Source of the DNA: Pseudomonas putida
GTDB lineage: Bacteria; Pseudomonadota; Gammaproteobacteria; Pseudomonadales; Pseudomonadaceae
DNA: 64,000 nucleotides
NCBI RefSeq assembly: GCF_003228315.1
Contig: NZ_CP029693.1
Location: 4,639,501 to 4,703,500 of the forward strand
Direction: 5' to 3'
This document shows, one piece after another, positions 1 through 64,000 of the stretch. How positions within the stretch are numbered: the first letter of the stretch is position 1; the number at the start of each line of letters is the position of its first letter. Under the pieces are notes generated by a model. It had not been told where the DNA came from, searched no databases, and saw only the letters and a program-made list of their open reading frames with translations. A program made the translations under genes and the position numbers.

Positions 1-2106
1 GGCCTGCTGAAGTTCGTCCACGGTGGCGAATATCACGCCTACAACCCGGACGTGGTCAACACCCTGCAAGCCGCCGTGCAGCAGGGCGACTACGCCAAAT
101 TCAAGGAATACACCTCGCTGGTGGACAACCGTCCGGTGTCGATGATCCGCGACCTGCTCAAGGTCAAGACCCTCGATACGCCGCTGGACATCAGCGAAGT
201 CGAGCCGCTGGAATCGGTACTCAAGCGCTTCGATTCCGCCGGTATCTCGCTGGGTGCCCTGTCGCCGGAAGCTCACGAAGCCCTGGCCGAAGCCATGAAC
301 CGCCTTGGCGCGCGTTCCAACTCCGGTGAAGGCGGCGAAGACCCTGCGCGCTACGGCACCATCAAGAGCTCGAAAATCAAGCAGGTGGCCACCGGTCGTT
401 TCGGTGTAACCCCGGAATACCTGGTCAACGCCGAAGTGCTGCAGATCAAGGTCGCCCAGGGCGCCAAGCCAGGCGAGGGCGGTCAACTGCCAGGCGGCAA
501 GGTCAACGGCCTGATCGCCAAGCTGCGTTACGCGGTACCGGGCGTGACCCTGATCTCGCCTCCGCCGCACCACGACATCTACTCGATCGAAGACTTGTCG
601 CAGCTGATTTTCGACCTGAAACAGGTCAACCCGAAGGCGCTGGTCTCGGTGAAGCTGGTGGCGGAAGCAGGCGTCGGCACCATCGCTGCCGGTGTGGCCA
701 AGGCCTATGCGGACCTGATCACCATCTCCGGCTACGACGGCGGCACCGGTGCTTCGCCGCTGACTTCGATCAAATACGCGGGCGCTCCGTGGGAACTCGG
801 CCTGGCCGAAACCCACCAGACCCTGCGTGGCAACGACCTGCGTGGCAAGGTCAAGGTGCAGACCGACGGCGGCCTGAAAACCGGCCTCGACGTGATCAAG
901 GCGGCGATCCTCGGCGCTGAAAGCTTCGGCTTCGGTACCGCGCCAATGATCGCCCTGGGTTGCAAATACCTGCGTATCTGCCACCTGAACAACTGCGCCA
1001 CCGGCGTCGCGACTCAGAACGAGAAGCTGCGCAAGGATCACTACATCGGTACCGTCGACATGGTGGTGAACTTCTTCACCTACGTCGCCGAAGAAACCCG
1101 TGAGTGGCTGGCCAAGCTGGGCGTGCGCTCCCTCGAAGAGTTGATCGGCCGTACCGATCTGCTGGACATCATCGAAGGTCAGACCACCAAGCAGCATCAC
1201 CTGGACCTGACCCCGTTGCTGGGCAGCGATCACATCCCTGCCGACAAGCCTCAGTTCTGCGGCGTGGATCGCAATCCGCCGTTCGACAAAGGCCTGCTGG
1301 CCGAGAAAATGGTCGACATGGCCACCTCGGCGATCAACGACCTGAGCGGCGCCGAGTTCGCCCTGGACATCTGCAACTGCGACCGTTCCATCGGCGCGCG
1401 GATCTCCGGCGAAATCGCCCGCAAACACGGCAACCAGGGCATGGCCAACGCGCCAATCACCTTCCGTTTCAAGGGCACCGCTGGCCAGAGCTTCGGCGTG
1501 TGGAACGCCGGCGGCCTGAACATGTACCTGGAAGGTGACGCCAACGACTACGTCGGCAAGGGCATGACCGGCGGCAAGCTGGTGATCGTTCCGCCCAAAG
1601 GCAGCCTCTACAAGACACAGGACAGTGCCATCGTCGGCAACACCTGCCTGTACGGCGCCACTGGCGGCAAGTTGTTCGCCGCCGGCACCGCGGGTGAGCG
1701 TTTCGCCGTGCGTAACTCCGGTGCCCACACCGTCGTGGAAGGCACTGGCGATCACTGCTGCGAGTACATGACCGGTGGTTTCGTCTGCGTACTGGGCAAG
1801 ACCGGTTACAACTTCGGCTCTGGCATGACCGGCGGTTTCGCCTACGTGCTCGACCAGGACAACACCTTCGTTGACCGGGTCAACCACGAATTGGTGGAAA
1901 TCCAGCGGATCAGCGGCGAGGCGATGGAAGCCTACCGTAGCCATTTGCAACGCGTGCTGAACGAGTACGTCGAGGAAACCGACAGCGAGTGGGGTCGTGA
2001 ACTCGCCGAGAACCTCGATGATTACGTGCGCCGTTTCTGGTTGGTCAAGCCAAAGGCTGCCTCCCTGAAATCGTTGCTTTCCAGCACCCGTGCCAACCCG
2101 CAGTGA
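1..2106 (+). CDS. gltB: Glutamate synthase [NADPH] large subunit, C-terminal part (5' end outside window)
   Basis: The frame is open from base 1, so this is the 3' part of a longer gene; 701 residues are visible of a protein that usually has about 1480. The large subunit takes glutamine-derived ammonia and 2-oxoglutarate to make glutamate in the cytoplasm. The visible part carries the FMN-binding synthase domain (runs such as [18 protein letters not shown] and [10 protein letters not shown]). It also has the 3Fe-4S cysteines in [17 protein letters not shown] and the C-terminal right-handed beta-helix with repeated GGK, GAT and GMTGG turns. It ends in TGA 32 bp before gltD, so the two are almost certainly cotranscribed. 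Identity is certain; only the truncation by the window edge limits the call. Confidence 0.98.
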
Positions 2107-2129
2107 TATGCGCCTGAAGAGTTTGATGA

Positions 2130-3557
<1,428 letters not shown>

Positions 3558-3574
3558 CCAAGCGACACAAATCC

Positions 3575-3666
3575 CTGTAGGAGCGAGCCTGCTCGCGATG
3601 GCGATGAATCAGTCACCAGATGCATTGACTGACACTTCGCTATCGCGAGCAGGCTCGCTCCTACAG
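3575..3666. repeat. REPIN, about 92 bp (head-to-head REP pair)
   Basis: Two inverted arms with the core GAGCGAGCCTGCTCGCGA begin with CTGTAG and end with CTACAG, separated by about 46 bases. It sits 17 bp after gltD and before hemE, where the folded RNA could limit read-through or protect the gltD 3' end. The arm sequence recurs throughout the window. Confidence 0.93.
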
Positions 3667-3797
3667 TTGTTTTGTGGTGTTGCGAAGATCGGTGTCCCCC
3701 GCGACAAATTGACCCGATAGACAAAAGGCTGAGCTGTATCCGTGCCTTTTGCGCCCGGCTCTGAGAAAATGCCCGCACTTTTTTTCCGGATGCCGAC

Positions 3798-4865
3798 ATG
3801 ACTGCCCTGAAGAACGACCGATTCCTGCGCGCCCTGCTCAAGCAACCCGTAGACGTCACTCCCGTGTGGATGATGCGTCAGGCCGGACGCTACCTGCCTG
3901 AATACCGCGCCAGCCGCGCCAAGGCCGGCGATTTCATGAGCCTGTGCATGAACCCGTCGTTCGCCTGCGAAGTCACGATGCAGCCGCTGGACCGTTATCC
4001 ACAACTGGATGCGGCGATCCTCTTCTCCGACATCCTGACCATCCCCGACGCCATGGGTCAGGGTCTGTATTTCGAAACCGGCGAAGGTCCGCGCTTCAAG
4101 AAGGTCGTCAGCACCCTGGCCGACATCGAAGCCCTGCCGATTCCCGATCCGCAGAAAGACCTGGGCTACGTGATGGACGCGGTCAGCACCATCCGCCGCG
4201 AACTCAATGGCCGTGTGCCGCTGATCGGCTTCTCTGGCAGCCCATGGACTTTGGCCACCTACATGGTCGAAGGCGGTTCGTCGAAAGACTATCGCAAGAC
4301 CAAAACCATGCTCTACGACAACCCGCAAGCCTTGCACCTGCTGCTGGATAAGCTCGCGCAGACCGTCACCAGCTACCTCAACGGCCAGATCATGGCCGGC
4401 GCGCAAGCGGTGCAGATCTTCGACAGCTGGGGCGGCGCGCTCTCGGCGGCGGCGTATCAGGAGTTCTCCCTGGCCTACATGCGCAAAATCGTCAGCGGCC
4501 TGATCCGCGAGCACGAAGGCCGCAAGGTTCCGGTGATCCTGTTCACCAAGAGCGGTGGTCTGTGGCTGGAAAGCATCGCCGACGCTGGCGCCGATGCTTT
4601 GGGCCTGGACTGGACGTGCGATATCGGCAGCGCCCGCGCCCGTGTCGGTGACAAGGTTGCCCTGCAAGGCAACATGGACCCGACCGTGCTCTACGCCAAG
4701 CCTGAAGCGATCCGCACCGAAGTCGGGCGTATCCTCGCCAGCTACGGCAAGGGCAGTGGCCACGTGTTCAACCTGGGTCATGGCATCACCCCGGAAGTCG
4801 ATCCGGAGCATGCGGGCGCGTTCCTGCGCGCGGTGCATGAGTTGTCGGCGCAGTATCACGAGTAA
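3798..4865 (+). CDS. hemE: Uroporphyrinogen decarboxylase
   Basis: HemE removes four carboxyl groups from uroporphyrinogen III to give coproporphyrinogen III in cytoplasmic heme synthesis. The 355-residue length is standard. The N-terminal signature [16 protein letters not shown] contains the conserved arginines that bind the substrate propionates. IDLLFSDIL-type sequence appears as [16 protein letters not shown], and [17 protein letters not shown] and [16 protein letters not shown] are the other family signatures. The gene stands alone between two REPIN elements, with 240 bp upstream for its own promoter. Confidence 0.98.
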
Positions 4866-4883
4866 CCAGCGCCAGCTTTTCAA

Positions 4884-4972
4884 TGTGGGAGCGAGCCTGC
4901 TCGCGATTGCGGTGGATCAGTCAGCAGAGATGTTGAATGTGAAGCCCCATCGCGAGCAGGCTCGCTCCCACA
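4884..4972. repeat. REPIN, about 89 bp
   Basis: Inverted arms TGTGGGAGCGAGCCTGCTCG and its complement flank about 43 bases. It lies between the converging ends of hemE and the MFS gene, 19 bp after hemE. Confidence 0.93.
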
Positions 4973-4993
4973 GTTGTTTGTGGCGTACAGACT

Positions 4994-6268
4994 TCAGGCC
5001 TTGACGCCACCCAACGGCGGCAACTTCGCCAGCTTTAACGCCACCCCCAACGCCACCAGCAGCAACGCGCCAATGAACAATCCAATGCCATTCCACCCGC
5101 CCAGATGCCAGAACACCCCACCCGCCGTACCGGCAACACTTGAGCCCGCGTAGTAGCTGAACAGATACAGCGACGAAGCCTGCCCCTTGGCCTTGGTGGC
5201 GCGGCGGCCGATCCAACTGCTGGCCACCGAGTGTGCGCCGAAGAAGCCGAAGGTGAACACCAGCATGCCGAAGATCACCAGCGGCAGTGGTGTGAACATG
5301 GTCAGCGCAAGGCCTGCAATCATCAGCACGATGGTGCTCCACAGTACTTTGCGCCGCCCCAGCTTGTCGGCCAGCGAGCCGATTTTCGCCGAGCTGTAGA
5401 TGCCCGACAGGTACACCAGCGACAGCAGGCCGACGAAGGCTTGCTCCAGGTGGTACGGCTCGGCCAGCAAGCGGTAGCCGACATAGTTGAACAGGGTGAC
5501 GAACGCGCCCATCAGCACAAAGGCCTCCAGGAACAGCAGCGGCAGGCCGGCGTCGCGAAAGTGCATGGTGAAGCCGTCCAGCAGGCTGCGTGGGTGCAGC
5601 GAGCGGGAGCGGAAGTTGCGCGACTCGGGGAGGATCCGCCAGAACACTGTCGCGGCGATCAGCGCCAGGCCACCGATCACCAGCATCGCCGTGTGCCAGC
5701 TGATGAAGTCGATCAGTACCCCGGTGATCAAGCGTCCGCTCATGCCGCCGATGGCGTTGCCCGCGATGTACAACCCCATCGCCAGTCCAAGGTGTTGCGG
5801 GTGAATCTCTTCGCTCAGATACGTCATCGCGACCGCCGCCAGACCACTCAGGGACAAACCGATCAGCGCGCGCATGATCAACACCCCATGCCAGCTCGGC
5901 ATCATCGCGCTGGCCATGGTGCACAGCGCCGCACAAAACAGCGCCGCGACCATCACCGGCTTGCGCCCGAGCCGATCGGACAGCGGGCCGGTGATCAGCA
6001 GGCCGAAGGCGAGCAGGCCCGTGGCCACCGAGAGAATCAGGCTGCTCTGCGCCGCATTGATCGAATATTCCTGGGACAGCATCGGCATCATCGGCTGCAC
6101 GCAGTAGAGCAGGGCGAAGGTCGCGAAGCCGCCAGAGAACAGCGCCAGCACCGTACGCATGAACGCCGGCGTGCCTTTTTCGATGTAGATCTGCGCCAGC
6201 TCGGCGGCAACATCGCCTTGGGCGGCGGGGGTGATTTCATGGGCGAGTGGAGCGACAGCAGTTTTCAC
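4994..6268 (-). CDS. MFS transporter, YnfM-like drug/metabolite exporter
   Basis: A 424-residue inner membrane protein with an approximately 40-residue cytoplasmic N-terminus and about 12 hydrophobic segments. GPLSDRLGRKPVM between TM2 and TM3 and its second-half counterpart SLADKLGRRKVL are the typical MFS loops. The hydrophobic blocks resemble E. coli YnfM, a putative arabinose/drug exporter, but the substrate cannot be read from sequence. It is transcribed away from a LysR-type gene 119 bp upstream, the classic arrangement for a transporter controlled by its divergent regulator. Confidence 0.85.
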   Translation of the reverse strand: MKTAVAPLAHEITPAAQGDVAAELAQIYIEKGTPAFMRTVLALFSGGFATFALLYCVQPMMPMLSQEYSINAAQSSLILSVATGLLAFGLLITGPLSDRLGRKPVMVAALFCAALCTMASAMMPSWHGVLIMRALIGLSLSGLAAVAMTYLSEEIHPQHLGLAMGLYIAGNAIGGMSGRLITGVLIDFISWHTAMLVIGGLALIAATVFWRILPESRNFRSRSLHPRSLLDGFTMHFRDAGLPLLFLEAFVLMGAFVTLFNYVGYRLLAEPYHLEQAFVGLLSLVYLSGIYSSAKIGSLADKLGRRKVLWSTIVLMIAGLALTMFTPLPLVIFGMLVFTFGFFGAHSVASSWIGRRATKAKGQASSLYLFSYYAGSSVAGTAGGVFWHLGGWNGIGLFIGALLLVALGVALKLAKLPPLGGVKA

Positions 6269-6387
6269 GGGGGACCTCGGAAGCGCACAGCCGGTCAGGC
6301 AATGAAAAAAGCATATAGCTGGCTAATGATTCAATCCAATATATTGTTCGACCTGTTTGATAGCTTGAACGACCTAATGGGGTTTCC
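6269..6387. promoter_or_regulatory. Divergent promoter region between MFS gene and LysR gene
   Basis: This 119 bp gap holds both promoters. It contains the perfect palindrome CAATATATTG (6337-6346) in an AT-rich stretch, a plausible core for a LysR operator. The operator role is inferred from position and symmetry only. Confidence 0.4.
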
Positions 6388-7290
6388 ATGGAATTGCGTC
6401 ACCTGCGCTACTTCATCGCCGTCGCCGAAGAACTGCACTTCGGCCGCGCCGCACAGGCGCTGGGCATCTCCCAGCCGCCATTGAGCCAGCAGATTCAAGC
6501 ACTGGAGCAGGAGCTTGGCGCGCGGCTTTTCGAACGTACCAATCGTCGGGTCGAGCTGAGCGAGGCGGGCCGGTTGTTTCTGGAAGAAGCGCGGCTGGTG
6601 CTGGCGCAGGTCGACAAGGCGGCGGATGTCGCGCGGCGGGCGCAGTTGGGCGAGCTGGGCGAATTGAAGATCGGCTTCACCTCGTCGGCACCGTTCAACT
6701 CGACCATTCCCCAGGCGATCTTCGCGTTTCGCCAGCGCTTCCCGGCGGTGCATCTGAATCTGCGGGAAATGAGCAGTACGCAAGTGGCGGATGCGCTGGT
6801 GGATGAGTCGATCGAAGTCGGGATCATGCGGCCGCTGGGGCTGCCTGATTCACTCAGCGTGGTCGAACTGATGCGTGAGCCATTGGTCGCGGTGCTCAGC
6901 TCCAAAGACCCGTTGGTGGAGGGCAGTGAAGAGGGGATATACCTGTCCGAGCTGGCCCTCGAACCCTTCGTGTTTTTCCCACGCAGCTACGGCAGCGGGC
7001 TGTACGCTCAGCTACTGAGCCTGGCGCGGGATGCGGGGTTCAGCCCGCACTTTGCGCAAGAGGCCGGCGAGGCGATGACGATCATCGGGCTGGTGGCGGC
7101 GGGGCTGGGAGTGTCGGTGTTGCCGGCGTCGTATCGACGGATGCGCATCGATGGCGTGGTCTATCGGCCATTGCTCGATCCGGCGGCGGTGTCGGCGGTG
7201 TGGCTGGTGCAACGCAAGGACCAGAAGTCGGCGATGGCGCGGGCGTTTGTGGAGTTGTTGACGAGGAAGGTCGAACCGCTGAAAGGGTGA
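6388..7290 (+). CDS. LysR-family transcriptional regulator
   Basis: A 300-residue protein of normal LysR length. The N-terminal winged helix (LRYFIAVAEELHFGRAAQALGISQPPLSQQIQALEQELGARLFER, residues about 5-50) is followed by a linker helix and a two-lobed effector domain (from about residue 90). The gene is read divergently from the MFS exporter, so it probably controls that gene and itself. The inducer is unknown. The family match is certain and the regulatory target is inference from the arrangement. Confidence 0.93.
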   Translation: MELRHLRYFIAVAEELHFGRAAQALGISQPPLSQQIQALEQELGARLFERTNRRVELSEAGRLFLEEARLVLAQVDKAADVARRAQLGELGELKIGFTSSAPFNSTIPQAIFAFRQRFPAVHLNLREMSSTQVADALVDESIEVGIMRPLGLPDSLSVVELMREPLVAVLSSKDPLVEGSEEGIYLSELALEPFVFFPRSYGSGLYAQLLSLARDAGFSPHFAQEAGEAMTIIGLVAAGLGVSVLPASYRRMRIDGVVYRPLLDPAAVSAVWLVQRKDQKSAMARAFVELLTRKVEPLKG

Positions 7291-7305
7291 CTGCTTCGCA
7301 GTCAA

Positions 7306-7366
7306 TCGCGAGCAGGCTCGCTCCCACATGGGAACGCGATACCTGTAGGAGCGAGCCTGCTCGCGA
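7306..7366. repeat. Two REP arms in tail-to-tail order
   Basis: A reverse-oriented arm (7306-7328, ending CTCCCACA) is followed after 15 bases by a forward arm (7344-7366, beginning TGTAGGAGC). The order is opposite to that in a REPIN, and the two arms differ at CCC/TAC. It lies 15 bp after the LysR gene. Confidence 0.88.
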
Positions 7367-7550
7367 TGGCGTTCGCAAGAACACCAAAAAAACATCAGCC
7401 GGGCACCGGACTACCAGACATTTCAACCCAGGTTGTAGGGCATTTCTGAAATCCCTCCAACAAGCTACAGCTTCTTGCGGCGCTGCCTACACCTACTCCA
7501 GAATCCGCCGGCTTGTGCGCTTCGAGGGCCGTCGCTAACTTGATTCGCGT
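7367..7550. other. Non-coding stretch upstream of the structured leader
   Basis: No convincing gene is seen here. The sequence includes a poly-A tract (ACACCAAAAAAACATC, near 7381) and an imperfect GGTTGTAGGGC...CCCTCCAAC inverted pair near 7432-7461. It probably contains the promoter for the leader and DUF3077 gene, but no clear -35/-10 pair was identified. Confidence 0.4.
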
Positions 7551-7717
7551 CACTGATGGTCAGTGATCGGGTTTAGTAGCCCGCTTTCATATCTAGTGCA
7601 TTGGCGCTCCTGATAGGCAGGTATATCCATACCTGCCCTTGACGGTAGCTGTGCGCAGGGCGCCTTCGGGCGCGCCGGATTGATATGGACCGGTCTACTA
7701 ACCTGCGTACAGCTGCC
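7551..7717 (+). ncRNA. Structured leader RNA candidate with a pseudoknot, upstream of DUF3077 gene
   Basis: Five helices can be drawn. CACTGA/TCAGTG (7551-7556/7560-7565). CGGG/CCCG (7568-7571/7580-7583) enclosing loop TTTAGTAG. GGCAGGTAT/ATACCTGCC (7616-7624/7629-7637). A long 15-pair helix GGTAGCTGTGCGCAG (7644-7658) with CTGCGTACAGCTGCC (7703-7717), containing two G-U pairs. GCGCC/GGCGC around a UUCG tetraloop (7660-7673). The loop TTAGTAG (7573-7579) is exactly complementary to CTACTAA (7695-7701), which lies inside the long helix, so the fold is a pseudoknot. The region ends 57 bases before the DUF3077 start. It resembles no riboswitch known to me; its function is unknown. Confidence 0.6.
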
Positions 7718-7774
7718 ACCCTTCTGATGTTTGGCGATTCGGTGTCGGCTCCCCCTCTTTCAGGACACTGAACC

Positions 7775-7999
7775 ATGACCCATTCGCCCAGCCCGATCTT
7801 CCTCATCGCCCCCGACATCGACAACCACACGCTGCTCGAATACGCCTGCGTCTCCCTGGCTTCCGCCAGTGCCATGGCCAGTGACTTCGCCCGAGACCTG
7901 AAAGGGCCGCAGGGGCAGGTACTGTTGGGGATTCAGCAGTCGATCATGCTCGGAGAACTGGCGGTGAACCGGGCACTGGATAACCTCGATCAGCCATAA
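7775..7999 (+). CDS. DUF3077 family small protein
   Basis: A 74-residue protein of unknown function resembling the Pseudomonas DUF3077 family: acidic N-terminal strand, then a helical core containing LEYACVSLASASAMASDFA and VLLGIQQSIMLGELAVNRALDNL. There is no signal peptide, membrane segment or cysteine cluster. An AGGA ribosome binding site lies about 9 bases before the ATG. It follows the structured leader at 7551-7717, which presumably belongs to its mRNA. From memory, such small genes occur in several copies in fluorescens-group genomes; this was not verified. Confidence 0.75.
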   Translation: MTHSPSPIFLIAPDIDNHTLLEYACVSLASASAMASDFARDLKGPQGQVLLGIQQSIMLGELAVNRALDNLDQP

Positions 8000-8002
8000 C
8001 CT

Positions 8003-8102
8003 TGTAGGAGCGAGCCTGCTCGCGAAAAACGTCCGGGCAACGCGGTCATTCAGGCACCGCGCGTTATCGTTGACGACCATCGCGAGCAGGCTCGCTCCTA
8101 CA
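8003..8102. repeat. REPIN, about 100 bp class
   Basis: Inverted TGTAGGAGCGAGCCTGCTCG arms flank a 54-base interior that includes ATCGTTGACGACCATCGCGA. The interior is shared with the REPINs at 18571 and, inverted, 36002. It begins 3 bp after the DUF3077 stop codon. Confidence 0.92.
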
Positions 8103-8146
8103 GGGGACCGTGGCGAGAATGAGATTTTCGACACACAGATGAACCC

Positions 8147-8169
8147 TGTGGGAGCGGGCTTGCCCGCGA
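8147..8169 (+). repeat. Single REP of a second type
   Basis: TGTGGGAGCGGGCTTGCCCG followed by CGA. The core GCGGGCTTGCCCGC differs from the common GCGAGCCTGCTCGC arm and recurs as a pair at 47994-48055. No partner arm was seen nearby. Confidence 0.8.
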
Positions 8170-8218
8170 TGAGGCCGGCACATCCAACATCAATGTCGCC
8201 TGACGTACCGCTTTGAAA

Positions 8219-8331
8219 GATCGTTCCCACGCTCTGCGTGGGAATGCCTCAACGGACGCTCTGCGTTCGGCTTCTAATTTGGGACGCGGAGCGTCCCGGG
8301 CTGCATTCCCACGCAGAGCGTGGGAACGATC
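8219..8331. repeat. 113 bp nested palindromic repeat at the 3' end of the APE operon
   Basis: A 29 bp arm starting GATCGTTCCCACGCTCTGCG (8219-8247) is repeated exactly in inverted orientation at 8303-8331. Inside, GGACGCTCTGCG pairs with CGCGGAGCGTCC with one mismatch, giving a second nested stem. It ends 2 bp after the last codon of the operon's final gene, so it may serve as a transcription or mRNA-decay barrier. The sequence differs from the REP arms. Confidence 0.8.
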
Positions 8332-8333
8332 AG

Positions 8334-9560
8334 TTACGCCCAACGCTTGAAGATCAGCGACGTATTCACCCCGCCAAACGCAAAATTATTGTTCATCACG
8401 AACTGATGACTCATCTGCCGGAACTCGCCGCGCAGATAATCGAGCTTGCCGCAGTTGGGGTCGACTTCGTCGAGGTTGAGGGTGTGCACGTACAGGTCGC
8501 GGTTGAGCATTTCGATGCTGAACCAGGACTCCAGTGCACCACAGGCGCCGAGGGTATGGCCGAGGAAACTTTTTTGCGAACTGATGGGCATGTGTTCGCC
8601 GAACAGGCTGCTGGTGGCCAGGGTTTCGGCGATGTCGCCCTGTTCGGTGGCGGTGCCGTGGCCGTTGACGTAGCCGATGGCCGATGGCGCAAGGCCGGCG
8701 TCTTCCAGGGCCAGTTCCATGGCCCGGCGCATGGTGACCTGCTCGGGGCGGGTGGTGTGCTGGCCGTCGGCATTGCTGCCGAAGCCGACGATTTCCGCGT
8801 GGATGCGCGCACCTCGTGCCAGGGCGTGTTCCAGTTCTTCCAGCACCAGCATGCCGGCGCCTTCACCGATCACCAGGCCGTCACGACCGGTGTCGTAGGG
8901 GCGCGGGGACAGGTGCGGGGTGTCGTTTTTCAGGCTGGTGGCGTAGAGCGCATCGAACACCATGGCTTCGGTCGGGCACAGCTCTTCGGCACCGCCAGCG
9001 AGCATCAGCGGCAGGCGACCGAACTTGATCGCCTCGTAGGCATAGCCGATGCCCTGGCTGCCGCTGGTGCAGGCGCTGGAGGTGGGGATCAGGCGACCGG
9101 TGAGGCCGAAGAAGATGCTGATATTGGCCGCCGTGGTGTGCGGCATCATGCGCACGTAGGAGTTGGCGTTCAGGCCTTCAGCCACCGAGTTGAGCAGCAT
9201 GTTGCCGAACGCCTTGATCTCGTCGGTGCTGCCGGTGGAGGAGCCGCAGGCAACGCCCATGCGCCCGTCCTTGATCATGTCGTCACCCAGCAAGCCTGCG
9301 TCGGCCAACGCCATTTCCGATGCGCCTACAGCCAGCCGCGAAACCCGGCCCATGCTGCGCAGTTGTTTGCGGGTCCAGTGGGCCGGCACCTTGAAGTCAT
9401 CGATGGGCCCGGCCAGGCGAGTGTTGAGTTCGGTGAAGCGATCCCACTCGTCCATCCGGCGGATGCCACTGCGGTTGGCCGCGAAGTGGCCGGCGATGCT
9501 GTCCCAGTCGCTGCCCAGAGAGGTGATGCCGGCCATGCCGGTGACGACCACGCGTTTCAT
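8334..9560 (-). CDS. apeR: Aryl polyene beta-ketoacyl-ACP synthase (FabF-like)
   Basis: A thiolase-fold condensing enzyme of 408 residues, last gene of the aryl polyene operon. The catalytic triad is present: Cys about 164 in TSSACTSGSQ, His in VNGHGTATEQGD, and His in QKSFLGHTLGACGALE. ApeR-type enzymes act as a ketosynthase homodimer in early condensation, as shown for the Xenorhabdus APE system. The ATG at 9560 was preferred to a GTG two codons upstream. It overlaps the ketoreductase stop as TGATG and has GGAGG 9 bases before it. A palindromic repeat follows immediately. Confidence 0.93.
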   Translation of the reverse strand: MKRVVVTGMAGITSLGSDWDSIAGHFAANRSGIRRMDEWDRFTELNTRLAGPIDDFKVPAHWTRKQLRSMGRVSRLAVGASEMALADAGLLGDDMIKDGRMGVACGSSTGSTDEIKAFGNMLLNSVAEGLNANSYVRMMPHTTAANISIFFGLTGRLIPTSSACTSGSQGIGYAYEAIKFGRLPLMLAGGAEELCPTEAMVFDALYATSLKNDTPHLSPRPYDTGRDGLVIGEGAGMLVLEELEHALARGARIHAEIVGFGSNADGQHTTRPEQVTMRRAMELALEDAGLAPSAIGYVNGHGTATEQGDIAETLATSSLFGEHMPISSQKSFLGHTLGACGALESWFSIEMLNRDLYVHTLNLDEVDPNCGKLDYLRGEFRQMSHQFVMNNNFAFGGVNTSLIFKRWA

Positions 9561-10288
9561 CAGCACAGGCCTCCGTTGACGGCCAGCACCTGGCGAGTGA
9601 TGTACGACGCTTCCGCCGACATCAGGAAATTCACCGCGCCGGCCACCTCTTCCGGGGTGCCCATGCGTTGTGCGGGAATCATTTTCATCAGTTCTTCCAC
9701 CGGCACGTTTTCATCGAGCATCGCTGTGTCGATCAGGCCGGGGGCGACACAGTTGACGGTAATCTTGCGTTTGGCCAATTCGGTGGCCAAGGCCTTGGCC
9801 GCGCCGATCAACCCGGCCTTGGAGGCGCTGTAGTTGACCTGGCCACGGTTGCCGATCAGCCCCGACACCGAGGTGATGCAGACAATCCGCCCGGCGGCGC
9901 GACGACGGATCATCGGCATCATCACCGGGTGCAGCACGTTGTAGAAGCCGTCCAGGTTAGTGCGCATCACCACATCCCAATCATCCTCGCTCAGCGCCGG
10001 AAAAGCACCGTCACGCGTCAGGCCGGCGTTGAGTACCACGCCGTAATAGGCGCCGTGGTTTTCCACATCGGCTTCGAGGGCGGCCTTGCAGGCGGCACGG
10101 TCGGACACATCGAACTGCAGGATGCGCGCCTGGCGGCCCAAAGCCTCGATTTCGACTCGAACGGCCTCGGCATCCGCCACGCCGCTGCGGCAATGCAGCA
10201 CGATGTCATGCCCGGCCTGGGCCAGGCGCAGGGCGATGGCGCGGCCGATGCCACGGCTGGAACCGGTGACCAGTACGAATTCAGTCAT
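9560..10288 (-). CDS. apeQ: Aryl polyene 3-ketoacyl-ACP reductase (FabG-like SDR)
   Basis: A 242-residue short-chain dehydrogenase that reduces the beta-keto group after each condensation. LVTGSSRGIGRAIALRLA is the NADP loop, NAGLTRD the structural NAG motif, and SVSGLIGNRGQVNYSASKAG contains the catalytic Ser, Tyr and Lys. The C-terminus ITRQVLAVNGGLC resembles FabG. The start overlaps the dehydratase stop by 4 bases (ATGA). It lies between the dehydratase and the final ketosynthase, matching the O-P-Q-R order known from other APE clusters. Confidence 0.93.
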   Translation of the reverse strand: MTEFVLVTGSSRGIGRAIALRLAQAGHDIVLHCRSGVADAEAVRVEIEALGRQARILQFDVSDRAACKAALEADVENHGAYYGVVLNAGLTRDGAFPALSEDDWDVVMRTNLDGFYNVLHPVMMPMIRRRAAGRIVCITSVSGLIGNRGQVNYSASKAGLIGAAKALATELAKRKITVNCVAPGLIDTAMLDENVPVEELMKMIPAQRMGTPEEVAGAVNFLMSAEASYITRQVLAVNGGLC

Positions 10289-10758
10289 GCCTGCGTTCCT
10301 TGTGAAGTGCCTTGGGGTTCATGGAGATATTGCGTGGCCTGGGGCGGGCGATACACGTTCAGGCGGGCACTGGCGTGAATGCCCGGCCCATGGATGTGGC
10401 ATTCGAAAACCCCCATGCCGTTGTCGTCTTCCAGCGAGCGCAAGCCATGGATGTTCAGCTCGGTGCCGGCGGGGAAACTCTCGACGTTGCACTCGAACTT
10501 GCGGCTGCCGAGCAGGAAGCCCAGTTCCACTTCATCACCGCGCTGGCGCGCATGGCAACCGGCGAAGGCGGCGACGCTCTGGGCCATCAGTTCGATGCCC
10601 ACCCAGGCGGGCAGGCTGCCATCGGGGCGATTGAACAGCCCGGTCGGCTTGACCGTAAGGCCGGTGTGAATCTGCTCCGCGTCGAACGCCAGGATCCGGT
10701 CGATGAGGATCATATCGCCGGCGTGGGGCAGCAGTTCGGCGAGCGGCCAGTCAATCAT
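10285..10758 (-). CDS. apeP: Aryl polyene 3-hydroxyacyl-ACP dehydratase (hotdog fold)
   Basis: A 157-residue hotdog dehydratase that removes water from the 3-hydroxyacyl chain to build the conjugated polyene. The N-terminal LLPHAGDMILIDRIL contains the catalytic His, and PAWVGIELMAQSVAAFAG is the hotdog helix with the acidic residue. In other APE systems ApeP pairs with ApeI; here the ApeI domain is fused to the ligase (22425-24104). The ATG at 10758 overlaps the upstream ketosynthase stop as ATGA and gives the normal family N-terminus. A longer open frame upstream is a shadow. Confidence 0.92.
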   Translation of the reverse strand: MIDWPLAELLPHAGDMILIDRILAFDAEQIHTGLTVKPTGLFNRPDGSLPAWVGIELMAQSVAAFAGCHARQRGDEVELGFLLGSRKFECNVESFPAGTELNIHGLRSLEDDNGMGVFECHIHGPGIHASARLNVYRPPQATQYLHEPQGTSQGTQA

Positions 10759-11951
10759 GGGGCGTCTCCGATAATCAGACTGACGTTGTTGCCACCGAAA
10801 GCGAAGGAATTGCTCATCAGGTAGCGGGGACCAGTGGACGTCAGGCGCGTGGCCGGGGTCACCCATTTCAGGACGGGCAGCTCAGGATCCGACTGGTTGT
10901 CCCAGACATGCGGGGGCAGGGCCTGTTCTCGATTGTCGCTACTGAGGCTCAACCAGCAGAACGCCGCTTCCAGTGCTCCCGCCGCACCGAGAGTGTGGCC
11001 GGTCATGGGTTTGGTGGACGAGCAAAGGACGCCTGCCGGGAACAGCGTGTTGACCGCCGTGCTTTCCATGGCATCGTTGTGCTGCGTAGCGGTGCCGTGC
11101 AGGTTCAGGTAGCTGATCTGTTGCGGTTGCAGCCCGGCGCGGCTCAAGGCCTTGCCCATGGCTTGCAGGGCGCCACGGCCGCTAGGCTCCGGCGCGGAAA
11201 TATGGTGAGCATCGGAGCTGGCGCCGCATCCAAGCAGTGCAATCGGCCGGCCTTCAGCGGGCTGCCGACTCATCAGAAACAGCACCGCCGCTTCGCCGAT
11301 GTTGATGCCATTACGGTTCACCGAAAACGGGTTGCAGCGCTGATCACAGACCGCATCCAGTGCCGAGAAGCCGTTGAGGGTCAGCTTGCACAGGCTGTCG
11401 ACGCCGCCGCACAGCACCACGTCGCATAGGCCCAGGTCGAGCAGGCGCTGGGCACTCATCAGCGCGCGGGCGCTGGAGGTGCAGGCGGTGGAAATCACAT
11501 AGGCCGGCCCGCTCAATTGCAGCCACTCGGCGAGGAAATTCGCCGGCGCACTGAGCTCCTGCTGCTGGTAGTCGTATTCGGCGGAGAATTGACCGGTATT
11601 CAGATAGTGCGCCAGGCCCTGGCTGGCTTCTTCGATGCCCGAGGTGCTGGTGCCCAGGACGACGCCGATCCGCTCGCGGCCATAGGTCTGGATGGCCTGG
11701 TCGATGTCCTCGCGGATTTGCAGCGCGGCTTCCAGCAACAGGCGGTTGTTGCGGGTGTCGTGTCGGGAAAACCCGGCTGGCAGGGCTGCCAGTTCGCCTT
11801 GCACCGAGCCCACGGGCAACGCCCGATCGGGCACCCATCCCGCTTTGCTGCGCATGCCTGAGCAATCGCCGGCAAACAGGTTTCGCGCGACTTCATCCTT
11901 GCCGCGGCCCAGCGAGCAGATCACCCCGAGGGCATTCAAATACGCGCTCAT
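10755..11951 (-). CDS. apeO: Aryl polyene beta-ketoacyl-ACP synthase, elongating
   Basis: The second full ketosynthase of the operon, 398 residues. Cys157 in VISTACTSSARALM and the two His in LHGTATQHND and TKPMTGHTLGAAGALE form a complete active site. In the Xenorhabdus system the ApeO enzyme forms a heterodimer with the ketosynthase-like ApeC, playing the KS-chain length factor role; the equivalent partner here is the gene at 25948-26673. The ATG overlaps the stop of the preceding lipoprotein gene (ATGA). Confidence 0.92.
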   Translation of the reverse strand: MSAYLNALGVICSLGRGKDEVARNLFAGDCSGMRSKAGWVPDRALPVGSVQGELAALPAGFSRHDTRNNRLLLEAALQIREDIDQAIQTYGRERIGVVLGTSTSGIEEASQGLAHYLNTGQFSAEYDYQQQELSAPANFLAEWLQLSGPAYVISTACTSSARALMSAQRLLDLGLCDVVLCGGVDSLCKLTLNGFSALDAVCDQRCNPFSVNRNGINIGEAAVLFLMSRQPAEGRPIALLGCGASSDAHHISAPEPSGRGALQAMGKALSRAGLQPQQISYLNLHGTATQHNDAMESTAVNTLFPAGVLCSSTKPMTGHTLGAAGALEAAFCWLSLSSDNREQALPPHVWDNQSDPELPVLKWVTPATRLTSTGPRYLMSNSFAFGGNNVSLIIGDAP

Positions 11952-12556
11952 GGCGTCTCTCCGCTCAGCGGCGTGACGTGGTATTTCGGGCCTTTGGGCA
12001 GATTCAATTCAAAGTTCATCGATTGTGAATAACGCACATCCCAGCGCTCCGGCAGGGAGCGCAGGTCGCCATGTTGCCAGGCGAGCGGGTAGTTAACGGT
12101 CAGCTCGTCCTTGGGGGTCAACGCAAACAGCAGCGCGGCGAACAGCTCCCGGGCTTCCGGATTGGGCGGCAGCAAGCCATCGGCCTGCCACTGGCGATCC
12201 TCGAGCTTTTGCCGGGCCTGGGGAATGCCCAGCAGGTCCATCATCGACCAGCGAACGGCCGGGCCCTCCTGCTGGATCACCAGCACCCAGTCCTGGCGCT
12301 GTTCGTCTTGCAGGCGTTCGATGTGCAGTTGCAGGGGGAGCGGCAGCGTCGGCGTATTTTCGGGCAGCGGTGCGCGGCTGGAGCAGGCGCTCAACAGCAG
12401 AATCACGCAAAGCAAAAGAACACCCATGACCCCTGTAGGAGCGAGCCTGCTCGCGATGGCGGCCTTGCAGTGGACATACAAGTTGGCTGACCCACCGCTA
12501 TCGCGAGCAGGCTCGCTCCTACAGGTCGGGTATTTCAAGGAGCCGAATGTGAACAT
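11948..12556 (-). CDS. DUF3261-like outer membrane lipoprotein of the APE operon, 5' end interrupted by a REPIN
   Basis: The mature part follows MGVLLLCVILLLSACSS, a lipobox signal (LSAC), so the protein is exported and lipidated. It resembles the DUF3261 lipoproteins found in APE clusters (ApeN position) and probably helps lipid or pigment transfer at the envelope. Two starts are possible. ATG 12556 overlaps the methyltransferase stop as TGATG and has AAGG 7 bases upstream, but reads through the REPIN at 12432-12525 and adds 43 residues. ATG 12427 gives a 159-residue protein with a short signal peptide lacking basic residues and only a weak ribosome site. The longer start is given because of the coupling signals. 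Confidence 0.72.
   Translation of the reverse strand: MFTFGSLKYPTCRSEPARDSGGSANLYVHCKAAIASRLAPTGVMGVLLLCVILLLSACSSRAPLPENTPTLPLPLQLHIERLQDEQRQDWVLVIQQEGPAVRWSMMDLLGIPQARQKLEDRQWQADGLLPPNPEARELFAALLFALTPKDELTVNYPLAWQHGDLRSLPERWDVRYSQSMNFELNLPKGPKYHVTPLSGETP
12432..12525. repeat. REPIN, about 94 bp, within the 5' end of the APE lipoprotein gene
   Basis: Arms CCTGTAGGAGCGAGCC and the complement flank about 45 bases. It lies between the coupled ATG at 12556 and the lipoprotein signal sequence at 12427, and is open in the lipoprotein frame. Confidence 0.92.
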
Positions 12557-13281
12557 CAAACAACACCTTCAAGAGGCTTGCGCGCCACCACATTGACCAG
12601 CGTCTCTTCCCGCTGGCCAAAGGGTTTGGGCTTGCACACACCCAACAGTTCCAGCAGGCCGAAATCTGTGGCACGGCTCCACCACAGGTAGGGATAAGAC
12701 ACGTTCTGCGGGCCGAATTCGAAACCCTGTTGGCGAATCATCTCCAGGTACTGCGCCGCGCTTTTTTGCACCTGCATCGGGTGCCTGAACAGCCAGCGAA
12801 TTACCCAGGTATCAATGTAGGCCTCGGTGGATTCGGCGAACAGCAGATAGCCGCCCGGCTTGAGCACGCGATAGAACTCCGCCAGCGCTTTTTCCTGCTC
12901 CACCAGATGATGGAAGGTCTGGTGACAGAACAGCAGGTCGACACTGGCGTCGGCGATTTTCAGGTTCGCGCAGTCGCTGTCGATCAACTCCACCGCCATA
13001 CCCAGATTGACCGCTTCTTCGCGGCTGCGTTGCAGGCTCTGCGGGTCGGCATCCACGCCGATCAGACGGCCGGGCATGAAGGCCTGGCGCAGGTACTTGA
13101 AGGACTTGCCCTGACCACATCCGGCATCCAGCAACAACGGTTGGCTCGGCGGGGCTTCGCTGAACAGGCCGCGCAAATCCTCGATCGCCACGCGCAGCAC
13201 ATAGTGCTGCCAGGTGCGGCTGCGCAGGAACCACAGACCGAAGCGGGTCTCTTCGACGTAGTTGTCGCTCGAATAGGTCAT
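12556..13281 (-). CDS. SAM-dependent methyltransferase of the APE operon
   Basis: A 241-residue class I methyltransferase. LLLDAGCGQGKSFKYLRQ is the SAM-binding motif I, GVDADPQSL motif II, and DLLFCHQTFHHLVEQEKALAEFYRVLKPGGYLLFAES covers motifs for the later strands. It probably methylates the aryl head group, as reported for many APE and xanthomonadin-type pigments, though the acceptor cannot be read from sequence. The start overlaps the flavoenzyme stop by 4 bases, and its own stop overlaps the lipoprotein start. Confidence 0.87.
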   Translation of the reverse strand: MTYSSDNYVEETRFGLWFLRSRTWQHYVLRVAIEDLRGLFSEAPPSQPLLLDAGCGQGKSFKYLRQAFMPGRLIGVDADPQSLQRSREEAVNLGMAVELIDSDCANLKIADASVDLLFCHQTFHHLVEQEKALAEFYRVLKPGGYLLFAESTEAYIDTWVIRWLFRHPMQVQKSAAQYLEMIRQQGFEFGPQNVSYPYLWWSRATDFGLLELLGVCKPKPFGQREETLVNVVARKPLEGVV

Positions 13282-14525
13282 GACGCCGTCCTTGCACAGA
13301 ATTCTGAAATGGCCTTCAGCCGACGTTTGGCACCGCTGACGAACGGATTACGCTCGTCCCAGGCATAACCGGCGAGGATCGAACTGATCATGCCGCGGAT
13401 TTCCCGGGAACTGCCCTCATGGAAAATCACATCCTGGAAGGTCCCGGCATACCAGCCTTCGACGTAGCAGCGGAAGGTATCGACACCGCGCTTGAGCGGT
13501 ACGGCGAATTCCCCCTGCCAATCGACCGTTTCGCCCTGCAACTGACGGTGCAGCACGCCCGCCGCCATGCTCGCCGAACGCATGGCGATGGTCACGCCGG
13601 AGGAGAATACCGGGTCGAGGAACTCCGCGGCATTGCCCAGCAGCGCAAAGCCCGGGCCGTGCAGGGTTTTGACGTTGGCCGAGTAGCCGCCGATGGTGCG
13701 CGCCGGGGTATCCCAGATGGCATTGCCCAGCACGCGAGCCAGGCTTGGGGTTTCGCTGATGAAGCCGCGCAGGCACGCATCAAGGTCATCACCACGCCCC
13801 TCGAAGTGCTGCGCGGCGGCCACCACGCCGACCGAGCATCGGCCGTTGCTGAACGGGATGGTCCAAAACCAGATGTCGCGCTGGGTCGGGTGGGTGCTGA
13901 CGAGGATTTTGCTGCGGTCGAAACTTGGGCTGTCGATGCGGTCTTCGACGTGGGTGAACACCGCCTGGCGCACCGGGAAGTTCGAGGGTGCTTCGAGGTC
14001 GAGCAAACGCGGCAGGACGCGCCCGTAACCGCTGGCGTCGAGCATGAAGTCCGCTTCGATGCGGTATTCGCTGCCGTCTTCGCGGCGCACACCCAGTTGG
14101 GGTTTGGTCGCCTCGATGTCGACGCTGAAAAGGGTTTCGCCGTAGCGGATTTCCACCCCTTGCAACGCCGCCTGGTCGGCCAGCAATTGATCGAAATCGG
14201 CGCGCTGCACCTGGAACGTGGTGGTCTTGCCCTGGCTGAATGCCTCGCCGAAATCGAAGGCGCTGTAGTGCTCGCCCCAGGCAAACGCCGCGCCAGTCTT
14301 GACCTGGAATCCCGCCGCGTTGACGGCTTCGAGCATGCCCGCTTCCTCGACGAAATCCAGGCAATGGGCCAACAGGCTTTCGCCAATGGAAAACCGTGGG
14401 AAATGCTGGCGCTCGATCACCAGCACGTCGTGGCCCTTGCGCTTGAGCAGTGCGGCGGCGATGGCGCCCGACGGGCCGGCGCCGATCACCAGGACCTGGC
14501 GGCGTTCCATTTCAACGGTGGGCAT
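13278..14525 (-). CDS. FAD-dependent oxidoreductase resembling flavin-dependent halogenases
   Basis: A 415-residue flavoprotein. VLVIGAGPSGAIAAALL (residues about 11-27) binds FAD, and GESLLAHCLDFVEEAGM is the second conserved stretch. RDIWFWTIPF contains WFWTIP at about 219-224, an exact WxWxIP motif typical of flavin-dependent halogenases. Lys76 in GFQVKTGAAFAWG falls where the catalytic lysine of phenol-type halogenases is expected, by memory. It may halogenate or hydroxylate the aryl head group. The ATG at 14525 has AAGGAG about 7 bases upstream, preferred to an ATG 9 codons earlier. It overlaps the upstream membrane protein gene by 14 bases. Confidence 0.85.
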   Translation of the reverse strand: MPTVEMERRQVLVIGAGPSGAIAAALLKRKGHDVLVIERQHFPRFSIGESLLAHCLDFVEEAGMLEAVNAAGFQVKTGAAFAWGEHYSAFDFGEAFSQGKTTTFQVQRADFDQLLADQAALQGVEIRYGETLFSVDIEATKPQLGVRREDGSEYRIEADFMLDASGYGRVLPRLLDLEAPSNFPVRQAVFTHVEDRIDSPSFDRSKILVSTHPTQRDIWFWTIPFSNGRCSVGVVAAAQHFEGRGDDLDACLRGFISETPSLARVLGNAIWDTPARTIGGYSANVKTLHGPGFALLGNAAEFLDPVFSSGVTIAMRSASMAAGVLHRQLQGETVDWQGEFAVPLKRGVDTFRCYVEGWYAGTFQDVIFHEGSSREIRGMISSILAGYAWDERNPFVSGAKRRLKAISEFCARTAS

Positions 14526-15672
14526 GGGGGCTCCTTGCCGGGGCAGCTGCATTCAGGGGAATCCGGTGCATGCCGGCCAACGCCGGCAGCAGGGTCGCGA
14601 CCAGGCCCATCACCATCAGCGCAAAGTACAGCGCCGGGCTGATGAGCTGTTGTTGCAGCAGCAGGTTGAGAAACACGATCTCGCTCAGGCCGCGAATGTT
14701 CAGCAGCACGCTTTCCCGCCAGCGGCTGGCGCCCGGGAACGAGGCGCCGGCCCAGCCGAGACCGAGCCAGTTGCCGAGCATTTTGCTGGCAATCGGCAAC
14801 AGCAGCAGCGCCGCCAACTGCACCCAGCCGAGGCTGTCCAGTGCGCTGTGGACGTTGATCTGCACGATGCCGAACGTAAGGATCAGCGGGATCGCCACGT
14901 ATGTTTGCAGGCGGCTCATCCAAATCGCCGGCAGCGGGTGCGTCAGCGGAGCTTTCAGCACGGCCATGACCAGCACGTAACCGATGCCGAAAATAAGCGC
15001 GTTGAGCTTGTAGTGCTCGGCCACCACCAACAGTCCGAAAAAGCCCAGGCTGTACAGTTTCAGCTGGCGCAGGCCGAGCAGGCGCAACAGCAGGGGCAGG
15101 CAGGCGCCGACCAGCGGCAGCAGCAGGCTGCTCAAGTGCAGGGTGCCTTGGGCGATGGCGAACAGGGTCCAGCAGGCGAGGTCGATGAGGATCGCGGTTT
15201 GCACCAGTCGCCGGGTGGCGCTGGCGGGGTAATCGATGTGCCGCAGGTACAGGTACAGCACCGGTATCGCGGTGATGGCGAACAACAGGCCGACGGCCAG
15301 CGAACTGATCCAGGGCTGCGCGGGCAGCAGCCAGATCGCCGTGGCCAGGCCGCAGGCAAACGGAATGCAGAAACTCGGCAGGGCAATTTTCAGACTCTGG
15401 CGATCCAGGTGCAGGTCGATCACGTCGCTGAGGATGTAGCCCAGCAACAGCGCAAAACTCAGGCTGTAGAGGTTCTTCAGCCAGACCGGCGACACCAGCG
15501 CCGCGCCGCTGAGCTGCCATTGTGGCTCGACCCAGAAATACATCAGCAACGGCAGGCCGACGGTCGCCAGCAACAGCTGGCTGACAATCGGAATCAGGCC
15601 GAAGTGACGGCCGACACGGGTGGCGGCGGCGAACAGCGCCAGGGCCATGGCCCAGAACAGCGCAATCATCAT
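14512..15672 (-). CDS. CPA2-like membrane protein (cation/proton exchanger fold) of the APE operon
   Basis: A 386-residue, strongly hydrophobic protein with about 11 membrane segments. The layout and motifs such as FGLIPIVSQLLLATVGLPLL, LLGYILSDVI and LLNIRGLSEIVFLNLLLQQQLI resemble sodium/proton antiporters of the CPA2 type. The RGLSE stretch near residue 345 resembles the family's conserved RG-E element. It sits between the exporter and the flavoenzyme and starts within the exporter stop (ATGA), so it is part of the operon. A role in pigment precursor movement or in energising export is a guess. Confidence 0.78.
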   Translation of the reverse strand: MMIALFWAMALALFAAATRVGRHFGLIPIVSQLLLATVGLPLLMYFWVEPQWQLSGAALVSPVWLKNLYSLSFALLLGYILSDVIDLHLDRQSLKIALPSFCIPFACGLATAIWLLPAQPWISSLAVGLLFAITAIPVLYLYLRHIDYPASATRRLVQTAILIDLACWTLFAIAQGTLHLSSLLLPLVGACLPLLLRLLGLRQLKLYSLGFFGLLVVAEHYKLNALIFGIGYVLVMAVLKAPLTHPLPAIWMSRLQTYVAIPLILTFGIVQINVHSALDSLGWVQLAALLLLPIASKMLGNWLGLGWAGASFPGASRWRESVLLNIRGLSEIVFLNLLLQQQLISPALYFALMVMGLVATLLPALAGMHRIPLNAAAPARSPHAHR

Positions 15673-18002
15673 GCTGTCGGCTCCGCGACCGTGGCGGTGT
15701 GTGCCTGGCGACCGGCCCAGGGCGCGAGCATGAAGCTGAACATCAGGCCCAGGCTGACCGACAGACCGAAATTGCTCACCGCCGGCGTGCTCGACACCGC
15801 CAGCAGGCCGAACGACAGCCAGGTGGTGAGCGCCGCCAGCAAGGTACCCAGCAGGCTCACGGCCGCGCCGCCCACCTGTTCGCGCATGAGGATCGCGTAG
15901 TCGACGCTGATGGCCGTCACCAGCAGCAGGCCGAACAGGCTGAACAGGGTCAAAGGCTGCCCCAGCCAGCCGAGACTGGCCAGGCTGCACAGGGCGGCCA
16001 GCAGTGGCAGGGAAACGATGCGCAGCGCGCCGCCCAGGCCGAACGGCAGGATCAGCACCAGCACGATCAGCACGCAGGAGGCGAGTTTCAATTCGGCGGC
16101 GCTGATTTGGGTCGCGGCGAACACTTCGTTCAATTCCCCCAGCCGATCCACCAGCTTCACGCCGGGCAAATCTGCGGTCTGGACCCGCAGCAGCGACGGA
16201 TTGTTCAAGCCTTGCAGGCTGACCATCGCCGCCACGCCGTGCGCGGTCGGCCCCAGCCACAGCAGGCGATAGGGTTCTGCCAACGGCCCGGCCAGCGCCG
16301 CGTCGATGTCCTGGGTGGGCAACGCCTGCAATCGGGCCAACTCGGTTTGCAGCGCCTCCACCGGCACCCCGACCCCGAGCAATGGCTGCCAGAACGGCGG
16401 CAGTTTGCCCAGCGCCTCGCGCACCCGTTGCTGCTCGTTGGGCGGGCTGACCAGTTGGTTGAGCGACAGGTAGCCCTCGAGCTTGTCCAGATTGATCAGT
16501 TGATCGAGGCGATCATCCAGGGCGTCCTGGCGTTCAAGCAGTTGCTGTTCATCGGCGGCCTGCACCAGGAAGAACTGGCTGGTGGGTTGATAGCCGGTGA
16601 TCCGCGCGATGGTCTGGGCTTCGTCGGTCAATTGCGGTGGTGCGCTGATCCATTGGCGGATGTCGTTTCGGGATTCCAGTTTCAGAAGGCCGCCGGCACA
16701 AAAGGCAATCAGCAGGGCCAGCAGTACTGGGGTGCTCAGGTGTTTGAGCAAGGCTTCACGACAGGCGAGCAAATGACCGGAAAGCCGCAACGGCCATTGC
16801 GCTGGTTGTAGCTCAACACCCTTGAGCAGCGCCGGCAGCAGGCATACGGCGGACAGATAGGCACCCAGCAGGCCGGCGGCGGAGAACACCGCGATCTGGG
16901 TCAGCGCCGGGAACGGGGTCCAGGCCAGTGCCAGGTAACCGATGGCGCTGGTGGTCAGGCTCAGGGTCAGGCCTGACAGGGTCAGGCGCAGGGCCGGCCA
17001 ACTGCGCCAGGGTTGCAGGCTCCAGCTCTTGGACAGGTAGTGCAGCGGGTAATCGACGGCCACGCCGATCAGGCTCGAACCCAGCACCAGTGTGATCGCG
17101 TGCATGTGGCCGAACAGCGCCACGCAGGCCACGGCGCCGAACAGCATGCCCACCAGCACCGGGACGAAGGCCAGCAACACCCGCCAGCGACGGAAGGCCA
17201 GCAACAGCAGCAACAGGATGCCGAGAGTGGCGCCACCGCCGACCCAGGTGATCTCGCGGGTCGCTTGCTTCTGGCCGTTGGCGGCATACAGCAGGCCGCT
17301 GGCGGCCAGCAGTCGTACGTCGGATGCGGCGGCTTGCGCGCGGCTGCGCTCAAGCAGGTTCGCCACTTGCAGCGGCAGGTTCATGTCGAAGGCGTTGCCC
17401 GTGGTGCGCGCCCGCACCAACACCCAGCTCTTGCCATCGGCATCGGCGATCAGGGCACCGCTCCCGATGTCCAGTTGCACCGCGCCGTGTTGCGGCTGGC
17501 TGTTCTGGATGCGCCCGGTCAGGCCGAGCCAGTCGTCCTGGCTCGGCACCAGGCTGAATCCGGTAAAGGGGTCGAACAAGGCTTGTACCCGCTGCTGGAT
17601 GAACGCATCGGGGTGTTCGATCAGTTGCCGGCGATCATCCGCCGACAGCATTGCCAGGCGACCTTGCAGCAGTTGCGCGCGCAGGGCCGGCAAGTCGGCT
17701 TGCAGGTTCCACTGGACCTTTTCGAACAGGCCGCTGGCTTGCCACTGCTCGCTCAGTTTCTGCGCCATGGCGACCGCCTGCTGGCGATCGGTGTGGCCGA
17801 CCAGCACCAGCATTTCGCGGTTCAGCGGCTCCTGCATGCGCTGTTCGGCGCGTAGCTCCAGGGCGTCCGGCGCGGTGCCGGGCACCAGTTCCATCAGGTT
17901 CGCCGACAGCGGCGCGCCGTCGCGCCACTGCCAGCCGGCGAGCGCCAGCACGGCCAGCAGCAGGATCAGGAACAGGCGCGGAAGCAGGCGTTCACTGGGC
18001 AA
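15669..18002 (-). CDS. MMPL/RND-superfamily exporter of the APE operon
   Basis: A 777-residue inner membrane protein with two halves, each having one N-terminal membrane helix, a large periplasmic loop and a group of five helices. The first half group includes GVAVDYPLHYL and the second SVDYAILMREQ, matching the conserved Asp-Tyr motifs of the family. It is the likely ApeM, thought to move the lipid-linked polyene across or out of the inner membrane, working with the LolA-like carrier and the lipoprotein. The start is TTG at 18002, 11 bases inside the LolA-like gene. Confidence 0.88.
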   Translation of the reverse strand: MPSERLLPRLFLILLLAVLALAGWQWRDGAPLSANLMELVPGTAPDALELRAEQRMQEPLNREMLVLVGHTDRQQAVAMAQKLSEQWQASGLFEKVQWNLQADLPALRAQLLQGRLAMLSADDRRQLIEHPDAFIQQRVQALFDPFTGFSLVPSQDDWLGLTGRIQNSQPQHGAVQLDIGSGALIADADGKSWVLVRARTTGNAFDMNLPLQVANLLERSRAQAAASDVRLLAASGLLYAANGQKQATREITWVGGGATLGILLLLLLAFRRWRVLLAFVPVLVGMLFGAVACVALFGHMHAITLVLGSSLIGVAVDYPLHYLSKSWSLQPWRSWPALRLTLSGLTLSLTTSAIGYLALAWTPFPALTQIAVFSAAGLLGAYLSAVCLLPALLKGVELQPAQWPLRLSGHLLACREALLKHLSTPVLLALLIAFCAGGLLKLESRNDIRQWISAPPQLTDEAQTIARITGYQPTSQFFLVQAADEQQLLERQDALDDRLDQLINLDKLEGYLSLNQLVSPPNEQQRVREALGKLPPFWQPLLGVGVPVEALQTELARLQALPTQDIDAALAGPLAEPYRLLWLGPTAHGVAAMVSLQGLNNPSLLRVQTADLPGVKLVDRLGELNEVFAATQISAAELKLASCVLIVLVLILPFGLGGALRIVSLPLLAALCSLASLGWLGQPLTLFSLFGLLLVTAISVDYAILMREQVGGAAVSLLGTLLAALTTWLSFGLLAVSSTPAVSNFGLSVSLGLMFSFMLAPWAGRQAHTATVAEPTA

Positions 18003-18690
18003 AGTCGCGTTGCTCCGCGTCGCTCAACGGTTGGGCGCTGGTGCTGTCCTGCATGCGCAGCAGGGTGCTGTCGCCCTGGGTTTCCAGCAGTTCGATGCTG
18101 TTGACCAGTTCGGCGCCGGTGATGTTGATCTGGTTGAACACCTGCTTGAGCAGCATCGAGCGTGGTACCAGCGTCAGCTTCCAGTTCTGCGCGTCGCCGT
18201 TCAGGGACAGTTCGAAATCCCGTTGCAACCCGCTGCTGTCGCCTTGCAGCACCGCGAGGAACAAGCGGTTCTGCTCGGCACCGGCACTCTTGCCCGGCAG
18301 CATCTGCCAGCCACTGGCGTCACGGCGCGCGATGCCCTGGGCCGTGATGCGGTAGTCCTGTTGCAGCGGTGTTTTCAGCAGCCACAACAAGCCGTGGTTT
18401 TTCGCCAGGACGAAGGTGCCCTTGCTGGTCAACGGCTGGGGCAGGGCGCGCAGGTGTTTTTCCTGGATGAAGTTGCCGTGGATCACATCAGGCTTGGCCA
18501 GTTGGTCGCTGAGCTGTTGCAGATCGAAGGCCTGGGCCAACCCCGGAATCCCCAACAGTACACAAAACACTGTAGGAGCGAGCCTGCTCGCGAAAAACCT
18601 GAGGACGCCTCGGGGTGTCAGGTGCCCCGCGTCATCGTTAACGACCATCGCGAGCATGCTCGCTCCTACAGGGGATCGGGTGAGCATCAT
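17992..18690 (-). CDS. LolA-like periplasmic carrier of the APE operon, signal peptide interrupted by a REPIN
   Basis: A 232-residue predicted periplasmic lipid carrier (LolA-related, ApeL position). The mature part begins near FDLQQLSDQLAKPDVIHGNFIQEKH and continues with LPQPLTSKGTFVLAKNHGLLW, typical of LolA-like outer membrane carriers. The ATG at 18690 overlaps the thioesterase stop as ATGA. A REPIN (18571-18670) lies directly downstream and is read in frame for about 34 codons. It supplies the arginine-rich RFFASRLAPT before the hydrophobic VFCVLLGIPGLAQA. The only downstream alternative start, GTG 18570, would leave no basic residue before the hydrophobic core. Whether the long N-terminus is functional is not known. 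Confidence 0.8.
   Translation of the reverse strand: MMLTRSPVGASMLAMVVNDDAGHLTPRGVLRFFASRLAPTVFCVLLGIPGLAQAFDLQQLSDQLAKPDVIHGNFIQEKHLRALPQPLTSKGTFVLAKNHGLLWLLKTPLQQDYRITAQGIARRDASGWQMLPGKSAGAEQNRLFLAVLQGDSSGLQRDFELSLNGDAQNWKLTLVPRSMLLKQVFNQINITGAELVNSIELLETQGDSTLLRMQDSTSAQPLSDAEQRDFAQ
18571..18670. repeat. REPIN, about 100 bp class, inside the LolA-like coding region
   Basis: Left arm TGTAGGAGCGAGCCTGCTCG; right arm has the variant GCGAGCATGCTCGC. The interior contains ATCGTTAACGACCATCGCGA, shared with the elements at 8003 and 36002. Lies between codons 7 and 40 of the LolA-like gene. Confidence 0.92.
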
Positions 18691-19112
18691 GGCAAGACCC
18701 TCTCGACCGCGTCGGTGAAGACTTTCGGCGAAGCCAGCAGCATCTCGCGAGTGCCCATGTCGACGGCGACCTGCACGGAGACGGCGCGGGTCATGCGTTC
18801 GCCGGTTTCCAGGTCGCTGATCAGGTAATTGATCTTCAGACGGTTCTCCCACTCCACCAGATTGGCCCGCACATTCAGCTTCTGACCGAACACGGCACCG
18901 CGTATGTAGCGCAGTTGCAGGTCGATCACCGGCCAGGCGTAGCCAGACTCGGACATGGCGGTGTAATTGTGGCCGATCTTGTCCAGCAACGCGCAGCGGG
19001 CGACTTCCAGGTACTTCACGTAATGGCCGTGCCAGACCACGTTCATGCTGTCCACGTCGAAGAACGGCACGAGGATTTGCGTATCGGTGTGAAGCACGCC
19101 CTTGCTACGCAT
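18687..19112 (-). CDS. Acyl-CoA/ACP thioesterase, 4-hydroxybenzoyl-CoA thioesterase type
   Basis: A 141-residue hotdog thioesterase. VPFFDVDSMNVVWHGHYVKYLEVAR contains the catalytic Asp in the D-x-MnVvwHG signature of this family. It is the likely ApeK, able to free or transfer polyene chains from the carrier protein. The ATG overlaps the ammonia lyase stop by 8 bases, and its stop overlaps the LolA-like start. Family assignment is firm; the in vivo substrate is inferred from the cluster. Confidence 0.88.
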   Translation of the reverse strand: MRSKGVLHTDTQILVPFFDVDSMNVVWHGHYVKYLEVARCALLDKIGHNYTAMSESGYAWPVIDLQLRYIRGAVFGQKLNVRANLVEWENRLKINYLISDLETGERMTRAVSVQVAVDMGTREMLLASPKVFTDAVERVLP

Positions 19113-20649
19113 GCAGCCTCCAGTGTTGTTCGGCGATGCGTTGCAGGCACAGGCGCAGTTCGCCCTCCAGGGCGCGGTCTTCGATCACCGGCGCAAAGTC
19201 TGCGGCCAGTTCTTCGTGCATGGCAGCCAGGGCCGGTGGCAGCGGCCGCGCATCTTCGGCTTGCCCGCGCAGCCACACGCCCTGGTTGGCCGCCAGCAGG
19301 GTAGCGGCGGCGACCTGTTCGGTCAGCTCCAGCACACGAATCGCATCGCGGGCGGCGATGGTGCCCATGCTTACCTTGTCCTGGTTGTGGCACTCGGTGG
19401 AGCGCGAGAACACGCTGGCCGGCATGGTGTTTTTCAGTGCTTCGGCGGTCCAGGCGCTGGCGCCGATCTGCACGGCCTTGAAGCCGTGGTTGAGCATGGC
19501 GCGCTCGGCGCTGGCGCCGGACAGGTTGCTCGGCAGGCCGTGGTTGTAGCGTTCGTCTACCAGCAGCGCGAGCTGGCGATCCAGCAGGTCGGCGACGTTG
19601 GCCACGAGGTTCTTCAGGCTGTCCATGGCGAAGGCGATATGGCCGCCATAGAAGTGCCCGCCGTGCAGCACGCGCTCGGCTTCGGCGTCGATGATCGGGT
19701 TGTCGTTGGCGCTGTTGAGCTCGATTTCGATGAACGAACGCAGCCAGTTCAGGCTGTCCGCCAGCACGCCGAGGACGTGGGGCGCGCAGCGCAGGGAATA
19801 GCGGTCCTGCAGGCGGTGCAGCGGCGCGGTCGGCGCGTCGATGGCCAGGTCCTTGCGCAACCAGGCGGCGACTTGCATCTGCCCCGGATGCGGCTTGGCG
19901 GCGAATAGACGCTCGTCGAAATGCTCCGGGTTGCCTTGCAGGGCGACCACGTTCAGCGCGGTGATGCGGGTTGCCAGTTGCAGCAGGTAATCGGCGCGGG
20001 CGTAGGCCAGGCAGGCGAGGCCGGTCATCACCGCCGTGCCGTTCATCAGCGCCAGGGCCTCTTTCGGACGCAGCACCAGCGGCTGCCAGCCCAGTTCGCG
20101 GTGTACGTCGGCGGCTTGCCTGCGCTCGCCGCGATACATCACTTCGCGCTCGCCGGACAGGGTCGCGGCGACATAGGACAGCGGCGTCAGGTCGCCGCTG
20201 GCGCCCACCGAACCTTCCTCCGGGATCAGCGGCAAAATGTCGTGTTCAAGGAACGCTTGCAGGCGCTCCAGCAATTCCACGCGCACCCCGGAAACCCCGT
20301 GGCACAGCGACTGCAAACGCGCCGCCAGCACCGCGCGGGTGGCCTGGGCGTCGAGCAGCTTGCCCAGCCCGCAACCGTGGAAGGTGAACAGGTGCTGCGG
20401 CAGCGCCTCGACGTGATGCAGCGGCACTGCCACCACGCAGGAATCGCCGTAACCGGTGGTCACGCCATAGATCACGCCTTCCTTGTCCAGCAGCGAATCG
20501 AGGAAACGCGCGCCCTTGGCGATGCGCTCGCGGTAGGCGGGGTCGCCCTGCAACTGCGCGGGGGCCTGACGGTTGGCCACGGCCAGCACGTCTTCGATGC
20601 GCAAAGGGAGTTCGCCGAAAGTTACCGGCTCAAGCGTTGGCGTCGTCAT
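19105..20649 (-). CDS. Aromatic amino acid ammonia lyase (HAL/TAL/PAL family)
   Basis: A 514-residue lyase with the MIO cofactor triad Ala150-Ser151-Gly152 in GSVGASGDLTPLSYV and the conserved Tyr67 loop GVTTGYGDS. NDNPIIDAEAERVLHGGHFYG is another family signature. In APE clusters it is thought to make the aryl starter from tyrosine. The residues at the substrate selectivity position appear to be Phe90-His91 (LFTFHGCGLG), neither the His-Leu of tyrosine lyases nor the Ser-His of histidine lyases. ATG 20649 gives the expected N-terminus and overlaps the upstream acyltransferase by 20 bases. Confidence 0.9.
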   Translation of the reverse strand: MTTPTLEPVTFGELPLRIEDVLAVANRQAPAQLQGDPAYRERIAKGARFLDSLLDKEGVIYGVTTGYGDSCVVAVPLHHVEALPQHLFTFHGCGLGKLLDAQATRAVLAARLQSLCHGVSGVRVELLERLQAFLEHDILPLIPEEGSVGASGDLTPLSYVAATLSGEREVMYRGERRQAADVHRELGWQPLVLRPKEALALMNGTAVMTGLACLAYARADYLLQLATRITALNVVALQGNPEHFDERLFAAKPHPGQMQVAAWLRKDLAIDAPTAPLHRLQDRYSLRCAPHVLGVLADSLNWLRSFIEIELNSANDNPIIDAEAERVLHGGHFYGGHIAFAMDSLKNLVANVADLLDRQLALLVDERYNHGLPSNLSGASAERAMLNHGFKAVQIGASAWTAEALKNTMPASVFSRSTECHNQDKVSMGTIAARDAIRVLELTEQVAAATLLAANQGVWLRGQAEDARPLPPALAAMHEELAADFAPVIEDRALEGELRLCLQRIAEQHWRLHA

Positions 20650-21571
20650 CGGTCTTCCAGAAAGGGTAAAAGTTGAACCATTGTCGGGGCGCTTCGAGGC
20701 AATAGTGACCCAGGCGCTCGGCATAGCGGGAGGCCCACTGATGAATGACCTGCTCGCGATCGCTGCGCTTCCAGGTGATGGCCTGGGCGAAGGGCTCGAT
20801 GGTCAGGCGATAGTGGCCGTCGGGTTTCTTCAGGCACATTAGCAGGTGGATCGGGCATTTCAGCAGGCCGGCCAGCAGCCACGGGCCCTGGGGGAACCTG
20901 GCCGGATGGCCGAGAAAGTCCACGGTCACGCTGCGCCCGCCATGCAGGGGCACGCGGTCGCCGGCAATCGCCAGCCACTCACCGCGCTCCAGGCGCTCGT
21001 GCAGTTGCAGCATGATCACCGGATCCAGTTCACTGACCTGAATCAGGCGCAAATTGGTCGCCCCGGCTTCGCCCAGCAAACGGTTGAACTGCTCGGCGTG
21101 CTTGGTGTGCACCAGCACGTTCATGGTCACCTTCTCGCCGATCTCCGCCAGCGCGCGGCAGACTTCCAGATTGCCCAGATGAGCCCCCACCAGCATCTGC
21201 CCGCGGCTGCCGCGCAACTGGTGGCGCAGCAGCGCCGGGTCGATGATTTCGATCTGCTCGATACTCAACTTGCGGTTCCACACGTCGAGTTTGTCGAGCA
21301 TCGAGTCGGCGAAGGCCATGAACTGGCCGAACACGCGCCAGTGGGTCGGGCGCAGCTCGGGTCGGGCACTCCAGTCGGCCAGGCGTTGCTGGTACTGCCA
21401 GGCGCTATGGCGTGCGGTGCGTCCGAACAGGAAAAAGTACAAGACGATGCCGTACAGCACCGGGCTCAGCATCCGGCGGCCGAGGACTTTGGCGCCGAAG
21501 GCGGTGAGCTTCATCAGCCAGAAGCTGCCGCGCTCCTCGCGGTCGGCCCAGTGTTGCTTGTCGCTGCTCAA
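20630..21571 (-). CDS. Lysophospholipid-type acyltransferase (LpxL/HtrB-like) of the APE operon
   Basis: A 313-residue membrane-anchored acyltransferase of the LpxL/COG4261 type. One hydrophobic segment (LYGIVLYFFLFG) near the N-terminus anchors it. GAHLGNLEVCRAL holds the HX4E catalytic motif, and GDRVPLHGGRSVTVDFLG is the second conserved region. It probably acylates the glycosylated or lipid-linked pigment. TTG 21571 is chosen because it overlaps the glycosyltransferase stop (TTGA) and starts at the conserved N-terminus; GTG three codons upstream is an alternative. In some APE clusters this domain is fused to the glycosyltransferase (ApeJ). Confidence 0.85.
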   Translation of the reverse strand: MSSDKQHWADREERGSFWLMKLTAFGAKVLGRRMLSPVLYGIVLYFFLFGRTARHSAWQYQQRLADWSARPELRPTHWRVFGQFMAFADSMLDKLDVWNRKLSIEQIEIIDPALLRHQLRGSRGQMLVGAHLGNLEVCRALAEIGEKVTMNVLVHTKHAEQFNRLLGEAGATNLRLIQVSELDPVIMLQLHERLERGEWLAIAGDRVPLHGGRSVTVDFLGHPARFPQGPWLLAGLLKCPIHLLMCLKKPDGHYRLTIEPFAQAITWKRSDREQVIHQWASRYAERLGHYCLEAPRQWFNFYPFWKTDDDANA

Positions 21572-22302
21572 GATCGCCACCGTCGCCAGAGGATCACGGG
21601 CGAGCGCAGCAACATGCCGAAGAACAGGCGAGTGTGCATGCTCGATATCAGGACGTTGTCGTGGAACATCCGGAAGTGCGAAACACCGTCCAATGGGTAA
21701 TGGACCCTGGTGTGCAGCCATTGCATCGGCTGATTGCGCCAGGCCAGGCGCACCAGAATGTCCGAGTCGAAATCCATGCGCTTGCCAATCCTGGCGGTGT
21801 CGATCAACGCCAGCACCGGCGGCAGGGGATAGACGCGGAAGCCGCACATGGAATCGCGAATCTGCAACGACAGGGTGTTGATCCACACCATGACGTGGGT
21901 CAGGTAGCGGGCGTACAGGCGGCCCTTGGGTACGCTGGCGTCGTATTGCGGATAGCCGCAGATCACGGCGTCGGGATGGGCGCGTGAGTGTTCGATGAAG
22001 CGCGCGACGTCTTGCAGATCGTGCTGGCCGTCGGCGTCCACCTGCAGGGCGTGGCTGAAGCCCAGTCGACCCGCTTCACGCAGGCCGGTCATGACGGCAC
22101 CGCCCTTGCCCTGATTGGCGGCGAGGCGAATCAGGTGGACGTTATCGCGGTGGGCCAATTGATCGAGGACCCTGGCGCAGGATTGATCGCTGGCATCGTC
22201 CACCAGGATGCACGGCAGGCCGCTGGTCAGCAGCGCGTCGACCACCGTGGTGATCGCGGTTTCGTGGTTGTAGACCGGGACGATGGCGCAGGGGTTATGC
22301 AT
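21568..22302 (-). CDS. Glycosyltransferase family 2 of the APE operon
   Basis: A 244-residue GT2 enzyme. CAIVPVYNHETAITTVVDAL is the nucleotide-binding N-terminus, LQVDADGQHDLQDV carries the DXD-type metal motif (DADGQHD), and DSMCGFRVYPL is the family's acceptor region. It resembles the dolichyl-phosphate glucosyltransferase-like enzymes and probably attaches sugar to the lipid anchor of the pigment. A 122 bp gap with paired REP arms separates it from the ligase gene upstream, the largest gap in the operon. Confidence 0.88.
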   Translation of the reverse strand: MHNPCAIVPVYNHETAITTVVDALLTSGLPCILVDDASDQSCARVLDQLAHRDNVHLIRLAANQGKGGAVMTGLREAGRLGFSHALQVDADGQHDLQDVARFIEHSRAHPDAVICGYPQYDASVPKGRLYARYLTHVMVWINTLSLQIRDSMCGFRVYPLPPVLALIDTARIGKRMDFDSDILVRLAWRNQPMQWLHTRVHYPLDGVSHFRMFHDNVLISSMHTRLFFGMLLRSPVILWRRWRS

Positions 22303-22336
22303 CTTGGCGTGTACCTGCCAGACCGAGGTGCCTGCA

Positions 22337-22400
22337 TCGCGAGCAGGCTCGCTCCCACAGTGGATTTGCGCTGACCTTGTAGGAGCGAGCCTGCTCGCGA
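22337..22400. repeat. Two REP arms in tail-to-tail order, inside the APE operon
   Basis: A reverse arm (22337-22359, ending CTCCCACA) and a forward arm (22378-22400, beginning TGTAGGAGC) flank 18 bases. They occupy the gap between the ligase-dehydratase and glycosyltransferase genes, the only long intergenic gap in the operon. Confidence 0.88.
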
Positions 22401-22424
22401 TCGAGTGCGCAGCACTCGCCTGAA

Positions 22425-24104
22425 TTACACATGCTCAGCCTCCAGCAAAATCCGCCCACTGGAGCAGGTGGCGGTTTCATTGCGATAGGCGAAATACAGT
22501 TTGCCCCGGGTCAGGTCGAAGCGCAGATGCAGCTGGATTTCATCCCCCGGTCGCACCAGCTGCTGGAATTTCAGGACTTCCATGCCGGCGAATTTTTCCG
22601 GAAGGTTCATCAGTTGCTGACCCAGGCTCATGGCCCACTCGACTTGCACCACGCCGGGCAATACCGGGGCTTTAGGGAAGTGCCCGCTGAAGTAGGCCAG
22701 GTCCGGGGGCACGGCCAGTTGCAAGCTCCATTCGCCGTTGACCTCGGTCTGCTCCAGCACCTGAGGTGCTTTGGGGCGCGGCGCCAGCAACAGGGCTTCG
22801 ACATCCGCCTGGGGCAGTTTGCCTTGCGCATTCAGGGGCATTTGTCGCAGCAAACGCCAACGCCGTGGCAGCGCCAGGGTTTCGCAGTGCTGGCTCAGGT
22901 ATTGGCGCAAAGTTTCAGTGAGCGTGCGTCGACCTTGATTGCGCAAGGCGTGCAGTCCGGTCTCGCTTAGCACCAGCAACGCCCCCAGCGAGGCGCGGTT
23001 TTCCTGGACCACGGCGAGCCGTGCTTCGGCGACCCATTCATGGGCCACTAGCGCCTGCTCCAGCATGGGCAGCGAGATGCGTTTTTCTTCAAGCTTGACG
23101 ATCCGGTCCAGCCGACCGAGCAGCTCGAAACGGCCGTCCGCCGCGATACGTGCGGCATCGGCGGTGTGTTCGATATGGGCTTCAGGCAAGTAGGGCGAAG
23201 CGATCAACAGGGCGCCGTCGCTGTCCTGTTGGAGCTGCACATCGGCGAAGGGCTGCCACAGGTCGGGCCCCTGACGCCAGGCGATGCCACCGGTTTCCGA
23301 GCTGCCGAAAATTTCCGTCGGCCATTGCTGCAGGCGCTCGTGCAGGCTTTGTGCAGCCTCGGCGGGCAATGCACCACCGGAGGAGAACACGCGCCGCACC
23401 GCGCTCAAGGCCGGCCAGTCGAGGTTGTCGCCCATGCGCTTGAGCAGCGCCGGGCTGGCCACCCAGGCAAATGCCGCCTGCTCGCGGCTGGCGCGTTGCA
23501 GGTCTTCCGGAAACGCCAGTTGCTTGCGCACGAACGTTCGCCCGGCGCACAGCGGCCACAACACGCGAAACAGCAGGCCATAAATGTGTTGGGTGGCGAC
23601 GCTGCCGATGATGCATGCCGAACCTAGATCAGCGCCCCACAGTCGCTCCAGGGCTTCGACTTCATTGACCAGTTGGCGCAGGCTTTTTTCGATGCGCTTG
23701 GGCTCGCCGCTGGAGCCGGAGGTGCACAGGCTCAGGGTGCAGCGGTCCAGATCCAGCTCGGCGGCGGCCAGCGGCGGCTTCTTGAAATCGTTCAGGTGCG
23801 CGTCTTCAGGCAGATCGGTCAACCACAGGTCGACGTCATTCGACCAGCGCTGGCGGGTCTGGGGTTGCAGGTCGGCGGGCAGCAACACGCTGACCCCGGC
23901 GCGCCAGGCACCCAGCAGGGCAATCGCCAGGTCGGCGGCATCTTCCAGGTGCACGGCGATGCGCCGGGCGCCCCGTGCCTTGAGGCCGGCGGCCAGGCTC
24001 AGGGCCTGTTCGCACAGTTGGCCGTGATTCAGGGCCGGCGCGACCGCTGCGGCGCGCGCCGGCTGGGCCTTGAGCAGCAGGTGCTCAAGTTTTATCCAAT
24101 TCAT
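22425..24104 (-). CDS. Aryl-ACP/CoA ligase fused to a hotdog dehydratase domain (ApeH-ApeI fusion)
   Basis: A 559-residue bifunctional protein. Residues 1 to about 445 are an AMP-forming ligase: [19 protein letters not shown] is the phosphate loop, [16 protein letters not shown] the aromatic A5 motif, [16 protein letters not shown] the hinge. The last 100 or so residues ([16 protein letters not shown] onward) are a FabA/FabZ-like dehydratase, with [14 protein letters not shown] containing the catalytic His and VQVEW the acidic residue. The ligase would load the aryl acid on carrier protein, and the dehydratase half should pair with ApeP. It starts inside the stop of the upstream membrane protein gene (ATGA). 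Confidence 0.9.
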
Positions 24105-24646
24105 ATACGGCCTCGTACCCGTATTCTTACGAGCAGTTCAATGGCGAACATCAGGCCGATCAATCCGTAGGAGATCAGCCCGGTGTAGACCATCCACCAG
24201 CTCAGCGGCGCCCAAAGCGTCAGGGCGGCGGCACACAGGCCGTTGCAGAGAAAAAACACGCTCCAGGCGATGGTGACCTGGCGGGTGTAGCGAATGCCTT
24301 CGTCCGGCAGATCCGGTTCACGCACCCGGGCCAGGCGTTCAACCACGGGCATCCCGTACATCAGGCTGCCGCCAAACAGCGCCAGCATGAAGGCGCTGAT
24401 CAGTACCGGGTACCAGCGCAGCAGCGCCGGGTTATCGAACAACGCCAGCAACAGGCAAAAAACAATCGCCACCAGGGCCATCCACAGGCTGCCGGGCTGG
24501 CGTTTGCCGGTGAGCACGCGGGCCAGCCACAGGCTGCCCAGCATCAGGCCGAACTGCCACGGGGCGAAATGCTCCATGCCGAAATACACCGCGAAGGGGT
24601 ACAGCAGGCCCGCCAGCAGCAGGCCAAGGCCGATCAGTCGACTCAT
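24101..24646 (-). CDS. COG4648-like inner membrane protein of the APE operon
   Basis: A 181-residue protein with about five to six hydrophobic segments (LGLLLAGLLYPFAVYFG, FGLMLGSLWLARVL, WMALVAIVFCLLLALF, and others). ERLARVREPDLPDEGIRYTR is the most conserved soluble stretch. It resembles the DNA gyrase subunit B-named or COG4648 membrane proteins that lie beside APE ligases (ApeG position); its role is unknown. The starts and stops overlap neighbours by 4 bases on both sides. Confidence 0.82.
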   Translation of the reverse strand: MSRLIGLGLLLAGLLYPFAVYFGMEHFAPWQFGLMLGSLWLARVLTGKRQPGSLWMALVAIVFCLLLALFDNPALLRWYPVLISAFMLALFGGSLMYGMPVVERLARVREPDLPDEGIRYTRQVTIAWSVFFLCNGLCAAALTLWAPLSWWMVYTGLISYGLIGLMFAIELLVRIRVRGRI

Positions 24647-24897
24647 GCGGCGGGTTGAACAAGACGGTAGACCGCCTCGACCACGTCACTGACGGTGCGC
24701 ACCGATTTGAATTCTTCGGCGGCGATTTTCTTGCCGGTCTGACGTTTGATGTGATCGATCAGGTCGACGGCATCGATGCTGTCGATTTCCAGGTCCTGGT
24801 ACAGGTTGGATTCGAGGCTCACCCGCTTGGGGTCCAGCTCGAACAGCTCGACCAGGGCATCGCGCAGTGTGTTGAAAATGTCGTCACGAGTTTGCAT
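24643..24897 (-). CDS. apeF: Acyl carrier protein, second copy
   Basis: An 84-residue carrier protein. Ser40 in LEIDSIDAVDLIDHI is the phosphopantetheine attachment site (DSID). The helix pattern and length are normal. In the Xenorhabdus system the two APE carrier proteins have different roles, one for the starter and one for chain growth; which is which here is assigned only by order. It overlaps the COG4648-like gene by 4 bases. Confidence 0.9.
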   Translation of the reverse strand: MQTRDDIFNTLRDALVELFELDPKRVSLESNLYQDLEIDSIDAVDLIDHIKRQTGKKIAAEEFKSVRTVSDVVEAVYRLVQPAA

Positions 24898-24906
24898 GGT
24901 CCGGTC

Positions 24907-25182
24907 TCAAGCTGCCTGTTTTGCGGTGACGAACGCCGCAAGGCTCGCCACGTTGCTGAAGTGGTTGCGGGTGTCCTTGGCGTCAGCGTCGATCTTGATG
25001 CCGTACTTTTTCTGGATGGCCAGGCCCAGTTCCAGGGCGTCCACCGAGTCCAGGCCCAGGCCTTCGCCAAACAGCGTCTGCTGGTCGCCGATGTCTTCGA
25101 CGCTGATGTCTTCGAGGCCGAGGGCTTCGATGATCAATGCTTTGATGTCCCGGTTCAGGCTATCGGTGTTCAGATCGCTCAT
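24907..25182 (-). CDS. apeE: Acyl carrier protein, first copy
   Basis: A 91-residue carrier protein with Ser46 in LGLDSVDALELGLAI as the phosphopantetheine site. It is preceded by the acyltransferase gene, overlapping by 23 bases, and followed 9 bases later by the second carrier protein. The paired carrier proteins are a hallmark of aryl polyene clusters. Confidence 0.9.
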   Translation of the reverse strand: MSDLNTDSLNRDIKALIIEALGLEDISVEDIGDQQTLFGEGLGLDSVDALELGLAIQKKYGIKIDADAKDTRNHFSNVASLAAFVTAKQAA

Positions 25183-25972
25183 CTTCGGCGAGCTCCTTGA
25201 TGAAGTAAGAATGCAGGTAATCGTTGAGCTTGCGTGAGGCCTGAGGGGCCGGACCCAGCGCGGCGAAGGCCTGCGGGTCTATATCGGCGCCGACACGAAA
25301 ACTGAAGTGCACGCGGCGTTTGGGGATGCGGTACCAGGGCTCGGCCTTGGTCAAAGTCGTCGGGCTGACCCGGATCACCACAGGGGTGAGGATTTTCGCA
25401 CCCCGCAGGGCAATTGCCGCACCCCCCCGATGAAAGGCCGGCGCCTGGCCCGGCTGGGTGCGGGTGCCTTCGGGAAAGATGATCAGGGTCTGGCCGCTTT
25501 TCAAGGCATCGGCGGCGGCATCGAGCATGTCCATGCTGCCGTCGTTGCTGATGTATTGGGTGCGGCGCAGCGGCGCGCGGGTGAACGGGTTTTCGAAGAG
25601 GCTTTGCTTGACCACGCAGTTGGCGTGGCGCACCAGGCCGATCAGGAATACCACGTCGATCAGTGAAGGGTGATTGGCGACGATCATCTGCCCGGGGCGG
25701 CCGAGTTTTTCCGCGCCCTGAATGTCGTAGGTCAGCACCCCGGCACGGGCCATGAACCGCACGAAAAACCAGAAGCAGCGACTGACGGTTTGCCGTGCGC
25801 GCGACCGATGGGCCATGGCGTCGCCCGGCAGGCAGCTCAGCAACGGAAAAACCACCAGGCGCAGGCACAGCCCGCCTAGCCCGAACAGGGCGAAGCTTGC
25901 GGCGGTGGCCAGCAGGCGCCAGTGGTAGGCGTCGCGGTTTTTCTCGGTCACAGGTTGCGTTGCCAGGTCCAT
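25160..25972 (-). CDS. 1-acyl-glycerol-3-phosphate acyltransferase-like (PlsC family), APE operon
   Basis: A 270-residue enzyme with an N-terminal membrane segment (LLATAASFALFGLGGLCLRLVVF). IVANHPSLIDVVFLIGL holds the HX4D motif, and IIFPEGTRTQPGQAPAFHRGGAAIAL holds the substrate-binding EGTR motif. It matches the acyltransferase at the ApeD position and probably attaches the polyene chain or prepares its lipid anchor. ATG 25972 is chosen as it fits the family N-terminus and overlaps the preceding gene by 25 bases. Confidence 0.87.
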   Translation of the reverse strand: MDLATQPVTEKNRDAYHWRLLATAASFALFGLGGLCLRLVVFPLLSCLPGDAMAHRSRARQTVSRCFWFFVRFMARAGVLTYDIQGAEKLGRPGQMIVANHPSLIDVVFLIGLVRHANCVVKQSLFENPFTRAPLRRTQYISNDGSMDMLDAAADALKSGQTLIIFPEGTRTQPGQAPAFHRGGAAIALRGAKILTPVVIRVSPTTLTKAEPWYRIPKRRVHFSFRVGADIDPQAFAALGPAPQASRKLNDYLHSYFIKELAEDERSEHR

Positions 25973-26673
25973 ACACGATTTTTCCAGGCATGTTGGCAGG
26001 TGGTTTGCTGGCCGAGCAGCGCGCGCAACAGATTCAACGCGTGTGGCCATCGGGCTTTGGACAACGCATCCGAGGGGCTGTTCAGGGACAGCTGCCAGTC
26101 ATTGCCGGGCGTGATCAGCATGCCGAGTGCATAGGGAAACGGCACGTCGTCGATCCAGGTCGAATACGCCTGCGGCGGCTGCTCTTCGGTGACCACCAGC
26201 AAGACCGCGCTCGCGCCTTCAGCGAGCAGGGCCGCAGCTTCCAGCATGCCGTGCTCCAGGCCATCGCCGCCGGCGGCCAGGGCGGTCATTTCGCTGGTTT
26301 CGCCGCGCATGATCGACCACAGGCCAATGATCGCGTTGTGCACTGAAAGGCTGAATTGGGTGGGTGACAGCGGCTGCTCGGCTGCGAGGTCGCTGAGGAT
26401 ATCGACGGTGCGCGGGGTTTCACCGTGACGGGAAACGAATACCAGCGGCAACGACTGATGGCCCTCGGCCAATGACCAGCCGACGCTGAACGCCATCCGC
26501 GCCAATCGACTCAGGCGCCGGCGTTGCATGGCGGGCAGGAACGAAACGTCTGGTGCGGCATCGCTGGCCGGCAACTCGACCGGTTGTCGGCTCCATGCCT
26601 GCCAATCGTCCACGCTTTCAAGCCCCGGGGCCCAAGCGCGCCATTGGGCGATGTTGAAATTGATCACAGACAT
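25948..26673 (-). CDS. apeC: Ketosynthase-like protein (N-terminal ketoacyl synthase domain only), first gene of APE operon
   Basis: A 241-residue protein matching the N-terminal half of ketoacyl synthases (the Ketoacyl-synt_2 type) with no active-site Cys and no C-terminal half. LPLVFVSRHGETPRTVDILSDLA and SEMTALAAGGDGLEHGMLEAAALLAEG are its clearest conserved stretches. In the Xenorhabdus system the equivalent protein is the inactive partner of ApeO. It leads the operon, so the APE promoter should lie between it and the ParA gene at 27029. ATG 26673 gives a normal N-terminus; a GGGA lies 5 bases upstream. Confidence 0.87.
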   Translation of the reverse strand: MSVINFNIAQWRAWAPGLESVDDWQAWSRQPVELPASDAAPDVSFLPAMQRRRLSRLARMAFSVGWSLAEGHQSLPLVFVSRHGETPRTVDILSDLAAEQPLSPTQFSLSVHNAIIGLWSIMRGETSEMTALAAGGDGLEHGMLEAAALLAEGASAVLLVVTEEQPPQAYSTWIDDVPFPYALGMLITPGNDWQLSLNSPSDALSKARWPHALNLLRALLGQQTTCQHAWKNRVWTWQRNL

Positions 26674-27028
26674 TTTTTCCCGCCCTGGAGGGCTTGTTTG
26701 GCGCGGCAAGTGGCAGATAACCGACTTCCTCTGCGTGGCGCCTGGCGCAGAGTGCTGGGCATTATCCCGGTGCCGGGAACGTGTAGCAAATGCTGGTTAC
26801 ATTTTGCACAACCGGTTACACCCACTTGATCGTGAAAATCGAGTAGTTGCCAATTATTCGTATTACCAGACTTCCCGTCTGTCGGGTCTGGATGAGTCTG
26901 ATGCGCGAGCTTGCCGTCCTTTCTGCGGGAGATTGCCGATGACTGTGTAGTCCCGTTCTCGAGGAGGTAGCTAAGCCATGCCGTGCACCACTACACTCGG
27001 TCATTCTTTGATACACGGAGGTTTTGAC
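26674..27028. promoter_or_regulatory. Divergent control region of the APE operon and the ParA gene
   Basis: 355 bp without a gene. It contains two GGTTACA direct repeats 19 bp apart (26795-26801, 26814-26820), a stem CTCTGCG/CGCAGAG (26729-26735/26746-26752), a CCCGGTGCCGGG stem (26766-26777), and a CCAGAC/GTCTGG stem (26866-26891). A strong GAGGAGG site at 26961 precedes an in-frame ATG at 26978 upstream of the chosen ParA start. No firm sigma70 pair was identified. Regulatory roles are inferred from position. Confidence 0.45.
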
Positions 27029-27799
27029 ATGCGGCGCGTGGTGTTCAATCAGAAAGGTGGCGTAGGCAAATCCAGCATTGCCTGCAATCTGGCGGCGGTC
27101 AGCGCCAGCGAGGGCTATCGCACCCTGTTGGTGGATCTCGATGCCCAGGCCAACTCCACCCAATACCTGACGGGGCTCACCGGTGACGATATTCCGATGG
27201 GTATCGCCGATTTCTTCAAGCAGACCTTGTCTTCCGGGCCTTTCTCCAAGAAAGGCCAGGTCGATATTTACGAAACTCCGTTCGATAACCTCCACGTCAT
27301 CACCGCCACGGCGGAACTCGCGGACTTGCAGCCAAAACTCGAGGCCAAGCACAAGATCAACAAGCTGCGTAAGTTGCTCGAAGAGCTCGACGGGGACTAC
27401 GACCGCATTTACCTCGATACGCCTCCTGCGTTGAATTTTTACGCAGTTTCGGCGCTGATTGCCGCTGATCGTGTGTTGATTCCTTTCGATTGCGACAGTT
27501 TTTCGCGTCAGGCGCTGTATGGCCTGCTGGCGGAAATCGAAGAATTGAAAGAGGACCACAATGAAGGGCTGGCGGTTGAAGGGATCGTGGTCAATCAGTT
27601 CCAGGCCCGTGCCAGCCTGCCTCAGCAGATGCTCGACGAATTGATCGCCGAAGGCCTGCCGGTGTTGCCGGTTTACCTGGGCAGCTCGGTGCGCATGCGT
27701 GAATCCCACCAGGCCAATACGCCGCTGATCCACCTGGACCCACGGCACAAGCTGACGCAGCAGTTTGTCGAGTTGCACAACCTGCTCGAAAACGCCTGA
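27029..27799 (+). CDS. ParA/MinD-type ATPase, lone (no parB beside it)
   Basis: A 256-residue deviant Walker ATPase. [18 protein letters not shown] is the Walker [13 protein letters not shown] the A', and [30 protein letters not shown] the Walker B region, all as in ParA. The usual partner parB is absent, so it may position some other cargo or be a chromosomal stand-alone copy. ATG 27029 has ACGGAGG with 8 bases spacing. An in-frame ATG at 26978 with a stronger GAGGAGG would add 17 residues, so the start is uncertain. It is followed by a REPIN and convergent trxC. Confidence 0.85.
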
Positions 27800-27805
27800 T
27801 TTCTA

Positions 27806-27892
27806 ATGTAGGAGCGAGCCTGCTCGCGAAAGCGGAATGTCACCACTATTTTGACTGTTACACCGCCTTCGCGAGCAGGCTCGCTCCTACAT
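27806..27892. repeat. REPIN, about 87 bp
   Basis: Arms ATGTAGGAGCGAGCC and the complement flank about 40 bases, between the converging ParA and trxC genes. Confidence 0.92.
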
Positions 27893-27909
27893 GTGGATCA
27901 GCGCGGCCA

Positions 27910-28344
27910 TTAAATCCCCTGGCTACGCAACCAACTCATCAACTGCGGCAACGGAAACGCCCCGCTCTGACGCGCCACTTCTCGGCCGTTCTTGAACAGA
28001 ATCAGGCTCGGGATCGAACGAATCCCCAGCTGCGCCGACAGCTGCTGGTTCGCCTCGCTGTCGAGCTTGGCCAGCCGACACTTGCCCGCCAACTGCCCGG
28101 CCGCCTGCTCGAACACCGGTGCAAACGACTTGCACGGCCCACACCAATCCGCCCAGACGTCCACCAACAGCGGCAGATCGCCCTTGATCTGACTGGCGTA
28201 GTCACCCTGTTTCAGTTCGAAAGGCTTGTTCAGCAGGACGTCGGATTTGCAGCGACCGCATTTGGGGTGATCGCCCATTCGCTCGGCGGGGATGCGGTTG
28301 AGGCCGTTGCAGTGGGGGCAGGGGATGAGGAGTGGTTCGGGCAT
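27910..28344 (-). CDS. trxC: Thioredoxin 2 (zinc-containing)
   Basis: A 144-residue thioredoxin with an N-terminal zinc ribbon (CPHC and CGRC pairs near residues 9-12 and 29-32) and the redox site WADWCGPCKSFAPVF. It reduces disulfides in the cytoplasm and in other bacteria is induced by oxidative stress. ATG 28344 gives the normal N-terminus MPEPLLIPCPHCN; upstream in-frame codons are not needed. It shares the 194 bp gap upstream with the divergently read higBA pair. Confidence 0.95.
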   Translation of the reverse strand: MPEPLLIPCPHCNGLNRIPAERMGDHPKCGRCKSDVLLNKPFELKQGDYASQIKGDLPLLVDVWADWCGPCKSFAPVFEQAAGQLAGKCRLAKLDSEANQQLSAQLGIRSIPSLILFKNGREVARQSGAFPLPQLMSWLRSQGI

Positions 28345-28471
28345 GACAGATAGTCCAATTGGAAGCTGATAACTCCTAGTTGGAGACGTTTGCTCATATT
28401 TCAATCGCGCACTGTCTGGCGATAAAACTAGGCTGAGTCCTGCTGAGCCAGACCGCTGGTCTGTCTATGGT

Positions 28472-28527
28472 TATCGCAACTTGCGATATTTTTGATCTGT
28501 GATTAACTTCCCATAGCAAAATGCGAT
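28472..28527. promoter_or_regulatory. Candidate HigA operator and higBA promoter
   Basis: TATCGCAACTTGCGATA (28472-28488) is a perfect 17 bp palindrome with 8 bp arms. A degraded second copy, ATAGCAAAATGCGATA (28512-28527), overlaps the region just before the higB start at 28539. Such paired palindromes are the usual binding sites for the helix-turn-helix antitoxin. The role is inferred. Confidence 0.6.
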
Positions 28528-28538
28528 AAGGATATTGC

Positions 28539-28829
28539 ATGCGAGTGTTTTCCGAAAAACGAATCTGGGACGCCAAGGAAAAGTGGCCGCAAGCGGCCAG
28601 CGCATTGGACCAGTGGTATCGAACCGCGAAGCGCGTCAAGCCAAGGGATTTTGCGGAAATGAAATCTTCATTTCCTGCAACCGACAAGGTCGGTGAGTTT
28701 CACGTTTTCGATATCGGCGGTAACAAATTGCGGCTGATTGCCTATGTTCGATATCCGCATCAAAAAATCTACATCAAACATGTGCTGGATCACCGCGAAT
28801 ATGACCGCGGTAAATGGAAGGAGGGATGA
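28539..28829 (+). CDS. higB: HigB-type mRNA interferase toxin
   Basis: A 96-residue toxin of the HigB/RelE fold. MRVFSEKRIWDAKEKWP, DIGGNKLRLIAYVRYPHQKIYIKHVLDHREYD and the closing KWKEG are typical. Catalytic-type residues near the C-terminus (His in IKHVLDHREYDRGKW) are retained, so it should cleave mRNA on the ribosome when free. It precedes its antitoxin, the reverse of most type II pairs but normal for higBA. Its stop is 2 bases before the higA start. Confidence 0.93.
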   Translation: MRVFSEKRIWDAKEKWPQAASALDQWYRTAKRVKPRDFAEMKSSFPATDKVGEFHVFDIGGNKLRLIAYVRYPHQKIYIKHVLDHREYDRGKWKEG

Positions 28830-28831
28830 AC

Positions 28832-29233
28832 ATGAGCGTTCTGATCAAAAACGCGGCCGAACATTGGGAGTTCGTATCGCCATTGCTGCGTAAACCCAAA
28901 AACGAAGACGACTATGACGCGCTGGTGCAGGCACTCGACGAGTTACTCGAGATGACCGGTGTTGACGAGTCGCATCCTCTTATGAGCTTGGTGGATATCA
29001 TCGGCGACTGGATTGAGGAATGGGACCATAAGCATCGACCTATGCCCGAAGCCACGGGTGCTGAAGTGCTTGGTTACATGATGCGCGAACACGGACTGAC
29101 TCAAAGCGATCTGCCAGGTGTCGGCCCTCAGTCGGTTGTATCCGAGATCCTGAGCGGAAAGCGCCAGCTCAACCTGCGGCAGATCCGCTGGTTGGCCGAG
29201 CGATTCAATGTGCCGGTGGATGTCTTTATCTGA
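28832..29233 (+). CDS. higA: HigA-type antitoxin
   Basis: A 133-residue antitoxin. The N-terminal half is helical and acidic, while the C-terminal half is a helix-turn-helix (EVLGYMMREHGLTQSDLPGVGPQSVVSEILSGKRQLNLRQIRWLAERFNVPVDVF). It binds and blocks HigB and should repress the operon through the palindromes at 28472-28527. The ATG at 28832 was chosen because GGAGG ends 7 bases before it; the in-frame ATG at 28826, overlapping the higB stop, has no room for a ribosome site. It ends 6 bp from the converging selO. Confidence 0.93.
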   Translation: MSVLIKNAAEHWEFVSPLLRKPKNEDDYDALVQALDELLEMTGVDESHPLMSLVDIIGDWIEEWDHKHRPMPEATGAEVLGYMMREHGLTQSDLPGVGPQSVVSEILSGKRQLNLRQIRWLAERFNVPVDVFI

Positions 29234-29239
29234 CCTGCC

Positions 29240-34105
<4,866 letters not shown>

Positions 34106-34140
34106 AAAGACCGATCAAAGTACGAGGCGAAGAATGGAGT

Positions 34141-35883
34141 TTAGAGGAACAACCCGGGGCCCGGGCGACTTCCTTCGGGGAATCTGACGCCCACTTTGCC
34201 GATCTTGTTCCCGTCCATGACCGCGACGGTCCAGATGGTGTTGTTCCATTCCACCTGGTCGCCGACCACTGGAGCACCACCCACTTTCTGGGCAATGAAG
34301 CGGGCCAGGGACATGTCCGGATCGATGCCTTCGACCTTCAACCCGTACAGGGCGGCAACCGCGGCCAGCTGGGCGTCTCCTTCGAGTACGAAGTCGCCGA
34401 AGAAGCGCAAATCGAGGCCCCGTTGCGGTGCCTGGCTGAACAGTTTTCCCAGGGCCGGCAGGTTGTGTTCATGGCCGATTACGCAGAGTAAATCGTCGAC
34501 TTCCAGCACCGTACTACCCGACGGATGGAGCAGTTGTTCGCCTCGAAACAGGGCAGCAATCCGGGTGCCCTCGGGCATTTTCAGTTCACGCAGGTGCGAA
34601 CCGATGCACCATTTTTCAGCACCGAGGCGATAAACGAACAGCTCCCATTCGCTGGTGACGTGCACTTCCAGCGCCGAGCGGGAGATGGGGGCGGGTTCCG
34701 GTGGCACCGTCACTTTCAGCAGCTTGGCGATCCACGGCAGGCTCGTGCCCTGCACCAGCAGCGACACCAGCACGATAAAGAAGGCGAGGTTGAAATAGAG
34801 CTGGGCGTTGGGCAGGCCCGCCATCAACGGGAACACCGCCAGAATGATCGGGACCGCGCCGCGCAGGCCGACCCAGGAGATAAAGGCCTTCTCGCGTCCG
34901 TGGAACGCCTTGAACGGCAACAGGCCGACGATTACGGAGAGCGGCCGGGCAAACAGGATCATCCACAACGCCAGTGCCAGTGCCGGCAGGGCAATCGGCA
35001 GCAGGTCATGGGGCGTGACCAGCAGGCCCAGCACCAGGAACATGCCGATCTGCGCCAGCCAGGCCATGCCGTCGAGCATGTGCAGAATGCCGTGACGACT
35101 GCGCACCGGACGGTTGCCAATCACCAGGCCGCACAGGTACACCGCCAGGAAGCCGCTGCCGTGCAGGGCGTTGGTCAGGGCAAAGACCACCAGGCCACCG
35201 GCGATGACCAGGATCGGATAAAGACCGGTGGCCAGGTTGATGCGGTTGACCAGTTGCAGCATGAGCCAGCCGCCGCCCAGGCCGATGACGCCACCGATAC
35301 CGAATTCGCGCAGCAGGTGAGTCAACAGGCTCCAGTGCAGGCCGGTCTGGCCGCTGGCGAGCATGTCGATCAGGGTCACGGTGAGGAACACCGCCATCGG
35401 GTCGTTGCTGCCGGATTCGATTTCCAGACTCGCCGTGACCCGTTCGTTCAGGCCTTTGCCACCCAGCAGCGAGAACACCGCCGCGGCGTCGGTGGAGCCG
35501 ACAATGGCGCCGATCAGCAGGCCCTGGATCAGGTTCAGGTCGAACAGCCAGGCCGCGGCCATGCCGGTCAGCCCGGTGGTAATCAGTACCCCGACCGTGG
35601 CCAGCGACAGCGCGGGCCATAACGCCACCCGGAAGCTCGACACCCGTGTGCGCAAGCCACCGTCGAGCAGGATCACTGCCAATGCCAGGTTGCCGACCAG
35701 ATAAGCCGTGGGGTAGTTGTTGAAGATGATGCCGCCGCCATCGACGCCGGCGGCCATGCCCACGGCCAGGATGATCACCAGAATCGGGATGCCGAGGCGG
35801 GACGAAAGTGAGCTCACCAGAATGCTCGCACCTACCAGCAACGCGCCGATCAAGAACAGGCTGTTGATGGTCGTCGCATTCAA
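34141..35883 (-). CDS. nhaP2: K+/H+ (cation/proton) antiporter, NhaP2/CvrA type
   Basis: A 580-residue CPA1-family antiporter. About twelve membrane helices include [13 protein letters not shown] and [42 protein letters not shown] with the conserved acidic residues. The C-terminal part is a TrkA-C domain ([21 protein letters not shown]) followed by a CorC/HlyC-type domain ([15 protein letters not shown]). The start is TTG 35883, which gives the family N-terminus and has a GGAG about 8 bases before it. An open frame reaching 36144 runs through a REPIN and is not the start. Confidence 0.9.
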
Positions 35884-36001
35884 AGGCAGTACTCCAGAAA
35901 GCTGAAAGACGGGCACAAACTGACCATGCAGTCTGCGTGCCAGCGATTCTAACCTGTTGAAATGTGATGCTGTCAAAAAGCTTTTTGGTTGCCTCTTACC
36001 C

Positions 36002-36103
36002 TTGTAGGAGCGAGCCTGCTCGCGATGGTCGTGAACGATAACGAGGGCTGCCGGAAAGCACACGGTGCCTGTGCCACCATCGCGAGCAGGCTCGCTCCTA
36101 CAA
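36002..36103. repeat. REPIN, about 102 bp class (inverted interior)
   Basis: Arms TTGTAGGAGCGAGCC and the complement. The interior carries CGCGATGGTCGTGAACGATA, the complement of the block shared by the elements at 8003 and 18571. It lies upstream of the antiporter gene. Confidence 0.92.
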
Positions 36104-36270
36104 AGGGCGGGCGACGAAGTGCAGGAACCAGATCGGTCAATCACAGTCTCTAAAGTTCGCGAGAAAGGTCACTCGCCAGCAAAATCAAGGCTTTGCGCCT
36201 GTTAAACCCTGGCATCCACAGTGACTTTTCTTTATCGTACGCGCCCTTTGAAAATGCCTGGAAAATCAAA

Positions 36271-36501
36271 ATGTTGGAAGCATCCCTAAGCCAATTGGAA
36301 CAACTGGTCAGCGACCTGGTGCAACAGAACCAGACTTTGCTCGGCACCAATCAGACCCTGAGCGCAGAACTGGCCCAGGCCAAGGATGAAAACGAAAGCC
36401 TGCAACTGAGCCTGATGGAACAGGAAGAGAAACAAGGCGCCACCGCCGCACGCATCCAGGCCCTGGTTGAGCGCGTGAGCGCAGGCCCTGTCAGCGCATG
36501 A
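36271..36501 (+). CDS. Small coiled-coil protein, ZapB/TIGR02449-like
   Basis: A 76-residue acidic protein that is one long helix with heptad leucines and isoleucines (MLEASLSQLEQLVSDLVQQNQTLLGTN). This layout resembles ZapB and TIGR02449-type coiled coils that bind ZapA at the division ring. It is directly ahead of a ZapA-like gene, with stop and start overlapping by 4 bases. The start was set at 36271 from the helix start; a longer open frame exists upstream. Function is inferred from the pairing. Confidence 0.7.
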   Translation: MLEASLSQLEQLVSDLVQQNQTLLGTNQTLSAELAQAKDENESLQLSLMEQEEKQGATAARIQALVERVSAGPVSA

Positions 36502-36797
36502 GTTACGGTGCCGGAGTAAAAGTCGTCTCGATCCTGGGGGAGGACTATTCGATCAAGGCGCCGGAAGGTGAAGAGCAGACGTTGCTGGACGCGGCGTTGA
36601 TGCTCAAGGCCGCCCTGACGGAAACCAAAAAGAAGTACCCTGCCCTGATCGGCGACCGCCTGTTGGTGCTGGCTGCGATGAACCTGTGTTCGCAGCAGAT
36701 CGAAATGCAAAAGCAGCACAAGCTCGAACTCGACCGTTACCAAGAGCAAGTCAGCGCCACGGTTGAAGTGATTTCCAAGACGATCAATCAGGCCTGA
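36498..36797 (+). CDS. ZapA-like protein
   Basis: A 99-residue ZapA-domain protein: an N-terminal beta region ([34 protein letters not shown]) and a C-terminal long helix ([32 protein letters not shown]). ZapA normally bundles FtsZ filaments. It lies beside no 6S RNA gene or fau gene, unlike the main Pseudomonas zapA locus, and differs from the canonical sequence I remember, so it is probably a paralogue. It precedes a chemoreceptor gene by 100 bp. Confidence 0.8.
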
Positions 36798-36897
36798 TCG
36801 GCTTTGCGCACAACCAAAGAATAAATTGTCGAACACGTTGTATACGATCGGCATGGCTGTTGCAGTGTTTCAGCCTCTTATTCTTTGGGGGTGCTCC

Positions 36898-38838
36898 ATG
36901 CAGTTCTGGCGACGCAGTATTCAATGGCAGTTGATCCTCAGCATGGGCACCGCCCTGCTGGTCAGCGTGCTGATCGTGGTTGGCATTTATACCCTCGTGG
37001 TCAACCGCCTCGCCCAGAGCTATCTGGTCGAACAAGCGCTGCCGTCGAGCATCGAAGCGATGCGCAACGACATCGAGCGCATCCTCGTCCAACCCCTGAC
37101 CGCCGCCAAGGACATCGCCAGCAACAGCATGGTGCGCGACTGGCTGGCCGAAGGTGAGAGCACTGCCCAGACCCCCGCATTTGCGCAGTATCTGGAAGGC
37201 ATTCGCGCCGAGCACAAGGCCTTCACCGCGCTGATCATCGGCACCGCTTCCAATCACTACATCACCGAGAAAGGCCTGGACCGCACCCTGAGCCGTTCCA
37301 ACCCCAAGGACGCCTGGTTCTACTCGTTCCTCGACAGCAACCAGCCGCGCACCCTCAATATCGACAACGACACGGCCACCGGAGAATTGGCGCTTTTCAT
37401 CGACATCAAGGTGGAAAAAGCCGGAAAAGTCGTTGGCGTCGCCGGGCTCGGGCTGAGCATGAAAGAGCTGTCGGAGCTGATCCACAACTTCAGCTTCGGG
37501 GCGCGCGGCAAGGTCTATCTCGTGCGTTCCGACGGTTTGATCCAGGTGCACCCCGAGGCGCAATACAGCGGCAAGCGCACCCTGAGCGAACAGATTGGCC
37601 CGTCGGCGGCGCAAGCCGTCATGGGTCAAAAAAATGCCGCCGCCAGCAGCAGCTTCGTCCGCGATGGCGAGGACTATCTGGCATTGAGCCTGCCGTTGCG
37701 TGATCTGGGTTGGACCCTGGTGGCCGAAGTGCCACAGGCACAGATCTACGCCGAGGCGCGCCGCGCGATGTGGATGAGCAGCGGCATCGGCCTGGCGGTG
37801 GCGTTGGTGTGCCTGTTGCTGGTGGTGTTGCTGGCCCGTGGGCTGGTGCGACCGATCCGTCAGGTAACAGCCGCACTGGTAGCCATCGGTAGCGGTGGTG
37901 GCGATTTGACCCACCGATTGGACGCCAGCCGCGCCGATGAGCTTGGCGACCTGGCGCGCGGTTTCAATCGTTTCCTCGACAGCCAGCGCGACATGATTGG
38001 TGAAGTCTTGACCACCAGCGAACGCCTGCGTACGGCGGTCGGTCAGGTGGCGCGGGTGGTGGATAACACCGCCGAGCGTTCCGGGCGTCAGCAGGAGATG
38101 ACCGACATGGTCGCCACTGCTGTCCATGAAATGGGCCTGACCGTGCAGGACATTGCGCAAAACGCCGGAAACGCGGCAGTGGCTTCGCAAAATGCCCGGG
38201 ATGAAGCTATCCAGGCGCGGGAAGTGGTGGGCGGTTCGATTCGTCATATCGAAAGCATGTCCGATGAAATCGGCGTTGCCGCCAGCGCCGTGGGCGAGCT
38301 GGCGGATCAGGTGGCGTCGATCGATCAGGTGCTGGCGGTGATTCGCGGGATTTCCGAGCAGACCAACCTCCTGGCGCTGAATGCGGCCATCGAAGCGGCG
38401 CGGGCCGGGGACATGGGGCGTGGCTTTGCCGTGGTGGCCGACGAAGTGCGGACCCTGGCCCGACGCACACAATCGTCCACCGACGAGATCCAGCAGATGA
38501 TCGGCAGCCTCAAGCAAGGAGCGGAGAACGCCGTGTCGTCGATGCACAGCGGGCAGGCGGCCACCGGAACCGGTGTCGAATCGAGCCAGCGCACCGGGGC
38601 GTCGTTGACGGCGATTACCGGGCAGGTCGAGCGCATCAGCGATATGAACCATCAGGTGGCGACGGCGACGGAAGAGCAGTCGGCGGTGACCGAGGAGATC
38701 AACCGCAACGTTCAGGGGATTTCCGATCTGGCGCGGGCGACGGCGGGGGAGGTCAGGGCTTGCCGCGAGGACTGCCAGACGTTGCAGCGGTTGGCGGATG
38801 ATTTGGCGCGGCAGATGGGTGGGTTCAAGCTGGGTTGA
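36898..38838 (+). CDS. Methyl-accepting chemotaxis protein with a periplasmic Cache sensor
   Basis: A 646-residue receptor. One membrane helix (residues about 10-35), a large periplasmic dCache-like domain (about 36-295) and a second helix (about 297-322) are followed by HAMP ([24 protein letters not shown]). The signalling domain has the hairpin tip [35 protein letters not shown]. The ligand is unknown. ATG 36898 has GGGGGTG upstream. The ZapB-like and ZapA-like genes lie immediately before it on the same strand, so cotranscription is possible. Confidence 0.9.
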
Positions 38839-38860
38839 TGCATATTTTTCGCTGACGTCA

Positions 38861-38875
38861 TCGCGAGCAGCTACA
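38861..38875. repeat. Truncated REP remnant
   Basis: TCGCGAGCAGCTACA is a reverse REP arm from which the central eight bases are missing. It lies 22 bases after the chemoreceptor stop. Confidence 0.55.
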
Positions 38876-38889
38876 CCACAAATGCAGGG

Positions 38890-40692
38890 TCAGAACCACT
38901 CATCCTGCATGTTCAAACACACTTCATCGCGAGCCTCAAGAATCGCCAGTTCATGGTGGCAAGCCGGAATTTCCCAGGTCAGGAAATACCGCGCCGCCTG
39001 CAACTTGCCTTTATAGAAGCTCACATCCGCCGCATTCCCCTTGGCCAACCCTTGCTCGGCACGAATCGCCTGTTCCAGCCAGCGCCAGCCAATCACGGTG
39101 TGCCCAAACACTTTCAGATACAGCGCCGAGTTCGCCAGGCTGCTGTTGACCTTGCCTTGCGCCAGGTCCGTCAGCAGGCCGATGGTCACGGTCTGCAACC
39201 GGGCCACCAACTTCTCCAAAGGCTCACGCAACGGTGAAAGCGAATCGAACGCTTGCGCACGCTCGGCGGTATCGGCAATCAGGCGGATCAACTGCTTGAG
39301 CCCGGCACCGCCGTTCTGCGCCAGCTTGCGACCCAGCAGGTCCAACGACTGAATGCCGTGGGTGCCTTCGTGGATCGGGTTCAGGCGGTTGTCGCGGTAG
39401 TACTGCTCCACCGGGTATTCGCGGGTGTAGCCATGGCCGCCGAGGATCTGGATCGCCAGTTCGTTGGCCTTCAGGCAGAACTCCGACGGCCAGGATTTGA
39501 CGATCGGCGTCAGCAAATCCAGAAGCTCATGGGCCTGTTTGCGCTCGGCTTCGGTTTCAAGGGTGGTGGTGTCGTCGAACAGCCGCGCGGCGTACAGCCC
39601 GAGGTCGAAGGAGCCTTCGACGTAGGCCTTCTGGGTCAGCAACATGCGCTTGACGTCGGCGTGCTGGATGATCGCCACCGGTGCGGTGTTCGGGTCCTTG
39701 CTGTCGGGCACGCGGCCTTGTGGACGTTCGCGGGCGTATTCCAGCGAATACAGATAGCCCGCGTAGCCGAGCATCACCGCGCCCATGCCGACGCCGATCC
39801 GCGCTTCGTTCATCATCTGGAACATGTAGCTCAAGCCATGGTGCGGCTTGCCCACCAGATAACCGACGCAGTCACCGTTATCGCCGAAGTTCAGCGCGGT
39901 GGAGGTGGTACCGCGCCAGCCCATCTTGTGGAACAGGCCGGCCAGCAGCACATCGTTGCGCTTGCCCAGGCTGCCGTCATCGTTGACCAGGAACTTGGGC
40001 ACGATGAACAGCGAAATGCCCTTCACTCCGGGGGGCGCATCCGGCAGCTTGGCCAGGACCATGTGCACGATGTTTTCCGACAGCGGGTGATCGCCGCCGG
40101 AGATGAAGATCTTGTTGCCCTTGAGGCGATAAGTGCCGTCGGACGCCGGCTCGGCCCGTGTACGAATATCCGACAGGGATGAGCCGGCGTGGGGCTCGGT
40201 CAGGGCCATGGTGCCGAAGAAGCGGCCGTCGATCATCGGTTGCAGGAAGCGGCGTTTCTGCTCCTCGGTGCCGAAGCTTTCGATCAGGTTCGCCGCGCCC
40301 ATGGTCAGGAACGGGTACGAAGTCGATGCCGCGTTGGCCGATTGAAAGTGGGCGAAGCAGGCCTGGGACAGCAGCGTAGGAAGTTGCATGCCACCGGCGT
40401 CGAAACTGCGCGCGGCGTTGAGGAAGCCGGCCTCGAGGAAGGCGTCCACCGCCGGTTTCACTTCCGGAATCAGAATCGCCCGGCCGTCCTCATAGCGCGG
40501 CTCGTTCTCATCGCCCTTGCGGTTGTGCGGGGCGAAGAACTTCTCGGCAATGCTGCGGGCGGTGCCGAGGGCGGCATCGAAGGTTTCGCGGTTGTGCTCG
40601 GCGAAACGCTCACGCTGGGTCAGGCCCTCGGCATCGAGGACTTCATACAGCTCGAAAGCCAGATTGCGGGAACTGAGCAACGTCTCGGACAT
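38890..40692 (-). CDS. Acyl-CoA dehydrogenase, DmdC/FadE-like large type
   Basis: A 600-residue flavoenzyme that makes the trans-2-enoyl bond in acyl-CoA. FGTMALTEPHAGSSLSDIRTRA is the FAD/substrate region, KIFISGGDHPLSENIVHMVLAK continues it, and QILGGHGYTREYPVEQYYRDNRLNPIHEGTHGIQSLDLLGRK is the C-terminal FAD-contact helix set. The extra C-terminal domain and length are like the 3-methylmercaptopropionyl-CoA and related large enzymes; chain-length specificity is unknown. It stands alone, with a REPIN and then putA upstream. Confidence 0.9.
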   Translation of the reverse strand: MSETLLSSRNLAFELYEVLDAEGLTQRERFAEHNRETFDAALGTARSIAEKFFAPHNRKGDENEPRYEDGRAILIPEVKPAVDAFLEAGFLNAARSFDAGGMQLPTLLSQACFAHFQSANAASTSYPFLTMGAANLIESFGTEEQKRRFLQPMIDGRFFGTMALTEPHAGSSLSDIRTRAEPASDGTYRLKGNKIFISGGDHPLSENIVHMVLAKLPDAPPGVKGISLFIVPKFLVNDDGSLGKRNDVLLAGLFHKMGWRGTTSTALNFGDNGDCVGYLVGKPHHGLSYMFQMMNEARIGVGMGAVMLGYAGYLYSLEYARERPQGRVPDSKDPNTAPVAIIQHADVKRMLLTQKAYVEGSFDLGLYAARLFDDTTTLETEAERKQAHELLDLLTPIVKSWPSEFCLKANELAIQILGGHGYTREYPVEQYYRDNRLNPIHEGTHGIQSLDLLGRKLAQNGGAGLKQLIRLIADTAERAQAFDSLSPLREPLEKLVARLQTVTIGLLTDLAQGKVNSSLANSALYLKVFGHTVIGWRWLEQAIRAEQGLAKGNAADVSFYKGKLQAARYFLTWEIPACHHELAILEARDEVCLNMQDEWF

Positions 40693-40810
40693 GGCGGCCT
40701 ACCTTTTATTGGGATGGGCCGAGTCTAGGTGGGGGAATAGTGGTTGAACAGGATGATTGATCTGCGTGATGGTGAGGCAGAGCGACGACTTAGCGGGCGC
40801 CCCAAAACAA

Positions 40811-40901
40811 CTGTAGGAGCGAGCCTGCTCGCGATAACGGCGGTACATCCAAAACAGATGTGACTGACAGACCGTTATCGCGAGCAGGCTCGCTCCTACA
40901 G
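40811..40901. repeat. REPIN, about 91 bp
   Basis: Arms CTGTAGGAGCGAGCC and complement, with a 45-base interior. Lies between the acyl-CoA dehydrogenase promoter side and the putA 3' end. Confidence 0.92.
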
Positions 40902-40947
40902 GGTATTGCGTACCGGGCGACAATAGCGGTCGTCCGGCTTATCGGTT

Positions 40948-43900
40948 TTAGCCGATCGTCATCAAGCTCGCATTACCACCCGCCGCCGCGGTGTTGACGC
41001 TCAACGCCCGCTCGATCACCAGACGCTCCAGCGCAATGTTGGATTCACCTTGCGACAGGCCCTGCACACCAACGATGGCACCGGCACGCTTGGCCACCTG
41101 CTGGCAAACCGCCTGCAACTGATCGGAATGGCCGTGATGCAGAACCGCATCAAACACCACTTCGTCCTTGTTCCAGTCGGCGACCAGCTTGATGCGCGCC
41201 TGAATGTCCTTCGGCAGGCGTGCGAACAGCGCCTTGCTCAGGTCGGATTCCGGCCACACCGCCGAACCGCCGACCGCCAATACCGCCGCCAGTTGGGTCA
41301 GCAGATCGCCTTCGACTTCCGCCAGGCACAGCACGTGTTCACGCGGCAGGATCGCATAGCTGTTGCGCTCGCCGGTCGGGCCGGCCAGGACGCGGGTGAT
41401 ACCGCTTTGCGATTGACCGGCGAACTGCACGCACAGGGTACTCAGGTCGGCGAACTTGTTGCTGTCGGCCCAGGTTTTCAGGGCGGTCAGCGGCTTGCTC
41501 ATGGCGTCACGCAGGCGAACATCCGGTGCCGCGGCAGCATCGGCGCGGGCGAAGGATTGTTCGATGGCATCCGTAGGACGCGTCGACAGCAGGCGGTACA
41601 GGTACAACGGACCACCGGCTTTCGGACCGGTACCCGACAGGCCTTCGCCGCCGAATGGCTGCACGCCGACCACGGCACCGACGATGTTGCGGTTCACATA
41701 GACGTTACCGGCGTTGACGGTGTCGATCACCTTGGCGATGGTCTCGTCGATGCGGGTGTGCACGCCCAGGGTCAGACCGTAGCCGGACGCATTGATCTGA
41801 GCGATCAACTGGTCGATGTCCTTGCGCTTGTAGCGAACCACGTGCAGCACCGGGCCGAAGATCTCCCGCTGCAGTTCGTCGAAGCTTTCCAGTTCGATCA
41901 GGGTCGGCATCACGAAAGTGCCGCGTTTGACTTCCTCGGCATCGGCGATGGCCACCTGGTACACGCTGCGGCCTTTGTCGCGCATGGCCTGGATGTGCTT
42001 CTCGATGCCGGCCTTGGCTTCGGCGTCGATCACCGGGCCGATGTCCACGGACAGGCGCTCCGGGTTGCCCAGACGGCTTTCGGCCATGGCGCCCTTGAGC
42101 ATTTCGATGACGCGGTCGGCGGAGTCTTCCTGCAGGCACAGTACCCGCAGGGCCGAGCAACGCTGGCCGGCGCTGTCGAAGGCCGAAGACACGACGTCGA
42201 TGACGACTTGTTCGGTCAGCGCCGAGGAGTCGACGATCATTGCGTTCTGGCCACCGGTTTCGGCGATCAGCGGGATCGGACGACCCTGGCTGTCCAGACG
42301 GCCGGCGATGTTGCGTTGCAGCAGGCGAGCGACTTCGGTGGAGCCAGTGAACATCACGCCCTTGACGCGATCGTCGCCGACCAGGCCGGCACCGACGGTT
42401 TCACCACGGCCCGGCAGCAGTTGCAGCACGCCTTCCGGAATCCCGGCTTCGAGCAGCAAACGCACGGCCTGGGCAGCCACCAGTGGCGTCTGTTCCGCAG
42501 GTTTGGCCAGTACCGGGTTACCGGCGGCCAGCGCAGCGGCGACCTGACCGCTGAAGATTGCCAGCGGGAAGTTCCACGGGCTGATGCACACCACCGGGCC
42601 CAATGGGCGGTGGGCGTCATTGGTGAAGTCGTTGCGTGCCTGCACTGCGTAGTAACGCAGGAAGTCCACGGCTTCGCGCACTTCGGCGATGGCGTTGGCG
42701 AAGGTCTTGCCGGCTTCACGGGCCAGCAGGCCCATCAGCGGCTGGATCTCGCCTTCCATCAAGTCAGCGGCACGTTCCAGGATCGCGGCGCGCTCGGCGG
42801 GCGGGGTGGCCTGCCAGATCGGTGCGGCGTTCAGGGCGCATTGAATGGCGTTGTCGACGTCATCGACCGTGGCTTCCTGCACGTGGCCGACCACATCACG
42901 CAGATCGGACGGGTTGAGCACCGGCGCAGGGGTTTCAGTGCTGGAGGCGCAACCGAGCATCGGCGCGGCTTTCCAGTTGTTGTGCGCGGTGGCGAGCAGG
43001 GCGCAGGACAGCGAGGCCAGGCGATGTTCGTTGGCCATGTCGATGCCGCTGGAGTTGGCGCGCTCGGAACCATAGAGGTCACGCGGCAGTGGAATGCGCG
43101 GGTGCGGCAGGCCGAAGCCGCCTTCCAGGGTTGCCATTTGCTCGATGCTCGCGACCGGATCGGCCACCAGTTCCTGAATCGAAATCGACTGGTCGGCAAT
43201 GCGATTGACGAACGAGGTGTTCGCGCCGTTTTCCAGCAGGCGACGCACCAGGTAGGCCAGCAGGGTTTCGTGAGTACCGACCGGAGCGTACACACGGCAC
43301 GGACGGTTCAGCTTGCCTTCGGAAACTTTGCCTACGACCTGTTCGTACAGCGGTTCACCCATGCCGTGCAGGCACTGGAACTCGTACTGGCCCGGGTAAT
43401 AGTTCTGACCGGCGATGTGGTAGATGGCCGACAGGGTGTGGGCGTTGTGCGTGGCGAATTGCGGGTAGATGACTTCCGGCACCGACAGCAGCTTGCGTGC
43501 GCAGGCGATATAGGAAACGTCGGTGTACACCTTGCGGGTGTAGACCGGATAGCCTTCCAGTCCTTCGACCTGGGCGCGCTTGATTTCGCTGTCCCAGTAC
43601 GCGCCTTTCACCAGGCGGATCATCAGGCGATGACGGCTGCGACGAGCCAGGTCGATCACGTAGTCGATCACGTACGGGCAACGCTTCTGGTAAGCCTGGA
43701 TCACGAAACCGATACCGTTCCAGCCGGTCAGTTGCGGCTCGAAGCACAGGCGCTCCAGCAGATCCAGCGACAGCTCGAGGCGGTCGGCTTCTTCGGCGTC
43801 GATGTTCAGGCCGATGTCGTATTGTTTGGCCAGCAGGGTCAGCGACAGCAGGCGCGGGTACAGCTCGTCCATCACGCGCTCGTACTGGGCGCGGCTGTAA

Positions 43901-44901
43901 CGCGGATGCAGGGCGGACAGTTTGATGGAAATGCCCGGGCCTTCATAAATCCCGCGACCGTGGGAGGCTTTGCCGATCGAGTGGATGGCTTGTTCGTACG
44001 AGGCCAGGTATTTCTGCGCGTCGTGTTCGGTCAGCGCTGCTTCACCGAGCATGTCGTAGGAGTAGCGGAAGCCTTTGGCTTCGAACTTGCTCGCGTTGGC
44101 CAGGGCTTCGGCGATGGTTTCGCCGGTAACGAACTGCTCACCCATCAGGCGCATCGCCATGTCGACGCCCTTGCGGATCATCGGCTCGCCGCTCTTGCCG
44201 ATGATGCGGCTCAGGGACGAAGTCAGGCCGGCTTCGTTGTGGGTGGACACCAGCTTGCCAGTCAGCAGCAGGCCCCAGGTGGCGGCGTTGACGAACAGCG
44301 ATGGGCTGTTGCCCAGGTGCGGCTGCCAGTTACCGGTGCTGATCTTGTCGCGGATCAGTGCGTCACGGGTGCCTTTGTCCGGGATGCGCAGCAGCGCTTC
44401 GGCCAGGCACATCAGTGCCACTCCTTCCTGGGACGACAGGGAGAATTCCTGCAGCAGGCCCTGAACGATACCGGCACGGCCGCCGGCGCTCTTCTGATTA
44501 CGCAGTTTTTCGGCGATGGACGCGGCGAGCTTGTTGGTGGCCTCGGCCATCGGCGCCGGCAGGCGTGCCTGCTCGATCAGCATCGGCACCACTTCCGGTT
44601 CCGGGCGACGGTAGGCGGCGGTGATCGAGGCGCGCAGTACCGATTGCGGCAGGATGCTTTCGGCGAATTCGAGGAAGCACTGGTGGGCGTGATCGGCGTG
44701 GACTTCGCCGGCGTCGTCAGCAGTAGCGGTGGTCAAACCGTTCAGCTCGGTCAGGGTTGCACCACCCTCGAGTTTTTCCAGGTAATTGAAAATTGCCTGC
44801 TTGATCAGCCAGTGCGGCGTGCGATCAATCGAGGTCGCGGCAGCCTTCAGGCGCTCGCGGGTCGGGTCGTCAAGCTTGACGCCAAGGGTGGTGGTAGCCA
44901 T
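40948..44901 (-). CDS. putA: Trifunctional proline dehydrogenase / P5C dehydrogenase / transcriptional repressor
   Basis: A 1317-residue PutA. Residues 1-47 are a ribbon-helix-helix DNA-binding domain (TTLGVKLDDPTRERLKAAATSIDRTPHWLIKQAI). The FAD proline dehydrogenase barrel occupies about 190-560, with YDIGLNIDAEEADRLELSL and RLVKGAYWDSEIKRAQ. The aldehyde dehydrogenase domain (from about 650) has IAETGGQNAMIVD and the catalytic Cys in SAGQRCSALRVLCLQ. It oxidises proline to glutamate. The DNA-binding domain should act on the TGCAAC/GTTGCA sites in the adjacent 462 bp control region. ATG 44901 has GAGGA 7 bases upstream. Confidence 0.97.
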   Translation of the reverse strand: MATTTLGVKLDDPTRERLKAAATSIDRTPHWLIKQAIFNYLEKLEGGATLTELNGLTTATADDAGEVHADHAHQCFLEFAESILPQSVLRASITAAYRRPEPEVVPMLIEQARLPAPMAEATNKLAASIAEKLRNQKSAGGRAGIVQGLLQEFSLSSQEGVALMCLAEALLRIPDKGTRDALIRDKISTGNWQPHLGNSPSLFVNAATWGLLLTGKLVSTHNEAGLTSSLSRIIGKSGEPMIRKGVDMAMRLMGEQFVTGETIAEALANASKFEAKGFRYSYDMLGEAALTEHDAQKYLASYEQAIHSIGKASHGRGIYEGPGISIKLSALHPRYSRAQYERVMDELYPRLLSLTLLAKQYDIGLNIDAEEADRLELSLDLLERLCFEPQLTGWNGIGFVIQAYQKRCPYVIDYVIDLARRSRHRLMIRLVKGAYWDSEIKRAQVEGLEGYPVYTRKVYTDVSYIACARKLLSVPEVIYPQFATHNAHTLSAIYHIAGQNYYPGQYEFQCLHGMGEPLYEQVVGKVSEGKLNRPCRVYAPVGTHETLLAYLVRRLLENGANTSFVNRIADQSISIQELVADPVASIEQMATLEGGFGLPHPRIPLPRDLYGSERANSSGIDMANEHRLASLSCALLATAHNNWKAAPMLGCASSTETPAPVLNPSDLRDVVGHVQEATVDDVDNAIQCALNAAPIWQATPPAERAAILERAADLMEGEIQPLMGLLAREAGKTFANAIAEVREAVDFLRYYAVQARNDFTNDAHRPLGPVVCISPWNFPLAIFSGQVAAALAAGNPVLAKPAEQTPLVAAQAVRLLLEAGIPEGVLQLLPGRGETVGAGLVGDDRVKGVMFTGSTEVARLLQRNIAGRLDSQGRPIPLIAETGGQNAMIVDSSALTEQVVIDVVSSAFDSAGQRCSALRVLCLQEDSADRVIEMLKGAMAESRLGNPERLSVDIGPVIDAEAKAGIEKHIQAMRDKGRSVYQVAIADAEEVKRGTFVMPTLIELESFDELQREIFGPVLHVVRYKRKDIDQLIAQINASGYGLTLGVHTRIDETIAKVIDTVNAGNVYVNRNIVGAVVGVQPFGGEGLSGTGPKAGGPLYLYRLLSTRPTDAIEQSFARADAAAAPDVRLRDAMSKPLTALKTWADSNKFADLSTLCVQFAGQSQSGITRVLAGPTGERNSYAILPREHVLCLAEVEGDLLTQLAAVLAVGGSAVWPESDLSKALFARLPKDIQARIKLVADWNKDEVVFDAVLHHGHSDQLQAVCQQVAKRAGAIVGVQGLSQGESNIALERLVIERALSVNTAAAGGNASLMTIG

Positions 44902-45363
44902 GTTTTTTGTCCTCATGTTTGCCACGACTGCGTGGCATCAGCTGGCGGCAAGATTAGCCGTGCGCTGGCAGAGGTGCAACCGGGTGCAACCCTTTTTTGT
45001 CGGAAATTTCCGAGCTTGTTCAGGAATTAAATTCTGGTACGAAAGTACCGGTCCTGCTGGGTGCCTTTTACTTTTTGAAAACTCTAGGCGTTGAAGAAAA
45101 CGCGTTAAAAAACAGTTGTTTGCGAATTAAGGCTACATAGGTGCAACTAATTCTCAATAAAAGGTTGCACCTTCTTTGCTTTGTTGACTAGCATTCGCGC
45201 CCCAAGGTGCAACCCGTCTGGATCGAGGGTGCGCCGGCTGATGGCTTTCCTGGGGAAACATCAGTCATAAATGCGCGGCGTTCCGAATCGTCTCCCAAGC
45301 ATCATGGGTTGCGAGCGGTTCAGCAGCCGCCGCTACATAAAAACAAAGCCAGGGCGTCACTTA
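44902..45363. promoter_or_regulatory. putA-putP control region with five PutA-type sites
   Basis: 462 bp between the divergent genes. The hexamer TGCAAC (complement GTTGCA) occurs at 44975, 44985, 45142 and 45208, and GTTGCA at 45164. E. coli PutA is known to bind GTTGCA operators through its ribbon-helix-helix domain, and the local PutA has that domain. The first two sites are one helical turn apart, and the 45142/45164 pair faces each other. GCCACGACTGCGTGGC near the putA start is a further palindrome. No other gene is seen. Confidence 0.75.
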
Positions 45364-46848
45364 ATGAGCGTAACGAATCCAACCCTGATCACCTTCGTGA
45401 TCTACATCGCTGCCATGGTGCTGATCGGCTTCATGGCCTATCGCTCCACCAACAACCTCTCCGACTACATTCTGGGCGGCCGTAGCCTGGGTAGCGTCGT
45501 GACCGCGCTGTCCGCCGGTGCCTCCGACATGAGTGGCTGGTTGTTGATGGGTCTGCCGGGCGCCATCTACATGTCCGGTCTTTCCGAGAGCTGGATCGCC
45601 ATCGGCCTGATCGTCGGTGCCTACCTGAACTGGTTGTTCGTCGCCGGTCGCCTGCGGGTGCAGACCGAGCACAACGGTGACGCGCTGACCCTGCCGGACT
45701 ACTTCGCCAGCCGTTTCGAAGACAAAAGCGGCCTGCTGCGAATCATCTCCGCGGTCGTGATCCTGGTGTTCTTCACCATTTACTGCGCCTCCGGCATCGT
45801 GGCCGGTGCCCGTCTGTTTGAAAGCACCTTCGGCATGTCCTACGAGACGGCGCTGTGGGCCGGTGCTGCGGCGACCATTGCCTACACCTTCGTCGGCGGT
45901 TTCCTGGCAGTGAGCTGGACCGATACCGTACAAGCCACGCTGATGATTTTCGCCCTGATCCTCACGCCGATCATCGTGCTGCTGGCCACCGGCGGCGTCG
46001 ACACCACCTTCCTGGCTATCGAAGCGCAGGATCCGGCCAACTTCGACATGCTCAAGGGCACCACCTTCATCGGCATCATTTCGCTGATGGGCTGGGGTCT
46101 GGGTTACTTCGGCCAACCGCACATCCTGGCGCGCTTCATGGCGGCGGATTCGGTCAAGTCGATCGCCAAGGCCCGTCGCATCTCCATGACCTGGATGATC
46201 CTGTGCCTGGGCGGCACCGTCGCTGTCGGCTTCTTCGGCATCGCCTACTTCTCGGCCAACCCGGACGTGGCCCTGCCGGTGAGCGAGAACCACGAGCGCG
46301 TGTTCATCGAGCTGGCGAAAATCCTCTTCAACCCGTGGATTGCCGGTGTCCTGCTGTCGGCCATTCTGGCCGCCGTCATGAGTACCCTGAGCTGCCAGTT
46401 GCTGGTGTGCTCCAGTGCCCTGACCGAAGACTTCTACAAGACCTTCCTGCGTAAATCCGCTTCCCAGCTGGAACTGGTCTGGGTCGGTCGCGCCATGGTG
46501 CTGCTGGTGGCCCTGGTGGCTATCGCATTGGCGGCCAATCCGGAAAACCGCGTGCTGGGTCTGGTCAGCTACGCCTGGGCCGGCTTCGGTGCCGCGTTCG
46601 GTCCGGTGGTGCTGATCTCCGTGATCTGGAAAGACATGACCCGCAATGGCGCGCTGGCCGGCATCCTGGTCGGCGCGATCACCGTGATCGTGTGGAAGCA
46701 CTTCGAACTGCTGGGTCTGTACGAAATCATCCCGGGCTTCATCTTCGCCAGCCTGGCGATCTACATCGTCAGCAAGTTGGGCGCCCCGACTGCCGGCATG
46801 TTGCAGCGCTTCGCTGCTGCAGAGAGTGATTTTCGCCTGAACAAGTGA
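45364..46848 (+). CDS. putP: Sodium/proline symporter
   Basis: A 494-residue SSS-family transporter with about thirteen hydrophobic segments. The signature GGRSLGSVVTALSAGASDMSGWLLMGLPG near the N-terminus matches PutP, as does GWGLGYFGQPHILARFMAADSVKSI. It imports proline with sodium, feeding PutA. The ATG at 45364 was chosen as it matches the family N-terminus; an in-frame ATG 93 bases upstream is preceded by unrelated sequence. A strong terminator follows at 46886. Confidence 0.95.
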   Translation: MSVTNPTLITFVIYIAAMVLIGFMAYRSTNNLSDYILGGRSLGSVVTALSAGASDMSGWLLMGLPGAIYMSGLSESWIAIGLIVGAYLNWLFVAGRLRVQTEHNGDALTLPDYFASRFEDKSGLLRIISAVVILVFFTIYCASGIVAGARLFESTFGMSYETALWAGAAATIAYTFVGGFLAVSWTDTVQATLMIFALILTPIIVLLATGGVDTTFLAIEAQDPANFDMLKGTTFIGIISLMGWGLGYFGQPHILARFMAADSVKSIAKARRISMTWMILCLGGTVAVGFFGIAYFSANPDVALPVSENHERVFIELAKILFNPWIAGVLLSAILAAVMSTLSCQLLVCSSALTEDFYKTFLRKSASQLELVWVGRAMVLLVALVAIALAANPENRVLGLVSYAWAGFGAAFGPVVLISVIWKDMTRNGALAGILVGAITVIVWKHFELLGLYEIIPGFIFASLAIYIVSKLGAPTAGMLQRFAAAESDFRLNK

Positions 46849-46885
46849 TGGGTGAGCGCATACGCCGAGCCAATGCTTGAATGAA

Positions 46886-46920
46886 AACGGCCCGCTTCCT
46901 TTGGAAGCGGGCCGTTTTTT
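46886..46920 (+). terminator. Rho-independent terminator after putP
   Basis: AACGGCCCGCTTCC and its exact complement form a 14 bp stem with a TTT loop, followed by a run of Ts. It starts 37 bases after the putP stop. Confidence 0.93.
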
Positions 46921-46938
46921 TATGCCTTTAGTGACCCC

Positions 46939-47025
46939 GTGGGAGCGAGCCTGCTCGCGATAGCGTCAGGTCAGCCGCATCGATTTTGAATGTGAGACCG
47001 TCATCGCGAGCAGGCTCGCTCCCAC
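46939..47025. repeat. REPIN, about 87 bp
   Basis: Arms GTGGGAGCGAGCCTGCTCG and complement flank about 45 bases, between the putP terminator and rlmJ. Confidence 0.92.
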
Positions 47026-47120
47026 AGGGGGCTTGGTCAGGGAGATAAAGCCGCTCGGCCGCGAACCCCTGACTTGCCGGCCGGTAAAAGGTAAACTCGC
47101 CGGCCTTCGCAGGAGCAACC

Positions 47121-47960
47121 ATGAATTATCGTCACGCCTTCCATGCCGGCAATCACGCCGATGTGTTCAAACACCTGACCTTGACCCGTCTCATCGCCCT
47201 GATGTCGCGCAAGGAGCAGCCGTTTGCCTATCTCGATACGCACGCCGGCATCGGCCTGTATGACCTGCAGGGCGATCAGGCCAGTCGTACCGGCGAGTAC
47301 CTGGAAGGCATCGCGCGTTTATGGGATCAGCCGGATCTGCCGATCCTGACCGCCGACTACATGCAGGTGCTGCACGAGATGAACCCGGATGGTCAGTTGC
47401 GCTACTACCCGGGCTCGCCGGAACTGGCGCGACGCCTGACCCGTCCGCAGGATCGCGTGCTGATCAACGAGAAACACCCTGAGGACGGCTTGCTGCTCAA
47501 GGAAAACATGGCCGGTGATCGTCGGGTCAAGGTGCACCTGGGCGAAGGCTGGCACGTGCCGCGAGCCTTGCTGCCGGTTCCGGAAAAACGCGCGGTGATG
47601 CTGATCGATCCGCCGTTCGAAAAGCTCGATGAGATGCAGCGCTGCGCACTGGCAATGAAGGAAGCGATTGGCCGGATGCGCCAGACCGTCGCGGCGATCT
47701 GGTACCCGGTGAAGGATCAGCGAGCGTTGCGTCGTTTCTATCAGGACTTGGCCGGCACCGGTGCGCCGAAGTTGCTGCGTGTGGAGTTGCTGGTGCATCC
47801 GCTGGACACGCCGAACAGTCTGAACGGTTCCGGTCTGGCGATTGCCAATCCGCCGTGGGGGCTGGAGGAAGAATTGCGTGAGCTGCTGCCGTGGTTGTCC
47901 GAGAAGCTTGGACAGACCCAGGGTGGGTGGAAGATGGATTGGCTGATCGCCGAGAGCTGA
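47121..47960 (+). CDS. rlmJ: 23S rRNA (adenine(2030)-N6)-methyltransferase
   Basis: A 279-residue SAM methyltransferase that modifies A2030 of 23S rRNA. MNYRHAFHAGNHADVFKHLTLTRLI is the RlmJ N-terminus, FAYLDTHAGIGLYDLQGDQA the SAM site, and VMLIDPPFEKLDEMQ the DPPF catalytic motif. Length and start agree with the family. It stands alone and is followed by a pair of REP arms of the second type. Confidence 0.96.
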   Translation: MNYRHAFHAGNHADVFKHLTLTRLIALMSRKEQPFAYLDTHAGIGLYDLQGDQASRTGEYLEGIARLWDQPDLPILTADYMQVLHEMNPDGQLRYYPGSPELARRLTRPQDRVLINEKHPEDGLLLKENMAGDRRVKVHLGEGWHVPRALLPVPEKRAVMLIDPPFEKLDEMQRCALAMKEAIGRMRQTVAAIWYPVKDQRALRRFYQDLAGTGAPKLLRVELLVHPLDTPNSLNGSGLAIANPPWGLEEELRELLPWLSEKLGQTQGGWKMDWLIAES

Positions 47961-47993
47961 TCTGTTGCATTTGTGGCGTCTGATCGGACGCCT

Positions 47994-48055
47994 TCGCGGG
48001 CAAGCCCGCTCCCACAGGGTATGTGTAAGTCCTGTGGGAGCGGGCTTGCCCGCGA
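47994..48055. repeat. Tail-to-tail REP pair of the second type
   Basis: A reverse arm TCGCGGGCAAGCCCGCTCCC (47994-48016) and a forward arm ending GCGGGCTTGCCCGCGA (48033-48055) flank 16 bases. The core matches the single REP at 8147. Confidence 0.87.
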
Positions 48056-48075
48056 TGCTTTTCAGGGCGTGAAAA

Positions 48076-48726
48076 TCAGATTGGGCAGGTGACGCCGGTG
48101 CCGCCAATCCCGCAGTAGCCTTCCGGGTTCTTCGCCAGGTATTGCTGGTGATAAGCCTCGGCAAAGTACACGGTCGGTGCCTGCTCGACTTCGGTGGTGA
48201 TTTCGCCGAAACCGGACTTGCTCAGTTCAGCCTGGAAGGCTTGCTTGCTGGCCAGGGCTTTATCGAGGTGCTCCGGGCTGGTGCAGTAGATCGTCGAGCG
48301 ATACTGGGTGCCGATGTCGTTGCCCTGGCGCATGCCCTGGGTCGGGTTGTGCAGCTCCCAGAACATCTTCAGCAGCTCGTCGTAGCTGACTTTGTCCTTG
48401 TCATACACCACCAGCACCACTTCAGCGTGACCGGTCAGGCCCGAGCAGACTTCTTCGTAGGTCGGGTTCGGGGTGAAGCCGCCGGCGTAGCCGACCACGG
48501 TGCTGACCACGCCTTCACGCTGCCAGAACCGCCGCTCGGCGCCCCAGAAGCAACCCAGGCCGAAGATGGCGAAATCGACGTCCTGAAAGAAGGGGCCCAG
48601 CAGTGGGGTCTCTTCGAAAACGTAGTGTTTCTCGGGCAGAACCATCGGGGTTTCGCGGCCAGGCAGAGCTTGTTCTTTGGTAGGAAGCACGTTTTTGTTC
48701 ACCAGAATTTCCGAGCGCAGAACCAT
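48076..48726 (-). CDS. msrA: Peptide methionine sulfoxide reductase A
   Basis: A 216-residue enzyme that repairs oxidised methionine (S form). [29 protein letters not shown] holds the catalytic GCFWG cysteine, and [18 protein letters not shown] and [28 protein letters not shown] carry the conserved Glu, Tyr and resolving cysteines. It is transcribed alone, converging with rlmJ. Another REPIN lies upstream, before the GGDEF/EAL gene. Confidence 0.97.
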
Positions 48727-48803
48727 TATCAGTCCTCAGTCAGGATGGAATGTAAATAGACAGACTATCAGTGTGCCGAATGCCGACGAGTTAAGCACTA
48801 CCC

Positions 48804-48899
48804 CCCTGTGGGAGCGAGCCTGCTCGCGAAGGCGGTGGGCCAGCCATGGGTGATATTGATTGGACTGACGCTTTCGCGAGCAGGCTCGCTCCCACAGGG
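48804..48899. repeat. REPIN, about 96 bp
   Basis: Extended arms CCCTGTGGGAGCGAGCC and complement CCCACAGGG, with a 45-base interior. Lies between the GGDEF/EAL gene 3' end and msrA. Confidence 0.92.
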
Positions 48900-48916
48900 T
48901 TGAATGCAGTAATGGG

Positions 48917-51610
48917 TCAGGCGATCGGGCCGCGCGGGTAGCGCTTGAGCTTCTCGATCAGGTCGGAGCCCGGGATCGGTTGGTCGAACAGGTAGCCCTG
49001 GCCGACGTCACAGCGGTGGCGACGCAGGAAGGACAGCTGATCGGCGGTTTCGATGCCTTCAGCCACGACCTTGAGTTTCAGGTTGTGGGCCATGGCGATC
49101 ACCGCGGAAGTGATCTCCATGTCGTCCTGGTTGTCCGGGATTTCGTGGATGAAGCTTCGATCGATCTTAATGATGTCGATCGGGAATTTTTTCAAGTAAC
49201 TGAGCGACGAGTAACCGGTGCCGAAGTCGTCCATGGCCAGGGTCAGGCCCAGGCGCTTGAGTTGGTCGAGTTGCAGGTGGGTGTCTTCGGTGGCCTCGAG
49301 CAGCAGGCCTTCCGTCAGCTCAAGTTCCAGCAGGTGCGCCGGCAGGGCTTCTTCCTTGAGGATGTTGGTGATCGAGGCCACCAGATCCGGATCGGAGAAC
49401 TGCTTGGGTGAGAGGTTGATCGCCACCTGCAGATTGCCCAGCCCCGCGGCAGTCAGCGCCTTGCTCATGCGACACGCCTGGCGGGCGATCCATTTGCCGA
49501 TCGGAATGATCAGGCCGGTTTCTTCGGCAACGCTGATGAACTGGTCCGGACGAATCATGCCCTTTTCCGGGTGATCCCAGCGCAGCAAGGCTTCCATGCC
49601 CAGCAGGCGGCCGCTGCGCAGGCAGAGCTTGGGCTGATAGAACACATCCAGTTCGTTCTGGGTCAGGGCGCGACGCAGGTTGTTCTCGACGAACAGCTTG
49701 TAGCTGGCCTCGGCGTTCAGTGCCTCGGTGAAGACCTGCACCTGATGTTTGCCGTTGGCCTTGGCCTTGTGCAGCGCAAGGCCAGCGTTGCGCATCAGGG
49801 TCTGCGGGTCGCGGCCATGCAGCGGGGCGCAGGCCAGGCCCACGGAGCCGGTCACGCTGATCAATTGGTTGTCGACGAACATCGGTTTGTCGAGGGTGGT
49901 CAGCAGCTGGCTGGCGACCTGCTGGCCGGTGTGCAGGTCGGTGTTGTCCAGCAGTACCGCAAACTCGTTACTGGCGAACCGGGCCAGACTGCCGCTCGGG
50001 CTCAGGCTGTTGCGCAGGCGCCGGGCGAGGCTGATCAACAGCTTGTCGCCGGTCTGGTGGCCGAGGCTGTCGTTGATGCGCTTGAAGTTGTCGATGTCCA
50101 CCAGCAGCAGGCTGATCGGGGTATCGCTGTCCCGGGCAAAGCGTTCATCGAGGTTGCGGATGAATGCCGGGCGGTTGCCCAGGTTGGTTAGGTTGTCGGT
50201 GTAGGCCAGGCGCTCGATGCGTTGTTGTGCGAGCTTGGTATGGGTGATGTCTTCGTAGATGCCGATGTAGTGGGTCAGTTCGCGGTTGTCGCCGTAGACC
50301 TTGGAAATCGACAGCTGGCCCCAGTAGGGTTCGAGGTTTTTGCGACGGCTCTTGAATTCGCCTTGCCAGCTGTTGCTCTTGGCCAGCGCCGAGGGCGCGT
50401 CGAACAGCAGTTCGCTGAGGTTTTCCAGCGCCGGCAGTTCCGACAGGCGCTGGCCGTGGACCTCTTCGGTGCTGTACTGGGTGATCGCGGTGAAGCTCGG
50501 GTTGACGTATTCCACCACGCCATCGCAGTTGACCAGCAGGAAGGCGTTGGCGCTTTGTTCGACCGCACGCTGGAACAGGTGCAGGGCGCTGGTGGCGGTG
50601 CGTCGGTTGTGGTTGCTGATGACCTGGGCGAACTGATCCGCCAGTTCGCCGGCAAACGCGATTTCATCCTGCTGCCAGGCGCGGGTGGCGCCGGTTTGTT
50701 CAAGGCACAGGACGCCGACCACCTGGCCATCGACACGGATGCTGGCGTCGAGCATGGCGTTGACGTCACGGGGCCGCAGGGCCTCGGCGATTTCCCGGGT
50801 CCGTGGGTCGCGCATGGCGTTGTGGGCATCAATGGCGCGGCCGGTGTGCAAGGCGTCGAGGTAGTCGGGGAAGCCGCTGACGTCGATCGGCTGCGGCAAC
50901 AGGTATTCCTGGCTCGCGCGGTGGAAGGCCGAGATCGGCACCAGCATCGGGCCTTCGAGGTTCCACAGACTGGCGCAGTCGATTTCGTAGATCTCGCAGG
51001 CGCTGCGGGTGATCAGCTCGGCGGCTTCTTGCAGGGAGTTGTTGCTGGTATAGCGCTGGCGGGTCAGCAGCAGGATCAGGTCCTGCTGGGCGCGCACTCG
51101 GTCCAGGTGCTGCAGTTGCTCCTGTTGGGCACGCTGGTTGAGCTCCAGGGCGATTTGCAGGCGCGAATTCTGGGTTTCCAGATCGAGGGCGGGCAGCAGG
51201 GGGTCATCCTCGAACAAGCCGTCGATGACCAGCAGGTAGCCGCGCAACAGATGTCGATTGTGCTGTTTGTAGGCTTCGCCCAGCTCCAGCAGATTCAGCG
51301 AGCCGCTGGCCGTGTGCAGGGTGTAGCGGATCAGGTAGTGCGAGCCTTCGCTCAGTTGCAGCTGGATGGCGTCGTGCAGTTGATAGCGCGCTTCAGGCTC
51401 CATCAGGCTGGCGTAGGGCGAGCCGACCAGGGCGCACAGCTCGACGGCCGGCAAGCCGAACTGTCGTTCGCAATTGGGATCGAGAAACAGCAGCGCCCAG
51501 CTTGGTTCATTCAGCCGCTCGAAACGCAGCATGCCGAGCCGCGAGGGCACAGGCAACTGCGTCACTACCTCGGCCACCATTCGGCTGGCGGCATCGGGTT
51601 GGCTTTTCAT
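48917..51610 (-). CDS. Sensor protein with PAS, GAF, degenerate GGDEF and EAL domains
   Basis: An 897-residue cytoplasmic c-di-GMP protein. N-terminal PAS-like region, a GAF domain (about 190-330), a second PAS with LFQRAVEQSANAFLLVNCDGVVEYVNPSF, then the GGDEF and EAL domains. The GGDEF signature reads ASNEF, so the cyclase is probably inactive, while EALLRW is intact and other catalytic residues (NLSPKQF, ELTEGLL, MDDFGTGYSSLSYLKKFPIDIIKIDRSFI) are present. It should therefore degrade c-di-GMP, perhaps with GTP regulating it through the GGDEF domain. It is alone, with a 368 bp gap upstream. Confidence 0.9.
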   Translation of the reverse strand: MKSQPDAASRMVAEVVTQLPVPSRLGMLRFERLNEPSWALLFLDPNCERQFGLPAVELCALVGSPYASLMEPEARYQLHDAIQLQLSEGSHYLIRYTLHTASGSLNLLELGEAYKQHNRHLLRGYLLVIDGLFEDDPLLPALDLETQNSRLQIALELNQRAQQEQLQHLDRVRAQQDLILLLTRQRYTSNNSLQEAAELITRSACEIYEIDCASLWNLEGPMLVPISAFHRASQEYLLPQPIDVSGFPDYLDALHTGRAIDAHNAMRDPRTREIAEALRPRDVNAMLDASIRVDGQVVGVLCLEQTGATRAWQQDEIAFAGELADQFAQVISNHNRRTATSALHLFQRAVEQSANAFLLVNCDGVVEYVNPSFTAITQYSTEEVHGQRLSELPALENLSELLFDAPSALAKSNSWQGEFKSRRKNLEPYWGQLSISKVYGDNRELTHYIGIYEDITHTKLAQQRIERLAYTDNLTNLGNRPAFIRNLDERFARDSDTPISLLLVDIDNFKRINDSLGHQTGDKLLISLARRLRNSLSPSGSLARFASNEFAVLLDNTDLHTGQQVASQLLTTLDKPMFVDNQLISVTGSVGLACAPLHGRDPQTLMRNAGLALHKAKANGKHQVQVFTEALNAEASYKLFVENNLRRALTQNELDVFYQPKLCLRSGRLLGMEALLRWDHPEKGMIRPDQFISVAEETGLIIPIGKWIARQACRMSKALTAAGLGNLQVAINLSPKQFSDPDLVASITNILKEEALPAHLLELELTEGLLLEATEDTHLQLDQLKRLGLTLAMDDFGTGYSSLSYLKKFPIDIIKIDRSFIHEIPDNQDDMEITSAVIAMAHNLKLKVVAEGIETADQLSFLRRHRCDVGQGYLFDQPIPGSDLIEKLKRYPRGPIA

Positions 51611-51797
51611 ATGAAGGAAAACTCGCTTCGAATTTGCTGAACGCGCCGGGCTCTCGCCCTCTTACTGTTGCCAGCGGCAAGGTTGCATCATTGCGCTACT
51701 GACTGACAAGAGAGATGAAGGCCAAGTGCTATAAGAATATGTCGGCAGCAATGAAGTTTTCTTCAATTAAAGGCAAAAACAAGGCTAATTAATAAAA

Positions 51798-51864
51798 GAT
51801 CGCAGCCTTCGGCAGCTCCTACAGAGGTTATGCGTGCTTCTGAAGGAGCTGCCGAAGGCGGCGA
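51798..51864. repeat. Long imperfect hairpin repeat with flanking A and T tracts
   Basis: ATCGCAGCCTTCGGCAGC and the following TCCT pair with AGGAGCTGCCGAAGGCGGCGAT with one mismatch across a 23-base loop. An AAAA tract lies on the left and TTTTTT on the right, so it could end transcription in either direction. Confidence 0.75.
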
Positions 51865-51876
51865 TTTTTTGTTTGT

Positions 51877-51908
51877 GCAAAAAAAAGCCCCGCCAACGTG
51901 GCGGGGTT
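51877..51908 (-). terminator. Rho-independent terminator of aceEF
   Basis: On the minus strand, AACCCCGCC and GGCGGGGCTT form the stem around ACGTT, followed by eight Ts. It lies about 70 bases after the aceF stop. The stem at 51946-51971 (CAGGCCCTCC / GGAGGGCCTG) lies between the stop and this terminator and may stabilise the mRNA end. Confidence 0.88.
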
Positions 51909-51978
51909 GAGGTACGAGCGTGGCGCTCGGAAACTTGAAACACGGCAGGCCCTCCGGTGAGGGAGGGCCTGTCGGGGG

Positions 51979-53943
51979 TTACAGCAGGATGGTGCGGATG
52001 TCCGCCAGCAGGTCGCTCAGACGCTTGGTGAAGCGTGCAGCAGCGGCGCCGTTGATCACGCGGTGATCGTAGGACAGCGACAGAGGCAGCATCAGCTTCG
52101 GCTGGAAGGCTTTGCCGTCCCAGACTGGCTGCATGGTTGCCTTGGAAACACCGAGGATCGCCACTTCCGGCGCGTTGACGATCGGCGTGAAGCCGGTGCC
52201 GCCAATGTGGCCGAGGCTGGAAATGGTGAAGCAGGCGCCTTGCATCTCGTCCGACGAGAGCTTCTTGGTCCGGGCTTTTTCAGCCAGGGAAGCGGCCTCG
52301 GCGGCCAGTTGCAGCAGGCTCTTCTGGTCGACGTTCTTGATGACCGGTACCAGCAGGCCATCCGGGGTGTCGACGGCGAAGCCGATGTTCACGTATTTCT
52401 TGCGGATGATCGCCTTGCCGCTTGGTGCCAGCGAGCTGTTGAAGTCCGGCAGTTCCTTGAGCAGGTGCGCGCAGGACTTGAGCAGCAGCGGCAGGATGGT
52501 CAGCTTGACGCCGGCCTTTTCCGCGACGGCTTTCTGGGCGTTACGGAACGCTTCGAGTTCGGTGATATCCGCCGAGTCGAATTGCGTCACGTGCGGCACG
52601 TTCAGCCAGCTGCGGTGCAGGTTGGCGGCGCCGACCTGCATCAGGCGGGTCATCGGCACTTCTTCGATTTCACCGAAGCGGCTGAAGTCCACGGCCGGGA
52701 TCGGCGGGATGCCCGCGCCGCCGGTTGCACCGGCAGCAGCGGCCGGCGCTTCCTTGGCCTTCTGCATCATGGCCTTGACGTAAACCTGCACGTCTTCTTT
52801 CAGGATGCGACCGTGCGGGCCGGTGGCGCCGACGGCGCTCAGCTCGACGCCGAACTCGCGGGCCAGTTGACGCACGGCAGGGCCGGCGTGAACCTTGGCG
52901 CCCGGCTTGGCAGGAGCAGCGGCCGGGGCGGCAGCAGGCGCAGGCGCCGCGGCAGCCGGTGCAGCAGCGGCTGGAGCAGGTGCGCTCGGAGCAGCAGCGG
53001 CCGGTGCCGGAGCAGCCGCCGGGGCCGCGCCCTTGACCTTCAACTTGAGGATCAAGTCGCCGGTGCCGACTTCGTCATCCAGCTTGACGGAAACGCTTTC
53101 CACCACGCCTGCGGCAGGCGATGGAATTTCCATGCTCGCCTTGTCGGATTCCAGGGTGATCAGCGACTGGTCGGCTTCGACGCTGTCGCCGGCCTTGACC
53201 AGCACTTCGATGATCTTGGCCTTGCCCGCCGAACCGATGTCCGGAACGTGGATGTCCTGAACGCTGTCTGCAACCGGTGCAGCAGGAGCGGCTGCCGGAG
53301 CAGGTGCAGCGGCAGCGGCAGGAGCAGCCGCCAGGGCTGGAGCGGCCGCAGCCGGTGCCGCAGCACCCGCCACTTCCAGGTCCAGAATCAGATCGCCAGT
53401 GCCGACTTCGTCGTTGAGCTTGACGCTGATGGCCTTGACCACGCCAGCGGCAGGCGACGGGATTTCCATGCTGGCCTTGTCGGATTCCAGGGTGATCAGC
53501 GACTGATCAGCCTCGACTTTGTCGCCGACCTTGACCTGGATCTCGATGATCTGGGCCTTGCCCGACGAACCGATGTCCGGCACGTGCACTTGCTGAACCG
53601 AAGCGGCAGCCGGAGCTGCGGCTGGCGCAGCCGGTGCAGGAGCGGCAGCCGGTGCTGCTTCTGCTTTGGCGGCAGGTGCAGCGGCAGGCGCTGGCGCCGC
53701 AGCAGCGGCACCTTCGACTTCCAGCTCCAGCAGTTCGTCGCCTTCTTTCAGGCGATCGCCCAGCTTCACTTTCAGGCTCTTGATGATACCGGCCTTCGGC
53801 GCAGGCACTTCCATGCTCGCCTTGTCCGATTCCAGGGTCAGGATGCTCTGGTCGGCTTCAATACGGTCGCCGACCTTCACAAACAGTTCAATTACTTCAC
53901 CTTCACCGCTGCCGATGTCAGGTACGCGAATGAGTTCGCTCAC
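51979..53943 (-). CDS. aceF: Pyruvate dehydrogenase complex E2 (dihydrolipoyl acetyltransferase)
   Basis: A 654-residue E2 with three lipoyl domains (residues about 1-75, 118-195, 231-305), each with a lipoyl lysine in ESDKASMEV/IP. Long Ala-Pro linkers join them, followed by a peripheral subunit-binding domain (VHAGPAVRQLAREFGVEL) and the catalytic core ending SLSYDHRVINGAAAARF, with the HRxxNG active-site His. It transfers the acetyl group to CoA. The start is GTG 53943 with AGGAGA 6 bases before it, 11 bases after aceE. A terminator follows. Confidence 0.97.
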   Translation of the reverse strand: MSELIRVPDIGSGEGEVIELFVKVGDRIEADQSILTLESDKASMEVPAPKAGIIKSLKVKLGDRLKEGDELLELEVEGAAAAAPAPAAAPAAKAEAAPAAAPAPAAPAAAPAAASVQQVHVPDIGSSGKAQIIEIQVKVGDKVEADQSLITLESDKASMEIPSPAAGVVKAISVKLNDEVGTGDLILDLEVAGAAAPAAAAPALAAAPAAAAAPAPAAAPAAPVADSVQDIHVPDIGSAGKAKIIEVLVKAGDSVEADQSLITLESDKASMEIPSPAAGVVESVSVKLDDEVGTGDLILKLKVKGAAPAAAPAPAAAAPSAPAPAAAAPAAAAPAPAAAPAAAPAKPGAKVHAGPAVRQLAREFGVELSAVGATGPHGRILKEDVQVYVKAMMQKAKEAPAAAAGATGGAGIPPIPAVDFSRFGEIEEVPMTRLMQVGAANLHRSWLNVPHVTQFDSADITELEAFRNAQKAVAEKAGVKLTILPLLLKSCAHLLKELPDFNSSLAPSGKAIIRKKYVNIGFAVDTPDGLLVPVIKNVDQKSLLQLAAEAASLAEKARTKKLSSDEMQGACFTISSLGHIGGTGFTPIVNAPEVAILGVSKATMQPVWDGKAFQPKLMLPLSLSYDHRVINGAAAARFTKRLSDLLADIRTILL

Positions 53944-53954
53944 AGAATCTCTCC

Positions 53955-56600
53955 TCAGCAGTCCAGTGGGTTGCGTTTTTCCGGGTCGATCCCGAACTTG
54001 GCGATGGCTTCAGACACCACCTTAGGTTCGATATCACCACGGTCAGCCAGTGCTTCAAGGGCTGCCAACACCACGAAATGACGGTCGACTTCGAAGAAAT
54101 GACGCAGTTTCTTGCGGCTGTCGCTGCGGCCGAAACCGTCGGTGCCCAGGACTTTGAATTCCTTGGACGGTACCCACTGACGGATCTGCTCGGCGAACAG
54201 TTTCATGTAGTCGGTAGAGGCGATGACCGGACCCTTACGGCCGTTCAGGCACTCTTCAACGTAGCTCAGCTTGGGCTTCTGGCCCGGGTGCAGGCGGTTG
54301 CTGCGCTCGACGGCCAGGCCATCGCGACGCAGTTCGTTGAAGCTGGTAACGCTCCATACGTCAGCGCCAACGTTGAACTGCTCGCGCAGGATCTTCGCCG
54401 CTTCACGGACTTCACGCAGGATGGTGCCGGAGCCCATCAGTTGAACGTGGTGCGCCGCTTCGCGAGTGTCTTCCTCAAGCAGGTACATGCCCTTCTTGAT
54501 GCCTTCCTCGGCACCGGCCGGCATGGCTGGTTGCTGGTAGGACTCGTTCATCACGGTGATGTAGTAGAAGACGTCCTGTTGCTCTTCGGTCATCTTCTTC
54601 ATGCCGTCCTGGATGATCACCGCCAGCTCGTAGCCGTAGGTTGGATCATAGGTGCGGCAGTTCGGGATGGTGGCAGCCAGCAGGTGGCTGTGGCCGTCTT
54701 CGTGCTGCAGGCCTTCACCGTTGAGGGTGGTACGGCCGGCGGTGCCGCCAATCAGGAAGCCACGGGTACGGCTGTCGCCAGCGGCCCAGGCCAGGTCACC
54801 GATACGCTGGAAGCCGAACATCGAGTAGAAGATGTAGAACGGCAGCATCGGCTGGTTGTGGCTGGAGAACGAAGTACCGGCGGCGATGAAGGAGCTCATG
54901 GCGCCCGCTTCGTTGATGCCTTCCTCGAGGATCTGGCCCTTCTTGTCCTCTTTGTAGAACATCACCTGGTCTTTATCGACTGGCTCGTAGAGCTGGCCGA
55001 CGGACGAGTAGATGCCCAACTGACGGAACATGCCTTCCATACCGAAGGTACGAGCTTCGTCCGGGATGATCGGAACGATGCGCGGGCCGATTTCCTTGTC
55101 CTTGACCAGTTGCGCGAGGATCCGCACGAAGGCCATGGTGGTGGAAATTTCACGGTCGCCGGAACCGTCGAGGATAGCCTTGAGGGTATCCAGTGGCGGC
55201 GTCGGGATGTTGAAGCTCTTGGCGCGACGCTGTGGCACGAAACCGCCCAGGGCGGAGCGACGCTCGCTCAGGTAACGGGCTTCGGCGCTGTTCGGCTCCG
55301 GCTTGAAGAACGGCAGGTTTTCCAGTTCTTCGTCCTTGACCGGGATGTCGAAGCGGTCGCGGAACAACTTCAGGCTGTCGACGTCGACTTTCTTGGTGTT
55401 GTGCGCGGTGTTTTTCGCTTCGCCGGCACCGGTGCCATAACCCTTGATGGTCTTGGCCAGGATGACGGTCGGTTGTTCCTTGTGGTTGACCGCTTCGTGG
55501 TACGCCGCGTAGACCTTGTACGGGTCGTGGCCGCCACGGTTGAGTTTCCAGATCTCGTCGTCGGACAGGTCTGCAACCATCGCCTTCAGTTCTGGCGTGT
55601 TGAAGAAGTGTTCACGCACGAACGCGCCGTCTTTGGCCTTGTAGTTCTGGTACTCGCCGTCGATGACTTCGTCCATGCGGCGTTGCAGGATGCCGTCGAC
55701 GTCCTTGGCCAGCAGTGGGTCCCAGAAACGGCCCCAGATGACTTTGGTCACGTTCCACTGGGCACCGCGGAACACGCCTTCGAGTTCCTGGATGATCTTG
55801 CCGTTGCCGCGAACCGGGCCGTCGAGGCGCTGCAGGTTGCAGTTGATGACGAAGATCAGGTTGTCGAGCTTCTCGCGGCCAGCCAGCGAGATCGCGCCCA
55901 GGGATTCCGGCTCGTCGCACTCGCCGTCGCCCAGGAAGCACCAGACTTTCTGTTTGCCTGGCTGGATGAAGCCGCGGGCTTCCAGGTACTTCATGAAGCG
56001 TGCCTGGTAGATCGCCTGGATCGGGCCCAGACCCATGGATACGGTCGGGAACTGCCAGAAGTCAGGCATCAGCCAAGGGTGCGGGTAGGACGACAGGCCC
56101 TGACCGTCCACTTCCTGGCGGAAGTTGTTCATCTGCTCTTCGCTGATGCGGCCTTCCATGAATGCACGGGCGTACACGCCTGGGGAGGTGTGGCCCTGGA
56201 AGTAGATCAGGTCGCCGCCGTGTTCTTCGGTCGGAGCCTGGAAGAAGTAGTTGAAGCCGATGTCATACAGGGTCGCACTGGAGGCGAAGCTGGAGATGTG
56301 ACCACCCAGGTCAGAATCTTTCAGGTTCGTACGCATTACCATGGCCATCGCGTTCCAGCGTACCAGCGAGCGAATGCGGCGTTCCATGAACAGGTCGCCA
56401 GGCATGCGTGCTTCGTGGGTAACGGGGATGGTGTTGCGGTAAGGCGTGGTGATGGCGTAAGGCAATTGCGAGCCGCTGCGGGTCGCGAGTTCGCCCATAC
56501 GGGTCATCAGATAGTGAGCACGGTCTTCGCCTTCTTTGTCGAGAACCGATTCCAGGGCGTCCAGCCATTCCTGGGTTTCGACGGGATCGAGGTCTTGCAT
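53955..56600 (-). CDS. aceE: Pyruvate dehydrogenase E1 component (homodimeric)
   Basis: An 881-residue thiamine diphosphate enzyme that decarboxylates pyruvate and acetylates the E2 lipoyl groups. GDGECDEPESLGAISLAGREKLDNLIFVINCNLQ is the thiamine motif, FNYFFQAPTEEHGGDLIYFQGHTSPGVYARAF and GTAGRTTLNGEGLQHEDGHSHLLA are conserved. Length matches the E. coli AceE type. It is the first gene of aceEF and has a 384 bp upstream region shared with glnE, containing two FadR-type operator palindromes. Confidence 0.97.
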   Translation of the reverse strand: MQDLDPVETQEWLDALESVLDKEGEDRAHYLMTRMGELATRSGSQLPYAITTPYRNTIPVTHEARMPGDLFMERRIRSLVRWNAMAMVMRTNLKDSDLGGHISSFASSATLYDIGFNYFFQAPTEEHGGDLIYFQGHTSPGVYARAFMEGRISEEQMNNFRQEVDGQGLSSYPHPWLMPDFWQFPTVSMGLGPIQAIYQARFMKYLEARGFIQPGKQKVWCFLGDGECDEPESLGAISLAGREKLDNLIFVINCNLQRLDGPVRGNGKIIQELEGVFRGAQWNVTKVIWGRFWDPLLAKDVDGILQRRMDEVIDGEYQNYKAKDGAFVREHFFNTPELKAMVADLSDDEIWKLNRGGHDPYKVYAAYHEAVNHKEQPTVILAKTIKGYGTGAGEAKNTAHNTKKVDVDSLKLFRDRFDIPVKDEELENLPFFKPEPNSAEARYLSERRSALGGFVPQRRAKSFNIPTPPLDTLKAILDGSGDREISTTMAFVRILAQLVKDKEIGPRIVPIIPDEARTFGMEGMFRQLGIYSSVGQLYEPVDKDQVMFYKEDKKGQILEEGINEAGAMSSFIAAGTSFSSHNQPMLPFYIFYSMFGFQRIGDLAWAAGDSRTRGFLIGGTAGRTTLNGEGLQHEDGHSHLLAATIPNCRTYDPTYGYELAVIIQDGMKKMTEEQQDVFYYITVMNESYQQPAMPAGAEEGIKKGMYLLEEDTREAAHHVQLMGSGTILREVREAAKILREQFNVGADVWSVTSFNELRRDGLAVERSNRLHPGQKPKLSYVEECLNGRKGPVIASTDYMKLFAEQIRQWVPSKEFKVLGTDGFGRSDSRKKLRHFFEVDRHFVVLAALEALADRGDIEPKVVSEAIAKFGIDPEKRNPLDC

Positions 56601-56984
56601 GGCTTGCTCCAGGGCGGAAAGGCTACCAGAATCGGTTGCCTGAGTTAGCGACTGGCCTTGTGGGCAGACGTTATGAATTCTTGGATTGCCGAGAGGTAGG
56701 ATCCGGCGGCGTGTAGTTTTACTACAAATCTTCGGGCATTTCAGCTATCCGAATGTATATACGAGTAGTAAAACTACAGATGATTGGCTTGTGGCCTCCG
56801 ACTACGTTGTGAGAATAATCGTTAAGGTTGGTCTTTTTCCAATCAGAAAAGGTGGAAGTTTGATGCTGGCTGCCAAAAACAAAGAAATTTCAGCTATTTC
56901 TCACTTTTGTTCGACAGTCCTTTTGGTAGTGCATTCGTGCAAAACACTACATCTGGTTCATTACACGCCGATCAAGGATAGACC
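56601..56984. promoter_or_regulatory. aceE-glnE divergent control region with two GntR/FadR-type palindromes
   Basis: TGTAGTTTTACTACA (56712-56726) and GTAGTAAAACTAC (56765-56777) both fit the TNGTnnnACNA pattern of FadR-subfamily GntR regulators such as PdhR and LldR. Their centres are 52 bp apart, about five helical turns. No gene lies here. In E. coli PdhR represses aceEF, but its site differs, and the local regulator is not in this window. Confidence 0.65.
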
Positions 56985-59921
56985 ATGAGCCTTCCTTTGC
57001 TTGCTCAACTGCCCCCTGTCCTGCTGCCGTTTGTCACCCGCGCCGAGCAGTCTTTTCGCACCGCCGTCGAGGCTCTGGATGATGATCACGGCCTGTCCCA
57101 ATGGACGCCCGAGCGCTGGGCGCAATTTGCCCGCGTGACCGCCGCCAGCGACTTCGTGACCGAACAATCCGTGCGTGATCCAGTGATGCTGCTGGAGCTG
57201 GTGCGCTGCGGAGAACTGGATCGTGCCTATGCCCCTGGCGAGCTGTGCGCGCAAATCGCGGCGGTGGCCAGCGTTGCCGAAACCGATGACCTGCTGGGTC
57301 GTGCCTTGCGCCGGCAGCGCGCCCGTCACCAAGTGCGAATCATCTGGCGCGACCTCACTCGCCAGGCGGACCTGATCCAGACCTGCCGCGACCTGTCGGA
57401 CATGGCCGATGCCAGCATCGATCAGGCCTATCAATGGTTGTACACGCGGCATTGCCAGCAATTCGGCGTGCCCACCGGCCACCGCAGCGGTGAGCCCCAG
57501 CAAATGGTTGTGCTCGGCATGGGCAAGCTGGGCGCGGTGGAGCTCAATCTGTCGTCGGACATCGACCTGATCTTCGCCTACCCCGAAGGCGGCGAAACCG
57601 TCGGTGCAAAACGTCCGCTGGATAACCAGGAATTTTTCATCCGTCTCGGACAGCGCCTGATCAAGGCGCTGGACCCGATGACCGTCGACGGTTTCGTGTT
57701 CCGCGTCGACATGCGCCTGCGGCCCTATGGTTCGTCAGGCTCGCTGGTCCTGAGTTTCAACGCGCTGGAGCAGTACTACCAGGATCAGGGGCGCGACTGG
57801 GAGCGCTACGCGATGATCAAGTCGCGGGTCGTGGCCGGTGATCAGGTGGCCGGCGCGCAGTTGCAGGACATGCTGCGACCTTTCGTGTACCGGCGTTATC
57901 TGGACTTCTCGGCGATCGAAGCGCTGCGCACCATGAAGCAGCTGATCCAGCAGGAAGTGCGGCGCAAAGGCATGGCCGACAATATCAAGCTGGGCTCCGG
58001 CGGCATCCGTGAAGTGGAGTTTATCGCCCAGGCCTTCCAGCTGATTCACGGTGGTCGCGACCTGAGCCTGCAGCAACGTCCGCTGTTGAAGGTGCTGAGC
58101 ACCCTTGAAGGCCAGGGCTACCTGCCGCCGGCGGTGGTCAGCGAGCTGCGCGAAGGCTATGAATTCTTGCGTTACACCGAACACGCGATCCAAACCATTG
58201 CCGACCGCCAGACCCAGATGCTGCCCGATGGCGCCGAGGATCAGGCGCGTATTGCCTTTATGCTGGGCTTTGACGACTGGGCGGCCTTTAATGAAAAGCT
58301 GATGTTCTGGCGCGATCGCATCGCCTGGCACTTCGCTCAGGTGATCGCCGATCCCGACGAAGAGCAGGGCGCCGAGAGTGAAGTGGTGGTCGGTGGTGAG
58401 TGGCTGCCGTTGTGGGAAGAAGCCCAGGACGAAGAAGCCGCTTGCCGGCAATTGCAGGAGGGCGGGTTCCGCGATGCCCCGAAAGCACTGAAGGCGCTGG
58501 CCAACCTGCGCAGTAGCCCACAGTTGCGTGCCATGCAACGTTTGGGGCGCGAACGCCTCGATGCCTTTATTCCTCGCTTGCTGGCTCAGGCGGTTGAACA
58601 CGCCAATCCGGATCTGGTGCTGGAGCGTGTGCTGCCACTGGTGGAAGCCGTGGCGCGTCGTTCGGCTTATCTGGTGCTGCTGACCGAAAACCCCGGTGCC
58701 CTTCGACGCTTGCTGACCTTGTGTGCGGCCAGCCCGTGGATCGCTGAACAGATCACGCGTTTTCCGTTGCTGCTCGATGAATTGCTCAACGAAGGGCGAT
58801 TGTTCAAGCCACCCTTGGCGCCAGAACTGGCCGCCGAGTTGCGCGAACGACTGACGCGGATTCCCGAGGACGACCTCGAGCAGCAAATGGAAGCATTGCG
58901 CCATTTCAAGCTGGCGCATCGTCTGCGGGTCGCGGCTTCTGAAATCGCCGGTCACCTGCCGCTGATGAAAGTCAGCGACTACCTGACCTGGCTCGCCGAA
59001 GCGATTCTGGAGCAAGTGCTGGCCTTGGCCTGGCGCCAGACCGTGGCCAAGTACGGCACGCCGCTGCGCACCGACGGCACGTTGTGCGATCCCGGCTTCA
59101 TCATTGTCGGTTATGGGAAAGTCGGCGGGCTGGAACTGGGGCATGGTTCGGATCTGGATCTGGTGTTCATCCATGATGGCGACCCGCAGGCGGAAACCGA
59201 CGGACCGAAACCCATCGATGGTGCGCAATTTTTCACCCGGCTCGGGCAGCGGATCATTCACTTGCTCACGGCCCAGACCAACTCCGGCCAGCTGTATGAA
59301 GTGGATATGCGTCTGCGACCGTCCGGTGCATCGGGTCTGCTGGTGAGTTCGCTGGGCGCGTTTGCCCGTTATCAGGAAGGCGAAGCCTGGACCTGGGAGC
59401 ATCAGGCACTGGTGCGCGCGCGGGTACTGGTGGGCAGTGAAGATGTCGGCCAGGCGTTCGAGCAGGTACGGGCGGCAATCCTGGGCAAGGTTCGCGATCT
59501 GCCCAAGCTGCGCCAGGAAGTGAGTGAGATGCGCGCCAAGATGCGTGACAACCTGGGGAGCAAGGGTACGGCGGCCGGAACCGGGGCAAATGCCTTCGAC
59601 GCCGCGGCGCCGTTCGATCTCAAGCAGGACGCCGGTGGTATCGTCGATATTGAATTTATGGTGCAATACGCGGCCCTGGCGTGGTCGCAAACACACCCGC
59701 CATTGCTGCGCTGGACCGACAATATCCGCATTCTGGAAGAGCTGGAGCACGAAGGGCTGATGCCTGCCGTAGATGCCAGTCTGTTGCGTGAAGCCTATAA
59801 GGCCTACCGCTCCGCCGCCCACCGGCAGGCCTTGCAGAAGGACCCGGGGGTGATACCGGGCGATCAGTTTGCGGACGAACGGCGACAGGTCATGCGGATC
59901 TGGCGCGAGCTGGGGTTGTAG
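56985..59921 (+). CDS. glnE: Bifunctional glutamine synthetase adenylyltransferase / deadenylyltransferase
   Basis: A 978-residue enzyme that adds or removes AMP on glutamine synthetase in response to nitrogen signals through PII. Two nucleotidyltransferase halves are present: GMGKLGAVELNLSSDIDLIFAY (about residue 180) and GYGKVGGLELGHGSDLDLVFIH (about 710), each with the DXD metal residues (SDIDL and SDLDL). An AAGGA site precedes the ATG. The last codons run into a REPIN: the TAG stop lies in the first bases of the arm. Confidence 0.97.
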   Translation: MSLPLLAQLPPVLLPFVTRAEQSFRTAVEALDDDHGLSQWTPERWAQFARVTAASDFVTEQSVRDPVMLLELVRCGELDRAYAPGELCAQIAAVASVAETDDLLGRALRRQRARHQVRIIWRDLTRQADLIQTCRDLSDMADASIDQAYQWLYTRHCQQFGVPTGHRSGEPQQMVVLGMGKLGAVELNLSSDIDLIFAYPEGGETVGAKRPLDNQEFFIRLGQRLIKALDPMTVDGFVFRVDMRLRPYGSSGSLVLSFNALEQYYQDQGRDWERYAMIKSRVVAGDQVAGAQLQDMLRPFVYRRYLDFSAIEALRTMKQLIQQEVRRKGMADNIKLGSGGIREVEFIAQAFQLIHGGRDLSLQQRPLLKVLSTLEGQGYLPPAVVSELREGYEFLRYTEHAIQTIADRQTQMLPDGAEDQARIAFMLGFDDWAAFNEKLMFWRDRIAWHFAQVIADPDEEQGAESEVVVGGEWLPLWEEAQDEEAACRQLQEGGFRDAPKALKALANLRSSPQLRAMQRLGRERLDAFIPRLLAQAVEHANPDLVLERVLPLVEAVARRSAYLVLLTENPGALRRLLTLCAASPWIAEQITRFPLLLDELLNEGRLFKPPLAPELAAELRERLTRIPEDDLEQQMEALRHFKLAHRLRVAASEIAGHLPLMKVSDYLTWLAEAILEQVLALAWRQTVAKYGTPLRTDGTLCDPGFIIVGYGKVGGLELGHGSDLDLVFIHDGDPQAETDGPKPIDGAQFFTRLGQRIIHLLTAQTNSGQLYEVDMRLRPSGASGLLVSSLGAFARYQEGEAWTWEHQALVRARVLVGSEDVGQAFEQVRAAILGKVRDLPKLRQEVSEMRAKMRDNLGSKGTAAGTGANAFDAAAPFDLKQDAGGIVDIEFMVQYAALAWSQTHPPLLRWTDNIRILEELEHEGLMPAVDASLLREAYKAYRSAAHRQALQKDPGVIPGDQFADERRQVMRIWRELGL

Positions 59922-60016
59922 GAGCGAGCATGCTCGCGATGGTCGGTAACGATTACTCGGCTAATCTGATACCCCGCGGCGCTCTCAGGTTCATCGCGAG
60001 CATGCTCGCTCCTACA
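59917..60016. repeat. REPIN, about 100 bp, supplying the glnE stop codon
   Basis: Both arms carry the variant core GCGAGCATGCTCGC. The first arm begins TGTAGGAGC, and its TAG at 59919-59921 is the glnE stop. The interior starts CGCGATGGTCGGTAACGATT, related to the 100 bp class. Confidence 0.9.
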
Positions 60017-60039
60017 GGTGTTTTGTAGAATTATCGAGG

Positions 60040-60061
60040 CGGGGAGGCGTATGCCTCCCCG
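60040..60061 (+). other. Perfect hairpin just upstream of waaF
   Basis: CGGGGAGGC and GCCTCCCCG form a 9 bp stem with a GTAT loop, ending 19 bases before the waaF ATG. It lacks a U-run, so it could be a 5' leader structure or a weak transcription barrier. Confidence 0.5.
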
Positions 60062-60080
60062 GTTCGTTTATGGAAGCCAC

Positions 60081-61115
60081 ATGAATATTCTGATCGTTGG
60101 GCCCAGTTGGGTCGGTGACATGGTGATGGCGCAGACACTGTTCCAGTGCCTCAAGCAGCGCCACCCGCAATGCGAAATCGACGTGCTGGCTCCCGAGTGG
60201 AGCCGGCCGATTCTTGAGCGCATGCCCGAAGTCCGCCAGGCCTTGAGCTTTCCGCTCGGCCACGGCGTGCTGGAACTGGCCACGCGCCGGCGCATCGGCA
60301 AATCCCTGGCCGGCCGGTACGACCAGGCGATCCTGCTGCCCAATTCCCTGAAGTCGGCGCTGGTACCGTTTTTCGCCGGCATCCCCAAGCGCACCGGCTG
60401 GCGTGGCGAGTTCCGCTACGGCCTGCTCAACGATGTGCGCACGCTGGATAAGGAACGCTACCCGCTGATGATCGAGCGTTTCATGGCCCTGGCCTACGAG
60501 CCTGGCGTGGAATTGCCCAAGCCATACCCGCGCCCGAGCCTGCGGATCGATCCGGAGACCCGCGAAGCGGCGCTGGCCAAGTTCGGTCTGGAACTCGATC
60601 GGCCGGTGTTGGCGCTGTGCCCCGGCGCCGAATTCGGCGAGTCCAAGCGCTGGCCGTCCGAGCACTACGCCAAGGTCGCCGAGGCGAAGATCCGCGAAGG
60701 CTGGCAAGTCTGGCTGTTCGGTTCGAAAAACGATCATGCCGTGGGCGAAGACATTCGCTCGCGCTTGATCCCCGGCTTGCGTGAAGAGTCGGTCAACCTC
60801 AGTGGCGGTACCTCGCTGGCCGAGGCGATTGACCTGCTGTCCTGCGCCGACTCGGTAGTGTCCAACGACTCCGGCCTGATGCACGTTGCCGCCGCGCTGA
60901 GCCGTCCGCTGGTGGCGGTCTACGGTTCGACCTCGCCGGGTTTCACGCCGCCGCTGGCCGAGCATGTCGAGATCGTGCGCCTGGGCATCGAATGCAGCCC
61001 TTGCTTCGATCGCACCTGCCGATTCGGTCATTACAACTGCCTGCGCCAGCTGATGCCGCAAGCGGTGAACGAAGCCTTGCAGCGTTTGCAGGGCACTGTG
61101 GTCGAGGTTCAATAG
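60081..61115 (+). CDS. waaF: ADP-heptose:LPS heptosyltransferase II
   Basis: A 344-residue GT9 enzyme that adds the second heptose to the LPS inner core. MNILIVGPSWVGDMVMAQTLFQCLKQ is the nucleotide-sugar loop, CPGAEFGESKRWPSEHYAKVAEA and SNDSGLMHVAAALSRPLVAVYGSTSPGFTPP the ADP-heptose site. ATG 60081 gives the family N-terminus. It is the first of four LPS core genes, each with tight spacing or overlap. Confidence 0.96.
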   Translation: MNILIVGPSWVGDMVMAQTLFQCLKQRHPQCEIDVLAPEWSRPILERMPEVRQALSFPLGHGVLELATRRRIGKSLAGRYDQAILLPNSLKSALVPFFAGIPKRTGWRGEFRYGLLNDVRTLDKERYPLMIERFMALAYEPGVELPKPYPRPSLRIDPETREAALAKFGLELDRPVLALCPGAEFGESKRWPSEHYAKVAEAKIREGWQVWLFGSKNDHAVGEDIRSRLIPGLREESVNLSGGTSLAEAIDLLSCADSVVSNDSGLMHVAAALSRPLVAVYGSTSPGFTPPLAEHVEIVRLGIECSPCFDRTCRFGHYNCLRQLMPQAVNEALQRLQGTVVEVQ

Positions 61116-61116
61116 T

Positions 61117-62178
61117 TTGCGGGTACTGCTGATCAAGACTTCATCGCTGGGCGACGTGATTCATGCGTTGCCGGCGTTGACCGACGCGGCGCGGGCAATT
61201 CCCGGCATCACCTTCGACTGGGTGGTGGAAGAAGGCTTCGCCGAAATCCCTACCTGGCACCCTGCCGTGGGCAAGGTGATTCCGGTGGCGATCCGCCGCT
61301 GGCGCAAGAACATCTGGCAAACCATCAAAAGCGGCGAGTGGAAGCGCTTCAAGCAAAGCCTTCGTGCCACGAAATACGATCTGGTCATCGATGCCCAGGG
61401 CTTGCTCAAAAGCGCCTTGTTGACGCGTTACGTCAAGGCCCCGGTTGCCGGATTGGACAAGGATTCCGCCCGTGAACCGATTGCCGCGCGATTCTATTCC
61501 CGTCGCCTGGCCGTGGCCCGTGGGCAGCACGCGGTGGAACGGGTGCGTCAGCTGTTTGCCGTGGCGCTGGGGTATGACTTGCCCAAGGGCCTGGGCGACT
61601 ACGGCCTGAGCGTCGAGCGCCTGGTGGAGTTGCCGCGCAAGAATCCGTACGTGCTGTTCCTGCACGGCACCACCTGGGACACCAAGCACTGGCCCGAAGC
61701 CTATTGGCGCGAACTGGCCGAGCGCGTGGGTTATCTGGGGGTCGGGGTGAAGCTGCCATGGGGCAATGCGGTCGAGAAGGCCCGCGCCGAGCGTATTGCC
61801 AAGGGCATGCAACACGTCGAAGTGCTGCCGAAGCTGAATCTGGCCGGTGTCGGCAAGGTGCTGGCTGGCGCCGCAGCCTGCGTGGCGGTGGACACCGGCC
61901 TCGGCCATCTGGCCGCCGCGCTGGACGTGCCGACGCTGTCGCTGTTCGGTCCGACCAATCCCGGCCTGACCGGTGCCTATGGCAAGTCGCAGATTCACCT
62001 GGCCAGCGATTTCCCCTGCGCGCCCTGCCTGCAAAAGAAATGCACCTATCAACCGACGCCTGAAGATACCCGTCGGTTTGACCTCAAGCGCGAGTGGCCC
62101 CTGTGCTTCACCCGCCTGAATCCCGAGCGTGTCGCGACCCGACTGAGCACGTTGTTACTGGCTGAGGAGCTGCGCTGA
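61117..62178 (+). CDS. waaC: ADP-heptose:LPS heptosyltransferase I
   Basis: A 353-residue GT9 enzyme that attaches the first heptose to Kdo. MRVLLIKTSSLGDVIHALPALTDA is the N-terminal loop, and GVGKVLAGAAACVAVDTGLGHLAAALDVPTLSLFGPTNPGLTG the donor site. The start is TTG, 1 base after the waaF stop. Its stop overlaps waaG as TGATG, so the pair is probably translated together. Confidence 0.95.
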   Translation: MRVLLIKTSSLGDVIHALPALTDAARAIPGITFDWVVEEGFAEIPTWHPAVGKVIPVAIRRWRKNIWQTIKSGEWKRFKQSLRATKYDLVIDAQGLLKSALLTRYVKAPVAGLDKDSAREPIAARFYSRRLAVARGQHAVERVRQLFAVALGYDLPKGLGDYGLSVERLVELPRKNPYVLFLHGTTWDTKHWPEAYWRELAERVGYLGVGVKLPWGNAVEKARAERIAKGMQHVEVLPKLNLAGVGKVLAGAAACVAVDTGLGHLAAALDVPTLSLFGPTNPGLTGAYGKSQIHLASDFPCAPCLQKKCTYQPTPEDTRRFDLKREWPLCFTRLNPERVATRLSTLLLAEELR

Positions 62179-63299
62179 TGCAATTGGCATTCGTCCTTTA
62201 TAAGTATTTCCCCTTTGGCGGCTTGCAGCGCGATTTCATGCGAATCGCCCTGGAGTGCCAGAAGCGCGGGCACCAGATTCGTGTCTACACCTTGATCTGG
62301 GAAGGCGACGTGCCGCCGGGTTTCGAGGTGCTGGTGGCGCCGGTCAAGGCATTCTTCAACCATCGACGCAATGAAAAGCTCAGCGAGTGGATGGAAGCGG
62401 ACCTGGCCAAACGCCCGGTCGACCGCCTGATCGGCTTCAACAAGATGCCGGGGCTGGACGTCTATTACGCCGCCGACGGCTGCTTCGAGGACAAGGCGCA
62501 AAACCTGCGCAATTCGCTCTACCGCCGCTGGGGTCGCTATCGCCACTTCGCCGAGTACGAGCGGGCGGTGTTCGCCAGGGACGCCAAGACCGAAGTGCTG
62601 ATGATTTCCGAAGTGCAGCAGCCACTGTTCATCAAGCACTACGACACGCCTGTCGAGCGCTTCCATTTGCTGCCGCCGGGTATCGCCCAGGACCGGCGTC
62701 GACCGGCGGATGCGGACGAGATCCGTGCCGGGTTTCGTGCCGAATTCAACCTCAAGGACGATGAGCTGCTATTGGTGCAGATCGGCTCCGGATTCAAGAC
62801 AAAGGGCGTGGATCGCAGCCTGAAGGCGCTTGCGGCCTTGCCCGCCGACCTGAAGAAGCGCACCCGGCTGTTTGTAATCGGCCAGGATGACCCCAAATTG
62901 TTCCAGATGCAGAGCGCCACACTGGGGCTGGGCGATAACGTGACCTTCCTCAAGGGACGCAGCGATATTCCGCGTTTCCTGCTTGGTGCCGATCTGTTGA
63001 TCCACCCGGCGTACAACGAAAATACCGGCACCGTGCTGCTTGAAGCGCTGGTGGCCGGTTTGCCGGTGCTGGTCAGCGCCGTTTGCGGTTACGCCCATTA
63101 CATTGCCGAGGCCGATGCCGGCCTGGTGCTGGACGAACCGTTCGATCAGGCGCAACTGACGCAGTACCTGACCGGCATGTTGAACGACGCACACGCGAGG
63201 GCGGCCTGGAGCCGCAACGGTCTGGCCTATGCCGAGACGGCCGACCTCTACAGCATGCCGCAGCACGCGGCTGATGTGATTCTGGCGGAGCACGCTTAA
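62178..63299 (+). CDS. waaG: LPS core glucosyltransferase WaaG (GT4)
   Basis: A 373-residue GT4 enzyme that adds the first outer-core hexose to heptose II. MQLAFVLYKYFPFGGLQRDFMRIALECQKRGH is the acceptor loop, LLVQIGSGFKTKGVDRSLKALAAL and HPAYNENTGTVLLEALVAGLPVLVSAVCGY the donor site with the EX7E pattern. It overlaps waaC by 1 base and is followed by waaP at once. Confidence 0.95.
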   Translation: MQLAFVLYKYFPFGGLQRDFMRIALECQKRGHQIRVYTLIWEGDVPPGFEVLVAPVKAFFNHRRNEKLSEWMEADLAKRPVDRLIGFNKMPGLDVYYAADGCFEDKAQNLRNSLYRRWGRYRHFAEYERAVFARDAKTEVLMISEVQQPLFIKHYDTPVERFHLLPPGIAQDRRRPADADEIRAGFRAEFNLKDDELLLVQIGSGFKTKGVDRSLKALAALPADLKKRTRLFVIGQDDPKLFQMQSATLGLGDNVTFLKGRSDIPRFLLGADLLIHPAYNENTGTVLLEALVAGLPVLVSAVCGYAHYIAEADAGLVLDEPFDQAQLTQYLTGMLNDAHARAAWSRNGLAYAETADLYSMPQHAADVILAEHA

Positions 63300-64000
63300 A
63301 TGAAGTTGATGCTGGCTGAACCGTTCAAGAGCCTTTGGGCTGGGCGCGATGCGTTCACCGAAGTCGAAGGCTTGCAGGGCGAGGTTTATCGGGAGCTGGA
63401 AGCGCGTCGGACCTTGCGCACTGAAGTGAACGGCAACGGTTTCTTTGTGAAGATCCACCGTGGCATTGGCTGGGGCGAGATCTTCAAGAACCTGCTCACC
63501 GCCAAGCTGCCGGTGCTCGGCGCGGGTCAGGAATGGAAGGCCATCCAGCGCTTGCAGGAAGTCGGCGTACCGACCATGACCGCCGTCGCTTACGGCGAAA
63601 AGGGCAGCAATCCGGCGGACCAGCATTCGTTCATCGTCACTGAAGAGCTGGCGCCGACCGTCAGCCTCGAAGACTTCAGTATCAACTGGGTCAAGCAGCC
63701 ACCGGAGCCCCGGCTCAAGCGCGCGCTGATCGCCGAAGTGGCTCGCATGACCGGCATGATGCACCGCGCCGGGGTCAACCACCGCGACTGCTACATCTGC
63801 CACTTTCTGCTGCACACCGACAAACCGGTGACGGCTGATGACTTCAAGCTTTCGGTGATCGATCTGCACCGCGCCCAGACCCGCCCGGCCATCACCTCGC
63901 GCTGGCGCAACAAGGATCTGGCGGCGCTGTATTTTTCGGCCCTGGATATCGGCCTGACTCGTCGCGACAAACTGCGCTTTCTCAAAGGCTACTTCCAGCA
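63300..64000 (+). CDS. waaP: LPS core heptose(I) kinase (3' end outside window)
   Basis: The ATG directly follows the waaG stop (TAA then ATG). About 233 residues are visible before the window ends. HRDCYICHFLLH is the kinase catalytic loop, SVIDLHRAQ the metal-binding DLH motif, and VNGNGFFVKIHRGIGWGEIFKNLL the N-lobe lysine region. It phosphorylates heptose I, which is essential for outer membrane stability in P. aeruginosa. Identity is firm; the rest of the gene lies beyond the edge. Confidence 0.95.
   Translation, partial: MKLMLAEPFKSLWAGRDAFTEVEGLQGEVYRELEARRTLRTEVNGNGFFVKIHRGIGWGEIFKNLLTAKLPVLGAGQEWKAIQRLQEVGVPTMTAVAYGEKGSNPADQHSFIVTEELAPTVSLEDFSINWVKQPPEPRLKRALIAEVARMTGMMHRAGVNHRDCYICHFLLHTDKPVTADDFKLSVIDLHRAQTRPAITSRWRNKDLAALYFSALDIGLTRRDKLRFLKGYFQ

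Follow-up and report, generated by a model that had tools for sequence, protein, structure and literature searches.

Comparison of leaders points to a chromosomal C4 antisense RNA in Pseudomonas putida that kept its upstream target after losing the one at its gene

The structured leader of a small gene in a 64-kb stretch of the Pseudomonas putida chromosome (the whole stretch analysed, hereafter the window) is, with near certainty, a chromosomal copy of the C4 antisense RNA of phage immunity switches. By comparison with related leaders, it was shown that the match between this C4 and its upstream target element, a1b1, has been kept through sequence changes after the match at the gene, a2b2, was lost. 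Because a2b2 no longer fits and the a1b1 match is retained in the window clade, the C4 is here considered most likely to act on its own 5′ leader, where pairing with a1b1 would attenuate or refold the transcript (probability of about 0.55).

The C4 model (RF01695) was the only Rfam family matched above its cut-off in the window, and it was covered in full (model positions 1-87), which ruled out a riboswitch or a new RNA class. An earlier note, made from the sequence alone, had taken the leader to be of an unfamiliar kind; in fact it is the C4 antisense RNA of Rfam, with a target element resembling a1b1 ahead of it. The module comprises the following elements, all on the + strand:

7513..7541, +, promoter-like TTGTGC-N17-TAACTT ahead of the leader (from sequence)
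7536..7593, +, target element resembling c4-a1b1, made up of two hairpins (7550-7566 and 7568-7583) followed by b1
7550-7556/7560-7566, +, hairpin H1 (from sequence)
7568-7571/7580-7583, +, hairpin H2, CGGG with CCCG, loop TTTAGTAG (from sequence)
7573..7579, +, a1 (TTAGTAG), in the loop of the second hairpin, pairs with a′
7586..7593, +, b1 (TTCATATC), pairs with b′
7616..7637, +, hairpin with a perfect 9-bp stem, lying between b1 and C4 and not followed by a T-run (from sequence)
7638..7723, +, C4 antisense RNA, RF01695, 76.6 bits (cut-off 45), E 3.2e-13
7644-7659/7702-7717, +, C4 stem P1
7660-7673, +, C4 stem P2, the UUCG hairpin
7674-7694, +, C4 stem P3
7682..7689, +, b′ (GATATGGA), loop of P3
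7695..7701, +, a′ (CTACTAA)
7729..7739, +, a2 site, degenerate, with no fit of GTTTGGCGATT to a′ (fit score 8)
7759..7772, +, small hairpin TTCAG-GACA-CTGAA holding the Shine-Dalgarno AGGA, at the expected place of b2 (from sequence)
7775..7999, +, 74-aa DUF6124 protein, predicted two-helix hairpin (PF19619, E 4.9e-21)

In a permissive search of 7500-8100, the upstream element scored 28.6 bits with c4-a1b1 (RF03163, at 7536-7587), below the gathering score of 46.7, and 17.9 bits with isrK (RF01394, at 7549-7626), below the cut-off of 50. Nevertheless, both a1 and b1 are complementary to loops of the linked C4, the property that characterizes c4-a1b1, and the order at the locus is a1b1, C4 and then the gene. 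Both hexamers of the promoter-like sequence and their spacing recur with small changes in 12 aligned leaders, and a looser version of the pattern lies upstream in 65 of 118 C4 loci, a count obtained without a shuffle control; a consensus scanner called no sigma-70 site at 7513..7541 at its threshold. The transcript would start near 7549.

All helices described in the earlier note are present in the leader, at the positions it gave: the perfect 9-bp stem (7616-7624/7629-7637), the UUCG hairpin (7660-7664/7669-7673) and the 15-pair helix with exactly two G-U pairs (7644-7658/7703-7717), which extends to a 16th pair (7659/7702). The loop TTAGTAG (7573-7579) is, as claimed, exactly complementary to CTACTAA (7695-7701). 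The pseudoknot drawn from it stands only in part: the complementarity is real, but it represents the a′ loop of C4 facing its a1 target, and this antisense/target pairing could operate in cis or in trans. A second loop contact, between CATATC of b1 (7588-7593) and GATATG of b′ (7682-7687), had been overlooked. The view that such order is unlikely by chance was borne out, since the + strand of 7540-7780 folds at −105.3 kcal/mol (z −4.7), a value reached by 0 of 200 dinucleotide shuffles; the − strand of the same region also folds well (z −3.3, again 0 of 200 as good).

Conservation of the fold was assessed in 12 related leaders, in which 97.8% of cells were paired, versus 30.9-43.9% when partners were slid by 1-3 columns. 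The stem P1 was paired in 99.5% of cells and P2 and P3 in 100%, with P3 uninformative either way because it is invariant in this set. The a1/a′ helix was likewise paired in 100% of cells, with both sides changed at 2 of its 7 pairs. In one of the five measures used, the number of further pair types (16) was not above that of shuffles (16.1). The strands of the 9-bp hairpin, GGCAGGTA and TACCTGCC, are kept in the eight window-type leaders and are less perfect in the four leaders of a second clade defined below. A conserved structured RNA, as originally proposed, is thus upheld by helices and loop complementarity that are kept in relatives, with partly co-varying loop pairing. The earlier note had regarded a lack of homologues elsewhere, or of covariation, as evidence against it, and neither was encountered; its statement that similar leaders stand ahead of small genes elsewhere was confirmed for Pseudomonas by the genus scan and by the related leaders. 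For its alternative, a recombination or structured-DNA element, these RNA-centred comparisons brought no support.

The gene behind the C4 had been assigned to DUF3077. This proved mistaken, since the 74-aa protein belongs to DUF6124 and had no other Pfam family at E ≤ 1; DUF3077 was found instead behind another C4, at locus L018, whose protein also resembles DUF6124 weakly (E 0.041, below the cut-off). Compared with five relatives over 65 codons, the DUF6124 gene showed a dN/dS of 0.06-0.11 with a dS of 0.45-0.99, indicating that it is under purifying selection. The AlphaFold2 model of the protein (mean pLDDT 88.7) contains helices at 17-41 and 45-71. A PDB fold search gave nothing at E ≤ 0.001, the best hits being ferritin-like helical hairpins (E 0.27); NCBIfam had no match for the DUF6124 protein, PADLOC had none for the three proteins submitted, and in PHROGs (E ≤ 1) the window protein had no match and the four proteins submitted gave one weak match (E 0.31). 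No mention of DUF6124 was retrieved by searching the literature within reach, to which most subscription papers and supplements did not belong. The link with C4 also offers a starting point for work on DUF6124 and DUF3077, both small proteins of unknown function.

The window module is one member of a large family. The source genome (6.85 Mb, one contig) carries 8 C4s, 9 a1b1 matches (3 of them at cut-off) and 8 DUF6124 matches; an a1b1 match lies directly upstream of all 8 C4s, and DUF6124 follows 6 of the 8, one being a partial match. A further a1b1-like leader (L009, G000:C1:4981773-4981826, − strand; 39.3 bits, below cut-off) was observed directly ahead of the best-scoring DUF6124 gene of this genome, with no C4 match between them, and perhaps represents a further step of loss. 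Across Pseudomonas, C4 matches at E ≤ 0.001 were found in 54 of 59 genomes and above cut-off in 53 of 59, at 0 to 54 copies per genome, and the richest genome, G049, reached 55 matches on a fuller scan, 52 of them above cut-off. Order-wide, with 14 candidates scored per genome, matches occurred in 44 of 293 genomes; outside Pseudomonas, under the same limit of 14 candidates, genomes of the same family had 1 to 13 copies and those beyond the family 1 to 6. Although C4 is a textbook phage RNA, in Pseudomonas it exists as a chromosomal family of many copies, a single genome giving as many as 55 matches.

In G049, DUF6124 lies within 700 bases on the same strand behind 35 of the 55 C4s, where chance would give 0.11; conversely, of 40 DUF6124 genes considered out of 41, 35 have such a C4. 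Judged by a DUF6124 profile built for this analysis, the gene stands behind C4 in 13 of 46 diverse loci of the genus and in 0 of 14 loci outside it. Ten other proteins behind C4s comprised DUF3077 (one), Bro-N (three) and six without a Pfam match above cut-off; the Bro-N proteins, of antirepressor type, stand behind the C4s L021, L050 and L124. By eye, proteins of about 90-110 aa behind L004, L008, L029, L058, L065 and L082 look similar to one another, and those of L004, L029, L058 and L065 gave no Pfam match above cut-off. In G049, C4-DUF6124 modules also occur as neighbours at two places, spaced by about 1 kb and 2.4 kb (G049:C1:1293410-1294479 and 3061828-3064327), and these pairs may be tandem duplications.

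The pairing between C4 loops and their targets was evaluated over 118 loci, namely all 8 of the source genome, 50 of the 55 in G049 (the five weakest being left out) and the best C4 of each of 60 other genomes, 46 within the genus and 14 outside it; these 60 diverse loci lean towards the Rfam type because the best-scoring C4 per genome was taken. Fit scores were computed for the loops of each C4 with the flanking stretches, upstream and downstream, of its own locus and of every other one. A best-placement search of this kind inflates single fits, and the control consisted of cognate versus non-cognate comparisons with permutations. Compared with 10000 permutations, the cognate means of the 118 loci gave z values of 23 for a′-a1, 25 for a′-a2, 23 for b′-b1 and 33 for b′-b2; with the 8 own-genome loci alone, z was 3.2-4.4 and three of the four contacts were exceeded by some permutations. 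Over the whole set, C4 loops thus match the a1, b1, a2 and b2 of their own locus far better than those found elsewhere. At the best upstream placement of the 7-base a′, Watson-Crick pairs were formed in 110 to 118 of the 118 loci per position; position 3 shows all four pair types and is paired in every one of the 118 loci. Fewer than 5% of the foreign loops of different sequence were as good in 83 of the 118 loci for a1, 95 for a2, 52 for b1 and 90 for b2, b1 being the least specific contact because foreign loops were beaten in only 52 loci.

Within a single genome, the addresses are largely distinct. The 50 loci sampled in G049 have 50 different b′ loops and 34 different a′ loops, and the own C4 was the single best fit to a2b2 in 43 of 50 and to a1b1 in 29 of 50, so that the separation of addresses, by simple scoring, is good though incomplete. 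Among the 88 loci for which a start was called and b2 fits at 15 or more, the Shine-Dalgarno region is covered by b2 in 74; the start-codon rule was crude, leaving 11 of 118 loci without a call and making some wrong calls. The matching of b2, together with its position over the Shine-Dalgarno sequence, supports a P1-like model for most loci, in which C4 could prevent initiation at the gene behind it. The set as a whole is a natural collection of matched pairs with which to ask what number of antisense switches of one design can be present side by side.

The window locus departs from this pattern. Its fits are 16 for a1 and 16.5 for b1, and 8 for a2 and 11 for b2, and it is the only one of the 118 loci with an a2 fit below 14; one other locus, L071, has an a1 fit below 14. 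The P1/P7-type arrangement, in which a2 and b2 are complementary to C4 and b2 lies at the ribosome-binding site, was not found here. In the expected place of b2 stands the small Shine-Dalgarno hairpin (fold of 7749-7780, −4.6 kcal/mol), which by eye can be drawn in all eight window-type leaders, its stem being changed yet paired in L129 and having 4 pairs in L159, L160 and L161. Another C4 of the source genome, L008, was considered as a controller of the window gene and rejected, as its a′ fits the a2 place (18) and its b′ does not fit (8.5); the former is taken as chance because b′ is unfit and because window-type relatives lack that a2 sequence.

It was further established that two kinds of leader occur at one chromosomal site, next to a LysR gene, a FabF-like gene or both. 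Clade I comprises the window, L128 and L157-L161, together with L129, which is similar and by its flanks lies at another site, and clade II comprises L162, L163, L165 and L180. In the eight clade I leaders, b′-b1 scored 17.3 versus 9.7 for non-cognate pairs, with 4 of 40320 permutations as good, and a′-a1 scored 16.3 versus 14.6, the best possible value, with 1440 of 40320 as good, a limit set by there being only two kinds of a′ in the clade. These permutations do not represent independent events because the leaders share descent. Across the same leaders, b1 and b′ co-vary and a1 and a′ stay matched. Downstream, the clade I leaders were at chance (b′ 11.4 versus 12.3; a′ 9.0 versus 9.2), while in the four clade II leaders b′ against the downstream stretch scored 21.3 versus 13.8, with 1 of 24 permutations as good. 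A C4 scan of 46 retrieved loci, limited to the + strand, found C4 in 34. In a set of 37 C4s, which takes in the window and overlaps the eight and four leaders above, an a2 fit below 14 was seen in 9, namely the window, L128, L157-L161 and the similar loci L166 and L168, and the other 28 fit. In the aligned leaders L158-L160 the a2 stretch is missing altogether. Consequently, evolution has separated the two C4 targets in the window clade, which keeps a1b1 and drops a2b2, so that the role of a1b1 becomes directly testable.

The action on the own leader could proceed as follows. A single transcript starting near 7549 would carry a1b1, C4 and then the DUF6124 gene, and RNase P would probably cut C4 out at GGU 7644, as for phage C4; a GGT stands at 7644-7646, the start of P1. 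Elsewhere in the family a′ and b′ match a2 and b2, the latter usually over the Shine-Dalgarno sequence, which would block translation. At the window locus, the free or nascent C4 would instead pair with a1b1, and the transcript could be attenuated or refolded before the gene is expressed. The opened a1b1 and C4 strands alone pair at −27.3 kcal/mol, and nested co-folding of a1b1 with C4 gained −2.1 kcal/mol, with 103 of 200 shuffles as good, and so showed no preference, by a method blind to loop-loop contacts. Terminator-like hairpins between b1 and C4 occur in 28 of the 118 loci, compared with 3.9 in mononucleotide shuffles, and as regards attenuation the window is not among these 28. Two pattern scans, to which Rho-dependent ends are invisible, found no IsrK-type terminator of its own between b1 and C4, and the only terminator-like site at 7400-8150 was the second hairpin itself (1 found, 0.4 expected). 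With no terminator visible, attenuation would have to rely on Rho or on some other signal.

Attenuation or refolding of the own leader is favoured over three other explanations, which follow in descending order of probability. The C4 could repress other mRNAs in trans, with a short a1b1 RNA titrating it like a sponge. The sub-threshold resemblance of a1b1 to isrK (17.9 bits) points in this direction, as do the 28 loci with terminator-like hairpins and the short IsrK of Gifsy-1, which is reported to act in trans on its own mRNA (PMC4825925). However, the window locus lies outside those 28 loci and the eight leaders of its type all differ in their b′ loops, contrary to what a conserved trans target would require, and such titration is considered unlikely. 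Alternatively, the pairing could be purely cis, giving a stable folded leader, like the pseudoknot of the earlier note, that protects or times the mRNA without any free C4. Both loop contacts indeed fall inside a single predicted transcript and persist in relatives; even so, this explanation appears quite improbable, since the C4 model is matched in full (1-87), as would be expected for an RNA made as a unit, and since the related C4 RNAs of Acinetobacter appear to be processed (PMC5320573).

The least probable explanation is ordinary repression around the DUF6124 ribosome-binding site as in P1/P7, with the poor a2b2 a mere local blemish. It agrees with the a2 fit of at least 14 in 117 of 118 loci and with the frequent placement of b2 over the Shine-Dalgarno region (74 of 88). 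A blemish confined to one locus is, however, contradicted by the chance-level downstream fit of both loops in the eight window-type leaders, by the missing a2 stretch in L158-L160 and by the 9 of 37 C4s with an a2 fit below 14, a group made up entirely of the window, its relatives in clade I and the two loci similar to them, L166 and L168.

Among known systems, the C4 of phages P1 and P7 (RF01695) shares with the window the full-length covariance model, three stems, a UUCG loop, the a′ and b′ loops and a small gene after it. In P1 this gene is icd. The window C4 differs in standing outside phage genes, as far as its examined neighbours go, in preceding a DUF6124 gene and in having an a2b2 that no longer fits. 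The P1 protein Icd is reported to bind FtsZ and thereby stop cell division (PMC11897509). Both C4 and c4-a1b1 are listed by Weinberg et al. 2010 (PMC2864571). Like the window element, c4-a1b1 (RF03163) stands before C4 and has two hairpins, with a C4-complementary a1 in the second loop, whereas the window element, at 28.6 bits, remains under the 46.7 cut-off. In the available part of the study on Acinetobacter baumannii (PMC5320573), the Group 1 sRNAs amount to 21 C4-like RNAs in one genome, apparently processed, and resemble the Pseudomonas family in their number per genome and in the varying a′ loop; their targets are left open there, while most Pseudomonas C4s face their own linked target and gene.

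In the Salmonella IsrK-orf45-anrP region of Gifsy-1, a short, terminator-ended IsrK is reported to act in trans to open its own mRNA (PMC4825925). As at the window locus, a small ORF is preceded there by a short structured leader RNA whose sequence is complementary to the transcript that follows it; unlike the window locus, whose isrK score is only 17.9 bits, Salmonella has the IsrK terminator and an antirepressor gene after it. The stretch behind isrK may itself be C4-like in our own reading, which is helped by the adjacent isrK and C4 entries in tables for Xylella and Burkholderia (PMC12189769, PMC4603805). The CI RNA of phage P4 is reported to pair with seqA upstream and seqC downstream, causing early termination (PMC4825925). 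It is a processed antisense RNA whose target precedes it on one transcript, and in this it resembles the window C4; the early termination is reported for P4 only, and the likeness drawn here is one of arrangement. In the literature searched, no account was found of a C4 that keeps a1b1 and loses a2b2, and none of the Pseudomonas C4 family with its genes, most subscription papers and supplements being outside reach.

Taken together, a broader reading can be put forward tentatively, at somewhat less than even odds, namely that Pseudomonas made of the phage C4 switch a genome-wide set of RNA switches with private addresses, numbering dozens in the genomes of some species and mostly guarding one small gene each (DUF6124, DUF3077, Bro-N or unnamed), and that in the window clade one of these changed from blocking translation to attenuating itself, through loss of the mRNA target and retention of the leader target.

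No phage gene was found among the examined neighbours of the window C4, which on the evidence of these neighbours is not part of a phage immunity region controlling an antirepressor. The upstream neighbour of the module is a LysR gene, and the downstream frames are, by eye, FabF-like synthesis genes. A phage-borne element was likewise rejected for the other copies: ten proteins taken from the longest frames beside own-genome C4 loci (nine at seven other loci, the tenth being the window LysR) matched ordinary bacterial Pfam families, including an efflux protein, CsgG, AraC, an ABC transporter permease and LysR, and no phage family. In a phage collection, the protein was found (E ≤ 1) in one record, EU982300, together with a leader match, at the record edge beside prtR; a weaker leader match in the phage PP003922 lies under an annotated gene, and five short matches occur in other phages of the collection. 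On the minus strand at 8334-12559, the reading frames form by eye a run of fatty-acid-synthase-like genes of aryl-polyene type. The module itself is flanked, at 7310-7370 and 8000-8115, by GTAGGAGCGAGCCTGCTCGCGA-like repeat copies in both orientations, recognized by eye and presumably REP-like.
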